Shown: piece by piece, positions 1-64,000 of the stretch | Layout: each line of letters starts with the position of its first letter | Numbering within the stretch: the stretch's first letter is position 1 | Assembly: GCA_947500295.1 (NCBI GenBank) | Contig: CANMRM010000004.1 | Span: 62,001-126,000, forward strand | Direction of reading: 5' to 3' | Origin: an uncultured Kordiimonas sp. | GTDB lineage: Bacteria > Pseudomonadota > Alphaproteobacteria > Sphingomonadales > Kordiimonadaceae | DNA: 64,000 bases | Program-made: the position numbers and the translations under genes | The notes under the pieces: model-generated | Told to the model about the DNA's origin: nothing | Databases searched by the model: none | What the model saw: only the letters and a program-made list of their open reading frames with translations

Positions 1-614
1 GCAATGTCTGCCATGTCTGTATCGACCCAACCCGGAGCAACAGTAAAGGCATAGATGCCTTGACCTGCAAACCCGCGCGCGATGGAACGCATAAGCGCAA
101 TCAGGGCGCCTTTGCTGGCGGCATAATGCAGGCTGTCCGGCTGGTCGCCGCGGAAAGCCGCCCTGCTTGCAACAGTGACGATCCGACCGGTAGATGCTTC
201 GTCTTTTGCACGCTCCGCCTCGAAATGCAGGATCGCTGAACGGCACAGGTCTGCGACAGCCTGCACATTCACTTGCATGGTTTTGGCCCAGTCAGCCTGC
301 CAAATGTCTTCAGCTGCATCATAGGCTGTTGACGGCGCGATCCCTGCGTTATTGACGAGGCCATCAATGCCTCCCTTGAAGGTCATGGCCGCCTCCCACA
401 AGCGAAACCCTGCACCGGGTTCTGACAGGTCGACTTGCATTGGCAGCAGGCGCTCGTCGCCAAATTCGGCCCGCAGGCCCTTTAGTTGGCCGGGTGCCGA
501 GGCATAGCCACCCACCACGTTGGCTCCAAGATCCAGGAGCACGTTGGCGACGGCGTTGCCAATGCCGCGCGACGCTCCCGTGACAAGATAGGTTTCGCCT
601 TCCAGAGTAAACAT
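1..614 (-). CDS. Short-chain dehydrogenase/reductase, C-terminus cut by window edge
   Basis: NAD(P)-dependent oxidoreductase of the classical SDR family; the substrate cannot be told. The ATG is at 614 and 204 codons are visible before the left edge, so the last part is missing. The protein shows the cofactor motif TGASRGIG (residues 12-19), NNAG (88-91), the catalytic Ser near 150, and YAASK with Tyr164 and Lys168. After the active site, the PGWVDTDM segment (about 194-201) matches the usual SDR 'PG' loop. It starts 4 bases after the stop of the upstream cupin gene on the same strand, so the two probably form an operon. Family is certain; specific function is unknown. Confidence 0.93.
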   Translation of the reverse strand, partial: MFTLEGETYLVTGASRGIGNAVANVLLDLGANVVGGYASAPGQLKGLRAEFGDERLLPMQVDLSEPGAGFRLWEAAMTFKGGIDGLVNNAGIAPSTAYDAAEDIWQADWAKTMQVNVQAVADLCRSAILHFEAERAKDEASTGRIVTVASRAAFRGDQPDSLHYAASKGALIALMRSIARGFAGQGIYAFTVAPGWVDTDMADI

Positions 615-618
615 GCCG

Positions 619-1017
619 TCAGTCCTTTTTGTCTTTGGGCATCAGGCGCACAGGCTGGCCCCTGGGGTGGACGCGTGTTGTCAGTGCTGTTGCCCGAGTG
701 TCGGTCGTGACGGCGGTGTGCAGAACACCTGCTGGAATTACCGCGACTTCGCCAGTGCTCAGCAACTGGTCCTCCAGCCCTTCAATACGCAGGTACGCCT
801 GCCCCTCCAGGATATACAGATACTCTTCATTGGGGTGGTAGTGCATGGGTAGAACCGTATTTTCTGCAATCTCGACACGTGTCATCAGCAAATCATGGCC
901 CGGCACACCGGTGATTGGGGCGTTGAGAAGCTGTGTTGCCTTTACGGGGGTGGTCTGTGCGCTTGATTGCAGGCTGAACAAAAAGATGGCAATCAGGCTG
1001 GTAGCCAGTTTTTGCAT
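619..1017 (-). CDS. Secreted small cupin-domain protein
   Basis: Predicted 132-residue exported protein. I chose the ATG at 1017 because it opens a clear signal peptide (MQKLATSLIAIFLF... ending near Ser-Ala-Gln, residues 19-21); a start further upstream would bury it. The remainder is a single cupin barrel: motif HYHPNEEYLYILEGQ (residues 59-73) supplies His59, His61 and Glu65, and His100 in PAGVLH closes the metal site. Such single-domain cupins bind a metal and may be enzymes or sugar/small-molecule binders; the role here is unknown. It lies just upstream of the SDR gene on the same strand, suggesting a shared pathway, which is inference. Confidence 0.85.
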   Translation of the reverse strand: MQKLATSLIAIFLFSLQSSAQTTPVKATQLLNAPITGVPGHDLLMTRVEIAENTVLPMHYHPNEEYLYILEGQAYLRIEGLEDQLLSTGEVAVIPAGVLHTAVTTDTRATALTTRVHPRGQPVRLMPKDKKD

Positions 1018-1086
1018 GAACTGTCCTCTCGAGGCTTGCGGCCAAAAACGGCCAAGCTTATGATTTCCCGAAACGAACTCTAGACC

Positions 1087-1575
1087 ATGATCGGCGAGCC
1101 GAAAAGGACAGTTTCCATCGACCAATTACTCTTTGAAATCTTAGATGACCATGAGCCGTATCTCCCGCTTCTCCTGCTGGCGGACCCGTCGGAAAAGCTG
1201 GTGAGAGACTATTTGGAGACTGGCGTTAGCGTGGGGGCGTCGTTGAATGAAGAGATTGTCGGCGTTTACGTGCTACTTCTTCATGGTGAAGGATTGATGG
1301 AGCTGAAAAACATCGCTGTGGCGGAGACCATGCAAGGGCAGGGTTTTGGCAGGCGGTTGCTGGAACACGCTATTGCAACGGCGAGGCAGACAGGTGCGAG
1401 AACGCTTGAGGTGGGGACAGGTAACTCAAGCCTTGCCCAGCTTCGCTTTTATGAAAAAGCAGGCTTTCGGCGGCACAGGGTTGATAGCGGTTTTTTCCTG
1501 CGTCACTACGAACAGCCGATTTTTGAAGATGGTATACAATGTACCGACATGATTTTTCTCATGAGGGACCTTTAG
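1087..1575 (+). CDS. GNAT-family N-acetyltransferase
   Basis: Predicted cytoplasmic acetyl-CoA-dependent N-acetyltransferase of 162 residues, a normal single-domain GNAT length. Motif A is seen as QGQGFG (83-88) after the beta-strand MELKNIAVAE, and motif B as SLAQLRFYEKAGF near 135-147, where the Tyr is the usual general acid. The substrate (small amine, protein or antibiotic) cannot be read from the sequence. The gene ends 3 bases before the next start, so it is probably co-transcribed with the Kelch-like exported protein downstream. It is divergent from the cupin gene. Confidence 0.88.
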   Translation: MIGEPKRTVSIDQLLFEILDDHEPYLPLLLLADPSEKLVRDYLETGVSVGASLNEEIVGVYVLLLHGEGLMELKNIAVAETMQGQGFGRRLLEHAIATARQTGARTLEVGTGNSSLAQLRFYEKAGFRRHRVDSGFFLRHYEQPIFEDGIQCTDMIFLMRDL

Positions 1576-1578
1576 TTG

Positions 1579-2625
1579 ATGGACGCGAACAAAATATTTA
1601 TAGCTGTCACCTTCATCTGCATCGCAGCTCAAGGTGTTTTGGCACAAGAGGTTCCACCGCTACCTGTTCCGCATGCCAATAATGCGGTGGCACAGGTCGA
1701 AATTGAACGCAGGACCAGGGTTTTCAGCTTCATGGGCTTAATGGGCGGGAAAACCCGTCAGGACATCAGTACACAAGCCTACGCCTTTGAGGTAGGAGGC
1801 GCTGACTGGGAACGCTTGCCAGATGTGCCTGTTGAGGAGGGGCGCCTTGCGGCAACGGCTGTCGGGGTCGGTGACGCAGTTTTCCTATTTGGTGGTTATA
1901 CGGTTGCAGATGATGGCAGCGAAGTATCTACGCTTGAAAACTTTCGTTTTGATGTGCGCACCAATCAATACCAGCTGTTGCCCGTAATGCCGGTGCCGGT
2001 CGATGATGCCGTCAGCTTCGTCTACAATGATCGCTATATTTATCTGGTATCCGGATGGCACGACACAGCCAATGTGCGTGATGTACAGGTTTTTGACACG
2101 GCAGAAAATCGCTGGTTCAGGGCCGCCGATTATCCGGGAACGCCGGTGTTTGGCCATGCAGGCGGTATCGTTCGAAATCAGTTCGTGATCGCCGATGGAA
2201 CCGGCCTTTTTGGGACACGTGCGGCCGGGGACCGGCGTTTTGAGACAGTGAACGAGGGCTGGATGGGTACAATCGACCTCGACGACCCGTCAAAAATCAC
2301 CTACCGACGTCTGCCGCAGTTGCCCGGGCGCGGCAATTACCGCATGGGTGGAGCAGGGGACCCGGAGGGCAACCGCATCCTTTTTGTTGGCGGAACCTCC
2401 AACGCCTATAACTACAACGGTATTGGCTATAACGGCGAACCTTCCAAACCAACAGCCCACGTATTTGCGTGGGATTTCACCAATGACAATTGGGTCGCCT
2501 ACAAGGACAAACCTGTGGCAAGCATGGACCATAGAGGCCTGGTGAAACTGGGCGGTAAGTGGTTCACAATCGGGGGGATGGTTGGCGCACAGCAGGTCAC
2601 TGCGCGAGTTCTCCATGCGGACTAG
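1579..2625 (+). CDS. Exported Kelch-repeat beta-propeller protein
   Basis: Predicted 348-residue periplasmic protein. The ATG at 1579 follows a TTG at 1576; both give nearly the same N-terminus with a signal peptide ending near VLAQ. The body has repeated Kelch signatures: paired Gly followed by spaced aromatic residues, as in AVFLFGGYT, YIYLVSGWHD, RILFVGGTSNAYNYNG and KWFTIGGMVG, giving about five to six blades. The fold resembles the NanM (N-acetylneuraminate epimerase) type of Kelch protein, but I see no residues that prove that activity. It follows the GNAT gene by 3 bases. Structure is well supported, function is not. Confidence 0.8.
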   Translation: MDANKIFIAVTFICIAAQGVLAQEVPPLPVPHANNAVAQVEIERRTRVFSFMGLMGGKTRQDISTQAYAFEVGGADWERLPDVPVEEGRLAATAVGVGDAVFLFGGYTVADDGSEVSTLENFRFDVRTNQYQLLPVMPVPVDDAVSFVYNDRYIYLVSGWHDTANVRDVQVFDTAENRWFRAADYPGTPVFGHAGGIVRNQFVIADGTGLFGTRAAGDRRFETVNEGWMGTIDLDDPSKITYRRLPQLPGRGNYRMGGAGDPEGNRILFVGGTSNAYNYNGIGYNGEPSKPTAHVFAWDFTNDNWVAYKDKPVASMDHRGLVKLGGKWFTIGGMVGAQQVTARVLHAD

Positions 2626-2734
2626 TGAGGCTTGATCCCCATGCCCTGTCTTGCTGAATAAATCTCTGGTCGTTGAATTCCGGTAAGCCAGTGATCATCT
2701 GTTGCTGAAGAAAACAAAAAACAGCGAGGAATTC

Positions 2735-3532
2735 ATGAAGTCTGTCACGCGTGCGTTGGCCGTTGTCATCACCGGTCTTTTTTTCGTTTCAGCAGGTTAT
2801 GCTGCCGACGCCTCAATAGAACCCAAAAAGAAAATACTGATTGTTGTCTCCAACGTTGCCGAGCACAAAGGCCGTGAGGCGAGCAACAACCTCTGGGAGG
2901 TCGCGCCGCCCTACCATGTGTTCAAAATGCATGGGTACGAAGTGGACTTCGTCAGCCCCAAGGGTGGGGAGGTACCCTTTTTCATGGATCCCCTGGGTAT
3001 ATCCAGCTATGCGATCAAATATGAGGGGTTCATGGAGAAGTCACAGGCTTCCTTGAAGCCTTCGCAAGTGGAGGCAGCAGCCTACAGCGGCGTCTATATT
3101 GGCGGCGGTGGCGGGCCATTGGTCGACGTGGCTTCTGACGCTGAAATCCTGAAAATCATGACCACAGTTTATGAGGCAGGAGGCGTTCTTGGTGCCGCGG
3201 GGCACGGACCGGGTTCACTGGGCAATATACGGCTAAGTTCAGGTGGTTATCTGGTTGACGGCATCATGATGACCGGGTTTCCCAACTCCACGGAACAGTC
3301 CTGGGCCGAGCGGGACGGTCAAACGCTTGAAGATGTCCGCAAGTTGGTCCCCTTTTTCGTGGAGGATCGCCTGCGCGAAAGAGGCGCGAACTATCTGGCA
3401 AAACCCGATCTTGATGACAAGCACGATGTTATCGTTGACGCGCGCGTTGTGACCACAATGTTTCTGCCGTCTGCCGCGTTGGTGGCAAAAGAAACAATCG
3501 ATCTTTTGGAAAAAGCAGGCCGCGATCCGTAG
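2735..3532 (+). CDS. Exported DJ-1/PfpI-like protein lacking the nucleophilic cysteine
   Basis: Predicted 265-residue protein of the DJ-1/ThiJ/PfpI (Hsp31-like) superfamily with a signal peptide (residues 1-24, ending SAGYAAD). The ATG at 2735 was chosen because AGCGAGGA stands just upstream; an earlier TTG at 2702 is possible. The family core is present: the first strand KKILIVVSN, the acidic region GREASNNLWEVAPPY, FVSPKGG, and the nucleophile elbow. In the elbow, where the family has Cys-His-Gly-Pro, this protein has Gly156-His157-Gly-Pro (codon GGG at 3200-3202). No cysteine exists anywhere in the protein, so classical catalysis is unlikely. It probably binds ligands or acts as a chaperone, which is inference. 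Confidence 0.85.
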   Translation: MKSVTRALAVVITGLFFVSAGYAADASIEPKKKILIVVSNVAEHKGREASNNLWEVAPPYHVFKMHGYEVDFVSPKGGEVPFFMDPLGISSYAIKYEGFMEKSQASLKPSQVEAAAYSGVYIGGGGGPLVDVASDAEILKIMTTVYEAGGVLGAAGHGPGSLGNIRLSSGGYLVDGIMMTGFPNSTEQSWAERDGQTLEDVRKLVPFFVEDRLRERGANYLAKPDLDDKHDVIVDARVVTTMFLPSAALVAKETIDLLEKAGRDP

Positions 3533-3544
3533 GACCTAAACTGC

Positions 3545-3985
3545 TTACAGCCCCACGTCCCAACAGTCTTTGACGACCACTTTGTTGATCCAGACATCGG
3601 ACCAGCGGTCTTTCTTTTCGTCAGCGCTCAGTTCTTTTGGACTTACCTGCCGGGCTTTTGGAAAACTCTCATGCGCGAGCATGCAGTTAGCGTTCACGGC
3701 TCCCTTGCGGTGACCTTCAATATCACATGTAACTGCTGGCACGACACCGCAACGTTGGCACAGCCAGAAACGCGCCGTGTCGCTGCCTTGCTCAAACAGG
3801 TTGATCGCTGCTTCATTCTGAATTTCAATTTCCAGAACTGCGTCAGGAACGGAAGCCCAAGCCGCACCGTTCATGCGACAAAAGTCGCAATCGCATTCTC
3901 TTGGTGTTTTCGCCAGGAATTCTTCATCCGTTATCACCGTAACGGTGATATTGCCGCAATAACAGCTACCTTGATGCTCGGCCAT
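3545..3985 (-). CDS. GFA-family (Mss4-like) zinc protein
   Basis: Predicted 146-residue protein of the glutathione-dependent formaldehyde-activating (GFA)/Mss4-like fold. The hallmark zinc ligands are present: CYC at residues 8-10, CDCDFC near 31-36, and CQRC near 75-78. The name does not prove formaldehyde activity; most members are uncharacterised. The gene is convergent with the PfpI-like gene (stops 12 bases apart). It is divergent from yebC with 166 bases between them, which must hold both promoters. Confidence 0.85.
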   Translation of the reverse strand: MAEHQGSCYCGNITVTVITDEEFLAKTPRECDCDFCRMNGAAWASVPDAVLEIEIQNEAAINLFEQGSDTARFWLCQRCGVVPAVTCDIEGHRKGAVNANCMLAHESFPKARQVSPKELSADEKKDRWSDVWINKVVVKDCWDVGL

Positions 3986-4151
3986 GCTTCAACTCGTCCC
4001 AATGCTTATTATTGTCAGACTATAGGGTCAATTTGCCCTGTTCAACAGCGTTAAATCTGCTAAGAAAGGGCGCAAATGCACGCGCACCGTCAGGTGCCGC
4101 TGCAACCTTCATTGAATACAACAAGAAACGGGAACAGAACCAGAGGGTATC

Positions 4152-4904
4152 ATGGCTGGCCATTCCAAATTCAAAAATATCATGTATCGCAAGGGCGCGC
4201 AGGATAAAAAGCGCTCTAAAATGTTCTCCAAATTCAGCCGGGAAATAACGGTTGCCGCAAAAATGGGCGGCCCGGAGATGGATAGTAACCCGCGCCTGCG
4301 TCTCGCTGTGGCTACAGCCCGTGCGCAATCGATGCCCAAAGACAACATCGAGCGTGCGATCGCTAAGGCAAGCGGGGGTGATGCCGACAACTATGATGAA
4401 ATGCGCTACGAGGGTTATGGCCCCGGGGGCATTGGTGTTATTGTGGAAACCCTGACCGACAACCGTAACCGGACAGCGTCCGACGTCCGCACCATCTTCA
4501 GCAAAGCTGGTGGCAACCTGGGGGAAAGCGGCTCTGTTGGCTTTATGTTCGATCGTGTAGGTGAAATCACCTTTGCAGCCGATGTTGCAGACGCCGACAC
4601 CATGTTTGAAGCTGCACTGGAGGCAGGCGCAGACGAAGTTGAAAGTGATGAGGACGGCCACGCCATCTACACTGAATCTGGTGACCTGCATTCTGTTGTA
4701 TCCGCGCTTTCAGATGCGCTCGGTAAGGAGCCCGATGGCGCCAAACTCATTTTCAAGCCTAAAGAGCCCATGGTTCTCGATAAAGATGCAGCAGAAAAGC
4801 TGATGCGCCTGATCGACAACCTCGAAGACAATGACGATGTTCAGACGGTCTTTGGCAACTACGACATTCCAGCGGATGTCATGGAAGCGCTTGCCGAAGC
4901 ATAA
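4152..4904 (+). CDS. yebC: YebC/PmpR family protein (translation/transcription factor)
   Basis: The 250-residue protein opens with [18 protein letters not shown], the near-invariant start of the YebC/PmpR/TACO1 family, and has the usual family length and three-domain layout. Family members were first described as transcription regulators and are now also linked to relief of ribosome stalling. The start at 4152 follows an AGAGGG ribosome site. ruvC begins 21 bases downstream, matching the common bacterial yebC-ruvCAB arrangement. Confidence 0.97.
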
Positions 4905-4925
4905 GCGCCATCAGGGGGAAAAGAA

Positions 4926-5423
4926 TTGCGCCTTTTGGGGCTGGATCCGGGACTACAAAAAACCGGCTGGGGAGTGGTGGAGGCCGAAGGTTCGCGCCTG
5001 AGGCATGTCGCTAACGGTGTCGTTACATCCAACGCCAAGCGGCCGCTCTCTGACCGGCTTGTGGAGCTGTATTCCGGTTTGTCCGAGGTAATTGCCGACT
5101 GGAAGCCGCATTCCTGCGCAGTTGAAGAAACCTTCGTAAACAAGAATCCGACTTCGACCCTTAAACTGGGGCAGGCTCGCGGTATTGCGCTCCTGGTGCC
5201 AGCCCAGGCCGGCCTGGATGTTGCTGAGTATACGCCTAACCATGTGAAAAAATCGGTTGTCGGCGCGGGTCATGCGGCCAAAGAACAAGTGGATGCGATG
5301 GTTCAGATCCTGTTGCCGGGCGTCAAGATAAATGGGCCCGATGCGGCAGACGCGCTTGCGGTTGCCATCTGTCATGCGCATCATGTCGGGCATCAAGCAA
5401 GTATCGGGAGCAAACTGGCGTGA
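4926..5423 (+). CDS. ruvC: Holliday junction endonuclease RuvC
   Basis: Resolves Holliday junctions in complex with RuvAB during recombination repair. The 165-residue protein begins at TTG 4926 behind a purine-rich AGGGGGAAAAG site; no ATG fits the conserved N-terminus. The catalytic acidic residues are visible: Asp7 in LLGLDPG, Glu in AVEETFV, and the pair in [13 protein letters not shown] near the C-terminus. Length is normal. Its stop overlaps the GTG of ruvA (GTGA), which supports translational coupling. Confidence 0.97.
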
Positions 5424-6046
5424 TCGCAAAACTCAAAGGCCATGTGGATAGCACCGGGGAAGACTGGGTAATTATGGACGTCGGCGGCGTTGGTTATCTG
5501 GTCAGCGGTTCCACACGCATGCTGGGCGCGCTTCCTCGGCCAGGTGAGGCTGCGATGCTGCACATCGAAACCATCGTTCGCGAAGATGCCATTTCCCTTT
5601 TTGGTTTTGCTGATGTCGAAGAACGGGACTTGTTCCGTCTCCTTACCAGTGTCCAGGGTGTAGGTGCAAAAGTTGCGCTGGCGATTCTGTCCACGCTTTC
5701 ACCAAGTGATCTGCAAAACGCCATCGCAGCCCAGGACAAAACGGCGGTTGCGCGTGCGAAAGGGGTTGGGCCCAAAGTTGCTACACGCATTGTGACGGAA
5801 TTAAAGGATAAGGTTACTGGTTTGGTATTTCAGCCCAAAGGCGTGCAGATGCCTGCTGGATCAGCGCCGGGGGATGCTGCCTCCGACCCCAGCATTATTG
5901 CTGACGCAGTCTCGGCTCTTGCCAATCTCGGGTACAAGCCGGTGGACGCCCACGGCGCTGTTGCCAAAGTGATTGGCGACTTGGGTGACGACGCTGATGT
6001 GGCCGCTATCGTGCCGGCCGCTCTCAAGGAACTGAGTAGTATATGA
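5420..6046 (+). CDS. ruvA: Holliday junction helicase subunit RuvA
   Basis: Tetrameric junction-binding subunit that loads RuvB. The 208-residue protein has the N-terminal OB-fold ([18 protein letters not shown]), two helix-hairpin-helix motifs ([17 protein letters not shown] and [16 protein letters not shown]) and the C-terminal three-helix domain that touches RuvB ([15 protein letters not shown]). It starts with GTG overlapping the ruvC stop and ends in an ATGA overlap with ruvB, so ruvCAB is translated as a coupled unit. Confidence 0.97.
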
Positions 6047-7092
6047 GTGACTCGGAAGACAGGCTTATAGACGGCAAGGAAGCGCTTGGGGACGTCATCG
6101 ACGCTGGTCTGCGGCCGCAATCCCTGAAGGAATTTATCGGGCAGCAACAGGCGCGAGAGAACCTGCATGTTTTTATTGAAGCTGCGCGCGCTCGCGGCGA
6201 GGCAATGGATCATGTGTTGTTTTTCGGTCCCCCGGGACTTGGAAAAACCACGCTTGCCCAGATTGTCGCGCGGGAACTCGGCGTCAGCTTTCGCGCGACG
6301 TCCGGTCCTGTCATCTCAAAGGCTGGCGATCTGGCAGCACTCCTGACAAACCTGCAGGAACGGGATGTTCTTTTCATTGACGAAATCCACCGGCTCAATC
6401 CGGCAGTGGAAGAAATTCTATACCCTGCCATGGAAGACTTTCAGCTTGATCTGATTATCGGGGAAGGTCCAGCCGCCCGGTCAGTACGGATTGACTTGCC
6501 AAAGTTCACACTTGTCGGTGCGACAACCCGTTCAGGGCTTATTACCAAGCCGTTACGGGATCGGTTTGGTATTCCGACCCGGCTCGATTTTTACACCACA
6601 GACGAACTGGCGGAGGTCGTTAGGCGGGGGGCGAAGCTCCTGGAGTTAAAAATGAGCGACGACGGCGCGCGGGAAGTGGCAGCACGTTCACGCGGCACCC
6701 CCAGAATTGCCGGGCGTTTGCTCAGGCGCGTTCGGGATTTTGCTCTGGTTGCCGAAAAGGACACTGTGGATGCTGTGGCGGCGGACGCAGCTCTGACCCG
6801 CTTGCAGGTGGATAATCTGGGTCTCGATACCATGGACCGGCGCTATCTGATGTGTATCGGCGATACCTACACGGGCGGACCTGTGGGTATTGAAACACTG
6901 GCAGCTGCTCTATCCGAGCCGCGCGATGCCATTGAAGACATTATAGAACCATTTCTGATGCAGGCTGGACTGGTTCAGCGCACGCCGCGAGGCCGCATGC
7001 TCTCTCCCGATGGCTGGAAGCACATAGGTCTCCTGCCGCCAAAGTCATCAGAAGCAGCGTCACAAATGGATTTGCTCGGAGGGTCGAAATGA
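6043..7092 (+). CDS. ruvB: Holliday junction branch-migration ATPase RuvB
   Basis: AAA+ motor that drives branch migration together with RuvA. The 349-residue protein shows Walker A ([14 protein letters not shown]), Walker B ([16 protein letters not shown]), sensor 1 (LVGATTRSG) and the C-terminal winged-helix DNA-binding domain ([14 protein letters not shown]). Length is normal. ATGA overlaps at both ends join it to ruvA and to the ybgC-type gene. Confidence 0.98.
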
Positions 7093-7559
7093 CTGGACGC
7101 ATCAGTGAGGGTGCCTGGAAAGGCGGCATTTTCCATTTCCCCATGCGCGTTTACTACGAAGACACTGATGTTGGCGGCATGATGTACCATGCCCGCTATG
7201 TGAGTTTTTTCGAGCGCGTGCGCACCGAAAGTATTAGAGATTCCGCCGCCGACGTTGATCACCTTTTCGCTATCCCTGAAGAAGAAGGTGGACCGCTGAC
7301 CTATGTGGTGAGCAAGATTGCCATCTCGTATCACAGGCAGGCCAAGATCGGGGATATACTGCTTGGCCATAGTATGGTCACAAAAGTGCGCGCTGCTGCG
7401 ATTGAAGTAAAGCAATGGATCACCAAGGATGATGATCTTGTTGCGGAAGCGGAACTGCTTGTTGCCGTGATCGGACCGGATGGCCGCCCACGTCGCTGGC
7501 CTGCTGATGCCCGCGCATGCTGGACAGACTGGTACAATCGCGCGCAAAACGCTATATAG
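7089..7559 (+). CDS. ybgC: YbgC-type acyl-CoA thioesterase of the tol cluster
   Basis: Hot-dog-fold thioesterase of 156 residues. The family active-site segment is clear: [20 protein letters not shown] with the catalytic Asp and the following FFERVRTE. YbgC is the usual first gene of tol-pal clusters and acts on acyl-CoA, possibly in phospholipid turnover at the Tol complex. It overlaps ruvB by four bases (ATGA) and lies 29 bases before tolQ, so the ruv and tol genes are probably partly co-transcribed. Confidence 0.92.
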
Positions 7560-7588
7560 TAACAAATATTGGTTTTGAGGAGAGTTGA

Positions 7589-8335
7589 ATGCAGGACCAG
7601 ACGATCAATGCCCCGGTAACTCAAGCGGTTGAGGCCGCTGAACTGGGTGGCAATGCCGTCGATTTTTCGGTCATGGGAATGTTCCTGCAGGCCGATATTA
7701 TTGTGCAGATGGTAATGATCATGCTGGTAGCGGCCAGTGTCTGGGGTTGGTCAATCATTTTCAACACCTGGCAACGGCTGAAAGATGCACGCGGCAAGGC
7801 GGACGAATTTGAGGATGTTTTCTGGTCGGGCAGTTCTCTTGATGAACTCTATAACGGGATCAAACAAGCGCCCAACCATCCGCTGGCGGCGGTTTTTGTG
7901 GCTGCGATGCGGGAATGGCAAAGGAGCCTCGGTACAACTGTTTCCGGTTTTGACAAGGTGACGGTTCAGGACCGGATCAACAAGGTTATGCACGTTACCA
8001 CGAGCCGGGAGATGGATCGATTGGAAGGGCAGGTTGGTTATCTGGCTACCATTGGCTCCGCCGCCCCGTTTGTTGGTCTTTTTGGTACCGTTTGGGGCAT
8101 CATGAATAGTTTTACGGCTATTGCCGTGGCGTCTGATACATCGCTTGCCACTGTTGCTCCCGGCATTGCCGAAGCGCTGCTTGCAACAGCGCTTGGGCTT
8201 GTTGCAGCGATACCGGCGGTCATCGCATATAATAAACTGTCTACGGATCTTGGCCGATATGCGAGCAGGGTAGAAGGGTTTGCCGATGAGTTTGCAGCGA
8301 TCCTTTCCCGGCAACTTGATGAGCGAGGCAGCTGA
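7589..8335 (+). CDS. tolQ: Tol system inner-membrane proton-channel subunit TolQ
   Basis: Inner-membrane subunit of the TolQ-TolR motor that energises outer-membrane constriction at division. The 248-residue protein has the MotA/TolQ/ExbB layout: TM1 near 28-50, a cytoplasmic loop, and TM2-TM3 in the conserved block IGSAAPFVGLFGTVWGIMNS followed by LATALGLVAAIPAVIAYN. A strong GAGGAGAG site precedes the ATG. Its stop overlaps the tolR start by one base (TGATG). Confidence 0.96.
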   Translation: MQDQTINAPVTQAVEAAELGGNAVDFSVMGMFLQADIIVQMVMIMLVAASVWGWSIIFNTWQRLKDARGKADEFEDVFWSGSSLDELYNGIKQAPNHPLAAVFVAAMREWQRSLGTTVSGFDKVTVQDRINKVMHVTTSREMDRLEGQVGYLATIGSAAPFVGLFGTVWGIMNSFTAIAVASDTSLATVAPGIAEALLATALGLVAAIPAVIAYNKLSTDLGRYASRVEGFADEFAAILSRQLDERGS

Positions 8336-8772
8336 TGGGGGCGTCTGTTACAGGTGGCGGCAGACAGTCAGGTAGCAGCCGTCGTGGTCGTTACCGACCG
8401 ATGGCCGAAATCAATGTCACGCCATTTGTCGATGTGATGCTCGTGCTGCTGATTGTGTTTATGGTGGCAGCTCCGCTGCTGACTGCCGGCATTCAGGTTG
8501 ACCTGCCAAAGGCGGCAGCCCGACCTCTGCCGCAGGACAGCAAGCCGCTGGAGGTCAGTATTGACCAAAATGGTGCCATATTTCTTGCTGACACTGCGAT
8601 CGGGATCAATGAACTGGTGCCTCGGCTGGAAGCCATAGCAGGAAACAGGAGAGACACCCGTATCTATGTGCGCGGTGATACGTCCCTTGACTATGGGCAG
8701 GTTATGCGGGTGATCGGTATCATAAATCGCGCGGGTTTTACGCGTGTGGCACTGGTTGCAGAGCAAAGATAA
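8335..8772 (+). CDS. tolR: Tol system inner-membrane subunit TolR
   Basis: ExbD/TolR family protein of 145 residues with a basic N-terminal tail and one transmembrane helix. The conserved segment EINVTPFVDVMLVLLIVFMV carries the channel Asp (VDVMLVLL). A periplasmic domain follows. It overlaps tolQ and partners with it in the proton channel. The 51-base gap to tolA holds no other gene. Confidence 0.96.
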   Translation: MGASVTGGGRQSGSSRRGRYRPMAEINVTPFVDVMLVLLIVFMVAAPLLTAGIQVDLPKAAARPLPQDSKPLEVSIDQNGAIFLADTAIGINELVPRLEAIAGNRRDTRIYVRGDTSLDYGQVMRVIGIINRAGFTRVALVAEQR

Positions 8773-8823
8773 TACAGGTGGACTGGGTAGTTCATTGAAT
8801 ACAAGAGCAAGACCTTGGCTGTA

Positions 8824-9687
8824 ATGAGAATGGAACAAACAGGCTGGTTGCTTTCCGGTGCGCTCCATGTTGGCGTGGCGGTTGCGGCTCTTGTGGGGCT
8901 GCCTAAACTCGCCCGACAAATGCCGGAGCCACCGCCCCCTATCGCAATTGAGTTTGTCCAGATAGCAGAACAGACCCGTGTGGTTGCACCGGAGGCACCG
9001 GCAGACGAACCTCAGGAAGCTCAAAGCAAACCACAACCCAATTATGCCGCAGCGGAAGCCGCACCTGCAGTTGAAGAGGATGCAGCACCCCTGCTTGAAA
9101 AAGCCAAGCCGGTTGAGGTCACACCAGAACCGAAACCACAGCCCAAGCCTCAGGTTTCTGAAAATCGGCAGCTGGCCAATCGAGTGACTCCTCGCGCCAA
9201 GCCAAGAGCACCATCGCGTCTAAAATCCAACCGGATCGCAGCTCTCATTGATCGATCAATCAAAGAAGAGCAACAGGACGCCCAGCGCCGGGATGAAGAA
9301 GAACAAAAGGCTGCAGAAAAAGAACCTGAAGCGCCAAAGGTAAACGCCTTTCCCGCGGCGCGACTTGCCATTGCTACAGCCTCCATCAGGGACGCATTGA
9401 GCAACAAGGTTTCGGGTTGCTGGAGTTTTCCGCTGGGTTCCAAAGGCATCGAAGACATGCAGGTTGCCGTGCTGATCTCGCTAAGGCCGGATGGAAGCCT
9501 GTTGAGGCGCCCACAGATTGTTGGCGGTGGCGACTTGTCGGACGGATTTTACCGGGTTTTTGCAGAGAGCGCCCAGCGTGCGGTGCAACGGTGCGCACCC
9601 TATTCAGAGGTGGCGAAGCAGCTGTTTGAACTGGGTGAAAATTCAATCAGATTTACTTTCAATCCCAAAAATTTTGCGGGCGGTTAA
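8824..9687 (+). CDS. tolA: Tol system periplasm-spanning protein TolA
   Basis: Links the TolQR motor to TolB/Pal. About 287 residues: one N-terminal membrane helix (LLSGALHVGVAVAALVGL), a long Pro/Glu/Ala-rich rod with a charged coiled-coil stretch (KEEQQDAQRRDEEEQKAA), and a C-terminal TonB/TolA-like domain (about 195-285) with two cysteines, in SGCWSF and QRCAPYS, that may form a disulphide. The start is uncertain: ATG 8824, ATG 8830 or TTG 8815 all fit, and none has a strong ribosome site. Low sequence conservation is normal for TolA; position between tolR and tolB settles the call. Confidence 0.9.
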   Translation: MRMEQTGWLLSGALHVGVAVAALVGLPKLARQMPEPPPPIAIEFVQIAEQTRVVAPEAPADEPQEAQSKPQPNYAAAEAAPAVEEDAAPLLEKAKPVEVTPEPKPQPKPQVSENRQLANRVTPRAKPRAPSRLKSNRIAALIDRSIKEEQQDAQRRDEEEQKAAEKEPEAPKVNAFPAARLAIATASIRDALSNKVSGCWSFPLGSKGIEDMQVAVLISLRPDGSLLRRPQIVGGGDLSDGFYRVFAESAQRAVQRCAPYSEVAKQLFELGENSIRFTFNPKNFAGG

Positions 9688-9705
9688 CGTGGGAAACCAG
9701 ACAAT

Positions 9706-11070
9706 ATGACGGTTCAGGCTTTTATGAAGAAAACTTGCTTTTTGGTCGCATGTGCAGTGCTGATAGCATCTGCTGCAAAGGCCCAGTTGCAGGTTGACGT
9801 AACTCGTGGTTCCGTTGATCCCGTTCCAATTGCCGTTCCGGATTTTGTACCCGTTGACGACGTGGAAACCGCGACCGGCAACTTGTCGGACATCGGTGCC
9901 AGCATCACGGAGGTGATTACAGCAAACCTTGTGTCGACCGGCCTCTTTCGTGCGATTGATCAAAACGCCTTTATCGAGCAGATCACTGCCGCCCCGACGC
10001 GCCCGCGCTTTAATGCGTGGCGCCCGCTCGCGGCTCAGGCGCTGGTTACGGGGCGTTTGCAAATTCTGGCCAATGGCAACCTGCGGGTTGAGTTCCGGCT
10101 GTGGGATGTTGTGGGCGAGGTGCAAATGGAAGGTGTTGGCTACAACACACCTGCTTCGAACTGGCGCCGAATAGCACATGTAATCTCCGACCGCATATAC
10201 ACGCGGCTCACCGGCGAGGCTGGCTACTTCGATACACGCATCGTATATATTGCAGAGCAGGGTGATCCTTTAGATCGCATCAAGCGCCTGGCAATCATGG
10301 ACCAGGACGGTGCCAACCAGCAGTTTCTCACAGATGGTAGCTACCTGGTGCTGACACCGCGTTTCAGTCCCAATCGCCAGGAGATCACTTTCCTTAGCTA
10401 CTTCAACAACAAACCGCGGGTTTACCTCTTCAACATCCTGTCGAACCGGTTTGAGGTGTTGGGCGATTTCCCGAGCATGACATTTGCGCCGCGTTTTTCA
10501 CCTGATGGCAACAAGGTAATTATGTCACTCGCGGAAGACGGTAACTCCGACATCTATATAATGGATTTGCGGACGAGAGCCGTAACACGACTGACCAATG
10601 ACCCAGGGATCGATACTTCGCCGTCATTTTCACCTGATGGAAGTAAAATTGTCTTCAACTCCGACCGTGGCGGCTCGCAGCAGCTTTATGTCATGGATCC
10701 CGATGGACGCAATGTACATCGCATCTCATTTGGGCGCGGCCGGTATGCGACACCTGTGTGGTCCCCGCGCGGTGACCTGATCGCCTTCACCAAAATTGGT
10801 GACAGCAAATTCCGGATTGGCGTGATGCGCACGGATGGCAAGGGCGAACGGTTGCTCACGGACGCATACCAGGATGAAGGCCCGACATGGTCACCCAATG
10901 GCCGGGTATTGATGTTCTTTCGCACACCGCCCTACGACGCGCAGGGCAATGGAGGTCGTCCCGCCTTATGGTCCGTGGACCTGACAGGCTACAACGAGCG
11001 TCAGGTTTCAACGCCGTATGACGCTTCGGACCCGGCCTGGTCGCCGCCGCTGCCGGTGACAACCCGCTAG
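9706..11070 (+). CDS. tolB: Tol system periplasmic propeller TolB
   Basis: Periplasmic protein that shuttles between TolA and Pal. A signal peptide ([21 protein letters not shown]) is followed by the TolB N-terminal domain (about 25-160) and a six-bladed beta-propeller with repeated [27 protein letters not shown] and PTWSPNG units. The ATG at 9706 is used; ATG 9724 would start exactly at MKKT and is an equally possible start. No pal or ybgF follows, which is unusual. Confidence 0.95.
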
Positions 11071-11102
11071 GCAATAAGAGGTCACTAATTAAACCCCATG
11101 GC

Positions 11103-11468
11103 ATGACAAAGAAGCTCGACTATTTTTTATGCATTGCGTTGATCCTGTTTTCAGCAGGGCACGGAGTTTTGGGGACACTGATGAGTGTGGGGTGGCAAAC
11201 GCCGGAGGCCGTCTGGTCTTTTTCAGGCAGTATCGCGGCGTGGCTTGTCGCGGCGATGAATATTTTGCGGATCAGGCGACCCTCTGACGTGTTGATCATT
11301 GTGTTGGCACTGGCCGGAAACTTAGCGTGGGTCGGCTTGATGATTTGGCTTGGCGTCGTCGCAGACATGTTTCTGGATGTGCGCCTCTGGCTGTTTATTG
11401 TAACAGCAACCGGTCTAGCAGTTTTTTCTGTCAGCTATCTTTCCAACAAAGCTACAAAAACAGCTTAG
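11103..11468 (+). CDS. Small four-helix membrane protein of unknown function
   Basis: 121 residues with four hydrophobic helices by eye (about 8-28, 38-58, 65-85, 93-113) and short charged loops; the C-terminus is basic. I do not recognise the family. It sits 32 bases after tolB in the slot where pal normally stands. It has no lipobox and no OmpA-like domain, so it cannot replace Pal. It is convergent with the NnrU-like gene, with 18 bases between the stops. Confidence 0.6.
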   Translation: MTKKLDYFLCIALILFSAGHGVLGTLMSVGWQTPEAVWSFSGSIAAWLVAAMNILRIRRPSDVLIIVLALAGNLAWVGLMIWLGVVADMFLDVRLWLFIVTATGLAVFSVSYLSNKATKTA

Positions 11469-11486
11469 CCTACCCACAGTGTATCT

Positions 11487-12050
11487 TTATGGAAAAGGGC
11501 GCACGCCGATTATGGCTTCGTGGAAATACATGAAGACCAGATATACAAAGACACCGATCAAGACAGTAATAGCGTCCTTGAACCAGGGTTGTTTGTCGGG
11601 TTTTTGCCAGATTTTGTCGCGTCTGTTTGCACCGATAATCGCGACCAGCGACCAGGCCGCCAAGCTACCAAACAGCAAGACGGAACGGTCTTCGCCATTT
11701 GAAAGCAGATGGCCAATCGCCCAAAGGAAAGTGCCGGTCATTTGCGGGTGACGAACGATCCGTTTTATGTTCGTGGGCGCCTGACTTGCGAAAAACAGAA
11801 TGAAACCGGCCAGCACAAAAAGAGGGGTCACGTGAAAACCCCAGGTGGGCGGCTCGTAGGCAAGCATCGGCTCTGCGCTGCGCCAGCCGAAAATAATACT
11901 GGCGAAACTTGTAAGGACGAGAAGGGCAAACAGACCTTTATAAGGTCCAGCTCCTATCCGGTTTTGCATGCGAGTGCGGAAACCGGTCGCAAAATAAGGA
12001 ATGAGATGCAGCCCGATAAAAGCCGCGACGCCTATCGCCAAAAGTGTCAT
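11487..12050 (-). CDS. NnrU-family membrane protein
   Basis: 187-residue polytopic membrane protein with five or six helices. The segment IVRHPQMTGTFLWAIGHLLSNG is typical of the NnrU/isoprenylcysteine-methyltransferase-like group. NnrU was named for its position near nitrite/NO-reductase genes in Rhodobacter, but most members lie elsewhere and have no known function. GGGGAGAG stands directly before the start. No denitrification gene is present in this window, so a nitrogen-oxide role is not supported by context. Confidence 0.82.
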   Translation of the reverse strand: MTLLAIGVAAFIGLHLIPYFATGFRTRMQNRIGAGPYKGLFALLVLTSFASIIFGWRSAEPMLAYEPPTWGFHVTPLFVLAGFILFFASQAPTNIKRIVRHPQMTGTFLWAIGHLLSNGEDRSVLLFGSLAAWSLVAIIGANRRDKIWQKPDKQPWFKDAITVLIGVFVYLVFMYFHEAIIGVRPFP

Positions 12051-12129
12051 TAAATCTCTCCCCGCAATTCTATGCTGTCATGATACGCTAACCCTGCTTT
12101 AGATCAACGGTGCATGTGGCCGCAACCTG

Positions 12130-12963
12130 CTAAGAAGGTTCACCAATATCCGGCACGGCAAAGTCCATATCTGCCCGACACAAAAACCAGGGGTTCAGGA
12201 AGGTTTTAAGATCCTTGGCATACAACAGAGGGCCACCCCCTGACACTTCGACACTTCCGCCCGCCGCGAGCAGCACCGCGTGGGCTGCAGCGGTATCCCA
12301 TTCGCAGGTTGGTCCAAGCCTTGGATAAAGGTCCGCTTCGCCAGTTGCGATCAGGCACAGCTTCAGGCTGGAGCCAATCGAAACATGTTCTGCAGTTGGA
12401 AAATGAGAAAGCCAGGCTTCAAGTTCCGGAGAGCGATGGGATTTGCTGGCAACAATAACCAGGTTGTCAGGGTCGGCGCGCCGGGTTGTAACATTCCGTT
12501 TGTTGACGATTTTGCCGTCCGCAACGTCGGCAATCCAGGCGCCGCTTCCCTTGATGCCCCAATAGAGCTTGTTAAGTGCTGGTGCGAGCACAAAGCCTGC
12601 GATGGGCACGCCGTCGCGTACAAGGCCAATGTTGACTGTGAAATCGGAGCCTCGCTTGATGAACTCCTTCGTTCCGTCAAGAGGATCAACCAGCCAGAAC
12701 AAACCGCCAGAAATGTCTGGGCAGTGACCTTCCGATTTGGCTTCTTCTCCAACGATGGGGATTTCTGGAGCAATTTGCTTCAACGCAGCTTCTATGACTG
12801 CCTCGCCGCGCCGGTCAGCTTCGGTAACGGGCGATTTGTCATCTTTGCCAAACACCTCAAAGTCCGTGTTAAACACGTCCATGACCACCTTGCCGGCCTT
12901 TATCACAGTTTCAATAAGGTCTGGTGACATGGCTTCGAGAGCAGCAGGCGAGGTTTCTGGCAT
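12130..12963 (-). CDS. cysQ: 3'(2'),5'-bisphosphate nucleotidase CysQ
   Basis: Hydrolyses 3'-phosphoadenosine 5'-phosphate formed in sulfate assimilation and CoA metabolism. The 277-residue protein belongs to the inositol-monophosphatase superfamily: metal ligands in PIVGEEAK, the core motif LVDPLDGTKEFI, and the second motif CEWDTAAAHAVLLAAGG. The start at 12963 gives the normal length. An in-frame ATG at 13152 would add 63 residues unlike any family N-terminus and would run into the chpT start, so I rejected it. Confidence 0.93.
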   Translation of the reverse strand: MPETSPAALEAMSPDLIETVIKAGKVVMDVFNTDFEVFGKDDKSPVTEADRRGEAVIEAALKQIAPEIPIVGEEAKSEGHCPDISGGLFWLVDPLDGTKEFIKRGSDFTVNIGLVRDGVPIAGFVLAPALNKLYWGIKGSGAWIADVADGKIVNKRNVTTRRADPDNLVIVASKSHRSPELEAWLSHFPTAEHVSIGSSLKLCLIATGEADLYPRLGPTCEWDTAAAHAVLLAAGGSVEVSGGGPLLYAKDLKTFLNPWFLCRADMDFAVPDIGEPS

Positions 12964-13022
12964 GGTTGACGTCTCTAAGATAGTGGGTGGAGTTGTACCG
13001 TCGAAACAGGCGTTAGGGAGTG

Positions 13023-13030
13023 TTAACCAT
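13023..13030 (+). promoter_or_regulatory. Isolated CtrA half-site TTAACCAT
   Basis: The octamer TTAACCAT is the well-known CtrA half-site of Caulobacter. It lies in the 188-base region between cysQ and chpT, 122 bases before chpT. There is no second TTAA at the usual spacing, so this is only a weak candidate. Confidence 0.25.
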
Positions 13031-13151
13031 AAAACCGGTTGCCTAGATAGCAGAATCTCGCAAAAATGGGCTTTCCAGAGGTTCTGTGCCCGGGATAGCC
13101 ATCTGATGGCGGCATGGAATATTTGCTTGGACCAATGATCGGGGATTCTCA

Positions 13152-13793
13152 ATGTCTAAACTGGATTTTGCAGCACTGCTATGTTCGCGTTTGTGCCATG
13201 ACTTGGTGAGCCCTGTTGGCGCGATCAATAATGGTCTTGAACTACTTTCCGGAGAACAGGACGAAACCATGCGGGAAGCTGTGTTTGATCTGATTGAAAA
13301 ATCTACCGCTCAAACCAGCAACAAGCTTCAGTTTTTCCGGCTGGCGTTTGGTGCGGCAGGCGGATTTTCAGCGCATCTTGATACTCGCGAAGCAGAAAAA
13401 TCGCTGCGCGCTTTTCTTGCTGGCAGCAAAGTTGACCTGTCCTGGAATGTCACAGTACCCGAGCTGTCAAAAGGAGGCGTAAAGCTGCTCCTGAATATGT
13501 GCCTTGTGATGGCAGAAACTCTCGTGCGGGGCGGCTCGCTTTCGGTGAACTTTACCGGTTCAGGGGAGGAGAAGGTTGCACTTTCTGTTGAAGTTGCGGG
13601 TGAGCGCGTAATTTTTCCTGAAGATATCCAGTCCGCTCTGCAGGGGCAGGTTAAGGAAAAGGACCTGGAGCCTCGCTCGGCACCGGCATTTTTGGCCAGC
13701 GTTGTTGCGTCTGAACTTGGCGGCGCTGTTCACGTCGACAAATACGAAGATCAAAAAATCCGCGTATCGGCGACGATAAAAGCCAACGCCTGA
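13152..13793 (+). CDS. chpT: ChpT-like histidine phosphotransferase
   Basis: 213-residue protein with the ChpT signature LCSRLCHDLVSPVGAINNG near the N-terminus; His16 is the expected phosphorylation site. A degenerate ATPase-like C-terminal half follows, as in the dimeric ChpT family. In Caulobacter, ChpT passes phosphate from CckA to CtrA and CpdR. The location fits: the che operon starts 173 bases downstream and ctrA is 6.4 kb away in the same cluster. That it serves the CckA-CtrA relay is inferred from the family; crosstalk with the adjacent CheA receiver is possible. Confidence 0.88.
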   Translation: MSKLDFAALLCSRLCHDLVSPVGAINNGLELLSGEQDETMREAVFDLIEKSTAQTSNKLQFFRLAFGAAGGFSAHLDTREAEKSLRAFLAGSKVDLSWNVTVPELSKGGVKLLLNMCLVMAETLVRGGSLSVNFTGSGEEKVALSVEVAGERVIFPEDIQSALQGQVKEKDLEPRSAPAFLASVVASELGGAVHVDKYEDQKIRVSATIKANA

Positions 13794-13863
13794 CACCATT
13801 TTCCCGAAACCGATCTGCCATACAAGCCCGTTTCCTGACGTTCGCTCAGATAACGAAAAAAGT

Positions 13864-13878
13864 TTTACACGATTTTAA
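13864..13878 (+). promoter_or_regulatory. CtrA-like box upstream of cheA
   Basis: TTTA-N7-TTAA matches the CtrA consensus TTAA-N7-TTAA at seven of eight positions. It lies 89 bases before the cheA ATG in the 173-base chpT-cheA gap, inside an AT-rich stretch. It suggests CtrA control of the chemotaxis operon. Confidence 0.5.
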
Positions 13879-13966
13879 CTCTTTTTCGCGAAGCTGACTC
13901 TCGCACCACAGGTGTTGGGGGCATTAGGACGAATTTATACAGGCGCTAATTCGCCGGGAAGTGGCC

Positions 13967-16900
13967 ATGGACGATCTATTAAACGAGTTTCTGACGGAAA
14001 CGGGTGAAAGCATCGACGTTGTTGACGTTGAGCTGGTCAAACTTGAGCAAGACCCCAACAATAAAGAAGTTTTGGACAACATTTTCCGACTGGTGCACAC
14101 CATCAAGGGAACATGTGGTTTTCTTGGGTTGCCCAGACTGGAGTCGGTGGCACATGCCTCCGAGAATGTGTTGGGCAAGTTCCGCGACGGGGAACTGCAG
14201 GTTTCTGAATCTGCCGTTACCGTCATTTTGGAAAGTCTGGACCGAATCAAGGAAATTCTTGCTGGACTGGAAGCAACAGAAGAAGAACCGGATGGTGATG
14301 ATAGCGAACTCATAGGCAGGCTTGACGCTATAGCTGAAGGAGGGGAAGCGCCGGCGGCAGAACCGGACCCAGAACCAGACACAGTTGACGGAGAGATTAT
14401 TGATCCCGTACTTGGTCGCTCCCTTAAGGCAGGCGAAGTTTCACTTGAAGAACTGGAAGCTGCCTTTGCAAATGCACCAGGTCCCGAAGAGACGGGCGAG
14501 GCGGAAGATACACCCGCATCGACGGAAACTTCAGCGGATGCTGATCAAAATCTGTTCGACCGGATCGGCGGCGAAGACACAGTGGCGGTTGCCGCTCATC
14601 TGATTAGTCAGCGGGTCGAAAACGACGACAAGCTGTCAAAGTTCTTCGAAGGATCCAGCACCGAGCAGCGCAAGGGCCGATTTATGGGCCTGATGCTTGC
14701 GCTCTTTAAAGATGACCTGGATGCTGCCGATGCCGTTGGTCGTCAGTTGGTTACAGTGGCTGGATTTGGGGAAGCGCAGTTTGACGGCATGATTGCGGTG
14801 GTGAAAACGGTTTTGACCGAATGTCACGTGAACGCCGACACCGCAGACGAAGCTGTGATGACTTTTGAGTTGGTGCGCGAGGCCGTGATTAACGCTTCGA
14901 AAGAGGTTGCCCAGCCAAAAGCCGCTGCGGGCCGCGAAAAAGCCGGCACAGAACAGGCGCAGGCGTCCAAGGAAACTCGGCGGTCATCTCAATCGATCCG
15001 GGTTAATGTGGACTTGCTGGAAGACCTGATGAATATGGTCTCGGAATTGGTGCTTACCCGCAACCAGTTGCTTCAAATTACGCGGAACATGGACAACTCG
15101 GAACTTGGTGTTCCACTGCAGCGCCTCAGCCAGTGCACGACGGAACTGCAGGAAAACGTGATGAAAACCCGAATGCAGCCAATAGGCAATGCATGGGCGA
15201 AGCTGCCACGGATCGTTCGGGACCTCACTGTTGAACTCGACAAAAAAATCGAGCTTGAAATGCTCGGTGCAGATACTGAACTGGACCGCCAGGTTTTGGA
15301 ACTGATCAAAGACCCGCTCACTCATATGGTGCGCAACTCGGCTGACCATGGCGTGGAATCGCCTGCTGAACGGATCGCGGCCGGCAAACCCGAGATGGGT
15401 ACCATTGTATTGAACGCCTATCACGAAGGCGGTCATATCATAATCGAAATCAAAGACGATGGTCGGGGCATTAATCCGGAAAAACTGAGCAAAAAGATTC
15501 TGGAAAAAGGTCTGGCAACGGAAGGCGAGCTTGCTGGCATGTCCGAGGCGCAGATCCAGAAGTTCATTTTCCATCCTGGTTTCTCCACGGCGGAGCAAGT
15601 GACAAGCGTGTCAGGCCGTGGTGTGGGCATGGACGTTGTTCGATCCAATATCGAAAAAATCGGCGGCACCATCGATATGGTGTCTACCGTTGGCAAGGGC
15701 AGTATATTCTCGATCAAGATTCCGCTGACGCTCGCGATTGTTGCTGGCCTGATCGTCAAAGCACAGGAGGAACGCTACGCAATTCCTCAGATCAGTGTTC
15801 TGGAACTTGTGCGTGCTACAAGCGCGGAGAAAGCCGGAGACAACGATCACAAGATAGAAATGATCAATAACACACCGGTCCTGCGCCTTCGAAACCGGCT
15901 GCTGCCACTTGTTTACTTGAACGAAGTTCTTGGCTTTGAAAGCAGGGAAGAGACGGAAGAGCGCGAATCTACGGACGACTTTATTGTTGTGAGCCAGGTC
16001 GGCGCCTTCACTTTCGGTATCGTTGTGGACCAGGTGTTTGACACCGAAGAAATTGTGGTCAAGCCAGTTGCACCCATCCTCAAGGACCTGGAGATATATT
16101 CAGGCAATACAATCCTCGGTGACGGCAGTGTTATCATGATCCTGGACCCCAACGGCATTGCGTCAATGGCCAATCAGGGCGTATCTGACGCAGCAGACGA
16201 TGAGGACGACCAGGAAATGGTGCGACGGGCAGCAAGCAACGAAAAAGAAAGCATGTTGGTCTTCCGGGCTGGTCAGGACCATCCGCGTGCTGTTCCGCTT
16301 TCACTTGTTGCGCGGCTCGAAGAAATTGAAATCGACAGTGTTGAATCTTCCGACGGCCGCCTGATGGTTCAGTATCGCGGTGCCCTAATGCCGCTGGTGC
16401 TTGCTGATGAAAACATGAGCCTACGCGAAAGTGGAAGCCAGCCGGTACTTGTGTTTACGGACCGGCAGTTCACCATGGGACTTGCCGTTGACGAGATTCT
16501 CGACATTGTCGAGGACGAACTTGAGATTAAACTGGCGTCTGACAAAAACGGTGTCATTGGTTCGGCGGTTATTAATGGTAAAGCTTCCGAAGTGATTGAT
16601 GTCACCTACTTCCTCGGCCTTGCATTCCCTGACTGGCTTGCCAGCAAGGACATGAGCGAGGATGCCACGACTTCCCGAAGCTCCGAGAACGTCCTGGTTG
16701 TGGATGACAGTGATTTCTTCCGAAATATGCTGCGGCCCATCCTGTCAGTGGCTGGATACAATGTGACAGCTGTCAATTGTGCGGAAGCCGCCATGGATCT
16801 TCTGGAAGCCGGTGACCGGTTTGACTTGATCATATCTGATATCGAAATGCCGGATATGTCTGGATACGAGTTCGCTCAGGCAGTGCGGGACAATGCGGAC

Positions 16901-17062
16901 TGGGCAGATACAAGGCTTGTTGCCCTGTCCGCGCTTTCCAGCGAGAGAGATGTCAACCGCGGGTTCGAAGCGGGCTTCGATGATTATGTAGCCAAGTTTG
17001 ACAAGGATACGCTACTTCGCAGCCTGTCGCAGCAGTTCAAGATTAAAGGAGACGCAGCATGA
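13967..17062 (+). CDS. cheA: Hybrid chemotaxis kinase CheA with inserted globin-like domain
   Basis: Chemotaxis histidine kinase of 1031 residues (ATG 13967; GTG 13961 would add two). Order: HPt/P1 with phospho-His44 in LVHTIKGTCGF; an acidic linker; a truncated-haemoglobin-like domain (about 196-310) where P2 would normally be; the P3 dimerisation helices (about 344-400); P4 ATPase with N box MVRNSADHGVE, G1 IKDDGRGIN and G2 GRGVGMDVV; a CheW-like P5 (about 588-735); a second CheW-like domain (about 762-885); and a C-terminal receiver (about 907-1026) with Asp958 in LIISDIEMPDMSGYEF. Hybrid CheA with extra CheW and receiver is known in alphaproteobacteria; the globin-like insert is not one I know. 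The stop overlaps cheW (ATGA). Confidence 0.96.
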   Translation: MDDLLNEFLTETGESIDVVDVELVKLEQDPNNKEVLDNIFRLVHTIKGTCGFLGLPRLESVAHASENVLGKFRDGELQVSESAVTVILESLDRIKEILAGLEATEEEPDGDDSELIGRLDAIAEGGEAPAAEPDPEPDTVDGEIIDPVLGRSLKAGEVSLEELEAAFANAPGPEETGEAEDTPASTETSADADQNLFDRIGGEDTVAVAAHLISQRVENDDKLSKFFEGSSTEQRKGRFMGLMLALFKDDLDAADAVGRQLVTVAGFGEAQFDGMIAVVKTVLTECHVNADTADEAVMTFELVREAVINASKEVAQPKAAAGREKAGTEQAQASKETRRSSQSIRVNVDLLEDLMNMVSELVLTRNQLLQITRNMDNSELGVPLQRLSQCTTELQENVMKTRMQPIGNAWAKLPRIVRDLTVELDKKIELEMLGADTELDRQVLELIKDPLTHMVRNSADHGVESPAERIAAGKPEMGTIVLNAYHEGGHIIIEIKDDGRGINPEKLSKKILEKGLATEGELAGMSEAQIQKFIFHPGFSTAEQVTSVSGRGVGMDVVRSNIEKIGGTIDMVSTVGKGSIFSIKIPLTLAIVAGLIVKAQEERYAIPQISVLELVRATSAEKAGDNDHKIEMINNTPVLRLRNRLLPLVYLNEVLGFESREETEERESTDDFIVVSQVGAFTFGIVVDQVFDTEEIVVKPVAPILKDLEIYSGNTILGDGSVIMILDPNGIASMANQGVSDAADDEDDQEMVRRAASNEKESMLVFRAGQDHPRAVPLSLVARLEEIEIDSVESSDGRLMVQYRGALMPLVLADENMSLRESGSQPVLVFTDRQFTMGLAVDEILDIVEDELEIKLASDKNGVIGSAVINGKASEVIDVTYFLGLAFPDWLASKDMSEDATTSRSSENVLVVDDSDFFRNMLRPILSVAGYNVTAVNCAEAAMDLLEAGDRFDLIISDIEMPDMSGYEFAQAVRDNADWADTRLVALSALSSERDVNRGFEAGFDDYVAKFDKDTLLRSLSQQFKIKGDAA

Positions 17063-17544
17063 ACGATATCGTCGTACGTGAAGACCTGAGCCTGGTTGCT
17101 ACCGGTTCACAGGACTTCGTCACTGTCATGCTTGATGGCCAAATGGTCGGCATTCCTGTGCTGGCGGTTCATGACGTGCTCAATGCGCAGAAGATCACGT
17201 TGATACCTCGTGCCCCCGATTGGGTCGCCGGGGTCCTTAACCTTCGCGGTCGGATTGTAACGGCAATTGATCTTCGTCGCAGGCTGGGACTACCCCCCCT
17301 GGACGAAGGCCTGTCGAGCATGTCGGTTGTGGTTGAGCACAATGAAGAGCCATACAGTCTGCAGATCGACAAGGTGGGAGAAGTCCTGTCATTGGAAGAT
17401 CATCTGTTTGAAAAAAATCCAGTGACGCTCGACCCGCGGTGGCGCGAAGTGAGTGTTGGCATATATCGGCTGAAGGACCAGCTGTTGCCAATACTCGACG
17501 TTGATCGTTTGTTGGCGTTCGAAAGCAATAGCAAAGCTGCTTGA
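17059..17544 (+). CDS. cheW: Chemotaxis adaptor CheW
   Basis: 161-residue CheW that couples receptors to CheA. The core shows VTVMLDGQMVGIPVLAVHDV, the PRAPDWVAGVLNLRGRIVTA motif, and the C-terminal LKDQLLPILDVDRLL. Length is normal, with a short N-terminal extension. ATGA overlap with cheA indicates coupled translation and equal dosage with the kinase. Confidence 0.96.
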   Translation: MNDIVVREDLSLVATGSQDFVTVMLDGQMVGIPVLAVHDVLNAQKITLIPRAPDWVAGVLNLRGRIVTAIDLRRRLGLPPLDEGLSSMSVVVEHNEEPYSLQIDKVGEVLSLEDHLFEKNPVTLDPRWREVSVGIYRLKDQLLPILDVDRLLAFESNSKAA

Positions 17545-17598
17545 TAATATTCTATAAGAAGAAAATTTCACCGCACGCGGGTAGGGAGAAAGTCGCAG

Positions 17599-17964
17599 AT
17601 GAAACTATGCCTTGTCGTTGACGATTCGAAGGTGATCCGCAAGGTCGCCCGGCGCATACTTGAGGAGCTCAACTTCGATATTGAGGAGGCGGTAGATGGT
17701 CAGGACGCCCTTGACGCATGTGCTCGAAATCTCCCTGACGTGGTGCTTCTTGACTGGAACATGCCTGTCATGGATGGCCTTGAGTTTTTGAAAGCTATCA
17801 GAGCCAAAGAGGGAATCGAACAGCCGGTTGTCGTCTTTTGCACAACCGAGAACGACATGTCCCATATCCGCATGGCTATAGAGGCCGGCGCAAACGAGTA
17901 CATCATGAAGCCATTCGATCGAGAAATCATCGAAGCCAAGTTTACCCAGGTCGGCCTCATATAG
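17599..17964 (+). CDS. cheY: Single-domain response regulator CheY
   Basis: 121-residue receiver-only protein that carries phosphate from CheA to the flagellar switch. The acidic pair is in LVVDDSKV, the phospho-Asp in VVLLDWNMPVMDGLEF, the switch Thr in VFCTTEN, and the Lys in YIMKPFD. It starts after an AGGGAGA site and lies within the che operon, which supports the CheY assignment. Confidence 0.94.
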   Translation: MKLCLVVDDSKVIRKVARRILEELNFDIEEAVDGQDALDACARNLPDVVLLDWNMPVMDGLEFLKAIRAKEGIEQPVVVFCTTENDMSHIRMAIEAGANEYIMKPFDREIIEAKFTQVGLI

Positions 17965-17983
17965 TAATTTCAGGAATTTCAGA

Positions 17984-19264
17984 GTGAATTCTGCTGCTTC
18001 AAATCCCAATCCAGCATCGGGAAAGAAAAATGGGCCTTATCGTGTGATGGTTGTCGATGACAGCGCCATCATTCGTGGGTTTTTATGTCGTTATCTTTCT
18101 GAAGACCCCAACATCGACGTTGTTACCACGGCCAACAATGGTGCAGTAGCACTGAGACAGCTTCGGCAACACGATATCGAAGTGGTGGTTCTCGACATTG
18201 AAATGCCTGAAATGGATGGCATGACGGCCTTGCCGAGGATGGTTGATATTCAGCCTGACCTGCAAGTTGTTATGGCCTCAACACTCACGCGCAAGAATGC
18301 CGAAATCAGTTTGCGGGCGCTTCAGATGGGTGCGGTTGATTATGTGCCGAAGCCGGAAACGGCGCGCTCTGTCAATGCCAATATAGATTTTCGGCGGGAA
18401 CTGGTTGAAAAAGTGAAAGCCTGGGCGTCCAGACGGCGCAAGAAGCTTGGCATGGAACAACCGGAAAACGTGACCAACACAGGGCGTTCTGTTACTGCGC
18501 AGCCATCCTTTGCGCGGCCGTCCCGCCCACAGGCATCTGCTGGTTTTGTTTCTGCAAGTCGCCCGAAAGCCACGTCAGCCAGTGTGGCAACTGCTCGTCC
18601 AGTGGACCGCCAGACTGTTTCATCCGCGCCGACGATGGCGGGCGGGAGCAAACCCATTGCGCTCAAAAAGGGCTCCCCGCGAGCTCCCCGGGTAATGCTG
18701 ATCGGTTCGTCTACAGGGGGACCACAGGCTCTGATGAAATTTTTCGCAGGGTTTAAAAGCCGCCCCAAGGTTCCGATTTTGATAACCCAGCACATGCCAG
18801 CCACTTTTACCGCCATTTTGGCCGACCACCTGCACCAATCGACCGGATGGCCGGCGCAAGAGGGCAAGCATGGCATGGAACCAAAGCCGGGTGAAATTTA
18901 CATCGCGCCGGGTGGCAAGCACATGGAACTGGAAACAAGGGATGGCAAGGTTCTTATCAAGCTGACTGAGGAACCTCCCGAGAATTTCTGCCGGCCAGCT
19001 GTTGATCCCTTGTTCAGGACCGCCGGCAAGATATTCGGTGAGCGTATTCTGGCGGTTATTCTGACCGGCATGGGCCATGATGGCCTCAAAGGTGCCCGGG
19101 AAATCACAAAGGAAGGAGCAACATTGCTTGCACAGGATGAGGCAACGAGTGTTGTCTGGGGCATGCCTGGCGCTGTCGCAACCGCAGGCCTTTGTACAGA
19201 AGTGCTGCCTATTACAGAAATCGGGCCTGCTGCAAGCAAGCGGCTTGAAGGAGGAATCGCGTGA
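17984..19264 (+). CDS. cheB: Chemotaxis methylesterase CheB
   Basis: Removes methyl groups from chemoreceptors when phosphorylated. 426 residues from GTG 17984: an N-terminal receiver (VMVVDDSAIIRG; phospho-Asp in VVVLDIEMPEMDG), a long Ala/Ser/Arg-rich linker (about 150-225), and the C-terminal esterase with Ser in LIGSSTGGPQA, His in ITQHMPATFT and Asp in TGMGHDG. The linker is longer than in enteric CheB. The stop overlaps the cheR start (GTGA). Confidence 0.96.
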   Translation: MNSAASNPNPASGKKNGPYRVMVVDDSAIIRGFLCRYLSEDPNIDVVTTANNGAVALRQLRQHDIEVVVLDIEMPEMDGMTALPRMVDIQPDLQVVMASTLTRKNAEISLRALQMGAVDYVPKPETARSVNANIDFRRELVEKVKAWASRRRKKLGMEQPENVTNTGRSVTAQPSFARPSRPQASAGFVSASRPKATSASVATARPVDRQTVSSAPTMAGGSKPIALKKGSPRAPRVMLIGSSTGGPQALMKFFAGFKSRPKVPILITQHMPATFTAILADHLHQSTGWPAQEGKHGMEPKPGEIYIAPGGKHMELETRDGKVLIKLTEEPPENFCRPAVDPLFRTAGKIFGERILAVILTGMGHDGLKGAREITKEGATLLAQDEATSVVWGMPGAVATAGLCTEVLPITEIGPAASKRLEGGIA

Positions 19265-20100
19265 ATAATCAAGATTTTGAATTCCTCGCCAAATTGCTCA
19301 AGGAAAAATCGGGCCTGACGCTAACTCCCGACAAGGTTTATCTGCTGGAAAGCCGGCTCACACCATTGGCCCGCAAGCGCGGCCTGGATACGCTGGATGC
19401 CCTGGTGCAGAAGTTGAGGACAAGCCGGGACGAAGGGCTGGTTAAAGACGTCACGGAAGCGATGACAACCAACGAGTCTTTCTTTTTTCGGGATAACACG
19501 CCTTTTGATATCTTCAAAAACCATGTGCTTCCCGCGATGGAAAAGGCGCGGCCGAACAAGAAGCTGCGTATATGGTGCGCGGCGGCGTCAACCGGCCAGG
19601 AGCCCTATTCCCTGGCAATTCTCTTGAAAGAGAACTGGGCTAAATGGCAAGGGTGGAACATCGAGATTGTGGGTACTGACATTTGTACCCAGGTACTGGA
19701 AAAGGCCAAGGCAGGCGCCTACAGTCAATTTGAGGTGCAACGTGGTTTGCCGATCCAGATGTTGATCAAATACTTCAAGCAGGAAGGTGATGTGTGGCGT
19801 ATCAACGAAGATATTCGCCGCATGGTCTCATACCGCCCGTTTAACTTGCTCAGCAGCTTCAGTCTTCTCGGGTCTTTTGATGTTATATACTGCCGGAACG
19901 TGTTGATCTATTTTGACCAGCCAACAAAAAAAGATGTTCTGGAGCGCATGCATAGTGCTTTGGCAAAAGACGGTACGCTGTTTTTGGGAGCTGCAGAGAC
20001 TGTTCTGGGCATTACCGACAAACTTCGGCCGGTCAGGGGACAGCGCGGTATGTATGTATCGACCGATGGCAATGCCGAGGAATTGATGGGCCTGAAATAA
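19261..20100 (+). CDS. cheR: Chemoreceptor methyltransferase CheR
   Basis: SAM-dependent methyltransferase of 279 residues that methylates receptor glutamates. It has the N-terminal all-helical domain, TTNESFFFRD, the SAM-binding motif WCAAASTGQEPYSLA, and CRNVLIYFD. The start is GTG within the cheB stop overlap. It is the last gene of the operon; a strong hairpin terminator follows. No receptor (MCP) gene lies in this window. Confidence 0.96.
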   Translation: MNNQDFEFLAKLLKEKSGLTLTPDKVYLLESRLTPLARKRGLDTLDALVQKLRTSRDEGLVKDVTEAMTTNESFFFRDNTPFDIFKNHVLPAMEKARPNKKLRIWCAAASTGQEPYSLAILLKENWAKWQGWNIEIVGTDICTQVLEKAKAGAYSQFEVQRGLPIQMLIKYFKQEGDVWRINEDIRRMVSYRPFNLLSSFSLLGSFDVIYCRNVLIYFDQPTKKDVLERMHSALAKDGTLFLGAAETVLGITDKLRPVRGQRGMYVSTDGNAEELMGLK

Positions 20101-20115
20101 AGATAGATTGGGCAG

Positions 20116-20150
20116 AAAAAAAAAGACCGGCTTCATGCCGGTCTTTTTTT
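20116..20150. terminator. Bidirectional terminator between cheR and ctrA
   Basis: An 11-base perfect stem (20121-20131 pairing with 20137-20147, loop TTCAT, core GACCGGC) is flanked by A and T runs on both sides. It therefore can stop cheR transcripts on plus and ctrA transcripts on minus. Confidence 0.9.
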
Positions 20151-20166
20151 GTTTCAAGGATACGCT

Positions 20167-20874
20167 TCAGCTTGCTGCAGCTTCAGCTTCCTCTTCATCG
20201 GTTGGGTTGCGAAGCACGTATCCGCGGCCCCACACTGTCTCGATATAATTTTGGCCGCTTGACGCAGCAGCCAGTTTCTTACGGAGCTTGCAGATAAAGA
20301 CGTCAATAATCTTCAATTCAGGCTCATCAATGCCACCATACAGGTGATTGAGGAACATCTCCTTCGTCAGCGTACTGCCTTTTCTAAGCGATAGTAGCTC
20401 AAGCATCGCATATTCTTTGCCGGTGAGATGTACACGCTTGTTTTCCACTTCCACCGTTTTGGTGTCCAGGTTCACAGCGAGTTTGCCGGTGTTGATTATG
20501 GATTGTGAATGCCCTTTGGAGCGCCGCACAATCGCATGGATGCGAGCAACCAGTTCCTCTTTGTGGAACGGTTTTGTCAGATAGTCATCTGCGCCAAAAC
20601 CAAGACCCTTCACCTTGTTTTCCATCTCATTCAGACCGGAAAGAATAAGGATCGGCGTATTGACCTTTGCTGTCCTCAATTTCTTGAGTACATCATAGCC
20701 GTGCATATCCGGCAGGTTCAGGTCCAGCAGGATAATGTCATAATCATATAGCTTGCCTAGATCCAAACCTTCTTCACCCAGGTCGGTGCAATAAATGTTG
20801 AAACCTTCGGCGTTCAGCATCAGTTCAATGCTGCGGCTGATGGTAGGATCATCTTCAATCAAGAGAACACGCAT
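20167..20874 (-). CDS. ctrA: Cell-cycle master response regulator CtrA
   Basis: OmpR-family regulator that in alphaproteobacteria controls division, motility and, in Caulobacter, replication. 235 residues from ATG 20874: receiver ([20 protein letters not shown], phospho-Asp51 in [16 protein letters not shown], Lys in [11 protein letters not shown]) and the winged helix ([42 protein letters not shown]). The 30-residue upstream extension is not conserved and was dropped. The tail ends EAEAAAS; in Caulobacter the C-terminal alanines are needed for ClpXP turnover, so this tail may also be a degron. It is divergent from fliI and lies near chpT and sciP, its usual partners. Confidence 0.97.
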
Positions 20875-20940
20875 GGTTGGTCCCTGTCTCCATAAACAAA
20901 ATCGAAGCACCTGAAGTTCGTTTTGCGCTGTGACTATCTT

Positions 20941-20957
20941 AGAAGTTGCCCACTTCT
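20941..20957. promoter_or_regulatory. Inverted repeat in ctrA upstream region
   Basis: AGAAGT and ACTTCT are perfect inverted arms separated by TGCCC, 67-83 bases before the ctrA ATG, followed at once by TTAACCA. This could be an operator or an RNA hairpin in the ctrA leader. No matching copy was noticed elsewhere. Confidence 0.35.
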
Positions 20958-21022
20958 TAACCACATAACCCGCTGATTTCAGGTGCCTTACGATGCTCGT
21001 CCCCCAAGCAACCTCTGGCGTT

Positions 21023-21048
21023 GTTAACGAATGTTAACTAAGGTTAAC
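21023..21048. promoter_or_regulatory. Three GTTAAC repeats with 10-base period (candidate CtrA operator)
   Basis: GTTAAC occurs at 21023, 21033 and 21043, each copy exactly one helical turn apart. Each holds the CtrA half-site TTAA. The spacing between TTAA units is 6 bases rather than the canonical 7. The array lies midway between divergent ctrA and fliI, so it could serve autoregulation, fliI activation, or both. Confidence 0.45.
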
Positions 21049-21122
21049 GAAAACTCCAAGAAAAATTGAATTATTAGCCATTCGGGGTGCTAGACACGGG
21101 TAGGACTTTACCAATATTTAAG

Positions 21123-21138
21123 TGGCACCCGATAAGCT
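21123..21138 (+). promoter_or_regulatory. Possible sigma-54 promoter before fliI
   Basis: TGGCACCCGATAAGCT has a perfect -24 TGGCAC and GC at the right distance (GG-N10-GC), but the -12 box is AAGC instead of TTGC. A transcript would start about 21150, just before the GTG at 21167 and its GGGGG ribosome site. Confidence 0.25.
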
Positions 21139-21166
21139 CGGCGCCAAACAACGATCGGGGGCATGC

Positions 21167-22531
21167 GTGCGCAGCCTAATCAAGGAAATCGACCGAATTC
21201 ACACTGAACGACGATACGGTCGCGTAACGGGTGTGCGTGGTCTGCTCGTGGAACTCGCAGGTATTGGTCAATATATTTCGGTTGGCTCACGTCTTGAAGT
21301 GGAAACACGTGACCGGCGGCGGGTGCCTATCGAAATTATCGGGTTCAGACAGGAAACGGCGCTTGCCATGCCCTTTGATGCGGTCGAGGGTATCGGTGTC
21401 GGATGTCGGGCCATGCTCACACAGTCCGAACCTATGGTGTTTCCGTCAAACGCTTGGCTAGGCAGGGTTGTCAATGCGCTCGGTGAGCCCATAGACGGCA
21501 AGGGGCCCATCCGGGATGGCCATCAACCCAAGCTTCTGAGGGGCACGCCGCCACCGGCTCACAGTCGGCAGCGGGTTGGCGAGAAAGTCGACCTGGGTGT
21601 CAGGGCGCTCAATACCTTTGTGACCTGTTGCCGGGGCCAGCGAATGGGTATTTTCTCAGGTTCCGGTGTTGGTAAATCCGTGTTGCTATCCATGATTGCC
21701 AGGCATTCCGCCAGTGACATCAGCGTTATCGGCTTGATCGGCGAGCGCGGACGAGAAGTGCAGGAATTTATTGAAGATGACCTGGGTCAGGACGGGCTTG
21801 CCCGTTCAGTTGTGGTGGTGGCGACATCTGACGAAAGTGCACTGATGCGCCGGCAGGCGGCCTTCCTGACTATGACGCTGGCGGAGCATTTCCGGGACAC
21901 AGGTGCAGAAGTTATGTGCCTGATGGACAGCGTGACCCGTTTCGCAATGGCGCAGCGGGAAATCGGGCTGGCGGGCGGCGAGCCTCCGACAAGCAAGGGC
22001 TATACGCCAACGGTGTTTACGGAACTGCCTAAATTGCTGGAACGAGCAGGACCCGGACCACGCGGCAGCGGCAATATTACAGGCTTGTTCACCGTCCTCG
22101 TGGAGGGAGACGACCATAATGAGCCGGTAGCCGATGCTGTTCGCGGTATTCTGGATGGCCACATTGTTATGGAACGCGCAATAGCGGAGCGGGGCCGGTA
22201 TCCGGCCATCAATGTTCTGAAATCCGTGTCGAGGACAATGCCGCGCTGCAATGACGACCGCCAGAATTTGCTGGTGCGAGAAGCCCGTCGCTTCCTGTCG
22301 ACCTATGCAGACATGGAAGAGATGATCCGGCTCGGTGCCTACCGTACAGGCAGTAACCCTGAGGTGGATGCAGCCATAGAATACAATCAGGGCCTGGAAG
22401 AATATTTGGGTCAGTGGAAAGATGACAACACGTCGCTGCAAGACGGTTACGATCAGCTTCAAACTATACTGCAGAATGGCCCCGCCGCGCATATCCTGAT
22501 GGAAGCGCTGGGTGCCCAGTCGGCGCAATAG
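21167..22531 (+). CDS. fliI: Flagellar export ATPase FliI
   Basis: Hexameric ATPase that assists the flagellar type III export gate. About 454 residues. I chose GTG 21167 because GGGGGC lies just before it and the protein then opens [11 protein letters not shown]; an earlier GTG at 21122 lacks a ribosome site. Walker A is in [17 protein letters not shown], Walker B near [19 protein letters not shown], and the Arg/DELSEED-like region follows. It forms a pair with fliJ and is divergent from ctrA; the fliI promoter is CtrA-dependent in Caulobacter, so the nearby TTAA sites are meaningful. Confidence 0.96.
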
Positions 22532-22545
22532 AATGAGATTGTGTG

Positions 22546-22962
22546 ATGGCTGAACTCGGCGGCATTATCCGGTTCCGCAAATGGCAACTTGACGAGCAGC
22601 GTAGAGAGCTCGCTGTGTTGCTCGAAGACAGGAGCGCGATAGGTGCCTCTATTGAGGCCCTGGACGCTGAAATTGCTGAGCAGAAAGTGCTTGCCGACAA
22701 TGATATGGCCGCCATGACATTGGGTGCCTACATCGAAGGTGCGCGCAAGAAGAAAGCCTGGCTCCTTGAGGACTTGAGAAAAAAAGATGAGGAAATTGCG
22801 GACAAACAGGACGTAGTGTCTGAAGCCTTCAGGGAGCTCAAGACCCTGGAGATTGCAGACCGACGCCAAAAAGAACGCCGCCAAAAAGAACTGCAGCGTC
22901 AGGAACAAAATGAGCTTGATGAATTGGGCTTGAAGGCCTTTGAAAAAAACGCGCTACCATGA
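22546..22962 (+). CDS. fliJ: Flagellar export chaperone/stalk FliJ
   Basis: 138-residue, strongly charged, fully helical coiled-coil protein, the expected shape of FliJ, which sits in the FliI ring and cycles export chaperones. Heptad-rich stretches run from about residue 10 to 130 (for example KKAWLLEDLRKKDEEIADKQ and RRQKERRQKELQRQEQNE). The ATG at 22546 follows a GTG at 22543 and a GAGA site. Sequence similarity in this family is weak; size, charge and the position 14 bases after fliI make the call. Confidence 0.88.
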   Translation: MAELGGIIRFRKWQLDEQRRELAVLLEDRSAIGASIEALDAEIAEQKVLADNDMAAMTLGAYIEGARKKKAWLLEDLRKKDEEIADKQDVVSEAFRELKTLEIADRRQKERRQKELQRQEQNELDELGLKAFEKNALP

Positions 22963-23042
22963 TGCCTGTTTGAGGTCGGAAATTAAATAGTCCGAGCAGC
23001 CGCATTGCAGAAACAGAGTCATGGTTATGGAAGGGACAATAC

Positions 23043-24437
23043 GTGAACCAACAGCCGGATTTTATGAGCTCGCTAACGCTGGAGCAGTTGCAGACTTATG
23101 ACCGTCAACATCATCTGCATTCGTTCACCGATCCAGATGCGTTGAAGCAAGCGCCGCCCTTCATTATCGATTCTGCGGAAGGCTGTTACGTCTCGGGTCA
23201 GCAGATCAAATTGCTGGATGCGATGGCGGGGCTGGGGTGCGTCAACATCGGATATGGCAGGCAGGAGCTGGCAGACGCCGCTGCACATGTGATGAGCAAG
23301 CTCTCCTATTATCATAGCTTCGCTGCCGTAACGAACCCCTATGCCGCGTCGCTGGCGCAGAAGATATCGTCGCTCGCCCCTGAGGAAATGAACAAGGTAT
23401 TCCTGTCGAATTCCGGATCCGAAGCGGTAGAAACCGCGTTGAAGCTTGTCGCCATCTATTGGCAGCAGAAAGGTCAGCCGACGAAGAAAGCGATCATTAC
23501 CAGGGACTATGCCTACCACGGTAGTACCATCGCCACAGCTGCGCTTAATGGTAACCGTGCAATGGCGAGCCAGTTCGGATTCACAGACACCATGCAGGTA
23601 TTGCGGGCGCAGGCACCATATTGGTACCGCGAAGGCGGGGACATGAGCCCGGATGATTTTGGTCTGGCGGCGGCCAAGTCGGTGGAGGATACCATCCTTG
23701 CTGCGGGCCCCGAGAATGTTGCTGCCTTCATAGGCGAGCCTGTGCAGGGGACGATGGGCATCATTATTCCGCCCGATACATACTGGCCCGAGGTGGAGCG
23801 CATATGCCGAAAATATGACGTTTTACTTGTCGCAGACGAAGTGGTTTCAGGATTTGGCCGCACTGGCCATTGGTTCGGGCAACAGTCGTTTGGATTCAAA
23901 GCCGATATCATGACGCTGGCGAAAGGCCTGTCGTCTTCCTATTTGCCTGTCGCAGCCACTGTGCTCTCGGACGAGGTTGCTGACACCGTTGAGCCTGGCC
24001 TCGGGCTGTTGCAGCATGGTTTCACGACGTCGGGTCATCCGGTTACATGTGCGGTTGCGCTCAAAAACCTCATGTTGATTGAAGAAGAAGGCCTTGTTGA
24101 GAAAATCAGAGATGATACCGGGCCGTATTTCGAGACGAAGCTCAAACAGGCCCTGGAGGACCTGCCACTTGTTGGCGAGGTTCGCGTGCGCGGCCTGATG
24201 GCAGCGGTTGAACTGGCGAAAGACAAGGAAACGCGAGAGCAATATCCTGCTGAGCTGGCAATCTGCGACCATGTGGGGCAGGGAGCGCTGATGCGCGGCC
24301 TGATCGTGCGTCCAACGGGCAACGTGATCGTGATGTGTCCGCCCTTTATCATTGGGCATGCTGAAATCGACATGATTGCGGCTGTTTTGCGGGAAGCATG
24401 TTCGGACGTTTACAACGCTCTTCAGGAACAGTCTTAG
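23043..24437 (+). CDS. Class III PLP-dependent aminotransferase (omega-transaminase type)
   Basis: 464-residue aspartate-superfamily class III aminotransferase. It shows SNSGSEAVETALKL for cofactor phosphate binding, RDYAYHGST, the Asp of VLLVADEVVSGFGRTG that pairs with the pyridine nitrogen, and the Schiff-base Lys in TLAKGLSSSYLPV. The start is GTG 23043 behind GGAAGGGA. Relatives include putrescine/diamine-pyruvate aminotransferases and beta-alanine transaminases; the exact amine donor is not decidable. It is convergent with a DMT-type exporter gene, with only 5 bases between stops. Confidence 0.9.
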   Translation: MNQQPDFMSSLTLEQLQTYDRQHHLHSFTDPDALKQAPPFIIDSAEGCYVSGQQIKLLDAMAGLGCVNIGYGRQELADAAAHVMSKLSYYHSFAAVTNPYAASLAQKISSLAPEEMNKVFLSNSGSEAVETALKLVAIYWQQKGQPTKKAIITRDYAYHGSTIATAALNGNRAMASQFGFTDTMQVLRAQAPYWYREGGDMSPDDFGLAAAKSVEDTILAAGPENVAAFIGEPVQGTMGIIIPPDTYWPEVERICRKYDVLLVADEVVSGFGRTGHWFGQQSFGFKADIMTLAKGLSSSYLPVAATVLSDEVADTVEPGLGLLQHGFTTSGHPVTCAVALKNLMLIEEEGLVEKIRDDTGPYFETKLKQALEDLPLVGEVRVRGLMAAVELAKDKETREQYPAELAICDHVGQGALMRGLIVRPTGNVIVMCPPFIIGHAEIDMIAAVLREACSDVYNALQEQS

Positions 24438-24442
24438 ATCCG

Positions 24443-25345
24443 TCACTCCGCCAGGGCCGGAGCTGGCTTCTCCCGGCCTTTCAGCCGTACCATCATGGCA
24501 TTACCTGTGACGATCATGGCAAGTCCGGCAAGCGCGGCAGCTGACCACTCAAAACCTTCAAAAATGGTCGATATCGTCAGGGCTACCAACGGCATCACCA
24601 CCGAGATGTATCCGGCCCGCGCCACACCGACCTGTGCAATCAGCCAGAGGTACACGGTAAAAGCGACTATGGTGCCGACGACTGCAAGATATAACAGAGA
24701 CACGACATAAGGCATGCGCGGATCAAAACTCACCGGCTCGCCCGACCCGAGCGCCACCAGAAGATTGAAGATCATCCCGTAAAAAAGCCCGAGCGCTGTA
24801 AAGGGCAAGATCGGGAAAGACTTGGCGGTGTTGGATGCGGCGATGGTATTGCCAAGGGAGGCGATCATTGTGCCCGCAATACAGAGTGCCAGACCAACAA
24901 CTGTATTGTCCCCCAGGGAAAACTGCACAATTTCATGGCTGAACACGAGCACAAGCCCGAGGATGCCGAGCAAAGCTGCACCAAGAATAGGGAGATGAAC
25001 CGGTAACTTGAGGAACAGGCGTGCAGATATAATGTTCATCAGCGACAGCATCGAAAAGGCAACGGCGACCAGCCCCGATGTCAGATATTCAGTACCCGCA
25101 TACATGAGGAAATAATTGAGCCCAAACAGAAAGATACCGGTGCCTGCGGCAGCCAGGTGACCTCTTTTGCCAAATGAGGGCTTCAACCCGCGCAGAGCAC
25201 ACCATGCCTGCAACAGCACTGCTGCAAGGGCAAACCGGTACACCAGCGACCATTCTTTGGCGACCACACCCAATTGGAATTCGATTCCATACCAGGTAGA
25301 TCCCCAGATCAAAACGCAGGCAACAAATGCTAGAATGACACCCAT
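24443..25345 (-). CDS. EamA/DMT-superfamily membrane transporter
   Basis: 300-residue protein with about ten transmembrane helices built from two EamA repeats (first repeat from LIWGSTWYGIEFQLG, second after about residue 145). Such proteins mostly export amino acids, amines or other metabolites. Placed tail to tail with the aminotransferase, it could move the same compound class, but that is inference. Flagellar genes flank this pair on both sides. Confidence 0.88.
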   Translation of the reverse strand: MGVILAFVACVLIWGSTWYGIEFQLGVVAKEWSLVYRFALAAVLLQAWCALRGLKPSFGKRGHLAAAGTGIFLFGLNYFLMYAGTEYLTSGLVAVAFSMLSLMNIISARLFLKLPVHLPILGAALLGILGLVLVFSHEIVQFSLGDNTVVGLALCIAGTMIASLGNTIAASNTAKSFPILPFTALGLFYGMIFNLLVALGSGEPVSFDPRMPYVVSLLYLAVVGTIVAFTVYLWLIAQVGVARAGYISVVMPLVALTISTIFEGFEWSAAALAGLAMIVTGNAMMVRLKGREKPAPALAE

Positions 25346-25465
25346 TGCTGTTCCTCACCGTCGGAAATCTGTATTAAAACGGCGCCAACCTTCAGCCTCT
25401 GGTCTCTCAAAAGCAAGTTGTTTTTGCTTATCAGTCAGAACAGAAAAAACGCGTCCCAGCCAAGC

Positions 25466-27736
25466 TTATGTTGCAGGTATTGCCGACTGTGACAGATGCG
25501 TTTCCAGCAGGGCAGCAGCATCAACCTCAAAGGTGGTGTTTTCTTCGAAATCCAGAGCGCCAGTATAGCCGTTTGCCGCCAGCGCATTCTGGAATAGTTG
25601 CTGTACATCCTGCTTCAGGGACGCGGAAAACTCGCTTGCTGTACGAACAGCAAGATCAAAAACCGTCCGCCGAATGTTACCATCAAGTTGAATGTCGCCC
25701 AGAACAGAAAACTGAACCTGCAGAATGAAACGCTGGCCATTGTCTTCGGCAACATCATCCTCATCATCATTCTGATTGTCTGCGTCCGGGTCGAGCTCTG
25801 TTCTTTGTTGTAACAGGAGCGCCGCGAGAGGCACTTCACCTCCGCGTGCATCAAAAGGCAGCACAATCGGCCGCCAATCCCCAACAGTCTCCCCCGGCAA
25901 ACTGGCCATGCGGCGAATATCGGATTGCAGTGTTTTCAGGAGGGACGGGTTTCCCGCAGCCAGCGTTCGTTCGGCTCCCTGGCCAAGCCAGGCGGTTGGA
26001 CCGCGGCCAGCAGCGGCCAGGAAAAACAACAGGCTGTTGGTGAGCTTGGCTCCGCCCTGTGCCGTTTTGGCCGCCAGGCTGTCTGCTCCTGCGGCAATCA
26101 CACCTGAGCTCGCCAGGGCGGACATGCTTTCTTCCATCGCGGGCCAGCTGGACAGCATATTGGGAATGTGTCGTGCCAAAGCTGCTGTTTGGGTAACGGC
26201 GAGACTGGCATCAGGTGCGCCAGGGAGAGAGCTGACCGCCTGGGTTGCGGGATGGTCAATGGCCGCAGCAGGCTGTTGGGCTCGCAATTCCGATATTGGT
26301 TCAATCACAACGAATGTCCCAATCTCAGGCCGGAAGGAAGACGGCGCTGTAACGGTTAGCAATCCGGCATCCGTTTGTATCTTCAGGTCGGTTCTGGGGC
26401 CAGAAGCGCTCAGAAACGCGCCACTTGTTTGAACATCTGTAACCGTTGCGGTTCCTGGAATACCTTCATTCTGCGGTCGCTGTTCCAAAGGAGAGGACGC
26501 ACTCGGCGCAGCCGTTGCAGTGAATATCACTGACACTTTTGCGGCAACGGCGTCGGTACTTCCTGCCACAAATTGTCCCTGTAACCGCACCTCTTCAGCA
26601 GGATTGGCATGCTGTGACGCTGTGCTAGAAGGTTGGTCAACAACGATCCTTATCAGCTCGCCAGTAAGTTCCGCTGCAGGTTGGGCCGGCAGAACAAAAT
26701 CGCCGCGGCTTGTTTCCACTCGCGCCAGCTCACCATTGTCACCTGCAAGTGTCGACAGAGTGGTCGCTCCGACCGGCAGTGACCTGGCTTGGGCCGCAGT
26801 CAGGGGATGCACGGTTAACACAGTTGCAATTTCAGTGGGTGACACCCGGCTGATAGCGGGATCAAGCAGTTGGATGAGGCTGGCCGTGCCCGCCAAATCA
26901 ACACCCGGTATCGGCGGGCTGATCCCTGGACCCTCGGCAGGGGCAAACAAACCGCTTGTGATTGATGTCGTGGCTGCGCTGATTTGTGCGGCGGGCAATT
27001 CCGGTGGCGCCTTAGTCGCTTGTTGTTGAATTAATGTTGCAAGGTCGGCGCTACTGGCTCGTGAAACACCCGCAGGTGCTGTTTCCGCTTCCGGCGATGC
27101 CGTTCCCGTCGCTGTTGTCGATTGGCCCGCCTGAGGATCTGCTGGTTTACCACCGATAATCAAGGCGACGTCTTCGGATGACGGGCCGGCAACAACAGTT
27201 GTCTGGTTTCCGATGTTGGCAGACCGCAGCGCTTGATAGGGCTGATCGATTCCAGGGCCCGTGTCAGCCGGTTTTGTTGGAATGGCGGATTGATGAACCT
27301 CAATTACGGTCACGGTGAGCCGAATGGGTGGGTCAATTGCGCGCGAATTATGCTCCAGGAGGTCGGCCGTCACCCGATTGTCCGTGCTGGTGATTTCCAG
27401 ATGGATGTCGTCCGCCGGTTTGAGCCCGGCGTCCGGCTTCAACGCGACAGTAACCGTGTCCGTTACAATGATGGGCCGACCCTCAGCATCAATTCGGTCA
27501 ACTTTGCCGGTAATCTCCTGACCCGCTTCAAGGTGAGCGGCTGTCGCCGCGATGGACACGGCTGGGTCCCTGGTTTTTACGTGGTCCTGCTGATCCTTGG
27601 GTGCGCGTTCCTGAGGTGTATCGCGGGAGCGTGCTTCTTCATTATTGGGGTCTTTGGCAACATAGGACGTCTTGTCGGTGCCGCGCACCGCCGGCTGCAC
27701 GTCCTTTGGAGCTGGTGGGCCAGCGATGTCGCTCAT
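25466..27736 (-). CDS. Large Ala/Pro-rich flagellar-operon protein with FliK-like C-terminal region
   Basis: 756 residues, last gene of the fliF operon, 27 bases after flhG. The first 520 residues are low-complexity, rich in Ala, Pro, Thr and Gln, with short beta-type patches (EITGKVDRIDAEGRPIIVT). The C-terminus after about 640 is folded and ends with an acidic loop followed by FILQVQFSVLGDIQLDGNIR and a helix pair up to ANGYTGALDFEE. This disorder-plus-compact-C-terminus layout is that of hook-length control proteins, but a clear FliK is encoded at 40630-42453. Its function is unknown; a role in export or hook assembly is inferred only from the operon. Confidence 0.75.
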   Translation of the reverse strand: MSDIAGPPAPKDVQPAVRGTDKTSYVAKDPNNEEARSRDTPQERAPKDQQDHVKTRDPAVSIAATAAHLEAGQEITGKVDRIDAEGRPIIVTDTVTVALKPDAGLKPADDIHLEITSTDNRVTADLLEHNSRAIDPPIRLTVTVIEVHQSAIPTKPADTGPGIDQPYQALRSANIGNQTTVVAGPSSEDVALIIGGKPADPQAGQSTTATGTASPEAETAPAGVSRASSADLATLIQQQATKAPPELPAAQISAATTSITSGLFAPAEGPGISPPIPGVDLAGTASLIQLLDPAISRVSPTEIATVLTVHPLTAAQARSLPVGATTLSTLAGDNGELARVETSRGDFVLPAQPAAELTGELIRIVVDQPSSTASQHANPAEEVRLQGQFVAGSTDAVAAKVSVIFTATAAPSASSPLEQRPQNEGIPGTATVTDVQTSGAFLSASGPRTDLKIQTDAGLLTVTAPSSFRPEIGTFVVIEPISELRAQQPAAAIDHPATQAVSSLPGAPDASLAVTQTAALARHIPNMLSSWPAMEESMSALASSGVIAAGADSLAAKTAQGGAKLTNSLLFFLAAAGRGPTAWLGQGAERTLAAGNPSLLKTLQSDIRRMASLPGETVGDWRPIVLPFDARGGEVPLAALLLQQRTELDPDADNQNDDEDDVAEDNGQRFILQVQFSVLGDIQLDGNIRRTVFDLAVRTASEFSASLKQDVQQLFQNALAANGYTGALDFEENTTFEVDAAALLETHLSQSAIPAT

Positions 27737-27763
27737 GGTCGACTCCCCAACACCGGGGCCGCA

Positions 27764-28531
27764 TTAGTCCATCAGACGGGCCGCCAGTGCTTGTACGTTT
27801 TCGGCAGCCTCCGATTGCGGATGCCGTGCGAGCAAGGGCATTTGTGCACGAATGGCGTCAACAACCTTGTCATCAGACTTGATGATAGCCATCAACGGCG
27901 GCGAAATCTTCAAAAATCCTTCGGCGGCGCGCTTGATAGCCTCATAGGCCTTTTCTCCGTCGCGCTTACTTGGCACATTGTTCACGACAATAGATATGTT
28001 GGCACTCGGGTTGCGCCCAATTGCAAGCTTGATATAGGCATACGCATCGGTCAGCGACGTCGGGTCACCGCTCATGACCACCAGGATGCGTCCACCATGA
28101 TCAGAAAGGGTGGTAACGGCCGGGTCCACCCCAGCCGCTAGGTCCAGTAGTATGTGATCATACGACGCCGTAAGGTCTCGCAGGCCGTCTCGCAGGCCCT
28201 GAAGGGCAGGAATTGAAAGTGAGCCAAGCGCGCCAGAGCCAGACTTTCCAGCAATTACATCAAATGTCGTACCGCTTTTGTCAGCGAAGGGTGTGACCAC
28301 CTCCGGCAGCGACGCCCTACCGGAAAGAACAGAGCCAATATCAGTCTCCGGCATCAGGCCCAGTTGAATATCTACGTTGGCAAGCCCGAGGTCACCGTCA
28401 AACAGCAGCGTTTTTGACCCAAGCCCGGCAAGTGCATGGGCCAGCGTGACGGACAGCCAGGTTTTTCCGACCCCGCCTTTTCCAGAGGCAATTGTGATGA
28501 GATGGCTATCTGAACTGGGATGCTCTGTCAT
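27764..28531 (-). CDS. flhG: MinD/ParA-like flagellar number regulator FlhG
   Basis: 255-residue ParA/MinD-type ATPase that limits flagellar number and placement through FlhF. The deviant Walker A is ASGKGGVGKTWLSV, followed by LLFDGDLGLANVDIQLGL and ILLDLAAGVDPAV. The start overlaps the flhF stop (ATGA), which fits the common flhF-flhG pair. No amphipathic C-terminal membrane helix of MinD type is obvious. Confidence 0.92.
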   Translation of the reverse strand: MTEHPSSDSHLITIASGKGGVGKTWLSVTLAHALAGLGSKTLLFDGDLGLANVDIQLGLMPETDIGSVLSGRASLPEVVTPFADKSGTTFDVIAGKSGSGALGSLSIPALQGLRDGLRDLTASYDHILLDLAAGVDPAVTTLSDHGGRILVVMSGDPTSLTDAYAYIKLAIGRNPSANISIVVNNVPSKRDGEKAYEAIKRAAEGFLKISPPLMAIIKSDDKVVDAIRAQMPLLARHPQSEAAENVQALAARLMD

Positions 28532-29547
28532 GGCGTTTGCTCGTTTTTTTCGTTGATGCTGTTGCGGCCCGGAAGTGCGGTCAAAAGCCTTGAAAAACTG
28601 GCTGGTGTGGCTGGTTCCAGGCCATCTGCGACAAATGGACTACGGCTAATGGCTGCAAGCGAGAGGAATCCGGGGCGCGCTGCCATAATGAGGCCAGCGT
28701 ATCGGCGTGCAGCGTCGAGGCGCGTGGCGATAAAGCGTTGACAGCCCATGCGGGCAAATACGCCGGCCATTTCCTGCGCGTCCAGCGGGTCCAGCCCGGC
28801 GGGCAACACAAGAACAGGTTCCGCGTCAACTGCCTGGATGAATTGAAGCAGGCTTTTGAGTTCGTTCATGTCAAAGGGGTTTGTACCGGACGTATCGATC
28901 AGGGTCACATCGGCGGGCTCGGCTCTGGCTCGCAGCACGGCCGCCAACTCTTCCGGTGTTTCTGCCGTGGACACGGTTTGCTTCATGAGTTCCGCGAAGT
29001 GATCTAGCTGTTGGACCCCGCCCGCCTTGATTGTGTCTGTTGTCACCAGATGTATGCTTCGATCATGCAACAGGGCGTCAGCCGTAAGCTTGGCGGTGGA
29101 AATGGTTTTTCCAACCCCTGGTGGGCCAACAAGCATGATGGGCCGGGTAGTGTTGTCAGTCAGCGGATTGAACCGAACCACCGTATCCAGCGCCGCTGCA
29201 AACGCGTCTGACAGGCTTGCGGCCTCAACCGAAGACAAAGCATGCTTGAGTTGATCCGCCGTGTCGAAGGGAAGGCCGTGGTGGTTAAGTACAGCGGCAA
29301 TGTCCGCACCATCATATTCTTTTGCTGTGGGAATCGGATGGGAAACCTCGAAGGCCACCGGCGTTTGCATGGGGGTAGGGGCCTGCTTTGGCGGTTCCGG
29401 TGTTGGCGTTCCTTCCACGGCGGCGGTAACACGCACACCGCTACCACTTTCGTCGATCTGAACGATGATTGCATCGGGACCAAGGGTGTTGCGGACATCC
29501 GCCATCACCTCTTGCATCGATTTTGCGTGAAAGGTCTTGAGACGCAT
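28528..29547 (-). CDS. flhF: SRP-type GTPase FlhF
   Basis: Signal-recognition-particle GTPase that sets the place of flagellar assembly at the pole. 339 residues: N-terminal B domain (MRLKTFHAKSMQEVMADVRN), a Pro-rich linker (about 68-90), and the NG domain with P-loop LVGPPGVGKTISTAKL, TTDTIKAGGVQQL, and VTLIDTSGTNPFDM. The usual target Asp is seen in ATRLDAARRYAG. It follows flhA by 62 bases. Confidence 0.94.
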   Translation of the reverse strand: MRLKTFHAKSMQEVMADVRNTLGPDAIIVQIDESGSGVRVTAAVEGTPTPEPPKQAPTPMQTPVAFEVSHPIPTAKEYDGADIAAVLNHHGLPFDTADQLKHALSSVEAASLSDAFAAALDTVVRFNPLTDNTTRPIMLVGPPGVGKTISTAKLTADALLHDRSIHLVTTDTIKAGGVQQLDHFAELMKQTVSTAETPEELAAVLRARAEPADVTLIDTSGTNPFDMNELKSLLQFIQAVDAEPVLVLPAGLDPLDAQEMAGVFARMGCQRFIATRLDAARRYAGLIMAARPGFLSLAAISRSPFVADGLEPATPASFSRLLTALPGRNSINEKNEQTP

Positions 29548-29609
29548 AACCTTTCATATCCTCATTTTTGGGGTAAAACTGACCCCAGGTTACTGGTTGC
29601 AGCCGCTGC

Positions 29610-31730
29610 TCAAATCTGGCCCAAAGTCCGGATTTTCGCCTGCGGATGAATTTCATTTTGGCTCATGACCACGGTTGCCGGACGGAACCGTTCGATGATG
29701 GAGCGAACATAAGGCCGCACAAGTGGGCTTGTCAGCAGAACTGGTTGCTCACCTTTTTCAGCCTGTTGATCGTAGATCAGCCGCACCGAATTGATGAATT
29801 CCTGAAGTTTCGTTGGTGCCATGGCCAGCTGTTTTTCTTCACCTTGGCCCACAAGGCTTTCAGAAAAGGCTTGTTCCCACTCTGGCGACAACGTGATCAA
29901 AGGAACCAGGCCATCGAGGTTGGCGTATGCGGAGCAAAGCTGTCGGCCAAGACGGGTTCGCACGTGCTCCGTGATGTTGACGATGTTCTGAGTGAAACCG
30001 GTGGCTTCAGCCACACCCTCAAGAATTGTCGGTAGATCGCGGATCGAAACACGCTCGACCAATAATGCTTGCAGCACACGCTGGATACCAGACGTTGTAA
30101 TGCTATTGGGTACGATGTCAGTGATCAGTTTTTGATGCTCACCCGGCAGATCTTCCAGTAGCTTCTGCGTTTCAGCATATGACAGCAAATCCGCCATGTT
30201 GCTCTTGATAACTTCCGTCAGGTGCGTGGTGATTACGGTTGGGGCATCGACAACTGTGTAACCCCGGAAATTGGCTTCCTCGCGGCTGCCTGAGTCCACC
30301 CAGGTTGCAGGCAGACCAAATGCTGGCTCAGTAGTCGCTTCACCGGCAATCTGAACAGGCTGCCCTTCCGGGTCCATGATCAGAAGCATGCCAGGCCTGA
30401 TTTCGCCTCGGCCCACTTCCGTTTCCTTAACGCGCAGCACGTAACTGTTTGATGGTAGTTGCATGTTGTCCAAAATGCGGACGGAAGGCATGACAAACCC
30501 CATTTCGCCAGCCAGCTGACGCCGGAGAGCCTTGATCTGGTCTGTGAGTCTGAAGCCACTATCGTCGTTGATGAGCGTGAGAAGTCCGTACCCCAGTTCC
30601 AGCCTGAGCTGGTCAATCGCCAGTGCGGCGGAAATAGGTTCTTCTGCCGGTTTGGCCGCTTCGTCCGTTTCAACCTGTACACGGGCGGCGGTGTCAGCTT
30701 CCTGTTGCTTGCGCTGGGATACGGCAAATGCCGTGTAGGCGAGCGTGCCACCGAGTAACACAAACGGCAAAAAAGGAATGCCAGGCAATACCCCCATCGT
30801 AAGCAGAAGTACGCTGGTCACGCCCAGTGCACGTGGTGCCGCACTCATTTGGCCAAACAGCGCTTTATCCACCTGGCCGTTTACACCAGCTTTTGTCACC
30901 AACATACCAGCAGCGGTGGAGACGATCAGCGCCGGGATTTGAGAAACAAGGCCATCACCCACTGTCAAAATGGTGTAACGGCTGCCGGCTTCAGCAAACG
31001 ACAGATCATTGATGACAACACCGATAATAATGCCGCCGACGATGTTGATGACCGTGATCAGGATGCCTGCAATCGCATCACCGCGCACAAATTTTGCGGC
31101 ACCATCCATAGACCCAAAGAAAGTACTTTCGTCTTCAAGCTCCTGCCGGCGCTGGATTGCATCTTTTTCGTCGATCAACCCCGATGACAGGTCAGCGTCG
31201 ATGGCCATCTGCTTGCCCGGCATTGCGTCCAGGCTGAAACGAGCGGCCACTTCCGCGATCCGTCCGGAACCCTTGGTGATCACGACAAAATTCACGATGA
31301 CGAGAATGGAGAAAACGATGATTCCAATCACCACTTCGCCGCCCATCAAAAACTCACCAAATGCCTGGATCACATCACCTGCCGCATCGGTGCCGGTATG
31401 GCCTTCAGATAATATCAGCCGGGTCGATGCCAGGTTTAGGGACAGCCTTAACATCGTGGCAATCAGCAGGATTGTTGGAAAGCTGCTGAATTCCAGGGGT
31501 TTCTGGATGAAAATCGTAGTCATGAGAACCATGACGGAGAACGTGATACTTGCGGCCAACATGATATCGAGCAGCCAGCTCGGCATTGGCATGATGAGCA
31601 TCAGCAGGATCATCACCATGCCAGCGGCAAAGGCGATATCTGTACTCTTTAGCGCATTCAGGAAACTGGCAACGGCTGCGTTACCTGCGCTGGTGCCTGT
31701 TTGCTGGTCGTCGGTTGCTGTATCACTCAT
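29610..31730 (-). CDS. flhA: Flagellar export gate protein FlhA
   Basis: Core membrane protein of the flagellar type III export gate, driven by the proton motive force. 706 residues: eight membrane helices in the first 330 residues, the conserved FHIPEP-type region (RIAEVAARFSLDAMPGKQMA, DADLSSGLIDEKDA), and a large cytoplasmic domain that docks chaperones (ITDIVPNSITTSGIQRVLQA). Length is normal. The 49-base gap to flbD holds no promoter that I can recognise, so it is probably read from fliF. Confidence 0.97.
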   Translation of the reverse strand: MSDTATDDQQTGTSAGNAAVASFLNALKSTDIAFAAGMVMILLMLIMPMPSWLLDIMLAASITFSVMVLMTTIFIQKPLEFSSFPTILLIATMLRLSLNLASTRLILSEGHTGTDAAGDVIQAFGEFLMGGEVVIGIIVFSILVIVNFVVITKGSGRIAEVAARFSLDAMPGKQMAIDADLSSGLIDEKDAIQRRQELEDESTFFGSMDGAAKFVRGDAIAGILITVINIVGGIIIGVVINDLSFAEAGSRYTILTVGDGLVSQIPALIVSTAAGMLVTKAGVNGQVDKALFGQMSAAPRALGVTSVLLLTMGVLPGIPFLPFVLLGGTLAYTAFAVSQRKQQEADTAARVQVETDEAAKPAEEPISAALAIDQLRLELGYGLLTLINDDSGFRLTDQIKALRRQLAGEMGFVMPSVRILDNMQLPSNSYVLRVKETEVGRGEIRPGMLLIMDPEGQPVQIAGEATTEPAFGLPATWVDSGSREEANFRGYTVVDAPTVITTHLTEVIKSNMADLLSYAETQKLLEDLPGEHQKLITDIVPNSITTSGIQRVLQALLVERVSIRDLPTILEGVAEATGFTQNIVNITEHVRTRLGRQLCSAYANLDGLVPLITLSPEWEQAFSESLVGQGEEKQLAMAPTKLQEFINSVRLIYDQQAEKGEQPVLLTSPLVRPYVRSIIERFRPATVVMSQNEIHPQAKIRTLGQI

Positions 31731-31779
31731 TGGATTACATCACCAATTTGAGGGCGTCCGCTGCCCGAATTCACAAATG

Positions 31780-33171
31780 TCAGATCGGCGCTCTTTGGCC
31801 GCTTTCGCCCGGTTGGGGAACAGAAACACCTTCGGAGTTATACTGGTTAAGTTTGTTTCTCAGCGTACGAATGGAAATGCCGAGAATATTGGCAGCATGA
31901 GTCCGGTTTCCAAGACAATGCTTTAACGTGTCGATAATCAGGTCTCGTTCAACCTCAGCCACGGTCTTGCCCACCAGGCCAGCCTGAACTTCTTCATCAG
32001 AAGGAATTGCTATACCCGTATCGGAAGACGCCTGGGGTGTTTCACTCAGGGTTGACGGCATGGTGAGCTTGCCGCTTGCATCCGGTAACATAATGGCCGC
32101 AACCCCGATATCCGGTCCGGAAGCGAGCAGCACGCTGCGGTGCATGGCATTCTCCAGCTCTCTAACATTGCCGGGCCAGGGGTGTGACTTCAAAACATCA
32201 AGCGCTTCGTTCGAAATCGGGCGTTTTTCAACCTGATTTACATCCGCGTATTTCTCCGCAAAGAATGCCGCCAGTGCAGCGACATCTGCCGGGCGTTCCC
32301 GCAGGGCTGGAACCTGCAGGTTGAAAACATTCAGGCGGAAAAACAGATCTTCCCGGAAGTTGCCGTCTTTGACAGCGTCTTGCAGGTTGCGGTTGGACGT
32401 CGCGATAATACGAATGTCTACATGTACTGGCTTGGAGCCGCCCACGCGGTCAATTTGACGCTCCTGAATAGCCCGCAGCAGTTTTGCCTGCAGGCGCACA
32501 TCCATTTCAGAAATCTCATCAAGGAGGAGGGTGCCGCCATCTGCTTCCTCAAATTTGCCAATCCGTCGCGCAACTGCGCCCGTGAAAGCGCCCTTTTCAT
32601 GACCAAATAGTTCAGACTCCAGCAGGTTTTCCGGGATTGCAGCGCAGTTTACAGCGACAAAAGGTTTTTTGGCCCGGTGGCTTTTTTCGTGGACAAAGCG
32701 CGCCATTACTTCCTTGCCTGTCCCGCTTTCACCCGTAATCAGGACGCTTGCTTCTGATGGAGCGACCCGTTCGGCAAGCGCGGCAACGTCTTTCATTACC
32801 GCGTCACGATAAATGAATTGCTGGCTGTCTTCAGACACCGCCTCAAGAACGGCAGCGATCAGCTCTGCGTCGGGGGGCAGAGGAATATATTCCTTGGCGC
32901 CGCCCCGGACCGCTGCGGCTGCAATGGCCGGGTCTGTTCCAATACCGCATGCCACCACAGGGATGGAAAAATGCTCGGCGCGCAGGCGCGGTATCAGCGC
33001 AGGAATGTCAAGCCCGACTTCTACCATCAGCAGGTCAGCGCCGCGGGACCGCAATATGGTCAGGGCGGCCTCTGAATCCGGGGCGTGAGTAACCTGTGCT
33101 CCGCGGTCCATGGCAATTTTGCTGGCGGCGCCCAGCTGTCCGTCCAATGTGCCAACGATTAAAAGTCTCAT
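31780..33171 (-). CDS. flbD: Sigma-54-dependent flagellar activator FlbD with degenerate receiver
   Basis: 463-residue NtrC-family activator. Order: degenerate receiver (1-105), AAA+ domain with Walker [15 protein letters not shown], the sigma-54-contacting GAFTGA loop ([13 protein letters not shown]) and [10 protein letters not shown], then a Fis-type helix-turn-helix ([17 protein letters not shown]). The receiver lacks the acidic pair ([10 protein letters not shown]) and has Glu51 where the phospho-Asp should be (LLMVEVGLD), so it is not a normal phosphoswitch. In Caulobacter FlbD activates hook and late genes under FliX control. Here a sigma-54 promoter precedes fliK-flgD-flgE at 42523-42538. 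Confidence 0.93.
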
Positions 33172-33206
33172 CGATTGTCTCCGTCCAAAATAGTCCGATC
33201 CAGGGC

Positions 33207-33974
33207 CTATGACTTGAAGAAAGTCACACGCTTCGCCGGTGGCAGAATTGTGTTTAAAAGCATTTCAAGGCGACGGGGGTTCTCTTTGCGTCGTATTGAC
33301 GTCGCCCCCATTGCGTAAAGGTTGTTCACCAGTCCCTCTTCTTCGGTGCAATGCTCTGTTTTTGCAGCCAGTGGAATAAACACCAGATGGGCCAAAACAG
33401 CACCGTAGAGCGTGGTCAGCAGCGCCACCGCCATCGAGGGGCCGATCTCCGCCGGGTTGTCAAGATTTCCAAGCATGCGCACGAGGCCGATCAGTGTGCC
33501 AATAAGCCCCATGGCGGGGGCAACGTCGCCGGCGCGCCGCAGGAAGTCGACTGCCCGCATATGTCGCGCGCTTGCCGTACTGGCTTCCCGGCGCATGATC
33601 TGCTCAATTTCGTCAGGCTGCGCACCGTCCACCACAAGCTGGATGGACTTCATCAGAAATGGCGTGTCTTTCAGGCGCGGCAGCAAACGCTCCAGCATGA
33701 GAATGTCATTATGCTTGCGCGCCTCCACAGCAATCTTGAGAACTTTGATCGCTTCTTCATTGGGGTCGCGTTGGCCGTGGCGCAAAAGGGCCCAAATATT
33801 GCCGGGCAATGAAACCATTTCCTGCAAGCGGAAACTGATGGCTGTCACGGCAAATGTGCCCAGGACGACGATTAGAACACCTTGCAGGTTTATGAAGGCA
33901 AGTGGTGAACCACCGAGCAAAATCGCGCCGATAACCAGCAAAAATGCTGTTGCCATGCCAAAAACGGTGCTCAT
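33207..33974 (-). CDS. motA: Flagellar stator subunit of the MotA/PomA family
   Basis: 255-residue stator protein with four membrane helices, two near the N-terminus ([34 protein letters not shown]) and two in the second half ([39 protein letters not shown]). The shape is nearer to PomA/MotP-type stators than to enteric MotA; the coupling ion cannot be told. Its MotB partner is not in this window. Encoded between fliN and flbD in the fliF operon. Confidence 0.9.
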
Positions 33975-34023
33975 ACGCGTCGATTCCTACCTGATGCCTG
34001 ATTATCGAAGCCTGCCAATGGGC

Positions 34024-34383
34024 TTAGCCCGACGCTCCATCGAGCTTGATGATTTCTGTCATAGTGACGCCCAGGTGGTCTTCAACCAGAACCACTTCAC
34101 CGCGTGCGACCAGGCGATTGTTGACGTATATGTCGATGGCTTCACCTACCTTGCGGTCAAGCTCAACAACGGCGCCAGGAGCCAGCTTCAAAAGCTGGCT
34201 GACTTCAAGTGTTGATTTTCCCAGAACTGCCTGAACACGCACGGGAACATCGAAAACGGGCTCCAGCTCCTGTGCTGTGCGAACCTGACCATCCTCCTTG
34301 GGGGCCAGATCCGGCGATTTGGCACCGCTTTCTGAAAGGTCTTCCAGCCCTACGTCGTCCGGGGTTTCACCTTCATTTGCCAT
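34024..34383 (-). CDS. fliN: Flagellar switch protein FliN
   Basis: 119 residues with one SpoA domain: VFDVPVRVQAVLGKSTLEVS, then LKLAPGAVVELDRKVGEAID and VARGEVVLVEDHLGVTMTEI, the standard FliN core. A Glu/Asp-rich N-terminal tail precedes it. FliN forms the bottom of the C-ring with FliM and FliG; fliM is absent from this window, as in Caulobacter where it is encoded elsewhere. The start follows an AAGGA site. Confidence 0.95.
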   Translation of the reverse strand: MANEGETPDDVGLEDLSESGAKSPDLAPKEDGQVRTAQELEPVFDVPVRVQAVLGKSTLEVSQLLKLAPGAVVELDRKVGEAIDIYVNNRLVARGEVVLVEDHLGVTMTEIIKLDGASG

Positions 34384-34400
34384 AATCTGTCCTTATCGTC

Positions 34401-35075
34401 TCATTGAGCCGCTGCATCAGCCGCACCTTCAGGTCCTGCGCTCTCCTTGGAGGGCAGGGAGTTTTCAAGTTCCGTGAGGACAAACCGTTGTACGGCGTCC
34501 TCGATTTGGTGGTTGACCACATCCTGTTTGCGTTCTGTGCCGCCATCAGGCCATTCCACGCGACAGTCGAGATCGCTCAATTGCGGTTCGCCGATCAGCA
34601 CGATTTCGCCAGCAAAACTGGTCGCGTTCTTCATCGCATCCAGCTGGTTTGCGATCGTTTCGCTAATATTTTCGGATACCCGCACAACCAGTCGCGGTTC
34701 CCGGGACACGGTCGCCAGACAGTCTTCGATCAGTGCCTGCACTTCAGCCGTCGGTTTGGTGCGGATCAGGGCGCTGGATAACTTGGAGGCGATGGCATAA
34801 GCCAGATGCACCATTTCCTGCTTCATGCCGGACTCAAGCGATTGACGTTGCTCAAACAGGCTTTGAGCTGACTGCGTCAGTTGTAAAACTGCTTCTTTTG
34901 TTGCCGCTTCAATTTCCTGCAACGTTTGGGCTTTGCCGTCGGCAACACCTTGCGAATAAGCCTGTTCGCGCTTTTCATCGCCTTCCTGAACCAGACGCTC
35001 GATTTCAAGGTCATAGCGAGACTTTGCGCCACCATCAAACGCCTGATCGAACGTATATTTTACCGGGCTGGTCAT
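34401..35075 (-). CDS. fliH: Flagellar export regulator FliH
   Basis: 224-residue protein with an N-terminal coiled region (EIERLVQEGDEKREQAYSQG) and a C-terminal alpha/beta domain resembling the V-ATPase E subunit (RLVVRVSENISETIAN; GEPQLSDLDCRVEWPDGG). FliH binds FliI and anchors it to the export gate; the Caulobacter homologue was called FlbE. Its ATG overlaps the fliG stop by one base, and it lies before fliN. Confidence 0.9.
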   Translation of the reverse strand: MTSPVKYTFDQAFDGGAKSRYDLEIERLVQEGDEKREQAYSQGVADGKAQTLQEIEAATKEAVLQLTQSAQSLFEQRQSLESGMKQEMVHLAYAIASKLSSALIRTKPTAEVQALIEDCLATVSREPRLVVRVSENISETIANQLDAMKNATSFAGEIVLIGEPQLSDLDCRVEWPDGGTERKQDVVNHQIEDAVQRFVLTELENSLPSKESAGPEGAADAAAQ

Positions 35076-36085
35076 CAGTAAATCAGCTCATCTTCGCCTT
35101 TGTTGTCGGACAGCAGAATTTCTCCGGCTTCTGCCAGGTCTTTCGCTTTATTCACCATGTCCATCTGGGCATCATCCACATCGCGCAGGCGCACTGGGCC
35201 CATCGCTTCCATATCTTCTCGAAGGATCTTGGCGGCTCGCTCCGACATGTTTGAGAAAAAGAGGTCACGGAGCGTGTCCGAGGCACCTTTCATACCGAGA
35301 GCGAGTTTGTCTTTATCCACGTTACGCAGCAGTGTTTGCACGCCGCTTGGGTCGAGGTTTGCCAGGTCCTCGAAGGTAAACATCAGCGCACGAATGCGCT
35401 CAGCACTGTCACGGTTGCGATCTTCAAGAGCTGCGAGGAAACGGGACTCGGCGCTTCGGTCAAGAAAGTTGAAAATTTCAGCGATGGTTTCGTGACTGTC
35501 GCGCTGGCTCGTCCGGGCCAGATTGTTCATAAACTCGACACGAAGCGTTTGCTCCACCTTGTCAAGAATATCCTTCTGTACAGATTCCATCCGAAGCATG
35601 CGCATGATAACTTCCATGGAGAAATCTTCCGGCAGCACCGACAAAACGCGGGCCGCATGCTCGGCTTTGATTTTCTGGAGAACCACAGCCACAGTTTGTG
35701 GATACTCATTCTTCAGATAGCTCGCGAGCACCATCTCGTTGACGTTCCCAAGCTTGTCCCACATGGTGCGTCCTGCCGGCCCGCGGATTTCATCCATGAT
35801 TTGCTGCACGCGGTCACCGGGCAACATCTTACCCAGAAGGCGTTCCGTGCTCTCGAACGAGCCATTGAGGTTGCCAACTGTTGATACCTGTGAAGCAAAC
35901 TCTACAAACAGGTCTTCAACGTCGAGTGCATTCACCGCACCAAGGTTGGACATGTGCTGGGATAGCTCTTTGATTTCATCGTCGCTCAATGCTTCCCAAA
36001 TGGCGCGACCATAGTCCTCGCCAATTGCCAACATGAAGGCAGCTGCCTTTTGTGCGCCGCTTAATTTACCTACTTCAATGCTCAC
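35075..36085 (-). CDS. fliG: Flagellar switch/rotor protein FliG
   Basis: Torque-generating rotor protein of 336 residues starting at GTG 36085 behind GAGGA. The three domains are present: FliF-binding N-domain ([18 protein letters not shown]), middle domain with the EHPQ-like motif ([13 protein letters not shown]), and the C-domain with charged torque helix ([20 protein letters not shown]). The order fliF-fliG-fliH-fliN matches the Caulobacter class II operon. Confidence 0.96.
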
Positions 36086-36127
36086 TTCAGGTCCTCGATT
36101 GTCCCACTCGGGCCGCTGTTGCGCTGG

Positions 36128-37825
36128 TTAGTCTGCATAGAGCCAATGCCGAACAATCGAGACCGATTCATCCGGATTGGTTTTAATGATGTTAGCCACT
36201 TTCTTGACGGCCGACTCCTGAATGCGGCCTTCCACCTGCGCCACGTCGATGCGGGTGTCTGTCCCCATCTGGTCCAGGCTCAGCTGGCCCTGCTGCCGTG
36301 CGGCCAGAACCATGGCGGAGGCAGTTTCGTCGCCTTCGGCAGCCGCGGCCATAATGTCTGGCGTTAACTGCTGAGGGCCGGTGATTGCTGGCGTATCGGG
36401 TACGTTGTTTTCGATCTGGGCGGGGTCAGGTGGCGGCGGTGCGTCCGGGATCGCTTCAATGACCCGGATCACCAATGGCCGAACCACCAGCAAGATGACC
36501 AGAATGATTGCGACAAAGGACCCGCCGGTTGACAGTATGTCCACCAGGTCCTGCTTGTTCAGGCCAAACATGCTGAAGGCTGCCGCCGCTTCTGCGAGAG
36601 GGGCAGGGTCCACAAAACGCATGCTTTGGACAACAACACTGTCACCCCTGTTGGTATCATAGGGGATTGCGCTTTCAACCAGCTGCTGCAGTTGCTGAAT
36701 TTCACCGTTGTCACGGTCCTGATAAGCAGTGGTGTTGCCATCACCATCCAGCGTGCGGATGCCATCAACCAGGACGGAGACCCGGATCTGTGTGACCTGA
36801 CCAGGTTCCTGCACGGTGACTGTTTCGGTTTTCGAGTTTTCAAAATTTGTGGTTTCTTCGGTGGTCTGGCTGTTGCTGCCATTGCCGCCTCCAACACCAC
36901 CCGCGTCAGGCAGTGCGTTTGCAACGGTTACCTGCCCACCGACATTGTCGGTTTCAGAGGATGTTTGTTCAACCACATTTGAAGACAGAACGACCTGATT
37001 ATTGGGGTCATATACCGTTTGACTGGTGGTCTGACGGCTCATGTCCATATCGACCGACACCTCGGCACGGACCCGACCGTCACCCACGCGGCGGGCAAGC
37101 AGCTGCTCGATTTTTTGCCGATATTGCCTTTCTTTTGAAAGACGCGCTTCCTCAAGGTTCGACAGGCTTGCAAGGTCGCCTTCTTCTGCGCCGTCAACCA
37201 GCAAGCGACCCATTGTATCAGATATGGTGACCCGGTCTGGGGAGAGCCCCGGAACCGCTGAGGCAACCAGCGACTGAATTGCCTGTGCCTGCGACTGTCC
37301 GAGGGCGCCATTGGTCTTGAGCAGGATGGACGCCGAAGGTCCCTGCGATTCACGCTGGAACGGGCGTCGCTCTGGCATCACGATGTGGACGCGGGCTTCC
37401 GAAACCGATCGGATATTCTTGATGGTACGAGCCAGTTCGCCTTCAATCGCTCTCACATAGTTGACGTTCAGCTCAAAGCTTGTGCGGCCGAAGCTCGATT
37501 CCTGATCAAAAATTTCTTTTCCGACAACGCCGCCTGACAGGCCTTCACCGGCCAGCAGCAATCGTAGTCTGTCAACCTGGTCCTGCGGTACCCGTACGAT
37601 CCGACCGCCTGCGCTGGTTTCATACTGGATGCCATCGGCTTCCAGACGTTGAGCGATAGAGGCGGCGTCAGCCGGGTCAAGGTCCGTGTATAGAGGGGTC
37701 ATCGGGGAGGTGCGCATGCCGCCGCCAACAATGAAAAGGAAGGCCAGAGTGCCGGCACCCACGAGCGAAATCAGGAGCAGTCGACCAGTGCCGAGATTCC
37801 GCAAAAACTGAAGAAAGCTATCCAA
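36128..37825 (-). CDS. fliF: Flagellar MS-ring protein FliF
   Basis: 565-residue MS-ring protein, first structure assembled in the basal body. It starts at TTG 37825; no ATG fits the conserved N-terminus FLRNLGTGRLLLI. TM1 is at about 16-36, the YscJ ring-building motifs follow (TPLYTDLDPADAASIAQRLE; LLAGEGLSGGVVG), then a Gly/Asn/Gln-rich loop (about 300-335), TM2 near 425-450 (FVAIILVILLVVRPLVI) and the FliG-binding tail (NPDESVSIVRHWLY). First gene of a roughly 12.4-kb operon with a CtrA-like box upstream. Confidence 0.96.
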   Translation of the reverse strand: MDSFLQFLRNLGTGRLLLISLVGAGTLAFLFIVGGGMRTSPMTPLYTDLDPADAASIAQRLEADGIQYETSAGGRIVRVPQDQVDRLRLLLAGEGLSGGVVGKEIFDQESSFGRTSFELNVNYVRAIEGELARTIKNIRSVSEARVHIVMPERRPFQRESQGPSASILLKTNGALGQSQAQAIQSLVASAVPGLSPDRVTISDTMGRLLVDGAEEGDLASLSNLEEARLSKERQYRQKIEQLLARRVGDGRVRAEVSVDMDMSRQTTSQTVYDPNNQVVLSSNVVEQTSSETDNVGGQVTVANALPDAGGVGGGNGSNSQTTEETTNFENSKTETVTVQEPGQVTQIRVSVLVDGIRTLDGDGNTTAYQDRDNGEIQQLQQLVESAIPYDTNRGDSVVVQSMRFVDPAPLAEAAAAFSMFGLNKQDLVDILSTGGSFVAIILVILLVVRPLVIRVIEAIPDAPPPPDPAQIENNVPDTPAITGPQQLTPDIMAAAAEGDETASAMVLAARQQGQLSLDQMGTDTRIDVAQVEGRIQESAVKKVANIIKTNPDESVSIVRHWLYAD

Positions 37826-37898
37826 AGTACAATCCGGTTTTTATCAAACGAGCAATGCAATTTTTTTTGGTTGTTGGCTGAGGAATACGCCATCAAGG

Positions 37899-37913
37899 TA
37901 AACAGATCGTTAA
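37899..37913 (-). promoter_or_regulatory. CtrA-like box upstream of fliF
   Basis: On the minus strand this reads TTAA-N7-TTTA, seven of eight consensus bases at exact spacing, 74 bases before the fliF start. In Caulobacter the fliF operon is a direct CtrA target, so both position and sequence fit. Confidence 0.55.
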
Positions 37914-38002
37914 ATCTAGGCAAAAGTTGCCTATTAATTGTCGCGATTGTAAAGAAAAATAAATTGACGCCCGGAACCGGGGGGATCAGGAAGGGGATCG
38001 CA

Positions 38003-38287
38003 TCAGGTATCTGCCTTCTGGCTGCGATATTTCTGAATACGAGTCGCACGCAGTCCCGGAACCCCATTGCTTTCTATAGCTTGTTGCCAGCCAAGAAATT
38101 CCTCTACGGAGAGGGAATACCGTTCGCAGGCTTCTGTCAGGCTGATATGGCCAGCTTGAACAGCATAAACCACCTGCGCCTTGCGGCGAGCAACCCAGCG
38201 TTTGGTGTTGGGGCACGGTAAGTCGAAAGCTACTGACTTGCCGACGTTATCGCTGCCTGATCCGGTATTTTTACTGGCGATGTTCAT
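38003..38287 (-). CDS. sciP: CtrA inhibitor SciP (DUF1153 family)
   Basis: 94-residue helix-turn-helix protein of the DUF1153 family. The core LPCPNTKRWVARRKAQVVYA, then ISLTEACERYSLSVEEFLGW and GLRATRIQKYRSQ, is characteristic of SciP. In Caulobacter SciP binds CtrA and blocks its recruitment of RNA polymerase during early S phase, and its gene is itself CtrA-activated. It lies alone between the fliF operon and flgE, with a possible CtrA box 75 bases upstream. Confidence 0.93.
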   Translation of the reverse strand: MNIASKNTGSGSDNVGKSVAFDLPCPNTKRWVARRKAQVVYAVQAGHISLTEACERYSLSVEEFLGWQQAIESNGVPGLRATRIQKYRSQKADT

Positions 38288-38361
38288 GCCTGAGTTTCAG
38301 TGCCTTTTAGCTCGTTAGAATCGGTTTTTCTTTGGATGAGACCATTTTAGCGAGCGGCTGT

Positions 38362-38376
38362 TTAACAAAGACCTAA
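38362..38376. promoter_or_regulatory. Possible CtrA box upstream of sciP
   Basis: TTAA-N7-CTAA, seven of eight consensus bases, 75 bases before the sciP ATG. The region is AT-rich, so chance matches are more likely than at the fliF or cheA sites. No other gene needs this promoter. Confidence 0.35.
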
Positions 38377-38418
38377 TAGATAAAATTGTAACTAAATTTC
38401 TTTAAGCATCTGTAATTA

Positions 38419-38455
38419 AACAATAAATAAAGCGGGCGACTTGAGGTCGCCCGCT
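38419..38455 (-). terminator. Terminator of the fliK-flgD-flgE operon
   Basis: A ten-base stem (38431-38440 with 38446-38455, core GCGGGCGAC, five-base loop) is followed on the minus strand by TTTATTTATTG. It lies 27 bases after the flgE stop. Confidence 0.88.
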
Positions 38456-38481
38456 CGGTGCAAAAGAGTGGATCAGACGGT

Positions 38482-39834
38482 TTACAGTCTGGTCAGTTCT
38501 TCAAGGATCTCGTCAGATGTAGTGATGATCCGGGTGGATGCAGAAAATGCCCGCTGGACCTTGATCAGTTCCGAAAACTCGTTGGCAAGATCAACCGTTG
38601 ACTGCTCCAGCGAGTTTGGTGCGACGTTACCTGCTCCACCAAAGCCAGCTTGCTGCAGGGCGAAATCGCCAGAGAAATCAGAGATGCCAAACGCGTTACC
38701 CTGGCGACGGGTCAGGCCGTCCGGATTCTGGAAAATGGCTACAGGCAGCTGGAACACATCTAGAGCCAGACCATTATCAAACAGGGCCGTCACAACACCG
38801 TCTTCGCCGATCGAAACACCGTTAACATTGTCAAAGGAAGCACCATCCGCCGCAGAGGAGATCAGAGTGGAAATACTGTCAAACTGGGAGAAGCCATTGG
38901 CTTCGCCGTCAGTGCCAAAGTCAAAGACAATTGCACCCGGATCAACAATCGTGTCTCCGGCGCTGTCATAGTCGATGGAAAGGGTGCCGCCCGGCAGGGT
39001 AACTGCGCCGCCCGCTGCAATATCAGTCAGGGAACTGCTGGCAATGTTCAATGTACCATCGGGATTGAAAGTCAGATTGCCCTGAGCGATGCGACCGTCC
39101 GGATAGGTTGTTGAGTCCAGGACAGATGGATCATCAAATGAAAGCTCATATTCCCAGTCATTCGGCCCGGTTTTTACCGACGAAAAGACCAGCGTGTGCG
39201 AGCGACCAAGGCTGTCAAAAATCTGGAGGTTGGTTTCGAAATCAGGCGCAACCGTTCCGGCAGCAATGTCACCGGCGGTGTAAGCCGCCGTTGTGCTGGT
39301 GCTGGCCTGAAGGTTGGCGCGCAATGAAATTGCCGATGTGGCGTCACCAAAACCGTTCAAAGTGTTGATGTTAATCGGCTCCAGAAGCGACTGATCATTC
39401 TGGTTCGATGGGATGTCGCCGTTTCCGTCCAGCGGCCAGCCCATCAAGAAATGACCGGCAGTATTCTGAAAAAAGCCTTCGGCGTCCTGTGTGAAGGCAC
39501 CTGCGCGAGTATAGATAAACTCGCCTGTTGCATCGTTGGCGGTGTCAGAATTTCGCACAACAAAGAAGCCAGCACCATCAATTGACAGATCTGTCTGAGA
39601 CCCTGAAGGCTGCAAAAGACCCTGTTTTGATACCAGCGTTTGCGAAAAGGCCCGCACGCCACCTGGCGAATAGGATGACAGCGCGGCTGTTTCCGTAACC
39701 AGAGTTGAAAATCTCGACCGGGTTTCCTTGTACCCGATCGTGTTTACGTTCGTGATGTTATCGGCAATGACGCCAACGCCTTCTGTAAAGGCCTGAAGTC
39801 CCGATACACCTGCTGCCAAAGCAGTAAATGCCAT
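38482..39834 (-). CDS. flgE: Flagellar hook protein FlgE
   Basis: 450-residue hook subunit. The N-terminal rod-type helix with VIADNITNVNTIGYKETRSR and the C-terminal helix SELIKVQRAFSASTRIITTS are the conserved D0 parts. The middle is a variable Gly/Ser/Asp-rich region with FlgE domain motifs (FDSLGRSHTLVF). A GGAG site stands before ATG 39834. It follows flgD by 122 bases, an unusually long gap in which I see no clear promoter. Confidence 0.96.
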   Translation of the reverse strand: MAFTALAAGVSGLQAFTEGVGVIADNITNVNTIGYKETRSRFSTLVTETAALSSYSPGGVRAFSQTLVSKQGLLQPSGSQTDLSIDGAGFFVVRNSDTANDATGEFIYTRAGAFTQDAEGFFQNTAGHFLMGWPLDGNGDIPSNQNDQSLLEPININTLNGFGDATSAISLRANLQASTSTTAAYTAGDIAAGTVAPDFETNLQIFDSLGRSHTLVFSSVKTGPNDWEYELSFDDPSVLDSTTYPDGRIAQGNLTFNPDGTLNIASSSLTDIAAGGAVTLPGGTLSIDYDSAGDTIVDPGAIVFDFGTDGEANGFSQFDSISTLISSAADGASFDNVNGVSIGEDGVVTALFDNGLALDVFQLPVAIFQNPDGLTRRQGNAFGISDFSGDFALQQAGFGGAGNVAPNSLEQSTVDLANEFSELIKVQRAFSASTRIITTSDEILEELTRL

Positions 39835-39956
39835 TTTTTAATCTCCTACACTCTCTTGCGTTTTCACGTGCTGTAGGCTTTCTGCTCATGTCCCCCTTGG
39901 CCATGGCTGGCCGCCGGGATGGTTGGCCGGGCGCTTCGGTCCGGCTATGGTTTCAG

Positions 39957-40613
39957 CTAACCGTTATGGATCAGCTCAATGATTTCTGTTTGACCAACCT
40001 GATTTGGGCCGATCGTAAATAGTGGTTCGAAGCCACTGGTGTCGACGGCGGTTATGGTTTCCTGCACAAAGACGTTGGGCGCCAGTTCGTTGCCGTCTTC
40101 ATTCTTGGCAACAATATTCAGTGTGTAGTCACCATCAGCAGCCAGGACACCTGTGGAATCAAGCCCATCCCAGTTGAATTCGTGGAAGCCAAGCCCGGTT
40201 TCACCGACTTCGGAGTAAACGACATTGCCTTCGCTGTCGTGAACCTCGAGCGTCAGTGAATCTGTTGCAGCTGTGTTTTGGTACTGCCATGTGATGCCTG
40301 TGCCGTCATGGTCACCCTTGTCACGGAAGGCGAGGGCATCATTGCCCAGATAGCTGCCGCTGGATGCCAGGTTTTGCAGGCGGGTCAGGTTGGCCAGAAG
40401 CTCAAGGTTTTGGTTTGTCTGAATTTGCTGTTCCACACCGGTGAATGCCACCAATTGATTGGTAAACTCGCCGCTGTCCATCGGATCAAGGGGGTCCTGG
40501 TTCTGCAACTGTGTTGTAAGCAGCGTCAGGAAGTCATCGAAATCTTCTGCGAGCTTCTTGGCGTCCGCGCCGGCGGCGCCATTTGCTGTTGCTGCTGCTA
40601 CTGCGTCAATCAT
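39957..40613 (-). CDS. flgD: Hook-capping protein FlgD
   Basis: Scaffold that caps the growing hook, 218 residues. The conserved N-terminal block is FLTLLTTQLQNQDPLDPMDS followed by FTNQLVAFTGVEQQIQTNQN. A FlgD Ig/tudor-type C-terminal half follows with the usual HEFNWDGLDSTG. It is the middle gene of fliK-flgD-flgE and starts 16 bases after the fliK stop. Confidence 0.95.
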   Translation of the reverse strand: MIDAVAAATANGAAGADAKKLAEDFDDFLTLLTTQLQNQDPLDPMDSGEFTNQLVAFTGVEQQIQTNQNLELLANLTRLQNLASSGSYLGNDALAFRDKGDHDGTGITWQYQNTAATDSLTLEVHDSEGNVVYSEVGETGLGFHEFNWDGLDSTGVLAADGDYTLNIVAKNEDGNELAPNVFVQETITAVDTSGFEPLFTIGPNQVGQTEIIELIHNG

Positions 40614-40629
40614 CTGCTTCGTCCGTTTC

Positions 40630-42453
40630 CTATACTCTCACGTCAAGGCCGGTTTCCGGCGTCACGTGAGCGAGAATTTCTTCCAGGTCAACCTCTTCGA
40701 CGACCTCGTCCATCAGCGCGTCTCCGTCTTCCTCAGGCCCCGCATGCCGACCTTGCTGCTCTTTCAACCGGTCTTCCTGCATGGCTTCGGCAAAGGCGCG
40801 ACCTGCGCTTTCTTCACCGCCGCTATCGAGCGAAAAGCTGATGGCACCTGGCTCGGTTTTGTGACCGCCCGCTTCGACCGCCCGCTCAAGCCCGCGAACC
40901 TCCCGTTGCAGGAGCTCAAGCGTTTCAGGTCTCTCGGCGATCACCTGGGATTTCACGAGGCCGTTTTGTGCAAAGGTCAACTTTACGGTGACGCGGCCCA
41001 GTTCAGGCGGGTCCATCCGCATGGAAAACTGGTTGTCACCGGCTTTCACCGCACGTGTAATGTTGATGTTGAGCTGCTTTGCCACTTGCTGGCCCAACAC
41101 CGGGTCAGGGCGCCCGCCCAGCAGGCCCATGCCACCAAGAGGGTTGCCTTGGCCGGACAGGCTGTTGAGGCCGCTGGAAATCAGGCTGGCTGAAAAGCTC
41201 TCGGGCCAACCTGCCGCACGCTCGGGAGTGGTCCAGGGAGAAACCCAATCGACACTTTGCCTTGGTGGTGCCGTGACAACCGGCGCCGAAGGTGAAGCTG
41301 TCGATATTGACTGTGCGGTTTCCCTTGCTGTTGAGGTTTTTTCCGATTCAGCGCTGCGTTTTCCTTCTGCAGCTGATGGGCTCGTTGCCGCTTGTGCAGT
41401 TGCAGCTGCGGCGGTTGCAGTCTGGCTGTTGGTCTGTGCCTGTGCCGGTGTGAATTGTGCGCCAGCTTTGGCGGAGTTGGCTTTTTTCTGGGCGACTGCC
41501 AGAATCTGGCCATCGGCTTCTGCCTGATCTTCGGATGCCGCGTCCGCCATTGCGGATGCTGACTGGGTGTTTGAATTAATCGTCTCAGCTGTCCGGTTGA
41601 AACCTGTTTCCCTGGCTAACGCTGATTCGGAATTGGCATGATGCGCAGCGCCTGGGGCTGCAGTCAATGCTTGCCGAGCGGCCACACTGCCTTCAATGGT
41701 TTCGGTCGCGTCACCCGATACGACGGAGTGTTGTGCGCTGGTTGCCTGTGCGGCAAGTGACATCCCAACTTGGCCATCTATACCTGATTGAAGGGTCCCG
41801 GAAGACCCGCCGAGCGTTAGCCCGCCTGCGTTACCTTTAAGCGCTTCTGGAATTTGCGCGTTTTCACCAAACAAAAATAGAAGGTCTTTTACAGGCAGAA
41901 TATGGCCGGATTGACTGGTTGCCGCCGCAATTGATGACGCAGTGGCTCCCTGGCTCAGTTGGTCACCACTCTGAAGTCCGGCAAAGGCTTGCGGCAGTGC
42001 CGCTTGCAGGGCCTGCAGGTTTTCAGGCGTTAGCTGCAGCGGCGCCGCTCGATAGTCAACAGCCAGGGAAAATGCGGCAAGGTGTTCAGGAACCGAGGCT
42101 TCGCCATCCGCCCCGGCAAGGTCAAATTGGTTGAGTGCACCTTCACTACCCCACAATGCTGCGAGAGAAATTGGGCGCAGCGCCTGCTCAACAGGGCTGA
42201 CAGCCAGAGAATAGTCTTCGGGCGCGGCGCTGAAGGGCTGAACGTCAGTTTTGGAGAGATCAACGACACCGGTTGTGTTCGCTGATGACTTTCCGTTTTC
42301 AACTGATTGCAAATATCCGCGAAAAAGAGCGGAATAGTCTTGCTGTATGTCGCCCGCGGCGTCCTGGATGCCAAACATGGCAGCGACGGACTGGGGGGAT
42401 GTGGCGCCAAACGCCTGCATCAGTTGCATCATCGGGGTTTCGACAGGGTTCAT
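40630..42453 (-). CDS. fliK: Hook-length control protein FliK
   Basis: 607 residues. The first 440 are Ala/Gln/Ser-rich and low-complexity, the secreted ruler part. The C-terminal Flg_hook domain (about 470-560) has the diagnostic FSMRMDPPELGRVTVKLTF and RPETLELLQREVRGLERAV and ends with an acidic tail. In other bacteria this domain switches export specificity when the hook reaches its length. It is the first gene of the sigma-54-driven operon. Confidence 0.93.
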   Translation of the reverse strand: MNPVETPMMQLMQAFGATSPQSVAAMFGIQDAAGDIQQDYSALFRGYLQSVENGKSSANTTGVVDLSKTDVQPFSAAPEDYSLAVSPVEQALRPISLAALWGSEGALNQFDLAGADGEASVPEHLAAFSLAVDYRAAPLQLTPENLQALQAALPQAFAGLQSGDQLSQGATASSIAAATSQSGHILPVKDLLFLFGENAQIPEALKGNAGGLTLGGSSGTLQSGIDGQVGMSLAAQATSAQHSVVSGDATETIEGSVAARQALTAAPGAAHHANSESALARETGFNRTAETINSNTQSASAMADAASEDQAEADGQILAVAQKKANSAKAGAQFTPAQAQTNSQTATAAAATAQAATSPSAAEGKRSAESEKTSTARETAQSISTASPSAPVVTAPPRQSVDWVSPWTTPERAAGWPESFSASLISSGLNSLSGQGNPLGGMGLLGGRPDPVLGQQVAKQLNINITRAVKAGDNQFSMRMDPPELGRVTVKLTFAQNGLVKSQVIAERPETLELLQREVRGLERAVEAGGHKTEPGAISFSLDSGGEESAGRAFAEAMQEDRLKEQQGRHAGPEEDGDALMDEVVEEVDLEEILAHVTPETGLDVRV

Positions 42454-42522
42454 CTAATCATTACTTGCTTCTTCGATGTTCCGCCATTTCTGTGGCCCGG
42501 CCATTCGTGTCGCCTCTCAATA

Positions 42523-42538
42523 AGCAAACCGTGGGCCA
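42523..42538 (-). promoter_or_regulatory. Sigma-54 promoter of fliK-flgD-flgE
   Basis: On the minus strand TGGCCCACGGTTTGCT matches the -24/-12 consensus (TGGC, then TTGC with GG-N10-GC spacing). The expected start is near 42511, leaving about 58 bases to the fliK ATG. The activator FlbD is encoded in the same window. Confidence 0.78.
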
Positions 42539-42653
42539 ATTTTGTTAGTGGTGTAACAAACGCCATGTTTTCAACGAGTCGCGGCAATTCAGGGAAACAG
42601 CGCACGGAATAGCGTGCAATTCTGCCGACCAAATTTGCCCACCCTTTTTTTCC

Positions 42654-42663
42654 TGCCGCGGCA
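42654..42663. promoter_or_regulatory. Palindrome TGCCGCGGCA, candidate FlbD (ftr-like) site
   Basis: A perfect 10-base palindrome within an imperfect longer one (TTCCTGCC and GGCAAGGAA), about 145 bases upstream of the expected sigma-54 start. Caulobacter FlbD binds GC-rich palindromic ftr sites near that distance. The match to ftr is from memory of its general form only. Confidence 0.35.
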
Positions 42664-42781
42664 AGGAAAGCCGGAATCCCTTGCCTCCTTGGCGAAAGCT
42701 CCTTATATGGCAGGCAGAAACTAATCATGACGGAGCTGGTCATGATTTACCGGCCCGGACGGTGCCTTTCAGGAGTGAACA

Positions 42782-43933
42782 ATGGCGAACGCGCCGACAA
42801 ACAGCCTTGGCTTCAATCGACCACCTGCAGAAACGCGGGTGGTGGTGGCGATGTCTGGCGGCGTTGACAGTTCTGTAACCGCGGCACTCCTGGCGGAAGA
42901 AGGTTATGACGTCGTCGGTATTACGTTGCAGCTATATGACCACGGTGTTGCCGTGCAGAAAAAAGGCAGCTGTTGTGCGGGTCAGGACATTCATGACGCA
43001 CGCCGTGTGTCCGAAGAACTTGGTATCCCGCATTATGTTCTGGACTATGAAAGCCGGTTCAAAAACCAGGTGATGGAAGAGTTCGCTGACAGTTACATAA
43101 AGGGTGAAACGCCTATCCCCTGTGTGCGCTGTAATCAGACAGTAAAGTTCAAGGACCTGCTGGAAACGGCAAAGGATCTGGGTGCGGACTGTATGGCGAC
43201 CGGCCACTATGTTCAGCGCGTTGTTGGCCCGGATGGCAAAGCGCAACTGGTGCGCGGCATCGATCAGGGCAAAGACCAAAGCTATTTCCTGTTTGCGACC
43301 ACGCAGGAGCAGGTAGATTTTCTGCGGTTTCCCCTGGGCGGTCTGGACAAGGATCAAACCCGCGAACACGCAGAACGTTTTGGCCTCATTGTTGCTGACA
43401 AGCCCGACAGCCAGGACATCTGTTTTGTGCCGGAAGGTCGCTATGTTGACGTAATTGAACGCCTTCGCCCAGGTGCAATGGAGCCCGGCAAGATCGTGGA
43501 TCTGGAGGGCAATGTGCTTGGGGAGCACCAGGGCATTGTTCGCTTCACGATCGGGCAGCGCCGGGGTATCGGCGTCGGCGGTACGGCAGATCCCCTGTAT
43601 GTTTTGAAACTGGATCCTATCACTAAACGCGTCATTGTTGGCCCGAAAGAGGCACTGCAGACCCGCGAGATCTGGGTGAAGGATGTGAGCTGGATCGGTG
43701 AGGAAGTTCCGGGCCAGGGTTTGCCAATCGTCGCAAAAATCCGGTCCACCCGACCCGGCGTGCCCGCCACCATTTTTATGGAGCCGTCAGGACGCGCGCG
43801 CCTTGTTCTAGAAGAGGCAGAGGCGGGGGTTTCACCGGGGCAGGCGGCCGTGTTTTATGACGGTGATCGTGTTCTCGGCGGTGGCTGGATTGCGGGTGCG
43901 ATCAGCACAGACCCGCGCCTTGCCGCAGCATAA
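42782..43933 (+). CDS. mnmA: tRNA-specific 2-thiouridylase MnmA
   Basis: Adds sulfur to U34 of tRNA-Lys, -Glu and -Gln. The 383-residue protein has the PP-loop [20 protein letters not shown], the first catalytic Cys in [24 protein letters not shown], and the second Cys in [11 protein letters not shown]. Length is normal, with a short N-terminal extension. It is transcribed alone; CAGGAG precedes the ATG. Confidence 0.97.
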
Positions 43934-43948
43934 CAAGCCTGGTCACGT

Positions 43949-44419
43949 TTAACGCGCAGCAATATCTGCCTGTAATTCAGTCGGGACTTCTGTATCGGCA
44001 ACCCGCTCAAAACGGGCCGTGCGGCCAAACAGGGATACGCCGACGTAGCCGCGCATTTTCAGAATGGTGCCGTCTTTCTCAAGCTCCATTTTGGCGCTGT
44101 ACGTTTTGCCGTTGTCAGGGTCATAGACCTTGCCGTCTTTCCAGCGATTTTTCTTCGGCACATACTCGAAGTCCCAGAGAAATGTGATGCCCTTCAGGGT
44201 GCGGCTGCGTAGCGCCGGGTCCGGGTTATTCCTGTCAACATCGGGTTTTTCACCCCACCGGGTGATGCCTTCGATGCCATTGTTGGTGCTGGCCTGTAGT
44301 TCAAAAATCCCGGTCCGGTCTTCGTTCCACCAAAGTCCGTAATACTCTTCTGCGCCCTCCGCTTTCGCGGCGGCAGATGTCATAACAAGAACGGTCAAAA
44401 TAAGAAGCTGTCGCAACAT
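43949..44419 (-). CDS. Exported DUF2147 protein
   Basis: 156 residues with a signal peptide (MLRQLLILTVLVMTSAAAKA) and the DUF2147 core: GLWWNEDRTGIFEL, a central LKGITFLWDFEYVPKKNRWK, then GKVYDPDNGKTYSAKM and LKMRGYVGVSLFGRTARFERV. DUF2147 proteins are small periplasmic beta-barrel-like folds of unknown function. It is convergent with mnmA and downstream of maeA on the same strand. Confidence 0.85.
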   Translation of the reverse strand: MLRQLLILTVLVMTSAAAKAEGAEEYYGLWWNEDRTGIFELQASTNNGIEGITRWGEKPDVDRNNPDPALRSRTLKGITFLWDFEYVPKKNRWKDGKVYDPDNGKTYSAKMELEKDGTILKMRGYVGVSLFGRTARFERVADTEVPTELQADIAAR

Positions 44420-44503
44420 TGTAGGTTCCCCGATTATCCTGCCCCCATACCAATAAACGGTATGAAGGCCATGTTGGTTCGTATGCCGAGTGGGCGCAGG
44501 GCG

Positions 44504-46123
44504 TCAATACACCGGGTCATACATCGTGTCGGCGATCGCAGTTTCCAGATCGGCAGGCATGACCTCCGTGGCGAGGCCTGCCGCGTGAGCTTCTTCCGCG
44601 ACTTTCACGGCGATCGCAAGGGACACCGCGCGAATATCAGTAATTGACGGATAGAGGGCACCTGCCTCAAGGTCTTCGTCACTGACCATTTCCGCCAGTG
44701 TTTTTGCTGCTATCAGAAACATAGTGTCTGTAATGCGCGTTGCCCCGCTTGCAACGACGCCGAGCCCGACACCCGGGAAAATATAGGCGTTGTTGCCCTG
44801 GCCCGGGCGCAGTGTCTTGCCATTGAAGTCTACAGGCTTGAACGGGCTGCCACTGGAAAAAAAGGCTCGGCCCTGTGACCAGCTGTAGGCCTGTTCTGCC
44901 GTGCATTCCGCCCGTGAGGTCGGGTTTGATAGCGCAAAGATAGCTGGCCGGTCATTGACCGAGCACATGGCGTCAATGACGTCCCGGTTGAACGTGCCTG
45001 GCGCCCCTGTGGCACCGATCAGGATATGGGGTTTGATTTCGCGGATCGCGTCGACAAAGCCAAGTTGTTCCCGATCATGCGCATAGGGCAGGTTGTGAGA
45101 CATCAGATCGTCACGCGAAGCGACCAGAAGCCCTTCAATGTCAACAAAATTCAGCCGCTCGCGCGCTTCCTGGTTCGACAGGCCTTCAGCTTCAAACGCC
45201 GTAACCATCAGGTCGCCAATTCCGGTAGCAGCGGAGCCAGCGCCAAGGAACATGATGCGCAAATCCCTGAAGGGTACACCGATGCCGCGAGTGGCGGCAT
45301 ACACGCCCGCAAGACTGACACTGGCGGTACCCTGAATGTCATCATTGAAGCACAGGATTTCGTCTTTGTATTTGGACAAGAGCCCGTACGCGTTTGGCGT
45401 CAGGAAATCCTCAAACTGAATAAGTGCACCCGGGTATTTGTCCTGTACCGCCTGCACAAACTCGTCAACGAGTTCATAGTAGGCCTCACCCTCCAAACGC
45501 CGGTGCGGGTAGCCAAGGTAAAGGGGGTCGTTAAGCAGTTCTTCGTTGTTGGTGCCCACATCGAGCATCACGGGCAGGCACTGGCGCGGCACAATACCCG
45601 CGCAGGCCACATACAGTTGCAGCTTGCCGATCGGAATGCCCATGCCGTTTGCGCCCAGGTCACCAAGGCCCAGAATGCGCTGGCCATCGGTGATCACAAT
45701 CACGCGCGTGTCCGGGCGCGGCCAGTTATCCAGCATGTCCCGGATGTTCCCCTTGTCCTCAGGCGTGATGTAAAACCCCTTGGGGCGCCTGAAGATATGG
45801 GCAAATTCCCTACAGGCCTGACCGACGGTCGGCGTGTATATGAGCGGCATGATCTCCTCGATGTTTTCTAGAAGTGTTCGGTAGAACAGCCGTTCGTTGC
45901 GCTCATGCAAGCTGGCCAGAAAGATGAATTTTTCGATGTCACTCGCTTTGCGGCGCAGGTTTTCAAGCACGCGTGCCAGCTGGTTGTCCTGATTACCCAC
46001 TTTGTAGGGCAGCAGGCCCTTCAGGCCATATTCCTCCCGCTCTTCGCGGGTGAAGGCGGTCGATTTGTTGAATGCCGGATGATAAAGGGCGCGGTAGCCC
46101 TTCAGCGGTTTATAGTCAGCCAT
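44504..46123 (-). CDS. maeA: NAD-dependent malic enzyme
   Basis: Oxidative decarboxylation of malate to pyruvate. 539 residues from ATG 46123, behind an AAGGGAAAG site; an in-frame ATG at 46315 would add 64 unconserved residues. The single-domain eukaryotic-type layout is seen: YTPTVGQACREFAHI with the catalytic Tyr, ILGLGDLGANGMGIPIGKL, FEDFLTPNAYGLL with metal ligands, the dinucleotide fold FLGAGSAATGIGDLM, and ALSNPTSRAECT. This size and the GDLG motif suit the NAD-type SfcA/MaeA group rather than the fused MaeB type. Confidence 0.92.
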   Translation of the reverse strand: MADYKPLKGYRALYHPAFNKSTAFTREEREEYGLKGLLPYKVGNQDNQLARVLENLRRKASDIEKFIFLASLHERNERLFYRTLLENIEEIMPLIYTPTVGQACREFAHIFRRPKGFYITPEDKGNIRDMLDNWPRPDTRVIVITDGQRILGLGDLGANGMGIPIGKLQLYVACAGIVPRQCLPVMLDVGTNNEELLNDPLYLGYPHRRLEGEAYYELVDEFVQAVQDKYPGALIQFEDFLTPNAYGLLSKYKDEILCFNDDIQGTASVSLAGVYAATRGIGVPFRDLRIMFLGAGSAATGIGDLMVTAFEAEGLSNQEARERLNFVDIEGLLVASRDDLMSHNLPYAHDREQLGFVDAIREIKPHILIGATGAPGTFNRDVIDAMCSVNDRPAIFALSNPTSRAECTAEQAYSWSQGRAFFSSGSPFKPVDFNGKTLRPGQGNNAYIFPGVGLGVVASGATRITDTMFLIAAKTLAEMVSDEDLEAGALYPSITDIRAVSLAIAVKVAEEAHAAGLATEVMPADLETAIADTMYDPVY

Positions 46124-46245
46124 ACTTGCTTTCCCTTGACGCGATGATAGGAGCCTACGGGCTTGGCTCGTGCCTGTCCAGCGAACCCTCTTTGGTTTAG
46201 ATGCGCAATTGGTTGAATGCGTTACATCACAGTTGGTCATTTCCC

Positions 46246-46271
46246 AACAAAAAAAGGCCCCGAAAGGCCTT
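46246..46271 (-). terminator. Orphan terminator after the alkB-like remnant
   Basis: Stem AAGGCC/GGCCTT (46254-46259 with 46266-46271) is followed on the minus strand by a T run ending in TTTTTTTGTTG. It stands 24 bases after the stop of a gene remnant and serves no intact gene now. Confidence 0.75.
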
Positions 46272-46295
46272 GTTGGGGTGAGAGGCTTTAGACAC

Positions 46296-46388
46296 TTATT
46301 CAGCGGCGACAGCATTCGCCGGTTCCGGCGAGTTTGGCTTTGCCAGGTTATTGGTCAGCGGCTTCAAAAATGAACGAAATCTTGTCCC
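46296..46388 (-). pseudogene. 3' remnant of a gene sharing its end with alkB
   Basis: An open frame of about 30 codons, without a start or ribosome site and preceded in frame by TAG, ends ...LAKPNSPEPANAVAAE. The last nine residues match the alkB product C-terminus (EPASAVAAE), and 32 of 33 bases at 46297-46329 equal 49091-49123. It is followed by its own terminator, so it looks like the tail of a lost or displaced gene. Confidence 0.55.
46297..46329. repeat. Left copy of 33-base direct repeat
   Basis: Matches 49091-49123 with one mismatch (T for C). The two copies point the same way and bracket the 2.6-kb DUF3857 gene. Confidence 0.85.
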
Positions 46389-46454
46389 CTAAACACTTTA
46401 TTTTCGCCGAAAACCACCATAAGTTCTCTTCGAAATAGTTCGATAGGGGGATAT

Positions 46455-49040
46455 ATGGTTCGGAGTTGGTTTGTCAGCGCAGCAACACAGCTGTGTTTTT
46501 TTGTGTTTTGGGCAGTTCTTGCCGTTGATACAAGAGCCCAGGAACCCTCTGTTACATCCGGTGAGCCCTCGGCGTGGGTGCGTGTGCAGGCCTATAACGC
46601 CCAATCACTCGACGGAAAACCAACCAGCGGTCCAGCTTATGTCCTGATCAGCAGGCAGCGTTTTCACGAAAACGACGATGAACATTATTACAGCCGCTTT
46701 GTTGCCAAGATAAATGATATATCCAGTGCTGAGGACGCGTCCCAGCTTTCTATCTCTTTCGACCCATCATACGAGCGGATGGTGTTCCATCATATTACGG
46801 TGGTGAGGGATGGTGTTCGTCAGGACCGACTGGATATGAAAGCCGTCAACATTTTCCAAAAAGAGGATGATGCGGAGCGTCTAATTTTTAACGGCAGCGT
46901 GACGGCTTCAGTAATACTGAGGGACATCCGACCTGGGGACATTCTGGACTATGCTTACACCATAAGTGGCAAGAACCCGGTATTCTTTGGTCACATAGCT
47001 GACAGGGTTAGGCTGAATTACGGTGTTCCAGTCGGCAAGTATTATGCCTCATTCGATGTTCCCGAAGACCGCTCCTACCAAGTCGCGGGGTATGGAGGCG
47101 CGCCTCAACCGACGCAGTCTGTTGAAGGGGGGCGGCGTCGATTTGTTTGGGATCGAGAGGATATTGCCGGACTCCGAGTTGATGATAACGTACCCGCCTG
47201 GCATCGCAGTTTTGCGCTTTTTGAGATTACCGACCAAACAGACTGGGCCGAGATGGGGCAACTGTATACGCCGTATTATCGAGTGCCCGACCGACTGTCA
47301 GCGGCTCTACGGGCCGAAATTGACAAGATAGCATCCGAAAACAGCAGTGTGGAAGGTCAGGTCAGAGCTGCGCTGTCATTTGTGCAGTCGAACATCCGAT
47401 ACCTTGGTATCGAAAGCGGCAAAGGCGGCTATGCACCTCGTAATCCTTCGCTTGTATTGGACCAGCGTTTTGGAGACTGCAAAGACAAGACTATTTTGCT
47501 GGTCACCATTTTGAACCAGTTGGGTGTGCAGGCAAAGCCTCTGCTTGTGGATACTGAGATTCATGCGCAGTTCAGAAGAGAGCTTCCCAGTGCCTATGCC
47601 TTTGATCACGTGATCACGCATGTTTCACTGGGAGACAAAGTTCTATGGCTGGACCCGACAAGAGATGACCAAATTGGGGACCTTGCACACTTGGAACAGG
47701 CCAACTTTGGTGCGGGGCTTTTGGTGGATGGGGCAGACAGCGGTATTATCGAATTCCAGGGGCAGCAAACACCACCATCGGTCCGGGTTGTGGAAACCTT
47801 TGATGTAGTCAAAGAGACGGGGACCGTTTTCCTGGCGGTCAACTCCACATACTGGGGAAACCGAGCCGACCGTATTGCCCGGCAACTGAAGGATGAGGGT
47901 GTAAACGGCGTACAGGCTAATTATCTTGAGTATTATCAAGCTAATTATCCCACCATTGTGGCAGTTAACCCATTGAACTATGAGCGCGATGAAGCTGCGG
48001 GCACAATTACGGTCGCAGAAAATTATCGCATACCGGATGCTTGGGATATCGATGAGGACGACGGTTCCAAGCGGTTCCCTGCATGGCCGAGCGAGGTTTC
48101 TTCAGCGTTGCCGGAAGCTGATCTAGTGCCCCGAACATCTCCGCTGGACTTGCCGTGGCCGACAAATGTCCATCATGAACTGCGGTTCATTGTGGACGAT
48201 GGCTGGTCGTTCAATGACGAGGACATATCTCTCGACAACAGTGTTTTTGCCTATTCCAAGGTCAGTCGTTTCGAAGGCAGTGTCTTCAGCGAAAAATATA
48301 CCTACCGCGGTAAGAAGGACTTTGCGACGGTGGAGGAACTGACGCAGTTCAATGTTGATGCAAAACGCGCTGACGATGAAGATGGCATTCGTTTGTATCA
48401 GCCTGGCCCGGCGGGTGCGGAAGCAGATGATGCCACTGACACGCTGACAATGATCATTCTTTCATTGCTTGTCATTGTGGTTGCTGTTTCGCTGGTGGTT
48501 ACGTTCATCAAGGCTATCAAAGTAGATAGCGATTGGCGGACGGACGCGGTCTTTTACCCTATTTCTGTGGCCAAGTTTCTGCTGCTGTCCATAGGCACAC
48601 TAGGAGCCTATAGTTTTTTCTGGAGCTTCAAAAACTGGCAGTGGGTGCGCGACGTTGAGGGCGAGCGAGTATCACCTTTTTGGCGTGCGTTTTTCCAGGT
48701 TTTTACCAATTTCGTCCTATTTTCCAACATTGCTTTGCACCCCGATAGCAAAAGCAAGATTCTGGAGCGTAGTTTTATCTGGTTGGCGGCGCTTATCTTA
48801 GTTGCCGAGTTCATAAGCAATCTTGCCGACCGAGTGGAAGCGCTGCCAGACATCCTGTTTCTGGCAGGCTTGGTCTCCATACCTGCAACCTTGCCGTTTG
48901 TGCGACAGATTGCGCAGCTGAATCAAAACAGCTGCGGCGTTTTAGAGCGCAACTCCAGCTTCACATGGCATTCGGGTGTGGCGCTAACGTTCGGTGTTTG
49001 TTTTTGGTTGTTGGTGATTGCAGGAATGATGGTCGACTAA
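46455..49040 (+). CDS. DUF3857/transglutaminase-like envelope protein with C-terminal membrane domain
   Basis: 861 residues. A signal peptide ends near VDTRAQE. A DUF3857 domain (about 55-230) comes first, then a transglutaminase-like domain (about 290-400) with Cys in QRFGDCKDKTILLV, His in YAFDHVITHVSLG and Asp in LWLDPTRDD, so the triad looks intact. A further beta domain follows, then membrane helices: TLTMIILSLLVIVVAVSLVV (about 658-682) and at least three more (LLLSIGTLGAYSFFWSFKNW onwards) in a DUF4234-like block. Substrate unknown. The periplasmic enzyme tied to a multi-helix membrane domain is unusual; most relatives end after the beta domain. Confidence 0.8.
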   Translation: MVRSWFVSAATQLCFFVFWAVLAVDTRAQEPSVTSGEPSAWVRVQAYNAQSLDGKPTSGPAYVLISRQRFHENDDEHYYSRFVAKINDISSAEDASQLSISFDPSYERMVFHHITVVRDGVRQDRLDMKAVNIFQKEDDAERLIFNGSVTASVILRDIRPGDILDYAYTISGKNPVFFGHIADRVRLNYGVPVGKYYASFDVPEDRSYQVAGYGGAPQPTQSVEGGRRRFVWDREDIAGLRVDDNVPAWHRSFALFEITDQTDWAEMGQLYTPYYRVPDRLSAALRAEIDKIASENSSVEGQVRAALSFVQSNIRYLGIESGKGGYAPRNPSLVLDQRFGDCKDKTILLVTILNQLGVQAKPLLVDTEIHAQFRRELPSAYAFDHVITHVSLGDKVLWLDPTRDDQIGDLAHLEQANFGAGLLVDGADSGIIEFQGQQTPPSVRVVETFDVVKETGTVFLAVNSTYWGNRADRIARQLKDEGVNGVQANYLEYYQANYPTIVAVNPLNYERDEAAGTITVAENYRIPDAWDIDEDDGSKRFPAWPSEVSSALPEADLVPRTSPLDLPWPTNVHHELRFIVDDGWSFNDEDISLDNSVFAYSKVSRFEGSVFSEKYTYRGKKDFATVEELTQFNVDAKRADDEDGIRLYQPGPAGAEADDATDTLTMIILSLLVIVVAVSLVVTFIKAIKVDSDWRTDAVFYPISVAKFLLLSIGTLGAYSFFWSFKNWQWVRDVEGERVSPFWRAFFQVFTNFVLFSNIALHPDSKSKILERSFIWLAALILVAEFISNLADRVEALPDILFLAGLVSIPATLPFVRQIAQLNQNSCGVLERNSSFTWHSGVALTFGVCFWLLVIAGMMVD

Positions 49041-49066
49041 AAAGTCCGACCGAGGTGGTCGGACCT
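49041..49066. terminator. Bidirectional terminator between DUF3857 gene and alkB
   Basis: Stem GTCCGACC (49044-49051) pairs with GGTCGGAC (49057-49064), loop of five. An A run on the left gives T's for the minus strand; it lies directly after the plus-strand stop and 24 bases after the alkB stop. Confidence 0.82.
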
Positions 49067-49089
49067 TGCATTGTGCTAATTTAAGCTGC

Positions 49090-50268
49090 CTATTCAGCGG
49101 CGACAGCACTCGCCGGTTCCGGCTTGTGGAACTTGGCGAAAATGGCCTCACGCTTTGATGGCTTGATGTACGCCTTGTTCATGTCGCCGCCCATCTGTTC
49201 GGCCACCAGCGGGTCCATAATGCGGTACCAGACAGGTGGTATCCATGCCGCCAGATACATGGTGAAATAGCCAGCGGGCAGCTGCGGTGCCGTTTCGAAG
49301 TGGCGCAGGCACTGGTAAGGTCTCTCGGCGTGCGCATGATGGTCCGAGTGCCGCTGCAGGTGAAACAGCATCACGTTTGAAACCACATGATTGGCGTTCC
49401 AGCTGTGGTGCGGTTGCACCCGCTCATACTTGCCGTCTTCGCGCTTGCCGCGCATCAGGCCGTAATGCTCAATGTAATTGGCGCTTGAGAGCATCAGGTT
49501 CGACAGCAGTGCCGCGATCAGCAGGTAGGGCAGCACGATCAGGCCAAACAGGACGGTCATCGCGCCGTACATGCCGAGTGTAATCAACGTGTTGGTGAAC
49601 ACCTCGTTTTCAAACGAGAAGGCTGATTTTCCTTTGCGGCCAAGCCGGGTTTTTTCAATGTTCCAGGCCCGCTTGTAGCCGCCGGGCAGCTCATGAATTG
49701 TAAATTCGTAGAAGTTTTCACCCATCATGGCGGTTGCACTGTCTTCGGGGGTGGCAACCTGAACATGGTGACCGAGATTGTGTTCGATCCGGAAATGACC
49801 CATGCCGCACAGGCATAGGAAGAACCGTGCGAAGTTGATCGACACTCTGTCACGCCTGTGGCCGACCTCGTGGCCGGTGTTGAGTGACCCGGCACCTGTG
49901 AGGCCGGCAGCAACTGTTGTGGCGATATAGGCGTTCCAGCTAAAGGGCTCTGTTGCAATAAACCATGCGCCAACAACCCAGCTGGTGTAGACAAAAGGCA
50001 AGCCGGCAAACGCCGACCAGCGATAGAATTTATCATCCCTTAACTGAGGGATAGCCTCCCGGGGTGGGTTGCTCTCGTCCTCACCAAAAGCCACTTCGAT
50101 AAAGGGCACGATGCCATAGAAGAAAATCGGTGTCAGCCACAGCCAAATTGGTGTGCCAGTTTCCTTGTACAGCGCAATGCCAAATACGGGCAGCAGGGCC
50201 AGTATTGTTGCGAGCGGCCACCAGTATTTCTTGTTATCTCTGTAGTCGACAACCGTGGTGTCATTCAT
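49090..50268 (-). CDS. alkB: Alkane 1-monooxygenase AlkB
   Basis: Membrane diiron hydroxylase that oxidises medium-chain n-alkanes to 1-alkanols. 392 residues from ATG 50268, behind a strong GGGAGAGA site. The four histidine motifs of AlkB are all seen: NTGHEVGHRRD, EHNLGHHVQVATPEDSA, NYIEHYG, and LQRHSDHHAHAERPYQ. Six membrane helices are expected, several visible in the first 120 and around 235-280. No rubredoxin or rubredoxin reductase gene is adjacent, so electron supply comes from elsewhere. It is divergent from a TetR gene that probably regulates it. The 3' end is duplicated at 46297-46329. Confidence 0.95.
   Translation of the reverse strand: MNDTTVVDYRDNKKYWWPLATILALLPVFGIALYKETGTPIWLWLTPIFFYGIVPFIEVAFGEDESNPPREAIPQLRDDKFYRWSAFAGLPFVYTSWVVGAWFIATEPFSWNAYIATTVAAGLTGAGSLNTGHEVGHRRDRVSINFARFFLCLCGMGHFRIEHNLGHHVQVATPEDSATAMMGENFYEFTIHELPGGYKRAWNIEKTRLGRKGKSAFSFENEVFTNTLITLGMYGAMTVLFGLIVLPYLLIAALLSNLMLSSANYIEHYGLMRGKREDGKYERVQPHHSWNANHVVSNVMLFHLQRHSDHHAHAERPYQCLRHFETAPQLPAGYFTMYLAAWIPPVWYRIMDPLVAEQMGGDMNKAYIKPSKREAIFAKFHKPEPASAVAAE
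49091..49123. repeat. Right copy of 33-base direct repeat (alkB 3' end)
   Basis: Encodes the last eleven codons of alkB; matches 46297-46329 with one mismatch. Confidence 0.85.
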
Positions 50269-50390
50269 CGGGTCTCTCCCATCCCAGTTGGCCAATACCG
50301 GTTGGCCCATCCCAGTCTGTATGTCCTTCCCCCGGACATAACAATTCGCCGCTACAGGGTAAGGATCACTTGTGTCATGTCAAGAATTAA

Positions 50391-50423
50391 TGATAAAAAT
50401 ATCAATAAGACAAGTAAGACTTG
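50391..50423. promoter_or_regulatory. Candidate TetR operators between alkB and its regulator
   Basis: Two inverted repeats in an AT-rich stretch: TGATA-N4-TATCA (50391-50404) and CAAGT-N3-ACTTG (50411-50423). They lie in the 209-base divergent region, nearer to the TetR gene, 55-87 bases before its start. Confidence 0.4.
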
Positions 50424-50477
50424 AGAACAGAGGAGGTTTTTGGCTATCAAGGGAGCAGGAAACGCAAAGGACACCCT

Positions 50478-51071
50478 ATGGCGCGTGCCGCCCGAACCCG
50501 TTTGAACCCCGAAGAACGTCGCAAGCAGCTGTTGGCAGCGGCTATTGATTTGTTTGCCGAAAAGGGTTTCGGTGAGGCCAAACACGCCGATATTGCCCGC
50601 CGTGTTGGGGTCTCTACCGCGGCGACATTTGTGTATTTCCCGACGCGCGAAGCGCTTCTGGATGCGGTGACCCAGGAAATAAGCGACTTTTTCCTCGAGT
50701 TTTTCAGCGGTATCGAAGTGATCAGAGGCGGCGCACCTGCCACGTTGCGCATGTTGGCGGCCCGCTCGCTCGAAACGGTGGATACGCACCGCAATTATGT
50801 TTTGGTGCAACAGGGTTGGGCTGCCCGGTTTGATCCTGAAATGCGCACGAAATTTCTCAAGTTTCAGGACGAAGTCCTGAGCCGCCTGAGCGAAATCCTC
50901 TGGGCCTCGGAGGATAACATCAGCCGTGAAAACCGCGATGACGCTCGAATTCTCCTGTCGGCAAGTCATGCATTGTCAGTGATGAAAATTGACGGCGAGC
51001 CGGAGGATAAGCTCGCCCGCTTCACCGATCACACCATTGATGTTGTGCTGGCCTACGGCAAACAATCCTGA
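50478..51071 (+). CDS. TetR-family regulator, probable alkB regulator
   Basis: 197 residues from ATG 50478 with an AAAGGA site (a longer reading frame upstream lacks support). The N-terminal helix-turn-helix reads LLAAAIDLFAEKGFGEAKHA, DIARRVGVSTAATFVYFPTR. The C-terminal ligand domain is typical in length and does not reveal the ligand. Divergent orientation to alkB suggests repression relieved by an alkane or a fatty product; this is inference. Confidence 0.88.
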   Translation: MARAARTRLNPEERRKQLLAAAIDLFAEKGFGEAKHADIARRVGVSTAATFVYFPTREALLDAVTQEISDFFLEFFSGIEVIRGGAPATLRMLAARSLETVDTHRNYVLVQQGWAARFDPEMRTKFLKFQDEVLSRLSEILWASEDNISRENRDDARILLSASHALSVMKIDGEPEDKLARFTDHTIDVVLAYGKQS

Positions 51072-51160
51072 CCACTCCTTCCTTCTCTACCCTTAATTGC
51101 ATTGCGCAACTGTCTTGCAGAGGTATTATCAGGTGGGGGGCGCGGGCAGGGAGAAGCTGG

Positions 51161-52006
51161 TTGATCATTCATCGCGCTTTAATGCTTCGAAGCCTGCAAG
51201 CAATGTGCTTGCTGGTCTTGCTCGCTTTTTCTACAGATGTACGGGCGCAAACCGGCGACAACATATACGCAGGCTTGCACACATTCGGAGAGCTGTTGTT
51301 GCCAGAAGGGTCGCAGCTAACGGTCGGTGCGGGGTTATCATACGGACCGGATTATTTCGGCTCTGATGATTATTCTCTGGAGCCGGATCCGGTTTTGTTC
51401 CTGAGATTGGGACAAGTTCTCACGCTGAGTAATGATGGTGCTTCGATTAATATTCTGGGACTAAGCGATTTCAAGTTTGGCCCGACACTGCATTTCACCG
51501 GTGGCCGAAACCAGAACACGAACCCGATCCTGGATGGTCTGGGTGACGTCGGGGATAGCCTGGATATTGGCGTGTTTGCCAAGGTTACAATTGCTGACCG
51601 TTTTATCACTCGGTTGCGCTACTATCATGCGGTCGCGGGGGCGAGTAATGGCGGCGTGATTGATCTGACTTTCAGTGCACTGCTGTATGAACAAGATACC
51701 TTCTCGCTGGCGCTTGGGGCGCGGGCACGCTGGGGTGACAAACGTCATACACGACAATTTTTTGGGGTGTCTGCGGAGCAGGCCGCTAACTCAGAGTTGA
51801 CGGAGTTTTTGCCCGGCGCATCGGTTCAGGACCTACGCATCGGACTCGGTGCCCGGTGGGAAATGTCGGAAAAATGGGCGCTGAATGGCTATGCTCGCTA
51901 TACCCGTCTCATTGGAGAGATTGACCAAAGCCCGATTGTTGACCCTTTTGGCTCACCCAACCAGATTATTGTTGGTGCTTATTTGTCCCATACCATCGAT
52001 TTTTAA
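51161..52006 (+). CDS. MipA/OmpV-family outer-membrane protein
   Basis: 281 residues with a signal peptide ending DVRAQ and a beta-barrel of the MipA/OmpV type (LTVGAGLSYGPDYFGSDDYS, the characteristic GPxYxGS-like start; alternating strands; C-terminal ILVGAYLSHTIDF-like end with terminal Phe). TTG 51161 with AGGGAG just upstream is used; ATG 51182 would give the same mature protein. MipA binds MltA and PBP1b in E. coli, but the family is broad. Codon use is like its neighbours. Confidence 0.82.
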   Translation: MIIHRALMLRSLQAMCLLVLLAFSTDVRAQTGDNIYAGLHTFGELLLPEGSQLTVGAGLSYGPDYFGSDDYSLEPDPVLFLRLGQVLTLSNDGASINILGLSDFKFGPTLHFTGGRNQNTNPILDGLGDVGDSLDIGVFAKVTIADRFITRLRYYHAVAGASNGGVIDLTFSALLYEQDTFSLALGARARWGDKRHTRQFFGVSAEQAANSELTEFLPGASVQDLRIGLGARWEMSEKWALNGYARYTRLIGEIDQSPIVDPFGSPNQIIVGAYLSHTIDF

Positions 52007-52028
52007 ACCGCCATCACTCAGTGAATCC

Positions 52029-53132
52029 ATGAGAACAGAGATGAGAAACTCAGGCCTGAGAAAAAATCTGACCGCGCTTTTGCTGGCGCCTTCCTTGCTA
52101 GCGGCCTGCACGTCGCGCGCTCCGGAGCCGCCGCTGCCGCAAATGACGGTCATTGACCCACCCCACATTGTTGTGGATGCAGACAGCGGGCGGCACAGCA
52201 CGGAAATCGATGTCCTGATCTACAATATTGCCGCGCTGCCTTGGCCAATTTTGTCCAAGCGCACCAAGGCGATCAAGCTCATTGGTGCCGAGTTGAAACG
52301 GATGCGGGATGCCGGAACGGAGCCGGATATAGTGCTGCTGCAGGAGAGTTTTCGTCGGTCCTCGAAATATTTGGTTGAAATCAGCGGCTACCCCAACTGG
52401 GTTGGCGGGCCGAAAACCAGTGACCGGATGCCCGGATACTCTGAACGGGCTCCGGCGAAGTTCCGGCAGGAACGCAGTTTCTGGAAAGGTGAAAAGCTCG
52501 GCAAACTTATGAATGGCGGCCTGATAGCAATGAGCAACTGGCCGATCACTGCAAAAAGAACACGGCCCTTTTATCGCTATGAGTGCGCCGGGTTTGATTG
52601 CGGCGCCAACAAGGGCATGTTGCTTATAGATGTTGCGATACCCGGCTTGCCCGGGCCGGTGCATATCATCACCTCACACACGAATGCACAAAGTTCAGCG
52701 TCGGGTGTCAAGGAGGAGCGTACCCTTGCCGCGCACCATTTGCAGATTGACCATATGGTCGAGGTTGTCGGGAACACATGGACGAAGGAGTTTCCCCTGA
52801 TTTTTGGCGGTGACTTCAACATGAAGCATGCAAAAGACCGGCTCGACTATGCGGTGGCAGAGGTGGAGAAGCCTTTCTACGAAGTCACTTACTGGTGCAG
52901 CAGGCCGGGTCACACCTGCGATGTGCGTATGTCATACGACAGCGACCACCCGTGGCTGGACACCCAGGATCTGCAGGGCTGGTTGCCCGGCAGAAAGATC
53001 GACATTGAACCAATCATGGTTGAGGCCCTTTTTGATGAACCCCATCCTCAAGGACCCAAAATCAGAGGGCGTCAAACCTTGTCGGATCATGATGGCTTTC
53101 TGGTGCGATATCGCCTGAGCTGGATGCCATGA
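52029..53132 (+). CDS. Lipoprotein of the endonuclease/exonuclease/phosphatase superfamily
   Basis: About 367 residues. A lipobox is seen in LLAPSLLAAC, so it is probably anchored in a membrane. The EEP fold is shown by DVLIYNIAALP, the metal Glu in IVLLQESF, the catalytic Asp/Asn in IFGGDFNMKH, and the terminal SDHDGFLVRY. Related secreted members include sphingomyelinases and nucleases; it cannot be told which. The start is ATG 52029 or 52041. The previous gene ends 22 bases before, so they may form a unit. Confidence 0.83.
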   Translation: MRTEMRNSGLRKNLTALLLAPSLLAACTSRAPEPPLPQMTVIDPPHIVVDADSGRHSTEIDVLIYNIAALPWPILSKRTKAIKLIGAELKRMRDAGTEPDIVLLQESFRRSSKYLVEISGYPNWVGGPKTSDRMPGYSERAPAKFRQERSFWKGEKLGKLMNGGLIAMSNWPITAKRTRPFYRYECAGFDCGANKGMLLIDVAIPGLPGPVHIITSHTNAQSSASGVKEERTLAAHHLQIDHMVEVVGNTWTKEFPLIFGGDFNMKHAKDRLDYAVAEVEKPFYEVTYWCSRPGHTCDVRMSYDSDHPWLDTQDLQGWLPGRKIDIEPIMVEALFDEPHPQGPKIRGRQTLSDHDGFLVRYRLSWMP

Positions 53133-53298
53133 CCAATAGTTGAAGATTGTCCATCGAAGCATCGGTTCCAGTATCAACGCCAATTGCAACTCGCGTCGTG
53201 CGACACTGTAGCATAGGTCTTCGGGAGAAATTTTCGACATCCTGCGAACCGACCCCGTGTTTCGAGCGTTATGGTAGCAGGTAACGGGGAGGGACATC

Positions 53299-53724
53299 AT
53301 GTCAGACATATCAAAACCTGCAGCCATGCGCAGCAAACTGTCGCTTGAGAAGCACCAGATTGGCTTGTGCCTTCTTGTTGGTGCTTTGCTGTGGTTTGTC
53401 GCCGCCATGATGTTGCAGATACTGGGCCCCATGGGCATCTACGAAGGCTCCTCGCGCGTAATCCTTTATGTACTCATCATACCCGGAACAGTGCCATTTC
53501 TGCTCATCGGATTCCGCGTCGCAAAACTTGAAGCGCACCAGTATTTTGTTGGTACTGCGTTGATGGACATGGCGGCAATGCTGCTTGACGGCGTCGCTCT
53601 TGCCTGGTTTCCGGCCCTGTATGGGGGAGAGGCGGAACTGGTTGCTGGCGCTGGTGCAGCGATTTTGTGGGGTGCCGCTGTTGCGCTGGGGTTGGCTTTT
53701 TTTATGAACCGCACCGAACCGTAG
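53299..53724 (+). CDS. Four-helix membrane protein of unknown function
   Basis: 141 residues, strong GGGGAGGGA site before the ATG. Four hydrophobic helices (about 20-45, 52-75, 83-105, 115-135) and a charged N-terminal tail. The layout resembles DUF5367-type small membrane proteins, but I cannot assign it firmly. It is followed after 15 bases by another small membrane-protein gene. Confidence 0.6.
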   Translation: MSDISKPAAMRSKLSLEKHQIGLCLLVGALLWFVAAMMLQILGPMGIYEGSSRVILYVLIIPGTVPFLLIGFRVAKLEAHQYFVGTALMDMAAMLLDGVALAWFPALYGGEAELVAGAGAAILWGAAVALGLAFFMNRTEP

Positions 53725-53739
53725 CAAAAGGGGGGAACA

Positions 53740-54084
53740 ATGCTTATCTTTCGACTTCTACTCATTATTCTGACAATCAACATTCTCGTTTATACAGCGA
53801 TAACCGGCTCAAATCATGGCTGGGACCTTGTTTCCGTGTTCTTTACCGACATTGCCGCCATGGGCTGGCCTGGCCAGTTCAACACGGATTTCCTGAGTTT
53901 CCTGATTCTGTCCATGGGCTGGACGATGTGGCGCAACAATTTCTCACCGCTTGGCGTTGGGCTTGGCATTGTGGCACTGTTTGGGGGCATCATGTTCCTG
54001 GCGCCTTATCTGCTGTTTCTCAGCTTTCAGACAAAAGGAGACATGATGGTAATTATACTTGGAGCTCAGAAGACCCGCATCTGA
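53740..54084 (+). CDS. Small membrane protein of unknown function
   Basis: 114 residues, GGGGGGAA site. Three or four hydrophobic helices (about 3-22, 27-45, 50-65, 68-92) with a short cytoplasmic tail. Not recognised. It probably shares a transcript with the preceding membrane-protein gene, 15 bases away. Confidence 0.55.
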   Translation: MLIFRLLLIILTINILVYTAITGSNHGWDLVSVFFTDIAAMGWPGQFNTDFLSFLILSMGWTMWRNNFSPLGVGLGIVALFGGIMFLAPYLLFLSFQTKGDMMVIILGAQKTRI

Positions 54085-54155
54085 AAATTTGACCCCCAGC
54101 CGATAAATCGGCATGCTAGGCGTGATGTTCTAGGGAAGCACGGTTGGGGAATTTG

Positions 54156-54698
54156 ATGCAGCCCGAGTTTAGAGAGTTTTTGTCCAGGTGGCAGGTTTTG
54201 GCCCTGGCGGCCGGCCCTCAAGGTTTGCCGACGCGCCAACAGGTGACCGCTAGCAGGTTCCATGCGTTTTTGCCAAACATGATGGTGGCGCGCTGGGACA
54301 CAAAAAGCTGGATGCCTACCATCGACTATTGTGGCACGCGTATAGACCAGCTCATGAGGCGCGACGTGCAGCAGGAGCCAGTCAAAGCGCTTTTGGCGCC
54401 CGGCCCTCACATGGAAACGCATCTGGAAATCGCCAAAACCGTCATTACCAAGGAGGTCGGAGCTGAGCTTGAGGCAGAGGTGGCGCTTGGGGGTGGCAAT
54501 GTTATTGTTGCCTCACAGTTGCGGTTGCCGCTTGCGCCCATGGATGGCAAGCCGACAATTATCAGCCTCTTTAGTATTCCTGATGTGCCGCCGAATGTCG
54601 CGATTGAGGGGAAGGTTTCCCTGCTGCAAATGAATCATCGCTTTATTGAGCTCAGGTCGCCGGAGTTTTCGACAGTATCAGTCGGGGCAGCTCAGTAA
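54156..54698 (+). CDS. PAS-like (PAS_5/DUF-type) single-domain protein
   Basis: 180 residues from ATG 54156 (GGGGA site; a TTG at 54144 is less likely). The layout LPTRQQVTASRFHAFLPNMM ... TIDYCGTRIDQLMRRD looks like the PAS_5 family found widely in alphaproteobacteria, where a PAS fold stands alone. No output domain is seen, so it may bind a ligand and signal through a partner. Function unknown. Confidence 0.65.
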   Translation: MQPEFREFLSRWQVLALAAGPQGLPTRQQVTASRFHAFLPNMMVARWDTKSWMPTIDYCGTRIDQLMRRDVQQEPVKALLAPGPHMETHLEIAKTVITKEVGAELEAEVALGGGNVIVASQLRLPLAPMDGKPTIISLFSIPDVPPNVAIEGKVSLLQMNHRFIELRSPEFSTVSVGAAQ

Positions 54699-54855
54699 CC
54701 CTGCACCGGATAATATACACTGGACACCATAGCGGCTGGTCGCGGTTGGGTGCGCGAATGGCAACAGGAAATTGAAGCTCTTCCATCGTTGGACTGCTTT
54801 TGATACCAGTCACTAGAATGTGCACCCGTTAACAAGCTAATCGGTTTATCGCCAC

Positions 54856-56670
54856 GTGAACACGCAACAAAACAGTATGGTTAAAGACTTTCTGCTGGAC
54901 CAGTGGCTGGTACGTCCTTCTCTAAACCGGCTGGAAAAACAGGGCAGGGAGACGAAGCTTGCTCCCAAGTTCATGCAGCTTCTTGTATATATGAGTTCAA
55001 AACCGGGAGAGCTTTTTACCAGGGAACAGCTTTTGAACGAAGTCTGGCCCGAGGTGCATGTCGTGGACGCCGTTTTAACGCGCGCAATTTCGGAACTGCG
55101 CCGTAGTCTGGACCCAGATGGAGACGGGCCTGTTTTCATCGAAACCATTCCCAAGTCCGGATACCGTTTGGTGGCTGCGGTTGCTGAGGTTCCCGAGCCC
55201 ACCGAACCTGCAAAGGCAAGAATACGTCGGCACCAAAACTTGCGGATGGCGACAGCGATCCTGTTTGTGGCTGCAGTGCTGCTGCATTTTCTCATTGAGT
55301 TTGGCTCGCAAAAAGGGCCCGAATCCGCAACTGAGACCTTCGCAAGTTACCGGTTGACGCAGACGCCCGGGGAGGAGTTCGAACCTTCAGTCAGTCCCGA
55401 CGGGCAATGGATCGCTTACGCACGCTATGCAGAGGAAGAGAGTGAATACCTGTTCCTTGAGGTTCGCGATCTGACCACGGGAAGCACGCAAATGATCCAG
55501 GAAGAGGGTTATCACCTCCGGGCTCCCAGATGGTCGCCCGATGGCACGCAGCTCGCCTACCGGCGCGATGATCAATCAGGCCGCTATGTATCCATCCAGA
55601 ATTGGCCGCTGTCGGATGCCGCTCTGCCGAGCCATTTGCCCTGCAACTCTTGTGAAGACTTGTTTGACTGGGCCGGCAAAACCAGCCTGCTGATTGCCCG
55701 CCCGACAGCGTCAGGCCAAAATGCGATCCACACATATGATCTTGCAACCGGTGCCATGCAGCAGCTGACTTTCCCAGGTCCGACAGAGCAGGACACCTTG
55801 CCGGTGCTCCTGAAAGCGATAGGACATATTGCTTTTGTTCGGCAAACCGAAGGCGGGACCCGGATTTTGCAGGTGGATCCTGTTGCAGGCCAGCTTGAAA
55901 CTCTGGCAAACGTGGAAAGTTCAGTCAGCGGTCTGGCGAGCGCAGGGCAGGACCAATCAGTGTATTTTATTGCAAGTGAAAGCCTGTGGCGCACGACAGC
56001 AGAAGTGAACGGGCCGCAATGGATAACACTTCTAGGCCAAACCGTTTCATCGCTTGATATCAGGCTTTCAGCGGGAGAAATCATCCTGTCTCAGGCTGTG
56101 TATGATATTGACCTCCAGGGACTTGATCTTAACTCGCCTGATGCAGAAATTACCACATTGGTGGATACGGCGGAGGTTAGCCGCAGCCCCAGTTTTTCGG
56201 CAGATGGCAGCGAACTTGCCTTTCTGATCAACCAGCCCGGACGCTGTGAGATTTGGGTCGAAAACATGAATTCCGGCACAAGGCAGTTGGTGCATGTCTT
56301 TGACGCAATGTGCGCACGTAGTGCCGAACTGCGCTGGAGTGCCAATAGCCTGCATCTCCTGTTGCTGGATGAAAAGGGCAACGGACGACTGAAGTTGTCC
56401 CGGGAAGGGGCCGCTCCCATGGTATTGAACGAAACTGACATACCTCGGTCGCAGCAGCCTTCGCAATTCAGCATCGAAGAGATGGAAGAGGGTAGTGGCC
56501 GCATAGTACGCCTGCCGGACGGAGAAGGTGAACCCGAGGTGATTTCACCTCTGGAGCTGCGATTGTTTGACGGATTTCAGTTCAGTGTATCGGACGCGAC
56601 AAACCAGATTGCCTTCACCGTTCAGGGTTATGTCGGCAGCGACCTGATCGTGCTGCAACCTCTGCCCTAA
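54856..56670 (+). CDS. Membrane-anchored CadC/ToxR-like regulator with PD40 propeller
   Basis: 604 residues from GTG 54856. An OmpR-type winged helix (about 12-112: APKFMQLLVYMSSKPGELFT, VVDAVLTRAISELRRSL, ETIPKSGYRLVAAV) is followed by one membrane helix (about 130-150, MATAILFVAAVLLHFLIEF). The rest is a periplasmic beta-propeller with TolB/PD40-type repeats (PSVSPDGQWIAYARY, PRWSPDGTQLAYRRD, PSFSADGSELAFLI). It thus can bind DNA in the cytoplasm and sense something outside. Targets unknown; its neighbours are envelope proteins. Confidence 0.85.
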   Translation: MNTQQNSMVKDFLLDQWLVRPSLNRLEKQGRETKLAPKFMQLLVYMSSKPGELFTREQLLNEVWPEVHVVDAVLTRAISELRRSLDPDGDGPVFIETIPKSGYRLVAAVAEVPEPTEPAKARIRRHQNLRMATAILFVAAVLLHFLIEFGSQKGPESATETFASYRLTQTPGEEFEPSVSPDGQWIAYARYAEEESEYLFLEVRDLTTGSTQMIQEEGYHLRAPRWSPDGTQLAYRRDDQSGRYVSIQNWPLSDAALPSHLPCNSCEDLFDWAGKTSLLIARPTASGQNAIHTYDLATGAMQQLTFPGPTEQDTLPVLLKAIGHIAFVRQTEGGTRILQVDPVAGQLETLANVESSVSGLASAGQDQSVYFIASESLWRTTAEVNGPQWITLLGQTVSSLDIRLSAGEIILSQAVYDIDLQGLDLNSPDAEITTLVDTAEVSRSPSFSADGSELAFLINQPGRCEIWVENMNSGTRQLVHVFDAMCARSAELRWSANSLHLLLLDEKGNGRLKLSREGAAPMVLNETDIPRSQQPSQFSIEEMEEGSGRIVRLPDGEGEPEVISPLELRLFDGFQFSVSDATNQIAFTVQGYVGSDLIVLQPLP

Positions 56671-56795
56671 ATCTCTCTAAGCCGCCCTAAACCGTTCTGC
56701 GGATATTTTTGTGAGCTTTTTGTTAGCTGCCGGTTAGGACGCGCACGCTTCTTCGTGTCACGCCTTGCCGGACATTCAATAACATGGAGCGTCCA

Positions 56796-57698
56796 ATGAA
56801 AGTCCGCCAAACAGGTTTCACGGCATTTGCAGCGATAGTGGCTGCAGTATCCATCACTCAAGCTGTCGCCGCACAAGACGATGGCATTGCAGCCTACATA
56901 GAGGAGCAACTCGAAAAATACCAGTCGTATGAGCGAGCCGGGACCTTGACGCCTGACTCTATCACGCTGAAAACGCCAGAGCGCATTCAGAGCGTCCGTT
57001 CGCTGTTCCGCTGGGAGGTGGACGTGGAAAACGTGCTGGGCCGCCACGGGGACCTGCCAACGTTCATTCAGTTCGAGCCGCTTTCCCAGGCGGGTGTGCC
57101 CGCATACAAAATCGAGTGGTACGGCTTTGGTGAAAACGGTGCCACAGACGACATCACATTTGTCCGGCAGGATAATTTTCAGCGCCTTTGGCGCGTGCTG
57201 GCGGCAGGCGGTGGCCGCTTCAACACCATCCACGATGTAATCGCCGGGCAAACAACAACACTTGACCTCTCGTTTGACGGCGCCGAGCCCAAAACCGAAG
57301 TGAAGACCTATCCGCTTTCCAACGCTTTTGATCTGGCGGCTCTGCCGTTTGCGCTTGCATTCAAGGAACGGTCGCCTGGCACTTTGCGCAAGGTAGCGAT
57401 CAAAAACTCAAGCAGGGAAAACGGGTATGAGCTCGCGGACCTGGCTGAAATCGGGCCGGACCGTTTCACGGACGCCAAGGGCAGGTCTCATGCGGCCTAC
57501 CGCTTCGACTTTGTCCGGGAAAACGGTGAGCACTGGGACTATTACGTCAGCTATGAACCGCCATACTGGTTTGGCCTGCTTGCCGACTTTCAGGACGGCC
57601 ATAAAACGCATATCTTCATGCAGGATTTTGAGCTGCTGCAAACAAATGTAGACACAGAGTATTTGGAGTTTGTCGGCGAAGCGAAAGCCGACAATTAG
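56796..57698 (+). CDS. Exported protein of unknown function
   Basis: About 300 residues. ATG 56796 has GGAG six bases upstream; ATG 56784 is a weaker start. A signal peptide ends near QAVAAQD. The rest is predicted to be soluble and beta-rich, with many Phe/Tyr in strands (YKIEWYGFGENG, YRFDFVRENGEHWDYYVSYE). I do not recognise a family. It follows the CadC-like regulator by 125 bases and may be its target, which is only a guess. A hairpin terminator stands after it. Confidence 0.6.
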   Translation: MKVRQTGFTAFAAIVAAVSITQAVAAQDDGIAAYIEEQLEKYQSYERAGTLTPDSITLKTPERIQSVRSLFRWEVDVENVLGRHGDLPTFIQFEPLSQAGVPAYKIEWYGFGENGATDDITFVRQDNFQRLWRVLAAGGGRFNTIHDVIAGQTTTLDLSFDGAEPKTEVKTYPLSNAFDLAALPFALAFKERSPGTLRKVAIKNSSRENGYELADLAEIGPDRFTDAKGRSHAAYRFDFVRENGEHWDYYVSYEPPYWFGLLADFQDGHKTHIFMQDFELLQTNVDTEYLEFVGEAKADN

Positions 57699-57734
57699 TC
57701 TTCAAGCGTTTGATTAAAAGCCGGAAACAAAATA

Positions 57735-57760
57735 TAGCCGGGCGCCCGCCCGGCTCTTTT
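57735..57760 (+). terminator. Terminator after the exported protein gene
   Basis: GCCGGGC (57737-57743) pairs with GCCCGGC (57748-57754), loop of four, then CTTTT. Confidence 0.85.
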
Positions 57761-57859
57761 CCTGCTCCGCACTTCGTTTTCTGAAGCCGAATGCTACCGA
57801 TTGTGAAGCGGGTTGCTATCAACCCTGAAGTATATCGCTTTGTCTCTGCGTCCTATTGC

Positions 57860-57893
57860 TGCCCTCGAACCACAACCACGGGGGTTGAGGGCA
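57860..57893 (+). promoter_or_regulatory. Leader hairpin covering the methyltransferase ribosome site
   Basis: TGCCCTC-G-AACC (57860-57871) pairs with GGTT-GAGGGCA (57883-57893), an eleven-pair stem with one bulged base. The right arm contains GAGGG, the only good Shine-Dalgarno candidate for the ATG at 57905, so the hairpin could hide it. Confidence 0.5.
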
Positions 57894-57904
57894 ATATATT
57901 GACG

Positions 57905-58990
57905 ATGAGACAAACAATGAACGATATGACACAGATTTCAGAAGCTGCGCGCACTGAAGCATTTACAGGGCAGGTTGTGACCGATGTAGCCGCTGCCATT
58001 TCAGGTGTGATGACCACCATTGGTCACCGGTTGGGCCTCTATAGGGCAATGGCGGGCGCGGGTGCGCTCACATCGAATGACCTTGCGGGCAAGCTTGGCA
58101 TGCACGAGCGGTATGTGAGGGAATGGCTCGGCAATCAGGTTGCTGGCGGTTATGTGAACTATCTGGCGGGTGAGGATGCTTACCAGTTGCCCGATGCGCA
58201 TGTTCCTGTTCTGGCAGTTGAGGACAGCCCGGTATTTCTTGTGCCGGCCTTGGAAGTGTGCGCATCCCTCTGGTTTGACCGGGAAAAGATTGAGAGCGCT
58301 TTCCGGTCGGGTGAAGGTATCGCCTGGGCAGACCATCATGAAACTCTGTATTGTGGGTGCGAAGCTCTGTTCAAGCCCGGGTATCAGACCAGCCTGGTCA
58401 GCGAGTGGGTCGCTGCGCTGGACGGCATGACCGAGCGGCTGCAGGCTGGTGGGCGTATCGCCGATGTCGGGTGCGGCCATGGTGCTTCAGCGGTCTTGCT
58501 CGCTGAAGCATTCCCAAAGTCTCGGGTTTTTGGATTTGACGTCCATGACGCCTCAATTGAAACGGCGCGCTGCCGCGCGCAAGAGGCAGGCGTGGCGGAC
58601 AATATTACCTTTGACGTGGCGCAAGCCAAGTCATTCAGCCAGAAAGATTTTGACCTGATTTGCTTTATGGATTGCCTGCACGACATGGGAGACCCGTCAG
58701 GTGCTGCCCGTCACGCGTTCGAGGCCTTGCAACCAGGTGGTTCTTTGCTGGTGGTGGAGCCTGCGGCGGCCGATACGCTGGCGGACAACATCAATCCGGT
58801 CAGCCGGCTTTACTATGCAGCGTCAACCGGGATTTGCACACCTTGTTCCCTGTCTCAGGACGTAGGCATGGGGCTCGGGGCGCAGGCAGGTCCGGCAAAG
58901 CTGGCGGCCATTCTGGAAGACGTCGGGTATGACAGCGTCAGGGTTGTTGCCCGCACGCCGTTCAATATTATTCTGGAGGCACGCAAATAG
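57905..58990 (+). CDS. SAM-dependent methyltransferase with winged-helix N-terminal domain
   Basis: 361 residues from ATG 57905 (ATG 57917 also possible). The N-terminal half (about 15-105) has a winged-helix dimer fold (DLAGKLGMHERYVREWLGNQ), and a Rossmann methyltransferase domain follows with SAM motif IADVGCGHGASAVLLAEAFP, acidic motif FGFDVHDASIE and FMDCLHDMGDP. This two-part layout is that of plant O-methyltransferase-like and hydroxyneurosporene-type methyltransferases. Substrate unknown. Confidence 0.85.
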   Translation: MRQTMNDMTQISEAARTEAFTGQVVTDVAAAISGVMTTIGHRLGLYRAMAGAGALTSNDLAGKLGMHERYVREWLGNQVAGGYVNYLAGEDAYQLPDAHVPVLAVEDSPVFLVPALEVCASLWFDREKIESAFRSGEGIAWADHHETLYCGCEALFKPGYQTSLVSEWVAALDGMTERLQAGGRIADVGCGHGASAVLLAEAFPKSRVFGFDVHDASIETARCRAQEAGVADNITFDVAQAKSFSQKDFDLICFMDCLHDMGDPSGAARHAFEALQPGGSLLVVEPAAADTLADNINPVSRLYYAASTGICTPCSLSQDVGMGLGAQAGPAKLAAILEDVGYDSVRVVARTPFNIILEARK

Positions 58991-59010
58991 CGCGCTGTGC
59001 TTGTTCAAAT

Positions 59011-59035
59011 AAAAGCCCCGGCGTGCCGGGGCTTT
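59011..59035. terminator. Bidirectional terminator, copy 1
   Basis: GCCCCGGC-GTG-CCGGGGC hairpin flanked by A and T runs, between convergent genes (methyltransferase and DM13 protein). The 25-base sequence is identical to 62653-62677. Confidence 0.85.
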
Positions 59036-59055
59036 CGAAGCACTGATTGCTTTTC

Positions 59056-59466
59056 CTAGTTTTTCAGGGCTGCAACGCCGAGCGGCACGCTGAATTCTGC
59101 GCACCAGACGTAAAATTCGTTAAAGGCCGAGACATCAACGCCCGCCGGGATGGCGTAGGCTTGCAGGCCATTGATGCTCTCAAGCTTGGTGAATATTGTT
59201 TCGGTGTCAAATGAGCCATTGTTGCCAAATCCCAGCGTCGGGTCCGGTGCGCCGTCAAGGCTGAAATTGCTTTCAAGAACGGCGACATAGCCGGACGCGG
59301 TCTTGATGATCGAGACACCACCGCTGGTGACGTGATCGCTGCGCCCTTCAAACGTGCCGTTTGTCACGACCTGCGACGTGCCGTGCCCGTCGGCCTGCGC
59401 CGTGTTTGCAAGTGAAGCCCCAAGGCCCGCGATAACCATGATGGAGAGTATGAATTTCTTAAACAT
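59056..59466 (-). CDS. Exported DM13-domain protein
   Basis: 136 residues from ATG 59466 with a signal peptide (MFKKFILSIMVIAGLGASLA ... TAQA). The mature part is a single DM13 domain: GTFEGRSDHVTSGGVSIIK, the strand VAVLESNFSLDGAPDP, and LQAYAIPAGVDVSAFNEFYV followed by WCAEFSVPLGVAAL with one Cys. DM13 is proposed to bind a cofactor and transfer electrons; that is unproven. It is divergent from a TetR gene with two operator-like palindromes between them. Confidence 0.85.
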   Translation of the reverse strand: MFKKFILSIMVIAGLGASLANTAQADGHGTSQVVTNGTFEGRSDHVTSGGVSIIKTASGYVAVLESNFSLDGAPDPTLGFGNNGSFDTETIFTKLESINGLQAYAIPAGVDVSAFNEFYVWCAEFSVPLGVAALKN

Positions 59467-59515
59467 GTCGAATTTCCCTGTTTCAAGTTGCCTAGCAATT
59501 TGATCGCCCCTATAT

Positions 59516-59539
59516 ATTGTGGATCGATCGTTCAACAAT
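59516..59539. promoter_or_regulatory. Operator-like palindrome, copy 1
   Basis: A 24-base near-perfect palindrome (20 of 24 positions symmetric) centred on CGATCG, with ends ATTGT and ACAAT. It lies between the DM13 and TetR genes and shares ATTGTGGA and GTTCAA with copy 2. Confidence 0.6.
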
Positions 59540-59552
59540 TAGCCAAATGACT

Positions 59553-59576
59553 ATTGTGGAATGAATGTTCAATAAT
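59553..59576. promoter_or_regulatory. Operator-like palindrome, copy 2
   Basis: Second 24-base copy, 37 bases downstream of the first, with the same ends (ATTGTGGA ... GTTCAATAAT) but a weaker centre. It stands 33 bases before the TetR start. Confidence 0.55.
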
Positions 59577-59608
59577 AGATGTCATCACATGTTTGTGAGG
59601 AAAAGCCC

Positions 59609-60166
59609 ATGGCGCGATTGCGCGAGTTTGACGACCGGAAAGCGCTTGAGACCGTGCGCGACCTGTTTTGGCAAAAAGGCTATGAGGGTACGTCATACGC
59701 TGACCTGAGCGCCGCCACAGGCTTGGGGCGGGGAAGTCTTTATGCTGCATTCGGCGACAAGCATGCTCTCTATCGCCGGGCGCTGGCGCTTTATATCGAT
59801 GAAGAGGTGCAGACGGCGGTAACCCTCCTTGAGGGCACGGAACAGAGCGGCATAGACCGCATCAAGGCCTATCTGGACTTGGTCGTGGACGCGGCGGGGG
59901 TGCAGCAGGACCGCCGCGGTTGTTTCCTGTGCAACGCCGCAATTGACATGGCGTCTGACGACCCGGAAACAGGTGTGATGGTTCGTGAGGCGATGAATGC
60001 CATGCGCGATGCACTGCTGCAGGCGCTTGAGGATTGCGAGGTGCCGGACAAAGCCGCTGCAGCCGAGCATCTGTTGGCGGTTTATGCAGGTATGCGCACG
60101 ATGGCCCGTGCGGGGCTCGACATTACCCAGCTCAAACGCGCCCGCGACGCGGCGCTGAACGTGTGA
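59609..60166 (+). CDS. TetR-family regulator of the DM13 gene region
   Basis: 185 residues from ATG 59609 behind GAGGAAAA. Helix-turn-helix: ALETVRDLFWQKGYEGTSYA, DLSAATGLGRGSLYAAFGDK. The C-terminal domain with RRGCFLCNAAIDMA is typical of a TetR subgroup (AcrR/NemR-like) in which cysteines may sense reactive compounds; two Cys are present there. It likely represses itself and the DM13 gene through the tandem palindromes. Confidence 0.88.
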   Translation: MARLREFDDRKALETVRDLFWQKGYEGTSYADLSAATGLGRGSLYAAFGDKHALYRRALALYIDEEVQTAVTLLEGTEQSGIDRIKAYLDLVVDAAGVQQDRRGCFLCNAAIDMASDDPETGVMVREAMNAMRDALLQALEDCEVPDKAAAAEHLLAVYAGMRTMARAGLDITQLKRARDAALNV

Positions 60167-60200
60167 ACAATAACATGGGTGCTGCATGCTTTGCCGGGTC

Positions 60201-61085
60201 CTACTGATTTTTAACTCTATAGTCTGTCGGGGAAAGGCCTGCATATTTCTTGAAGCCCCTGGCAAATGCAGACCGCGACTCAAAGCCGACCTTTGAGGCA
60301 ATTTTTTTGACGGGATAATGGCTTGATGCCAGCAGATGCATCGCCTGTTGCATGCGCAATTGATTGAGAAAGTCCATCGGTCCCCGGCCATGTGTGCTGC
60401 GGAACAGCTTGGCAAATCGTGCCCTGCTCATTCCTGCCAGTGCTGCCAGGCTGGTGACTGAGTGCTTATCTGCCGGGTTTTCCATCAAATCTTGCAGGGC
60501 AGGCCAGAGCATTGGCGCATTCGCCGCCGCCAGCCAGCCCATTTTGCTATCGCCCGCATCCAAAGAGTGTTGCGTTATAGAAATCAGGCACGTTCGAATA
60601 AGTGCATTGACAATGGCAAGGCTGGCCATCCTGCCTCTGTTGGCTTCGGCAAGAACCATATCCATCAGCTTGTCGCAATAGCGAGATGTCTGTGAATTCA
60701 CGACGATGGGTGAAATCAGAAAATCAAAAAGGGCACGGGCGCCTCGGACATGCACATTGAGCGTACCGCACAGTCCCATTATGCCACCGTCACCGTTGCC
60801 TGAAACCTGTCTTTTTTCTATGCAGGCGCCGAGCGTGTCCGCTGTTGGCGGCAGTGCTTTGCCGCCTTCGCAGGCATATAGCGTGTGACCCAGGTTTGCC
60901 GGTAAAAATACCAGTGACCCCTCTTCAACATCGATTGTGCGCTGGTCAGAAAACCGAATTTTGCCGCGGCCGTGCATTATATAGTGGAAAGACGCATTCG
61001 GCCGCACCGGCAGGTCCAGCTTTGCGTCGCCCTCCAGTACGCACAGCAGAAGCGATTCAGTATTGATTTCAAGGTCTGTGACCAC
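60201..61085 (-). CDS. AraC-family transcription regulator
   Basis: 294 residues from GTG 61085, chosen because AAAAGGGGAG lies five bases before it; the longer frame to 61220 has no such site. The N-terminal cupin-type ligand domain reads FHYIMHGRGKIRF and EEGSLVFLPANLGHTL, and the C-terminal pair of helix-turn-helix motifs reads TSLAALAGMSRARFAKLF and VKKIASKVGFESRSAFARGF with the AraC signature GLSPTDYR. It is divergent from the isochorismatase-like gene, which is its likely target. Confidence 0.9.
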   Translation of the reverse strand: MVTDLEINTESLLLCVLEGDAKLDLPVRPNASFHYIMHGRGKIRFSDQRTIDVEEGSLVFLPANLGHTLYACEGGKALPPTADTLGACIEKRQVSGNGDGGIMGLCGTLNVHVRGARALFDFLISPIVVNSQTSRYCDKLMDMVLAEANRGRMASLAIVNALIRTCLISITQHSLDAGDSKMGWLAAANAPMLWPALQDLMENPADKHSVTSLAALAGMSRARFAKLFRSTHGRGPMDFLNQLRMQQAMHLLASSHYPVKKIASKVGFESRSAFARGFKKYAGLSPTDYRVKNQ

Positions 61086-61256
61086 ACCGGCTCCCCTTTT
61101 CCCCCATGACTTGTCATACGCTAGCGCCAAATAGGTAGACCATAAAAAGCAAAAACAGGCCGGGCACGAAGTCGAGACGAATAGGCACGCCGGATTTGTT
61201 ATGCCCGTCTGGGCAGGCAATTGGTGCTTGCATTCTTGCTTGGAGAGGACGTCTAC

Positions 61257-62039
61257 ATGAAAAAAATTACTTCTATTTATACAGCACTGTGTCTCACTTT
61301 GTGTGGGGGCTCAGCAACGGCTCAGGACACAGTTGTTGCCGCCGCTGACCGCGCCCCCGTTAATGACGGATTGCCCATGCCGGGTTTTGAAATCACCAAA
61401 GGTGACACGGCAATTGTCATCACCGACCCCCAGGTTGATTTTTTATCCCCCAGCGGTGTGACATGGGGTGTTGTTGGCAAAAGCGTGATGGAGAACAAGA
61501 CGGTCAGAAACCTTGAGCACCTGTTCAAGGCTGCACATGACACCGGCATGCCGATGTTTGTATCGCCGCACTATTATTTCCCTTACGACCACAACTGGAA
61601 AATTGAGGGTGCGCTCGAGGTTTTGATGCACTCCCTCCATATGTTTGACCGCGAGGGGCCGCTCAATCTGGATGGCTTTAGTGGCTCCGGGGCCGACTGG
61701 CTGGAACAATATAAGCAGTACATCAACAATGGACATACAGTGGTCACGAGCCCGCACAAAGTATATGGCCCGGACACCAACGATCTTGTGCTGCAGCTCA
61801 GGAAAAACGGTATTTCAAAAGTTGTGCTCGCTGGCATGTCTGCCAACCTGTGCACAGAATCGCATATGCGGGAGCTTGTTGAACAGGGTTTCGACGTGAT
61901 GATCGTCACCGATGCGACGGCCGCCGCCATAACCGAGCACTATGACGGTTATGCCGCTGCCCTGACCAATTTCCGCTTCATTGCCAGCCGGATCGATACG
62001 ACAGAGACGATTGTCGCCGAAATCAAAGCGGCCTTCTAG
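61257..62039 (+). CDS. Exported isochorismatase-family cysteine hydrolase
   Basis: 260 residues from ATG 61257 with GGAGAGGA upstream. A signal peptide is seen (MKKITSIYTALCLTLCGGSA ... TAQ). The hydrolase fold follows with catalytic Asp in VITDPQVDFLSP, Lys in SPHKVYGPD, and Cys in GMSANLCTESHMRELVEQG, so the Asp-Lys-Cys triad is intact. The family includes nicotinamidases, carbamoylases and biuret hydrolases; export to the periplasm is unusual. Substrate unknown. Confidence 0.85.
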   Translation: MKKITSIYTALCLTLCGGSATAQDTVVAAADRAPVNDGLPMPGFEITKGDTAIVITDPQVDFLSPSGVTWGVVGKSVMENKTVRNLEHLFKAAHDTGMPMFVSPHYYFPYDHNWKIEGALEVLMHSLHMFDREGPLNLDGFSGSGADWLEQYKQYINNGHTVVTSPHKVYGPDTNDLVLQLRKNGISKVVLAGMSANLCTESHMRELVEQGFDVMIVTDATAAAITEHYDGYAAALTNFRFIASRIDTTETIVAEIKAAF

Positions 62040-62112
62040 GCTGCGCTCTGGCGCCGTGGCCCCCCCGTGACACGGCGCCGGACTTTAGCTTAACCATACA
62101 AGAGGAGCTTCC

Positions 62113-62595
62113 ATGCGCGCTATCTATTACGGCCGACTTCTGATGAGCTGCGGTTTGTTCACCTTGCTGAGTGCTGGCGTCGTGGCCAGCGAGGAAGAAG
62201 GGAGCCTTCACCATTCGTCACCTCATCATTTGTCCGTGTTATTGGGTGGAACAGACCTGGTCAATGAAGACCATACAGCCTTCACAGTAGGGATTGACTA
62301 TGAGTACCGGGTCAGCAATTTTCTGGGCCTTGGCCTGGTTGTGGAGCAAGCTTTTGGCAATATCGACTCCACAACCATTCTCGCTGTTGCTGATCTGCAT
62401 TTGTGGCGTGGGTTGATCGCCCAGGTGGGTCCGGGTGTAGAATTTGTCGATGACAACTCATACGCGGCACTGAGGTTGGGTGCCCTCTATGAGTTCGAAT
62501 TTGAAAACGGTTTTACCCTTTCCCCCCAGTTGCATTACGACTTCTCCCATGAAGATGCGTTGGTGTTTGGTATCGCGCTCGGCCGTGCTTTCTAG
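62113..62595 (+). CDS. Predicted small outer-membrane beta-barrel protein
   Basis: 160 residues, GAGGAG site. A signal peptide is followed by His-rich HHSSPHHLSV and alternating strands with glycine/aromatic pattern (GIDYEYRVSNFLGLGLVV, GALYEFEFENGFTLSPQL) ending in Phe, as outer-membrane barrels do. Family not recognised. It follows the isochorismatase gene by 73 bases and may be co-expressed. Confidence 0.6.
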   Translation: MRAIYYGRLLMSCGLFTLLSAGVVASEEEGSLHHSSPHHLSVLLGGTDLVNEDHTAFTVGIDYEYRVSNFLGLGLVVEQAFGNIDSTTILAVADLHLWRGLIAQVGPGVEFVDDNSYAALRLGALYEFEFENGFTLSPQLHYDFSHEDALVFGIALGRAF

Positions 62596-62652
62596 GGTGC
62601 TGGCTATACCGGCTGCAGGTCTGCTACGAGCCACTTGCAACTCTCCCATAAA

Positions 62653-62677
62653 AAAAGCCCCGGCGTGCCGGGGCTTT
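62653..62677. terminator. Bidirectional terminator, copy 2
   Basis: Same 25 bases as 59011-59035, here between the barrel-protein gene and the tricorn-type protease gene. The minus strand has the better T run. Confidence 0.85.
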
Positions 62678-62702
62678 GGTGTTTCAGCTTTTGTACTGGT
62701 CT

Positions 62703-64000
62703 TCAGCCGCCGAGTTCGGTCGGCAGGGCCGGCGGCGTATGACGCTTGATCGGCTCGTAGCTCTCTAATTCAATCAGGATTTCCTGAATGGCGCGCTCGA
62801 GCTGCACGTCAACACCGGCATTCACCTGTGCCGGATCGAGCGTTACGTCGATGTCTGGGCCAACACCCTCGTTTTCCACGCGCCATTCGCCTTCGGGCGT
62901 GTAGAAGCGGAAGAAAGGCACCGTAAGGAAGCCACCGTCGATCAGCTGCGGGTTTGCCGCGATGCCGATGAGGCCGCCCCAGGTGCGCTTGCCGATGAGT
63001 TTGCCAATGCCCATGCGCTTGAACGAATAGGGCAGGAAGTCACCGCCGGAGCCAGCGTCCTGGTCGATCAGCATCACCTTGGGGCCAAACACGGCACCAC
63101 CCGGCGTTTCAAACGTCATGCCGTCCCTGTCCATCCAGGACGAGAGATATTGGCGCGACAGCACATCGGTGATGTAGTTGGCCGCCTGACCGCCGCCATT
63201 CTGGCGCTCGTCGACAATCATCGATGGCTTGTCACTTTGCGCAAAGAACATGCGGTTGAAGTAGGTGAAGCCGCCACCTGCTGTGTTGGGCAGATAGACA
63301 TAACCGGCGCGGCCATTTGTGGCCTCATCAACCCGTTTGCGGTTGCCTTCAACCCAAGCCCAATGCCGGAGCTGGCGCTCGTTGGCGATCGGCTCGACAA
63401 CAACATCCCGCGCGTTTGCGGTGTCGCCGTCGCTGCTGACCGACAAAGTTACCTGCTTGCCGACGGTGTTGGCAAACTGGGCAAAGATGTTCTCAGCTCC
63501 GCTCACCGGTACGCCGTTAACTGCATGGATGAAGTCTCCGGCTTTTACGCCGATACCGGGGGCAGCCAGAGGTGCTTTAACAAACGGGTTCCAGTTTTCG
63601 CCGTCATAAACGCGCGCAACCTGATACATGCCGTTCGATACGCGCAGATCCGCGCCAAGCAGGCCAACAGGCACCGCCCTGTCGCGGTAAACGTCGCCGC
63701 GGCCCGCGCGGTTGTGGCCAACCTGCAACTCCGAAATCATGTCAACGATCAGGCGATTGAGGTCCGCGCGGGTAGCGACATGCGCGACTAGTGGCTGATA
63801 CTTGTCATAGATGCCCTGCCAGTCGAGGCCGTGCATGTTTTCAGCATAGAAATACTGGTGCTCCAGCCGCCAGGCTTCGTCGAAAATCTGAGCCCATTCT
63901 TCGCGCGGGTCAATGAAGGCCCGCACATCGGATGTGTTCAGTTTTTTCGCCTTGATGTCTTTTTCGGCCTTGGCGGTCATCAGGGCGCGTTCGGGCGTTG
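62703..64000 (-). CDS. Tricorn-type S41 protease, C-terminal part, cut by window edge
   Basis: Reading continues past the right edge (the frame is open to 64000), so only about 432 residues of a larger protein are seen. They include the tricorn core region EAWRLEHQYFYAENMHGLDW, a PDZ domain (VKAGDFIHAVNGVPVSGAEN), and the S41 catalytic domain with IVDERQNGGGQ and the nucleophile Ser in IDQDAGSGGDFLPYSF. Tricorn homologues trim peptides; bacterial ones usually carry an N-terminal PD40 propeller, which would lie outside the window. The terminator at 62653 follows its stop. Confidence 0.9.
   Translation of the reverse strand, partial: TPERALMTAKAEKDIKAKKLNTSDVRAFIDPREEWAQIFDEAWRLEHQYFYAENMHGLDWQGIYDKYQPLVAHVATRADLNRLIVDMISELQVGHNRAGRGDVYRDRAVPVGLLGADLRVSNGMYQVARVYDGENWNPFVKAPLAAPGIGVKAGDFIHAVNGVPVSGAENIFAQFANTVGKQVTLSVSSDGDTANARDVVVEPIANERQLRHWAWVEGNRKRVDEATNGRAGYVYLPNTAGGGFTYFNRMFFAQSDKPSMIVDERQNGGGQAANYITDVLSRQYLSSWMDRDGMTFETPGGAVFGPKVMLIDQDAGSGGDFLPYSFKRMGIGKLIGKRTWGGLIGIAANPQLIDGGFLTVPFFRFYTPEGEWRVENEGVGPDIDVTLDPAQVNAGVDVQLERAIQEILIELESYEPIKRHTPPALPTELGG

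Follow-up and report, generated by a model that had tools for sequence, protein, structure and literature searches.

A putative haem-less truncated globin domain between P1 and P3 of a Kordiimonas-like CheA, with haem-competent counterparts in other Alphaproteobacteria

The chemotaxis kinase CheA encoded in the window (the whole 64,000-nucleotide stretch of DNA analysed here, from a Kordiimonas-like genome) carries, between its phosphotransfer (P1) and dimerisation (P3) domains, a block that is very probably a haem-less descendant of the group 1 truncated haemoglobins (trHb1). When the same insert was sought in the CheAs of related genomes it was found, some copies having an intact haem site, and in a sample of 385 alphaproteobacterial genomes at least 20 have a trHb1 domain in the P1–P3 linker of CheA. 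Thus, the arrangement singled out in the preliminary description is real but is not peculiar to this organism, as haem-competent versions occur in other Alphaproteobacteria. The family of chemotaxis kinases that possess a globin domain of their own, in some cases intact, is regarded as a more important result than the window domain itself. The chances seem about even that, in some Alphaproteobacteria, CheA senses O2 or NO via its own haem-bound truncated globin (with a second one in the CheW-like domain of two CheAs), the kinase being the receptor, and that several lineages including Kordiimonas then lost the haem while the globin stayed on in a new, regulatory role.

The CheA of the window is encoded by an open frame of 1031 codons (13967–17059, plus strand). 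In Pfam searches, it has a complete core consisting of Hpt, H-kinase_dim, HATPase_c (residues 449–588), and CheW. Two CheW stretches and a Response_reg domain were matched; class F5 is marked by a duplicated CheW domain together with a receiver. With a single H-kinase_dim match genome-wide, one CheA was found in this genome; its nearest CheAs among named records are those of Kordiimonas and Kordiimonadaceae. Phosphorelay and chemotaxis genes are co-located, with the ChpT-like gene directly 5′ of cheA and an OmpR-type regulator, presumably CtrA-like, beside the cluster (Table 1). Past this regulator lie a gene for an ATPase, in our reading FliI-like, and a FliJ-like gene whose FliJ match is below the cut-off.

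Table 1. Features of the window and of CheA-linked globin domains at other loci (residue numbers refer to the window CheA)
Feature	Position	Strand	Remarks
ChpT-like phosphotransferase	13152..13793	+	PF10090
cheA, 1031 aa	13967..17062	+	Hpt, linker, trHb1-like domain, H-kinase_dim, HATPase_c, CheW x2, receiver
P1 (Hpt) domain, residues 3-96	13973..14254	+	Pfam PF01627, 3.8e-16
Conserved linker peptide LKAGEVSLEELEAAFANAPGP, residues 153-173	14423..14485	+	resembles N-terminal peptide of FliM of the same genome
Putative haem-less group 1 truncated globin domain, residues 195-314	14549..14908	+	profile and predicted fold
His211, B7 by alignment	14597..14599	+	invariant in 33 Kordiimonadales-side domains; at least 90% in 44-sequence alignment
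Ser214 at B10 (distal Tyr position)	14606..14608	+	alignment
Phe227 at CD1	14645..14647	+	invariant, 33/33
Arg235 (E7) to Phe239 (E11)	14669..14683	+	alignment
Gly258 at F8 (proximal His position)	14738..14740	+	MAFFT and hmmalign
P3 dimerisation domain (H-kinase_dim), residues 341-401	14987..15169	+	Pfam PF02895
CheW	17059..17544	+	3′ of cheA
CheY-like single receiver protein	17599..17964	+	
CheB	17984..19264	+	
CheR	19261..20100	+	
OmpR-type regulator	20167-20964	opposite to chemotaxis cluster	after CheR
Second trHb1 in P5 of CheA	L116:3969-4370	+	
Second trHb1 in P5 of CheA	L130:272-658	-	
Emcibacter-side domains	L057-L061, L063-L066, L068, L144, L148-L150, L152		

The strings quoted in the preliminary description were found where it had placed them, between the phosphotransfer and dimerisation domains, and the likeness to group 1 truncated haemoglobins that it had noted by eye is above chance, according to profile matches to trHb1 chains. 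The isolated block matched Pfam Bac_globin at 23.1 bits (cut-off 21), whereas the whole window CheA scored 17.2 bits, below the cut-off, so that automatic annotation can miss the globin; in both cases the match is confined to roughly the first half of the profile. A profile built from 44 relatives matched trHb1 chains at 1.3e-19 over positions 2–118 of 129, and one built from the 33 Kordiimonadales-side sequences alone did so at 8.2e-11, supporting trHb1 kinship. Every one of the 31 solved chains matched at E < 0.002 is a truncated haemoglobin or a globin of this type. The window block shares its sequence profile, predicted fold, and CD1 Phe with solved trHb1 proteins (Mycobacterium tuberculosis HbN, 1idr; C. 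reinhardtii THB1, 4xdi and 6cii; P. caudatum, 1dlw); however, the solved trHb1 matched are haem-binding proteins or isolated chains, whereas here the domain lies inside CheA and its haem ligands are absent in the window.

Structure prediction and fold search gave a model of the window block with a 2-on-2 globin fold, which is thus supported as a prediction; in Foldseek, the model reached a best E of only 3.7e-4, with one match at E up to 0.001, and Z scores are inflated by helical folds. Bac_globin was the only globin profile matched by the window block, in which no protoglobin-type (globin-coupled sensor) domain was recognised. Two of 44 blocks gave a Protoglobin match (best 0.0028), and at L115 this profile scored 27.8 bits (cut-off 25) alongside 63.2 bits for Bac_globin. 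Same-place domains of other CheAs exceed the Pfam cut-off along nearly the whole Bac_globin profile. A second Bac_globin match in the genome of the window (L002, 22.8 bits) has Pro at F8 by partial alignment.

To locate the haem site, the domain was aligned with haem-competent relatives in hmmalign and MAFFT, the names B10, E7, E11, and F8 and the underlying HbN numbering being assumed. Both alignments match F8 to Gly258, four residues before Val262, with which the preliminary description had aligned the proximal His. Its view that the proximal His is missing holds nonetheless: F8 is without His wherever it is placed, since the only His residues of the domain are 211 and 287 and none lies between them. 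The alignment of the B10 Tyr with Ser and the presence of Phe at CD1 were borne out (Ser214 and Phe227). At E7/E11, haem-binding relatives have Gln/Gln or Leu/Gln, whereas the window domain has Arg/Phe. Neither of the trHb1 marks, proximal His (F8) and distal Tyr (B10), was found in the aligned window domain, supporting the earlier proposal that the haem ligands were lost; with Phe at E11, Arg at E7, a small residue at B10, and no proximal His, the pocket has lost its resemblance to a haem pocket.

Among 82 distinct CheA-linked domains (the cut-off domains L026, L055, and L056 and identical rows being excluded), F8 is His in 18, and the full set of B10 Tyr, CD1 Phe, E7 Leu, E11 Gln, and F8 His is found in seven. 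These domains include a Kordiimonadales-side and an Emcibacter-side set, names that follow locus numbers and the CheA-core tree, not formal taxonomy. None of the 33 Kordiimonadales-side domains has His at F8; all have Phe at CD1, 28 have Arg at E7, 27 have Phe at E11, and B10 is occupied by Ala, Ser, Gly, or Cys; all 15 Emcibacter-side domains have His at B10 and Phe at F8. The 34 domains of other Alphaproteobacteria have F8 His in 18 cases and B10 Tyr in 13, and CheAs of the L115 type share B10 Tyr, E7 Leu, E11 Gln, and F8 His with trHb1. Given the B10 His of the Emcibacter-side domains and the near invariance of His211, a different cofactor or metal is conceivable for CheA-linked globins. 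Outside the two named sets, E7 is Leu in 24 of 34 CheA-linked domains, as against Gln in 28 of 30 free domains, a difference that hints at one entry into CheA.

The distribution of the domain was followed across orders and beyond the class. A CheA-size frame with the domain was found in 1 of 11 genomes from the order of G361; the domain was found in CheA in both genomes from the order of G180 and in 1 of 4 genomes from the order of G116. In the order of G138 (22 genomes), it was verified as CheA in G138 and G252, with frames also in G817, G820, and G821; L178 is a further CheA with a globin domain. In a phylum sample of 398 genomes, the frames longer than 600 aa among the matches listed were Kordiimonadales-side or belonged to G035 (same order), G094, G663, and G627. 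Three loci (L145, L146, and L147, from G663, G627, and G664) were rejected as CheA because they had no match to CheA P3–P5. The long frames of G342 and G250 (L119 and L132) were likewise rejected, L119 having a trHb1-PAS-MCP architecture. The putative chemoreceptor of L119 (1965–4829, plus strand) has a PAS domain and an MCP signalling domain and, at its N-terminus, a haem-competent trHb1 (Tyr, Phe, Gln, Gln, His); L132 (2531–2938, plus strand) is a cut-off relative. Matches were found in 36 plasmid records, all below 60% identity; among the best 30 of these, those with an annotated feature under the match were labelled "group 1 truncated hemoglobin". Two CheAs contain a second, haem-competent trHb1 copy set into the CheW-like (P5) domain; in one of them, L130, the linker copy is without Tyr B10 and Gln E11, and the P5 copy has the full residue set.

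Scoring the domain as present or absent takes 7 changes on the CheA-core tree (118 rows), gain and loss not being distinguishable. With three states (none, 42; haem-less, 62; haem-competent, 14), 14 changes are needed versus 46 with shuffled labels. The haem-competent label, which was given to 15 loci (14 of them in this tree) including some with an incomplete residue set, takes 9 changes versus 13.5 when shuffled, so that this state is only loosely clustered. The domain tree (89 rows) is poorly resolved, and a single origin in CheA is compatible with it insofar as one clade of 30 CheA-linked domains was not rejected (p-AU 0.33) on an alignment of few columns, the best tree having 3 changes. 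The AU test left out 28 of the 89 rows (22 Kordiimonadales and Emcibacter domains, L151, L131, the L130 linker copy, L128, L182, and L145) and included 30 free globins (25 from the class and 5 from elsewhere in the phylum) that were chosen among strong matches and unscreened for other fused domains, with L002 of the window's own genome outside them.

Sequence conservation was compared along the protein. In 11 CheAs (L033 to L049), the domain is 52–85% identical to that of the window, compared to 5–43% for the linker just before it; identity falls to 38–48% in L030, L050, L051, and L054 and to 22–23% in L059 and L073. Conservation of the globin domain is lower than that of P1, P3, and P4. Three of five close pairs gave dN/dS values of 0.047, 0.054, and 0.059 at dS of 1.5 to 2.4, values that are rough, dS being close to saturation or beyond it. 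Across 33 sequences, twelve columns of the domain do not vary (L3, G8, G9, D11, V15, H18, F34, G48, F79, M105, E108, and R111), and His211, Lys236, and Arg304 are invariant or nearly so in the family.

A second conserved element is the linker peptide at residues 153–173, which holds EVSLEELEAAFANAPGP; the FliM peptide of the same genome is LDQDEIDSLLGF. The FliM N-terminal peptide binds CheY, and the linker peptide may serve to dock CheY in place of P2. It is 90–100% identical in 9 of the 11 CheAs from L033 to L049 and 71% and 81% identical in the others, versus 5–43% for the next 21 residues. The peptide pattern occurs in 40 of 48 distinct linkers with a globin and in 15 of 42 without one (shuffled mean, 0.11 of 90), and two or three times per CheA in L071, L077, L097, L103, and L108. 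Near the globin it was found in none of 29 CheAs listed between L113 and L143, haem-competent or not, and is thus not general to globin-bearing CheAs.

These observations bear on what the block is and does. Chance likeness of helical segments, without any globin, might account for a whole-protein Pfam score under the cut-off and a single-sequence match to about half of the profile; this reading is rejected by the solved-chain matches, the structure match of the predicted model, and the above-cut-off, nearly full-length matches of same-place domains in other CheAs, and its probability is negligible. The preliminary description had the block occupying the site of P2, the CheY/CheB docking domain. 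The position stands, as the block sits where P2 lies in E. coli-type CheA, and a globin that took over the docking of CheY or CheB near P1 would be in keeping with the conservation of His211, Lys236, and Arg304 and with the lack of P2 in more than half of CheAs, as stated in the available portion of PMC10782961. Such a role is nevertheless unlikely, being disfavoured by the separate, strongly kept FliM-like peptide, which is present in some globin-less CheAs too, while the haem-competent versions point to sensing as the older function. Nor is the block a known P2 variant by profile, a possibility that had been raised at the outset: no Pfam P2 or CheY-binding family matched the window CheA (E up to 10) or the 44 blocks (E up to 1), and the block matched a globin model instead.

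Retention of the fold, including CD1 Phe in all 33 Kordiimonadales-side domains, could also mean that the domain still binds a non-haem ligand such as a fatty acid, by analogy with the non-haem globin of Bacillus anthracis RsbR, which was crystallised with a fatty acid (PMC4976288, in part); the prevalence of Phe at E11 and Arg at E7 suggests a filled pocket, however, making this rather improbable. The loss of haem ligands, the identity below that of P1, P3, and P4, and the absence of the domain from L069–L071, which lie near the window CheA on the CheA tree, would all fit a decaying remnant serving as a mere spacer. Against this stand identity far above that of disordered linkers, dN/dS of about 0.05 in three pairs, and the twelve invariant columns, so that decay is considered quite unlikely.

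The preferred reading, of a haem-binding sensor that lost its haem in some lineages, starts from what is known of the parts. P1 of E. coli CheA has to make contact first with the catalytic domain and afterwards with a response regulator, over a reach set by the linkers; the usual ligands of trHb1 are O2 and NO. A group 1 truncated haemoglobin domain would have entered the P1–P3 linker of an alphaproteobacterial CheA. Judging from their residues, the haem-intact relatives suggest a chemotaxis kinase that could itself be a sensor of oxygen or nitric oxide. Domains with a surviving haem site probably bind haem, and O2 or NO on the haem would set the access of P1 to the catalytic domain or to response regulators, a ligand-switched globin in the P1 tether changing the access or contacts of P1. 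Gas input would then be part of the kinase and independent of chemoreceptors; that gas controls kinase activity in this way is as readily doubted as believed. On the line to the Kordiimonas-like genome of the window, haem binding was probably lost. What would remain in the P1 tether is a folded, selected, haem-less module, its pocket filled and its surface conserved, which is tentatively proposed to make regulatory contacts with P1, the core, or a partner.

Comparison with known systems draws on portions of the papers cited. Globin–kinase fusions as such are not new, since 2/2 haemoglobin domains fused to a protein kinase or nitrate reductase were noted in a 2020 algal globin paper (PMC7082302), the available portion of which names neither CheA nor chemotaxis. 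HemAT and globin-coupled histidine kinases tie a globin to taxis or kinase signalling, as here, but the HemAT type has an N-terminal sensor globin and a C-terminal output, whereas here a truncated globin lies in the P1–P3 linker of CheA (PMC13401364). That 2026 review of aerotaxis, in its available portion, places globins in receptors in at least 12 of 16 mentions, with no use of "truncated". Similarly, the PAS-Bac_globin protein of Corallococcus coralloides has Bac_globin in a chemosensory protein, but one that is a receptor and not a kinase (PMC6194562). Berry, Andrianova and Zhulin (2023; PMC10782961), considering 13,673 CheAs, describe CheA as without a sensor domain and reliant on chemoreceptors, with P2, receiver, and CheC/CheX as auxiliary domains; these are extras on the CheA core, P2 in the same linker as the globin and a receiver present here too. 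In the main text of that paper, as available, "globin" and "haem" are absent and no word begins with "heme". No literature on a globin in CheA was found among open PubMed Central papers, and the novelty of the arrangement is limited to that literature. By analogy, the nearest precedent for a haem-less globin module appears to be the stressosome protein RsbR, of which the Vibrio brasiliensis haem globin senses O2 and the Bacillus (B. subtilis) globin is non-haem (PMC4976288); like the CheA domain, it is a sensor globin carried by a signalling protein, and its homologues include both haem-binding and haem-less forms.

If the proposed mechanism is true, a haem globin in the P1 tether would give the chemotaxis array a direct gas input, allowing a kind of aerotaxis that would dispense with receptors of the Aer or HemAT type. 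Haem-competent and haem-less forms occupy one protein position and, with an intermediate such as L073, would form a series for the passage from a gas sensor to a haem-less regulatory domain.
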